Shown here: positions 1 through 8,891 of the stretch, piece after piece
Numbering within the stretch: the stretch's first letter is position 1
Layout: every line of letters starts with the position of its first letter
DNA from: JACPSX01 sp035288405 [NCBI: bacterium]
GTDB lineage: Bacteria; JACPSX01
Length of the DNA stretch: 8,891 nt
Direction of reading: 5' to 3'
NCBI GenBank assembly: GCA_035288405.1
Contig: DATEAK010000226.1
Coordinates: forward strand, 1-8,891
Program-made: the position numbers and the translations under genes
The notes under the pieces: model-generated
Told to the model about the DNA's origin: nothing
Seen by the model: only the letters and a program-made list of their open reading frames with translations
The model's database searches: none

Positions 1-180
1 AAAGATACGAGCAAGAGGCCCCTGGACCGGCAGGTAGAGGTTGCCGCCATCTCCCAGCCCTCGCTGGCAACAAATTTCATCATCTACACACCTGAAGAAT
101 TCAGAAAGCAACAGGAGAACGGGAACTTCTTTGTCGTGGAAGAGATCCTGAAGCGGGGCGAAGTCCTCTATGAGAGATAG
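1..180 (+). CDS. Minimal nucleotidyltransferase (MNT, MntA-like), C-terminal end only
   Basis: Frame 1 is open from the first base to the TAG at 178-180 and encodes the last 59 residues of a protein whose start lies outside the window. The visible part has the usual tail of Pol-beta-fold minimal nucleotidyltransferases: a strand with AAISQPS, the sequence IIYTPEEFRKQ, then FFVVEEILKRGEVLYER at the C-terminus. The catalytic GSxxxG...DxD motif would lie upstream and cannot be checked. Its last 11 bases overlap the start of the HEPN gene, the classic arrangement of an MNT-HEPN pair, which implies translational coupling. In characterised pairs the MNT protein modifies or neutralises the HEPN partner with nucleotides. 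Whether that holds here is inference. The family call is fairly secure from the tail and the neighbour, but catalytic competence is unknown. Confidence 0.8.
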   Translation, partial: KDTSKRPLDRQVEVAAISQPSLATNFIIYTPEEFRKQQENGNFFVVEEILKRGEVLYER

Positions 181-562
181 CACTCGCTGGATGAAGCTGG
201 CGAAGGAAGATCAAAAAATGGCGAAGCTCGCCTACGACGCCAGACTTTACAATCAGGTATGTTTTCACTGCCAACAGGGAGCGGAAAAGTGCTTGAAAGC
301 CTTCCTCCTTGAAAAGGACGGAAAGTATCCCAAGACCCACTCCCTTGCCGAACTCCTCAGCCTGGCAAGTCTCCGTAACGAAAGCCTTTTTGGTTTGAAG
401 GATGACTGTTTCTACCTCGACCAATTCTATGTGCCCACGCGGTATCCCGATGCACCTCTGGGTAGCCTGCCGGAGGGAGAACCCAAACGAAAAGACGCTC
501 AAAGGGCGATGGAAATCCTGATGGACCTCCTGAGAAGGATCACAAAAGAACTTTCGGATTAG
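170..562 (+). CDS. HEPN-domain protein, partner of the MNT protein
   Basis: A 130-residue protein of the small stand-alone HEPN family, at its usual length. Recognisable points are the N-terminal helix WMKLAKEDQKMA, the helix FHCQQGAEKCLKAFL (32-46), KTHSL (55-59), and YVPTRYPD (87-94), a hallmark of the MNT-associated HEPN group. The fold should be an all-alpha helical bundle that dimerises and binds the MNT protein; no signal peptide or membrane segment is seen. Many toxic HEPN RNases carry an R-x4-6-H motif. None is present: the histidines are H33 and H57, and the nearest upstream arginine to H33 is R25, seven residues between. This protein is therefore more likely a binding or regulatory subunit than an RNase. 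It starts with ATG inside the MNT gene, and a Clp1-like kinase gene starts 6 bp after its stop, so all three are probably co-transcribed. Confidence 0.88.
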   Translation: MRDSTRWMKLAKEDQKMAKLAYDARLYNQVCFHCQQGAEKCLKAFLLEKDGKYPKTHSLAELLSLASLRNESLFGLKDDCFYLDQFYVPTRYPDAPLGSLPEGEPKRKDAQRAMEILMDLLRRITKELSD

Positions 563-568
563 AGAAGC

Positions 569-1450
569 ATGGATGTTCCCGATTCCTGGCAGGAACTTTC
601 AGACGCATTAGCCCGCCATCCGGGAGTGGTCCTCTTTCTCGGTGAGCCGGATGCCGGCAAGAGCACCTGCGCTCTTTATCTCGTCGAAGAACTCAGGAGC
701 CGCGGGCTTTCCGTTGCTCTTGTCGATGGAGACATTGGACAGGCTCACCTGGGGCCACCCGCCACACAAGGGTTTGCGCTAGCCACCTCGCAAGGCCTTC
801 AACTTCAGAACCTCTACTTTGTTGGGGCCATCACCCCCGCAGGGTTTCTCATGCAGGTCGCCGGTGGGCTAAAGAAGCTCGCCGACCACGCTCGGGCGCG
901 GAAGGTTCAGGTGATTTTGGTAAACACTACGGGGTTTGTCAGCGGCTCTACAGCGACGGCCCTCAAGCTCCACAAAGTAGAACTCCTCTCTCCTCGCCAC
1001 ATCGTAGCGATCGAGCGCGGAGACGAACTTGGCGGAATCCTCAGGGGCCTCTCCTCTTCACCAGAATTGAGCCTCCACCGCCTGGCCGCCTCCCGCCACG
1101 CGCTCTTGCGGTCCCCCGAGCAGAGACAATCGTATCGCCGCCGGCGCTATCGAGACTACTTCGCCGACTCCGGACGTCTTGAGGTCCCCCTGCAAGGCTG
1201 CATCCGGATGGAATATGCTGGCAGAGCCCCGCTACTCGCCAGAAACCCGCAGGCTTTGCTCGACCTCATGGTGGGACTCAACGATTCCGAGGACTTCGCC
1301 CTCGGCGTAGGGATCATCCGGGATCTGACGGAAGACTCCACAATCCTGTCCGTAGAAACTCCGCTGCGCGATTTATCGGCCGTCACTTGCTGCCGCATCG
1401 GTGCAGTCGCCATCGGCCCGAATTGGGAGGATCACCCGCTGGTTTCTTAG
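569..1450 (+). CDS. Clp1-like polynucleotide 5'-hydroxyl kinase (Clp1/GlmU-type P-loop protein)
   Basis: A 293-residue P-loop protein resembling the kinase core of the Clp1/Nol9/Grc3 family, enzymes that phosphorylate 5'-OH ends of RNA or DNA with ATP or GTP. Visible motifs are Walker A GEPDAGKST (25-33); DGDIGQ followed by PP (53-64), the family's metal/phosphate signature; VNTTGFVSG (118-126), matching the Walker-B-like 'NT.G...G' segment; KLHKVELLSP (133-142); and an arginine-rich stretch RQSYRRRRYRDYF (186-198), where the family has its lid and 5'-end contacts. About 95 residues follow as a small C-terminal domain. It lacks the N-terminal domain of eukaryotic Clp1 and is shorter than the archaeal kinase. 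The protein looks soluble and cytoplasmic. It lies 6 bp after the HEPN gene, so translation is probably coupled. RNA or DNA preference cannot be read from sequence; an RNA-repair or processing role is inference from the family. The family call is firm; the substrate is not. Confidence 0.85.
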   Translation: MDVPDSWQELSDALARHPGVVLFLGEPDAGKSTCALYLVEELRSRGLSVALVDGDIGQAHLGPPATQGFALATSQGLQLQNLYFVGAITPAGFLMQVAGGLKKLADHARARKVQVILVNTTGFVSGSTATALKLHKVELLSPRHIVAIERGDELGGILRGLSSSPELSLHRLAASRHALLRSPEQRQSYRRRRYRDYFADSGRLEVPLQGCIRMEYAGRAPLLARNPQALLDLMVGLNDSEDFALGVGIIRDLTEDSTILSVETPLRDLSAVTCCRIGAVAIGPNWEDHPLVS

Positions 1451-1453
1451 GTA

Positions 1454-1468
1454 TGGTAAAATTTGACA
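1454..1468 (+). promoter_or_regulatory. Promoter-like sequence ahead of the macro-domain gene
   Basis: The gap after the Clp1-like gene contains TGGTAAAAT (1454-1462), an extended -10 element (TGn plus TAAAAT, 5 of 6 matches to TATAAT), with only a poor -35 upstream. Directly behind it is a perfect TTGACA (1463-1468), but its matching -10 about 17-19 bp on (around GAATAT, 1487-1492) is weak. If the extended -10 is used, the transcript would begin near 1469 and leave a leader of about 36 nt carrying the ribosome binding site. This is a by-eye match only; the macro gene could equally be read from the upstream operon. Confidence 0.35.
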
Positions 1469-1492
1469 ATTACACGAATCAGCCAGGAATAT

Positions 1493-1498
1493 GGGGGA
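1493..1498 (+). promoter_or_regulatory. Ribosome binding site deciding the macro-domain start
   Basis: GGGGGA lies 6 nt before the ATG at 1505. The longer in-frame alternative, a TTG at 1463, has no such sequence in front, and the 14 residues it would add do not belong to the macro fold. The ATG at 1505 is therefore taken as the start. Confidence 0.65.
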
Positions 1499-1504
1499 AA
1501 AGCA

Positions 1505-2059
1505 ATGGAAATCGTGGTTCAAAAGGGGAGCATCCTCGAAGTCCAATCCGACGGAATCGTCAATGCCGCCAACAGCCAGGGCGTCATGGGGGGCGGCGTG
1601 GCCGGCGTGATCCGGCGGGCGGCCGGCAAGGAAGTCGAAGAAGAGGCCGTTGCCCAAGCGCCCATTCCCGTGGGTTCCGCCGTCCTGACGGGGGCTGGCA
1701 GGACCCAATTTCGAGGGATTATCCACGCACCGACGATGCCCTTGCCGGCCCAGCGCATTCCTGCGGAAAATGTCTATAAGGCGACCGGGGCAGCCTTGCA
1801 GCTAGCCGAGGAAAAAGCGTTTCATAGTGTGGCCCTGCCGGGAATGGGAACGGGAGTCGGGGGAGTCGCTCACCAGGAAGCGGCCCGGCAGATGATGAAA
1901 GCCATTGGGGAGTTCAGCGGAAAAAACGTCCAAAAAGTGATCTTGGTGGACGTGGATCCATCCATGGTTGCTGCCTGGAAGGAAGCTCTCGAAGAATCGG
2001 ATTCGACCACGGACCCCAGAGTACACAGGAAATATAGGGGCGAAGGAGAAACGAAATAA
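1505..2059 (+). CDS. Macro-domain (ADP-ribose-binding) protein
   Basis: A single-domain macro protein of 184 residues, the normal length for the stand-alone family. Macro domains bind ADP-ribose or related nucleotides, and some remove ADP-ribose from proteins or nucleic acids or the phosphate from ADP-ribose-1''-phosphate. Visible motifs are IVNAAN (18-23), the glycine-rich loop GVMGGGV (26-32), and the phosphate-loop segment LPGMGTGVGG near residues 115-124. The fold is clear. Two positions differ from the commonest pattern. The 'GDI' aspartate that usually contacts adenine is serine in KGSIL (S9), and the residue after GGGV, an aspartate in MacroD-type hydrolases, is alanine (A33), as I recall it also being in archaeal Af1521. 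Ligand choice and activity are therefore uncertain. The gene follows the Clp1-like kinase by 54 bp on the same strand, possibly with its own promoter. The last 25 or so residues are polar and probably a flexible tail. Confidence 0.9.
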   Translation: MEIVVQKGSILEVQSDGIVNAANSQGVMGGGVAGVIRRAAGKEVEEEAVAQAPIPVGSAVLTGAGRTQFRGIIHAPTMPLPAQRIPAENVYKATGAALQLAEEKAFHSVALPGMGTGVGGVAHQEAARQMMKAIGEFSGKNVQKVILVDVDPSMVAAWKEALEESDSTTDPRVHRKYRGEGETK

Positions 2060-2092
2060 ACCGCAGTCGAAGTTTCAGTTCAGACCTCTTCA

Positions 2093-2098
2093 AGAAGG
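2093..2098 (+). promoter_or_regulatory. Ribosome binding site of nrdJ
   Basis: AGAAGG is 9 nt before the ATG at 2108, supporting that start. The 48-bp gap behind the macro gene is too short for a cobalamin riboswitch, and I see no strong hairpin or promoter in it, so nrdJ may be read from upstream. Confidence 0.5.
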
Positions 2099-2107
2099 TG
2101 TTGCGCT

Positions 2108-3850
2108 ATGGAGTCTAGAACTCATCCGCCGTTTTCAGCCAACGCCCTCACCGTCCTCGAGAAACGATACCTGAAAAAGGACAAAGAGGGAAAAGTCGTC
2201 GAGACACCGGAGGAGATGCTCCGGCGGGTGGCTGAAAACATCGCCTCGGCGGAGCGACTTCACAATCCGCAAGCAGATACGGGAGAAATGGCCCGAAAAT
2301 TTTACCGGCTCATGTCCTCTCTTACATTTCTCCCGAATTCCCCCACTTTGATGAATGCGGGGCGCAGCCTCCAGCAGCTCGCCGCCTGTTTCGTGCTCCC
2401 CATCGAAGACTCTCTGGAGTCCATCTTTAGTGCGGTGAAACAGAGCGCCCTGATCCATCAGAGCGGAGGAGGTACCGGCTTTTCCTTTAGTCGGGTAAGG
2501 CCGCGCCAGGACATCGTGGGCACCACGGGCGGGATCGCCAGCGGCCCGGTATCTTTCATCCGCGTCTTCAACATGACGACAGAGGTCATCAAACAAGGCG
2601 GAACCCGGCGCGGTGCGAACATGGGGATTCTGCGGGTCGATCATCCGGACATCCTGGAGTTCATCTCGGTCAAGGAAGATCCCAAGGAACTGACCAACTT
2701 CAACCTTTCCGTAGGCGTCACGGATGCTTTCATGGAAGCTGTGGAGAAAGGAGAGACTTACCCCCTGCTAAACCCCCACAGGAAAGCCATCGTGGCCCAG
2801 CTTCCCGCCCGGGACGTCTTTACCCGGATGGCAGAGGCCGCGTGGCGCAGCGGGGAGCCCGGCGTCATCTTTCTGGACCACGTGAACGCACACAACCCGA
2901 CCCCGGTCCTGGGAACCATTGAAGCCACCAACCCGTGTGGAGAACAACCTCTCCTCCCTTACGAAGCCTGCAATTTGGGTTCCATCAATTTGGCCGCGAT
3001 GATTACCGAAGATGAAGCCTTCCCTGCGATCGACTATCGAGAGCTGGAAGCCGCGGTACGGCTGGCCGTCCGGTTTTTAGACAATGTGATTGATGTGAAC
3101 CGCTATCCCCTTCCGGAGATCGAAGCGATGGCCAAGGGAAACCGGAAGATCGGACTGGGGGTGATGGGGTTCGCGGACCTTCTCCTGCTTTTGGGGATCG
3201 CCTACGACAGCGAGGAGGCATTGCAAGTCGCCGAAGAAATCATGGGTTTCATTCATAAGGCTGCCTGGGAGGAATCGGCGCGCCTGGCCCGGGAGCGCAG
3301 CCCCTTTCCGAACTTCGGGAAAAGTATCTTTAACGAATCAAACCGCGAGCCGGTGCGAAACGCCACGGTGACCACAGTGGCTCCCACGGGGACACTGAGC
3401 ATTCTGGCGAATTGCACGAGCGGCATCGAGCCCCTCTTTGCCTTGAGTTACGAGCGCAACGTCTTGGGGGGAATCCGCCTGCGAGAGATCAACCCGAGCT
3501 TTCTGCATCTCGCCCGGAGCGAAGGATTTTACAGCGAGGCCCTCATCAAAGGCCTTCAGGAAGGGGCGCCCCTTCGTGCTCTGCCACGACTGCCGGGCCG
3601 GATCAGCTCGATTTTGCGTACCGCTTTCGACATCGCCCCGGAGGGACACGTGCGAATGCAAGCCGCCTTCCAGAAACATACGGACAACGCCGTCTCCAAA
3701 ACCATTAATTTCCCCCCTCAGGCCACCGTTGAAGATGTCGCCAGAGTCTTCCGCCTGGCCTACACGCTGGGCTGCAAGGGAATCACCGTCTACCGCAGCG
3801 GCAGCCGGGAGCACCAAGTCCTGGCCTGCGGCAGCGTCCACGTATGCTGA
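2108..3850 (+). CDS. nrdJ: Adenosylcobalamin-dependent (class II) ribonucleotide reductase
   Basis: Reduces ribonucleotides to deoxyribonucleotides using a cysteinyl radical generated from adenosylcobalamin, so it works with or without oxygen and needs no separate radical subunit. The 580-residue protein shows the class II catalytic core: LPNSPTLMNAG (75-85); a redox cysteine C94 in AACFVLP; SGGGTGFSFSR; NPCGE with N275, radical cysteine C277 and E279; the partner cysteine C288 in ACNLGSINL; VAPTGTLSILANCTSGIEP; and GCKGITVYR near the C-terminus. There is no N-terminal ATP-cone. Many NrdJ proteins of this type run beyond 700 residues and end in a cysteine-rich zinc-finger-like tail. Here the protein stops a few residues after the GCKGITVYR segment, at HQVLACGSVHVC, leaving only C574 and C580 as a likely thioredoxin-reducible pair. 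No frameshift explains this. The family call is very secure. Confidence 0.97.
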   Translation: MESRTHPPFSANALTVLEKRYLKKDKEGKVVETPEEMLRRVAENIASAERLHNPQADTGEMARKFYRLMSSLTFLPNSPTLMNAGRSLQQLAACFVLPIEDSLESIFSAVKQSALIHQSGGGTGFSFSRVRPRQDIVGTTGGIASGPVSFIRVFNMTTEVIKQGGTRRGANMGILRVDHPDILEFISVKEDPKELTNFNLSVGVTDAFMEAVEKGETYPLLNPHRKAIVAQLPARDVFTRMAEAAWRSGEPGVIFLDHVNAHNPTPVLGTIEATNPCGEQPLLPYEACNLGSINLAAMITEDEAFPAIDYRELEAAVRLAVRFLDNVIDVNRYPLPEIEAMAKGNRKIGLGVMGFADLLLLLGIAYDSEEALQVAEEIMGFIHKAAWEESARLARERSPFPNFGKSIFNESNREPVRNATVTTVAPTGTLSILANCTSGIEPLFALSYERNVLGGIRLREINPSFLHLARSEGFYSEALIKGLQEGAPLRALPRLPGRISSILRTAFDIAPEGHVRMQAAFQKHTDNAVSKTINFPPQATVEDVARVFRLAYTLGCKGITVYRSGSREHQVLACGSVHVC

Positions 3851-3873
3851 CTCCTGTTGTCGAACCCGCGCGA

Positions 3874-3879
3874 AAGGAG
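3874..3879 (+). promoter_or_regulatory. Ribosome binding site deciding the glutamate dehydrogenase start
   Basis: AAGGAG lies 6 nt before the ATG at 3886, near-ideal spacing. The in-frame ATG at 3844 overlaps the nrdJ stop and would add 14 residues unlike the family N-terminus, so 3886 is preferred. Confidence 0.7.
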
Positions 3880-3885
3880 AAAAGA

Positions 3886-5145
3886 ATGCCTCTGGTCGCC
3901 GAAGAACTCAACTCTTTGAAAATTGCCCAACAGTACTTCGAGAACGCCGCAAACCTCCTTCATCTGGATGAGGGGATGATAGAGTTCCTGCGGCGACCCA
4001 AGCGCCAGCTCATCGTTTCCGTTCCCGTCAAGCTGGATGACGGCAGCTACCGGGTTTTCGAAGGCTACCGGGTTCATCACAACATGGCCCGGGGCCCGGC
4101 CAAAGGAGGAGTTCGCTATCACCCCACCGTCAACCTGGATGAAGTAACAGCTCTGGCGGCCGCCATGACCTGGAAGTGTGCCGTCATCGGTCTTCCCTTT
4201 GGAGGCGGGAAAGGAGGCGTCGCCTGTGATCCCACCGCTCTGAGCTTGAGGGAACTCGAGGGTCTTACCCGACGCTTCACGACCGAGATTTCCATACTGC
4301 TGGGTCCGGACAGCGACATTCCGGCTCCCGATCTTTATACGAATCCGCAGATCATGTCCTGGATGATGGACACGTATTCCATGCATCGCGGCTATACAGT
4401 CAATGGAGTCGTGACAGGAAAACCGCTGGCCATCGGGGGCTCCGAGGGACGATTGGAAGCCACGGGAAGAGGTCTCCTCTACATTATCCGTGAGGCCGTC
4501 AAACACCTGGGCCTATCCATGGAGGGGCTCAAAGTCGCCGTTCAGGGATTTGGCAATGTGGGTGCCGTCACCGCACGCCTCCTATGGGAAGAAGGGTGCC
4601 TCATCATCGCAGTGTCGGACGTCAAAGGCGGGATTACCAATGCCAAGGGGCTCGACCTCAAGGCAGTTCTGGCCCACAGCAGCGCCACCGGCAGTGTGGT
4701 CGGTTTCCCGGGAGCCGAATCCATCAGCAACCAGGAACTCCTGGAACTTCCCTGCGACCTTCTGGTTCCCGCCGCCCTGGGAAATCAGATCCGGATGGAC
4801 AATGCGGACCGCATCGGGGCTCAGATCATTGTAGAGGCCGCCAACGGGCCAACGACCAACGGCGCCGATGAAATACTAAACGACCGCGGGATTTTTCTCG
4901 TCCCCGATATTCTCGCCAATGCCGGAGGTGTCACAGTCTCCTACTTCGAGTGGGTCCAGGACCGAGATGCATTTTTCTGGTCGGAATCCGAAGTGAACAG
5001 CCGTTTGGAGCGCATCATGCTCCGGGCCTATAAAGAAGTGGAAAGCACTTCTCAAAAATACGGGGTACCTCTGCGAACCGCCGCCTACATCGCAGGCGTC
5101 TCACGGGTCGCGGAGGCCACCCGTTTGCGCGGGATCTACCCGTGA
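3886..5145 (+). CDS. gdhA: Glutamate dehydrogenase (Glu/Leu/Phe/Val dehydrogenase family)
   Basis: Interconverts glutamate with 2-oxoglutarate plus ammonia using NAD(P), linking nitrogen assimilation or breakdown to central carbon metabolism. From ATG 3886 it is 419 residues, the standard length of bacterial and archaeal hexameric enzymes. The N-terminal substrate domain has GPAKGGVRYHP (K73), TWKCAVIGLPFGGGKGG (K97 and catalytic K109), and DIPAPD with catalytic D149. The Rossmann domain has GFGNVG (221-226) and ends with EAANGPTT, DILANAGGV and SYFEWVQ. The segment VTGKPLAIGGSEGR fits glutamate rather than leucine or phenylalanine dehydrogenase. Coenzyme choice (NAD or NADP) cannot be decided by eye. 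The gene lies 35 bp after nrdJ with no terminator between, so they are probably co-transcribed, though no functional link is obvious. Its 3' end converges on the pyruvate dehydrogenase operon. Confidence 0.96.
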   Translation: MPLVAEELNSLKIAQQYFENAANLLHLDEGMIEFLRRPKRQLIVSVPVKLDDGSYRVFEGYRVHHNMARGPAKGGVRYHPTVNLDEVTALAAAMTWKCAVIGLPFGGGKGGVACDPTALSLRELEGLTRRFTTEISILLGPDSDIPAPDLYTNPQIMSWMMDTYSMHRGYTVNGVVTGKPLAIGGSEGRLEATGRGLLYIIREAVKHLGLSMEGLKVAVQGFGNVGAVTARLLWEEGCLIIAVSDVKGGITNAKGLDLKAVLAHSSATGSVVGFPGAESISNQELLELPCDLLVPAALGNQIRMDNADRIGAQIIVEAANGPTTNGADEILNDRGIFLVPDILANAGGVTVSYFEWVQDRDAFFWSESEVNSRLERIMLRAYKEVESTSQKYGVPLRTAAYIAGVSRVAEATRLRGIYP

Positions 5146-5160
5146 TCAACACAAGATCAC
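5142..5160. repeat. Inverted repeat (hairpin) between convergent genes
   Basis: GTGATC (5142-5147) and GATCAC (5155-5160) form a perfect 6-bp stem with a 7-nt loop, AACACAA. It overlaps the stop of the glutamate dehydrogenase gene and lies in the 32-bp gap before the E2 gene's stop on the other strand. It could slow or end transcription from both sides, but there is no T-run on either side, so it is not a canonical intrinsic terminator. A 6-bp stem can also arise by chance. Confidence 0.3.
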
Positions 5161-5177
5161 CCTCATGACGGCGGGAA

Positions 5178-6374
5178 CTATTTCCCTTCGATGAGCATGA
5201 GATCCGGGTCCTCCAAATGCTGGATGACCACGCTCAAAAACTTTCCGGCCTCGCCCCCATCGATGACCCGGTGATCAAACACAAGGGAGAGGGGCATGAT
5301 TTTTCTGATGACAACCTGTCCCTCTCGTACGACGGGCCTGTCCTCGATTTTTCCCACCCCCAGAATGGCCACTTCAGGATAATTGATAATCGGAGTCCCG
5401 TAGGACGCCCCGAATACACCATAGTTGGTAATCGTAAACGTGCTCCCCTTGAGCTCTGAAATGTCGAGCTTTCTAAGCCTGGCCTTTTCCGCCAGCACTT
5501 CCATCTCTTTGGCCAGATCCAAAATGGTTTTCTGATCGGATTCTTTGACCACGAAGACCATCAGGCCATCGGGTGTATCCACGGCAATCCCGATGTTGTA
5601 GTATTTCTTAAGGATGGTCTGCCCGAGTTCGTCATCCAGAGTGGCATTGAGCCTGGGGTGGGCCTTCAAAGCCGGAATGACCGCCTTGATGACGAAGGGA
5701 AGGTAGGTGAGACGAATCCCCCTTTGCTCGGCGATCTTCTTTTCTTTGGCCCTGACCTTTTGCAGGTCGGTGATATCCGCATCCTCCCAGAGGGTCACAT
5801 CGGCCACTCGCTTGGAAGCCTCCGCCATGTGCTTGGCAATCGTACGGCGGATCCCTCGCAGCGGGATCTTTTCCACAGGCCCATAAGAGTCGGTCTCTTG
5901 CCCGGCTCTGGACAGCGCCTTGCCGGCAGCCTGCTCCACATCTTCGCGCGTAATTCGCCCCCCCGGACCGGTCCCTTTCACTTGCTCTAAATCGACCTTT
6001 AACTCTTTGGCCAAGGCCCGGACAGAGGGAATGGCTCGAACAACTGCTGACACTTCACTCTCTTCCGCTTCCTCCAATATTCCCACGACTGAGCTGGCAG
6101 TTTTCTTTTCGAGCGGCTCAGTGGCAGGGAGCTCCGCTCCTTCTTCAACGGTCACCAGCACCTGCCCCACCTTTATGAGATCTCTCTCCTCTCCATGGAG
6201 CCTCAAAACCTTTCCTGAATAGGGCGAGGGAAGGGTCACGATGGCCTTATCCGTCTCCACATCAACGAGGTCCTGGTCCTCTTTAACCAGGTCTCCCTCT
6301 TTGACCAGCCAACGGACAATTTCTCCCTCCGTGATTCCTTCACCGACATCGGGGAACTTAAATTCTCTTGGCAT
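5178..6374 (-). CDS. pdhC: Dihydrolipoamide acyltransferase (E2) of the pyruvate dehydrogenase complex
   Basis: Core enzyme of the 2-oxo-acid dehydrogenase complex. It takes the acyl (probably acetyl) group from E1 on a swinging lipoyl arm and passes it to CoA. Its 398 residues show three parts. One N-terminal lipoyl domain (1-80) carries lipoylated K43 in ETDKA. A peripheral-subunit-binding domain (about 114-147) includes IPSVRALAKE and GTGPGGRITREDV. The catalytic domain runs from PLRGIRRTIAKHM to the end, with active-site FDHRVIDGG (H368 and D372). Acidic, Ala/Glu-rich linkers join the domains, as usual. The single lipoyl domain and 398-residue length fit Gram-positive and thermophile complexes. 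It starts 21 bp after E1 beta in the same operon, with a GGAGG-type site about 10 nt before the ATG. A branched-chain acyltransferase is the main alternative. No E3 gene follows. Confidence 0.95.
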   Translation of the reverse strand: MPREFKFPDVGEGITEGEIVRWLVKEGDLVKEDQDLVDVETDKAIVTLPSPYSGKVLRLHGEERDLIKVGQVLVTVEEGAELPATEPLEKKTASSVVGILEEAEESEVSAVVRAIPSVRALAKELKVDLEQVKGTGPGGRITREDVEQAAGKALSRAGQETDSYGPVEKIPLRGIRRTIAKHMAEASKRVADVTLWEDADITDLQKVRAKEKKIAEQRGIRLTYLPFVIKAVIPALKAHPRLNATLDDELGQTILKKYYNIGIAVDTPDGLMVFVVKESDQKTILDLAKEMEVLAEKARLRKLDISELKGSTFTITNYGVFGASYGTPIINYPEVAILGVGKIEDRPVVREGQVVIRKIMPLSLVFDHRVIDGGEAGKFLSVVIQHLEDPDLMLIEGK

Positions 6375-6395
6375 CTCTGTTGCCCCTCCGTCTGA

Positions 6396-7394
6396 CTAAA
6401 ACCCCATGACTCTTTCGATGGCACGGACCACTCTCTGTGCGTTAGGCAGATAGTAATGTTCCATCTTCGGGAACGGGATCACGGTATCAAAGCCGGTCAC
6501 CCTTTCCACCGGGGCCTCCAAATAGAGCAAGGCTTCCTCGTTGATCCGAGCGACGAGCTCGGCGCCAAGGCCGCAGGTTCGCGGCGCCTCGTGAACGATC
6601 ACCACCCGTTTCGTCTTCTTCACGGATTCAATGACCATCTCCGTATCAAAAGGAGAAAGTGTCCGCAGGTCAATGACCTCAGCGCGCACTCCTTTCTCCT
6701 GAACCAGCTGGGCTGCTCGCAGAGCGGGCTGGAGCATGGCCCCCCAGGCGATCAGGGTAACATCGCTGCCTTCTAAGGCGACCCGGGCCACCCCCAAAGG
6801 GATGGAATATTCGTCTTCCGGCACCTCCTCCTTGATGGCTCGATAGACCTTTGCCGGCTCCAAAAAGATGACAGGATCCGGGTCGCGGATAGCCGAGATC
6901 AGAAGCCCTTTCGTTTCATACGGAGTTGAGGGGACGACAACCTTCAAGCCCGGCGTGTGAACAAAGAGAGCCTCCATGCTCTCCGAGTGATGTTCAGGCG
7001 CATGGATCCCGCCTCCGTAGGGCGTGCGGACCACCAGCGGGCAGTGGTATCTTCCCCGGGAACGTGTTCGGATCCGAGCTGCATGGGAGATGAGCTGCTC
7101 CATAGCACCATAAATAAACCCTTGGAATTGAATCTCGGCAACCGGTATGAGACCGTAGGCTGCCATGCCAATGGCGACGCCCACAATGGCTGATTCCGAG
7201 AGAGGAGTGTCCACAACCCGACCTTCTCCAAACTGAGCCAGGAGTCCTTCCGTGGCCCGGAAGACTCCTCCGTTGCGGCCCACATCCTCTCCCAACAGAA
7301 CCAGGCGGGGATCTTTCGCCATCTCTTGCCTGAGAGCCAGGTTCACTGCCTGAACGACATTCAGATTGGCCAAATGATTCTCCCTATCCCTCAC
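6396..7394 (-). CDS. pdhB: Pyruvate dehydrogenase E1 component, beta subunit
   Basis: With E1 alpha it forms the thiamine-diphosphate enzyme that decarboxylates pyruvate and acylates the lipoyl arm of E2. The 332 residues match the family length. Visible signatures are LLGEDVG (33-39), GGVFRATEGL (42-51), DTPLSE (62-67) whose E67 activates the cofactor, EIQFQGFIYGAMEQ (87-100), the GGGIHAPEHHSES segment (127-139) with the active-site histidine region, and a transketolase C-terminal domain with EVIDLRTLSPFD and HEAPRTCGLG. The start is a GTG overlapping the end of the E1 alpha gene by 11 bp, with GAGAGAAGG just upstream. Translational coupling would keep the subunits equimolar. Branched-chain or acetoin dehydrogenase subunits look similar, so the substrate is inferred from the subunit style and the neighbouring acetyl-CoA gene. 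Confidence 0.95.
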   Translation of the reverse strand: MRDRENHLANLNVVQAVNLALRQEMAKDPRLVLLGEDVGRNGGVFRATEGLLAQFGEGRVVDTPLSESAIVGVAIGMAAYGLIPVAEIQFQGFIYGAMEQLISHAARIRTRSRGRYHCPLVVRTPYGGGIHAPEHHSESMEALFVHTPGLKVVVPSTPYETKGLLISAIRDPDPVIFLEPAKVYRAIKEEVPEDEYSIPLGVARVALEGSDVTLIAWGAMLQPALRAAQLVQEKGVRAEVIDLRTLSPFDTEMVIESVKKTKRVVIVHEAPRTCGLGAELVARINEEALLYLEAPVERVTGFDTVIPFPKMEHYYLPNAQRVVRAIERVMGF

Positions 7395-8466
7395 TCCCTT
7401 CTCTCTCTTCGAGAAATCGCTTCATTTGCTGTAAAAGATCCGCGGGCATTTCCTGAAAGGTATACCGAAAGATGTCGCGCGGGTCAGGAGGAGGCATCGC
7501 TTCAAACTCCCTGACCGCTGCTTCCACCTGCACCAGAACTTCTGAGATCACCTGTTCACCATAAGAGGGGTCCCAGAGCCCTTTTTTCTCCATGTATTTT
7601 TTCAAGCGCTGGATGGGATCCTTCGCCCGCCAGGCCTGAACTTCTTCCGGCTTGCGGTAGCGCGTGGAGTCGTCCGCCGTGGTGTGATCGCTCATACGAT
7701 ACGTCACGCATTCAATGAGGGTGGGCCCTCCTCCTTTCCGGGCCCGGTCCAGCGCCTCCTGAGCTGCTTTGTAGACGGCAAAGACATCATTCCCGTCCAC
7801 CTGGATCCCTCCAAAGCCATAGGCGATCGCCTTCTGGGCCAGGCTCTGTGCCCCAGTCTGCCGCTGCAACGGCATAGAGATGGCCCACTGGTTGTTCTGG
7901 CAAAGGAAGACGATGGGCAGGGAGAAGATTCCTGCAAAATTAAGTCCCTCATGAAAATCCCCCTTGGAGGTTGCACCGTCTCCAAAGTAAACGATGACGG
8001 CGATCCGATCTCCTTTGGTCTTGGCTGCCCATGCGGCCCCTACCGCAATAGGGATTTGAGTTCCCACAGGGATTGTGATGGGAAAATCGTTGTGACCTTC
8101 CGGGATCTGACCTCCTCGTTCATCTCCTGACCAGTACAGATAAATCAACTTCAGGGGAAGGCCTCTCACAAGATAGGCTCCTGTCTCCCGATACGAAGGG
8201 AACAACCAATCCGACGGCTGCAAAGCATAGGCACTTCCCACCTGCACGGCCTCCTGTCCCAGAATGGGGGCATAGGTCCCGATTCGTCCTTCGCGCTGGA
8301 GTTTAAAGGCCCTCTCATCCACACTCCTGGCCAGGACCATCCATTCATACAGCTTCCTTATCTCCCGATCCGTGAGGAGTGGACGAATGTGCTCATCACA
8401 ATTCCCCTCCTCATCCAGGATCTGGAGCCATTCAACGTCAAAGCTTTTGATGGTTTTCTTGGGCAT
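7384..8466 (-). CDS. pdhA: Pyruvate dehydrogenase E1 component, alpha subunit
   Basis: Thiamine-diphosphate-binding half of E1. The 360-residue protein carries the family's cofactor motif, GDGATSKGDFHEGLNFAG (162-179) ending at NN (191-192). Other signatures are GRIGTYAPILGQEA (60-73), WLFPSYRE (87-94), and the loop YRMSDHTTADDSTRYR, which holds the conserved histidine and matches the pattern in Gram-positive and thermophile pyruvate dehydrogenases. It is the first gene of the operon and starts at ATG 8466 with AAAGGA a few nt upstream, directly behind a promoter-like sequence. The order alpha-beta-E2 without a fused E1 (AceE type) separates it from enterobacterial complexes. Acetoin or branched-chain 2-oxo-acid dehydrogenase E1 alpha is the alternative; the loop sequence and the opposite-strand thiolase favour pyruvate. 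Confidence 0.95.
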   Translation of the reverse strand: MPKKTIKSFDVEWLQILDEEGNCDEHIRPLLTDREIRKLYEWMVLARSVDERAFKLQREGRIGTYAPILGQEAVQVGSAYALQPSDWLFPSYRETGAYLVRGLPLKLIYLYWSGDERGGQIPEGHNDFPITIPVGTQIPIAVGAAWAAKTKGDRIAVIVYFGDGATSKGDFHEGLNFAGIFSLPIVFLCQNNQWAISMPLQRQTGAQSLAQKAIAYGFGGIQVDGNDVFAVYKAAQEALDRARKGGGPTLIECVTYRMSDHTTADDSTRYRKPEEVQAWRAKDPIQRLKKYMEKKGLWDPSYGEQVISEVLVQVEAAVREFEAMPPPDPRDIFRYTFQEMPADLLQQMKRFLEEREGSEG

Positions 8467-8620
8467 GGTGGTCCTTTGTCTTAACTAGAAATTAGCTGCT
8501 AGACGATTTAATTTCAAACAACTTTTCGTTTTTTTTATTTCCGCTAATATAGAAGGGTAGGTTGCCCTTAATCGCGCGGTCCAAAAAATGAGTGTGAACG
8601 CCGACTTGAGAGGAACAACC
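8467..8620. promoter_or_regulatory. Divergent control region between pdhA and the thiolase gene
   Basis: This 154-bp spacer is clearly more AT-rich than the genes on either side, especially from 8481 to 8550, and must hold the start signals of both divergent genes. On the minus strand, a -35-like TTGAAA (5 of 6 matches) at 8512-8517 is followed at exactly 17 bp by a weaker TAATTT at 8489-8494, giving a short leader to pdhA. On the plus strand the best candidate is TAATAT at 8545-8550 with a poor TTTTCG at 8523-8528. An inverted repeat, AAGGG-7 nt-CCCTT at 8553-8569, lies just downstream of that -10 and could be an operator. Plus-strand RBS: GAGAGGA (8608-8614), 6 nt before the thiolase ATG. 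All assignments are by eye. Confidence 0.5.
8489..8517 (-). promoter_or_regulatory. Candidate promoter of the pdh operon
   Basis: Read on the minus strand: TTGAAA, a 17-bp spacer, then TAATTT, with a predicted start about 16 nt before the pdhA ATG. The -35 is good and the -10 weak. An imperfect palindrome, CTAG-(N10)-CTAG at 8485-8502, covers the -10, where a repressor could bind. This is one of several possible readings. Confidence 0.35.
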
Positions 8621-8891
8621 ATGAGGAAAGCTGTAATTGTCAGCGCCGCACGAACCCCGATCGGAAGCTTCAACGGGGTCCTCAGTCCGCTGCCCGCCAC
8701 CAAGCTCGGGAGCATCGCAATCGCTGAAGCGCTAAGAAGGGTAAGCCTAGAGGGCCAAGAAGTGAGTGAGGTGATCATGGGAAACGTCCTCTCCGCAGGT
8801 CTGGGGCAAGCCCCGGCTCGTCAGGCCAGTCTGAGGGCAGGTCTTCCCAAAGAAGTGGGGTGCACGACGATCAACAAGGTTTGCGGTTCAG
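8621..8891 (+). CDS. Acetyl-CoA C-acetyltransferase (thiolase), N-terminal part, cut by the window end
   Basis: The first 90 residues of a thiolase (atoB/thlA/phaA type), open to the last base of the window. It opens with [19 protein letters not shown], the classic thiolase N-terminus, and continues with [26 protein letters not shown] and TINKVCGS. C88 in that last motif is the nucleophilic cysteine that forms the acyl-enzyme. The enzyme joins two acetyl-CoA to acetoacetyl-CoA, or runs in reverse in fatty-acid breakdown; the remaining domains and the GHP and CxG motifs lie outside. ATG 8621 is preferred because GAGAGGA is 6 nt upstream and the family starts there. An in-frame ATG at 8588 would add 11 residues and lacks a ribosome site. 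The gene is divergent from the pyruvate dehydrogenase operon, which makes its acetyl-CoA substrate. A longer-chain acyl-CoA specificity cannot be excluded. Confidence 0.93.

Follow-up and report, generated by a model that had tools for sequence, protein, structure and literature searches.

A candidate two-gene RNA-end unit of a Clp1-family kinase and a macro-domain protein, with a probably separate MNT-HEPN pair upstream

We tentatively favour the reading, held at a little short of even confidence, that a Clp1-family kinase gene and the macro-domain gene behind it form a lineage-specific two-gene RNA-end unit, and that the MNT-HEPN genes upstream are separate from it. The window, the whole stretch of 8,891 nucleotides analysed, begins with the following features.

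1..180, + strand: 3' end (59 codons) of an MNT-type nucleotidyltransferase gene, stop codon at 178-180, assigned by homology of the tail
170..562, + strand: HEPN-domain gene (PF05168), 130 aa, assigned by Pfam, with an 11-bp overlap with the MNT gene
569..1450, + strand: predicted Clp1-family polynucleotide 5'-hydroxyl kinase gene, short bacterial form, 293 aa, assigned by CLP1_P (PF16575) and motifs
1451..1504, + strand: clp1-macro spacer, 54 bp, carrying GGTAAAATTT at 1455-1464
1505..2059, + strand: macro-domain gene, 184 aa, TTHA0132-like, assigned by Macro (PF01661)

Gene layout and predicted functions

The sequence-only reading had placed four same-strand genes here, with an 11-bp overlap between MNT and HEPN, a 6-bp gap from HEPN to clp1 and a 54-bp gap from clp1 to macro, and all of these positions and spacings held on re-checking. 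For the macro gene, ATG 1505 is preferred over TTG 1463 of the mechanical ORF list because the macro gene of the closest relative, locus L001, begins at the matching residue. Among the six window proteins scanned, the Pfam matches to HEPN (2.7e-27), CLP1_P (1.9e-31; 109.8 bits against a curated cut-off of 26.6) and Macro (4.4e-29; 101.3 bits against 22) all exceeded the cut-off, and PADLOC recognised no known defence system for the window genes.

The kinase carries both Walker A (GEPDAGKS, pattern GxxxxGK[S/T]) and Walker B (DIGQ, pattern [D/E]hhQ). At the clasp ([T/S/L]xGW) it has TTGF, retaining TxG with F in place of W; among the 10 kinases examined, L001, L133, L155, L149 and L049 likewise have F, the long forms L138 and L158 have W, and L051 and L151 gave no match to the clasp pattern. 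The lid (RxxxxR) reads RSPEQR followed by an arginine-rich run, a weak pattern that was not found in L133. The AlphaFold model, built from a three-row alignment, is of low confidence (mean pLDDT 54.9), and its top 17 Foldseek matches, all Clp1 or Las1-Grc3 entries, carry little weight alone. Clp1 of Thermus scotoductus (Ts-Clp1), for which RNA kinase activity has been measured, belongs to the same family and has the same Walker A and B motifs, whereas the window kinase differs in its clasp F for W; the available text of the Ts-Clp1 work does not discuss gene neighbourhood (PMC6777427). By analogy, we infer that the window Clp1 would act as a 5'-OH RNA kinase. We know of no job assigned to the Clp1 family in bacteria. 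No Clp1 was confirmed in viral contigs and plasmids gave no match, and the kinase reached only 4e-4 to mad8 over a short stretch in PADLOC and 0.0013 in PHROGs.

The macro protein has 2dx6 (TTHA0132) as its best PDB match and NF001666, 'ADP-ribose-binding protein', as its best NCBIfam model (213.5 bits, under the cut-off of 246). The MacroD loop is GGGVDG; the loop of the window protein is GGGVAG, without Asp at that position. Assignment as a DarG defence gene was rejected, the PADLOC match to DarG (3.8e-12) reflecting the common macro domain; the NCBIfam DarG model scored 41.7 bits against a 250-bit cut-off. PHROGs placed the protein in a family of unknown function (1.5e-27). DarG itself was inactive on KptA-modified RNA (PMC6582358), which, with the PADLOC match, is a point against the RNA-end unit.

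The kinase-macro tandem in related genomes

The only close relative found was L001, in a Ca. Tectomicrobia MAG (G001), where the kinase-macro tandem is kept: clp1 lies at 7992-8882 and macro follows after 64 bp, the contig ending inside it. No closer kinase was found among 212 relatives of G268, another genome of the same kinase clade. Between the window and L001, the kinases are 71% identical and the macro proteins 88% identical across the 104 aa present in L001, with dN 0.17 and dS 1.07 for clp1 and dN 0.063 and dS 0.93 for macro; both genes are under purifying selection. In L001, a divergent RtcA gene begins 135 bp upstream of clp1, where the window has MNT-HEPN (domain matches in L001: RTC 8e-77, Macro 5e-21). 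With low dN/dS in both genes and RtcA in one genome against MNT-HEPN in the other, clp1 and macro were thus kept though the upstream neighbour differs. NrdJ, encoded downstream in the window, has only a 42% match in G001, on a different contig, so the pair does not lie within an obviously preserved stretch. The element GGTAAAATTT is common to both spacers, the rest of which has diverged, and it is possibly a -10-like element for macro; a scan for consensus promoters and terminators did not call it and gave no excess over shuffles. The spacer of 54-64 bp with this promoter-like motif may point to separate transcription of macro.

In a survey of 386 genomes, CLP1_P matched at E ≤ 0.001 in 110. 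The curated cut-off was passed by 54 of these, seven of them only through summed fragments, and the count was restricted to the remaining 47 (E ≤ 1.5e-11). Since the best eight candidates per genome were scored, the 47 are a lower bound, and Clp1 genes are present in at least 47 of the 386 genomes; a 2019 survey by another method, on complete genomes, reported Clp1 in 14 of 1,543 species (PMC6777427). Together with 29 further ones, 76 kinase-bearing genomes were available. A macro gene adjoins the kinase in G001 only and was not seen to do so in the other 75, with several kinase loci at contig ends, where links may be hidden; RtcA lies beside the kinase in G001 only among the 47 examined. Macro genes occur somewhere in 68 of the 76 genomes.

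These counts bear on the link between kinase and macro within the cluster proposed in the sequence-only reading, which had also held that its module idea fails if related genomes carry the genes at unlinked places. The outcome is divided: the link is kept in the nearest genome, with an RNA-end enzyme, RtcA, adjoining, and is unseen beside the kinase in nearly all other kinase-bearing genomes.

A quick Clp1 tree of 57 rows, computed without bootstrap, unites the window and L001 in one clade with G127 and G268 (97 SH-aLRT). Nine of the 47 kinases and 11 of the 29 further kinase genomes are absent from it owing to failed gene calling, a fragment, a weak match or a stretch that was not fetched. 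The neighbours of the two sister kinases (that of G127 on a 5.6-kb contig) were judged unrelated by eye. RtcA occurs in all three genomes of this clade against 4 of the 35 other tree genomes among the 47, a difference noticed post hoc and with phylogeny ignored; with the nine genomes absent from the tree added, the count outside the clade is 7 of 44. RtcB was found in 41 of 47 kinase-bearing and 209 of 339 other genomes (p = 5e-4, phylogeny ignored), and in G127 RtcB and RtcA lie one gene apart (L207). Among the RtcB places listed, G062 and G209 have macro genes, 42-43% identical to that of the window, one or three ORFs from RtcB; with their common intervening gene, these neighbourhoods may represent one event. 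Separately, the gene order DHH phosphoesterase, small protein, Clp1 recurs in another kinase clade.

Tpt1 was found in none of the 47 kinase-bearing genomes against 29 of 339 others (phylogeny ignored), which weakens the rationale, offered earlier, of ADP-ribose-1''-phosphate derived from tRNA splicing; this compound was marked down as a macro substrate on the same count. Neither Tpt1 nor RtcB was found in G001, a MAG whose completeness is not given, and RtcA was present.

It is quite conceivable that the genes merely adjoin one another, the Clp1 kinase, a macro protein of general function and MNT-HEPN standing in a row by chance, with the tandem in two related genomes an inherited order without common function. 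The rarity of the linkage, the seemingly unrelated surroundings of the sister kinases, the commonness of macro genes and the possible promoter-like motif of macro itself are all consistent with this, whereas the persistence of the pair beside a different upstream gene, with no close NrdJ match in G001, and the functionally apt RtcA as third gene argue for a two-gene unit.

The MNT-HEPN genes

The MNT tail is a 59-codon fragment without a Pfam match. In a search of 18 loci, it proved 38-44% identical to the C-terminus of a protein encoded directly 5' of a HEPN gene in five (L155, L173, L174, L175 and L176). All five of these homologues carry GSX10DXD, so the MNT label given earlier is right by homology; in the window the catalytic part falls before base 1. 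Tail homology and the 11-bp overlap place an MNT gene directly upstream of a HEPN gene, as in a HEPN-MNT toxin-antitoxin pair. The window resembles the type VII HEPN-MNT (HepT-MntA) system in having MNT 5' of HEPN with overlapping ends, but its HEPN belongs to the PF05168 branch without RX4-6H: this HepT-type RNase motif had no match in the 130-aa protein, whose nearest solved relatives are TM0613 and TT1696. HEPN proteins without RX4-6H occur in MNT pairs, and RNase toxicity is not to be assumed, according to the available part of the source (PMC3710099). PADLOC gave no family for HEPN and only 0.033 for the MNT tail, and PHROGs gave nothing for HEPN.

Neither an MNT nor a HEPN homologue was found on the 9.3-kb L001 contig, and the HEPN matches elsewhere in G001 are not close copies of the window protein (31% over 121 aa in L184; 44% over 39 aa in L185). 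A HEPN gene is present in 32 of the 47 kinase-bearing genomes, located away from the kinase in most. Only one of the 47 kinase loci has HEPN within 1.5 kb, against 0.15 expected, which is not clearly above chance; in this locus (G250, L158), a same-strand HEPN gene follows the kinase at a distance of approximately 330 bp, which includes a 97-aa ORF. In G268, an MNT-HEPN frame lies approximately 5.6 kb upstream of the kinase. The HEPN gene has a GC of 0.51, against 0.60-0.61 for clp1 and macro, and its GC and GC3 (0.59) are the lowest among the nine window genes measured; GC3 of the MNT tail (0.70) is ordinary. The best reading is that MNT-HEPN is a separate toxin-antitoxin-type pair upstream, dispensable for the kinase-macro unit, and it may be a newcomer at the locus.

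The four-gene RNA-damage module proposed earlier, in which MNT-HEPN would sense or regulate while the kinase and macro protein act on ends and ADP-ribose products, is accordingly not supported and quite unlikely. The tight spacing, continuing over 6 bp into clp1, and the HEPN genes of G250 and G268 would suit it, whereas a kinase-macro tandem without MNT-HEPN in L001, HEPN proximity near chance, the low HEPN GC and GC3 and the missing Tpt1 speak against it. Very unlikely is a Las1-Grc3-like pair, in which HEPN would cut RNA and the kinase phosphorylate the new 5'-OH end: the HEPN nuclease Las1 is activated by Grc3, a kinase of the Clp1 family (PMC10942766, from the available text), 6 bp separate the HEPN stop from the clp1 start and Las1-Grc3 entries are among the Foldseek matches, but the window HEPN lacks the catalytic motif RX4-6H and belongs among MNT-linked PF05168 proteins, and its linkage to the kinase is not kept in L001.

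Proposed scenario and known systems

For the two-gene unit, we propose the following sequence of events. The Clp1-family kinase would phosphorylate 5'-hydroxyl ends produced by RNA cleavage, and the macro protein would remove or read ADP-ribose, most plausibly on terminal phosphates, including the kind of 5'-phosphate end that the kinase would generate. In the related MAG, the adjoining RtcA would cyclise 3'-phosphates or adenylylate 5'-phosphates, so that both ends of an RNA could be made ready at once for ligation or decay. We infer the enzymatic activities in this organism, a common substrate, co-expression and the order of the steps; the presence of the pair in two genomes only, those of the window and L001, counts against the unit, and we know of no ADP-ribosyltransferase partner for it. 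It is rather unlikely that these genes belong to a wider Clp1-based cassette for RNA healing in bacteria. In such a cassette, the 5'-OH kinase, a protein erasing ADP-ribose from RNA 5'-phosphates and RtcA would jointly reset both ends of RNAs attacked by ADP-ribosylating or cleaving toxins, and some members would have recruited a nucleotidyltransferase-HEPN pair as the source or the sensor of the damage. The available part of PMC11833690 (section 18) was counted in support of the RNA-end unit.

Once MNT-HEPN is put aside, a misleading partner drops out of the picture. RtcA-RtcB RNA-repair clusters of the E. coli type are known, and L001 is alike in having RtcA near RNA-end enzymes; unlike such clusters, it has RtcA in divergent orientation to clp1-macro, and the search for RtcB found none in G001. 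Predicted bacterial operons of Thg1, polynucleotide kinase and MACRO, in some cases with RNA ligase, were already published in 2010 (PMC2904730). In the available text of that paper, as in the window and L001, a 5'-OH polynucleotide kinase adjoins a MACRO gene with other RNA-end enzymes nearby, and the same RNA-repair logic is proposed. That paper names its kinase only as 'of the polynucleotide kinase family', without saying that it is Clp1, and the invariable partner there is Thg1, whereas the window kinase is of the Clp1 family and the third gene in L001 is RtcA. A scan of six window proteins found neither Thg1 nor RNA ligase, and neither was recognised in the L001 ORFs when these were read by eye. 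The window pair looks like a Clp1 variant of these published kinase-MACRO operons, and the kept ADP-ribose-handling neighbour, together with RtcA in the relative, leads to the testable hypothesis that the Clp1 kinase takes part in repairing RNA 5' ends, in a process that would also strip phosphate ends of ADP-ribose.

Gene layout and the MNT-HEPN pair

The four same-strand genes that the sequence-only reading placed at 1-2059, the first three spaced by an 11-bp overlap and 6 bp and the fourth following after 54 bp, were confirmed, and the window is laid out as follows.

Window start, same strand as the next three: MNT-type gene, final 59 codons only, assigned by tail homology
Second gene, same strand: HEPN gene (PF05168, above the Pfam cut-off)
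Third gene, same strand: Clp1-family kinase, 293 aa (PF16575, above the Pfam cut-off)
Fourth gene, same strand: macro-domain gene (PF01661, above the Pfam cut-off)
2108-3850, 3' of the four genes: B12-dependent ribonucleotide reductase (NrdJ), 580 aa
Downstream of the four genes: glutamate dehydrogenase
Downstream, opposite strand: three putative 2-oxoacid dehydrogenase component genes (by-eye reading)

NrdJ spans the 606-position NrdJ_Z model; on a 759-position model its match is confined to positions 9-577, so it lacks a C-terminal region present in longer forms. The protein terminates in CGSVHVC, and its gene shares 7 bp with the glutamate dehydrogenase ORF.

The first gene was assigned to the MNT type because, at 5 of the 18 loci searched, its tail is homologous to the protein encoded by the gene that directly precedes HEPN; all five of these proteins carry GSX10DXD. 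The HEPN protein lacks RX4-6H, as do other HEPN proteins in MNT pairs described in sections of PMC3710099, and MNT-HEPN is therefore best read as a pair separate from the kinase and macro genes. Among the nine genes of the window that were measured, GC (0.51) and GC3 (0.59) are lowest in HEPN, a sign of foreign origin that is only weak, since the GC3 of the MNT tail (0.70) is ordinary. At L155:1841-2536, a locus of genome G268, MNT and HEPN lie in one 231-aa frame, possibly a natural fusion, approximately 5.6 kb upstream of the Clp1 gene.

The kinase-macro pair in the nearest relative

Motif inspection of the kinase found Walker A, Walker B, and the lid-like RxxxxR; its clasp is TTGF (consensus TxGW), as in loci L001 and L133, and SSGF, STGF, and TSGF occur in L049, L155, and L149. 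The AlphaFold model was poor (mean pLDDT 54.9), and the top 17 Foldseek matches of this poor model were Clp1 or Las1-Grc3 entries.

A genome-contig scan, which detects close relatives only, yielded L001, from the Ca. Tectomicrobia MAG G001, and L002, from the Capsulimonas record G002, with kinases 71% and 34% identical to that of the window, respectively. On L001, the macro gene begins 64 bp after the kinase and is 88% identical to the window's over 104 aa, where the contig ends; a divergent RtcA gene (PF01137, 8e-77; PF05189, 2e-20) faces the kinase, its start 135 bp upstream. Between window and L001, the kinase had a dN/dS of approximately 0.16 and the macro gene one of 0.07, with dS near 1. 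The L001 contig carries no homologue of the HEPN protein or the MNT tail, while kinase and macro are kept there; the proposal of a four-gene RNA-end or RNA-damage module was thus not supported. By this comparison, conservation extends to the kinase-macro unit but not to MNT-HEPN, and RtcA lies next to the unit in the relative. The best G001 match of NrdJ was only 42% identical and lay on a different contig. Shortly after the clp1 stop, GGTAAAATTT occurs at 1455-1464 of the window and 8888-8897 of L001, the rest of the spacer having diverged.

Our best reading, a tentative one with modest support, is a two-gene kinase-macro unit with RtcA alongside in the relative. A close rival, quite conceivable if somewhat less probable, is that these genes are plain neighbours, adjacent by chance or inherited order without shared function. 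Among 76 kinase-bearing genomes (47 relatives of G001 and 29 from the G002 set not counted before), 68 carry a macro gene somewhere, and it adjoins the kinase in G001 only, the next closest same-contig distances being approximately 29 and 35 kb; some kinases lie at contig ends (e.g. G206, G352, and G043), where an adjacent macro gene could be hidden.

Distribution of Clp1-family kinases and RNA-repair genes

Of 386 genomes taken as relatives of G001, which had no other genome of its phylum among those available, 47 gave a full-length CLP1_P match (E ≤ 1.5e-11); in a set of 41 made up of G002 and its relatives, 30 did. Both frequencies far exceed the 14 of 1,543 species given in passages of a 2019 survey, which used another method (PMC6777427). 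With shared ancestry ignored, RtcA occurred in 45 of the 386 (10/47 with the kinase vs 35/339 without, p=0.048), RtcB in 41/47 vs 209/339 (p=5e-4), and Tpt1 in 0/47 vs 29/339 (p=0.035). RtcA stood beside the kinase in G001 alone among the 47, and a search of G001 found no RtcB. HEPN (PF05168) occurred somewhere in 32 of the 47 genomes, and within 1.5 kb of the kinase at one of 47 loci (G250, with a small ORF between) vs 0.15 expected.

In a quick tree of 57 kinases built without bootstrap, the window and L001 kinases clustered with those of G127 and G268 (SH-aLRT 97). RtcA was present in all three genomes of this clade, a pattern noticed post hoc, and in 4 of the remaining 35 kinase-bearing G001 relatives placed in the tree (7/44 if the nine outside the tree are added). 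The kinases of G127 and G268 are surrounded by genes judged by eye to be unrelated. Family searches placed RtcA near RtcB in G127, with, by eye, a PCMT-like gene between them and an archease-like gene beyond. Among the RtcB matches listed, G062 and G209 each have a macro gene near RtcB that shares 42-43% identity with that of the window, at a distance of one ORF in L206 (G062) and three in L205 (G209); a small intervening gene is common to both, and an archease-like ORF follows RtcB in L205.

Long-form bacterial Clp1 genes (approximately 410-430 aa) form one 14-row clade of the tree. A same-strand DHH-type phosphoesterase gene lies one to six genes upstream at nine loci (L138, L140, L141, L142, L143, L144, L150, L153, and L158), and a protein of approximately 140 aa with no clear Pfam family is encoded immediately upstream at nine (L052, L138-L141, L143, L148, L152, and L158), some of these loci being near-copies of one another. 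By analogy, a Clp1 5'-kinase with a possible 5'-phosphate-dependent exonuclease (DHH) would resemble Grc3-Rat1 logic; a literature search for publications that combine four of clp1, grc3, DHH, RecJ, and archaea found none.

Proposed pathway and known systems

Many metal-independent RNases cut RNA to leave 5'-OH and cyclic-phosphate ends. The Clp1-family kinase would convert such 5'-OH ends to 5'-phosphates, the macro protein would strip ADP-ribose from 5'-phosphates of this kind, and RtcA would handle the 3' end; we infer this chain, including its activities and shared substrate, for this organism. RNA 5'-kinase activity has been measured for a Thermus scotoductus family member, as reported in PMC6777427. 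Passages of PMC6582358 and PMC11833690 describe macrodomains of several classes that remove ADP-ribose from such phosphates, and DarG and the TARG1-like SCO6735 as not doing so.

Among titles and the beginnings of abstracts, with most subscription papers outside the search, no paper on a Clp1-macro or Clp1-RtcA arrangement was found. Kinase-MACRO operons with Thg1 and RNA ligase were predicted in 2010; in passages of that paper, the kinase is called only 'of the polynucleotide kinase family' (PMC2904730), whereas that of the window belongs to the Clp1 family. The kinase-macro pair is thus filed here as a Clp1-based variant of the already described kinase-MACRO arrangement.
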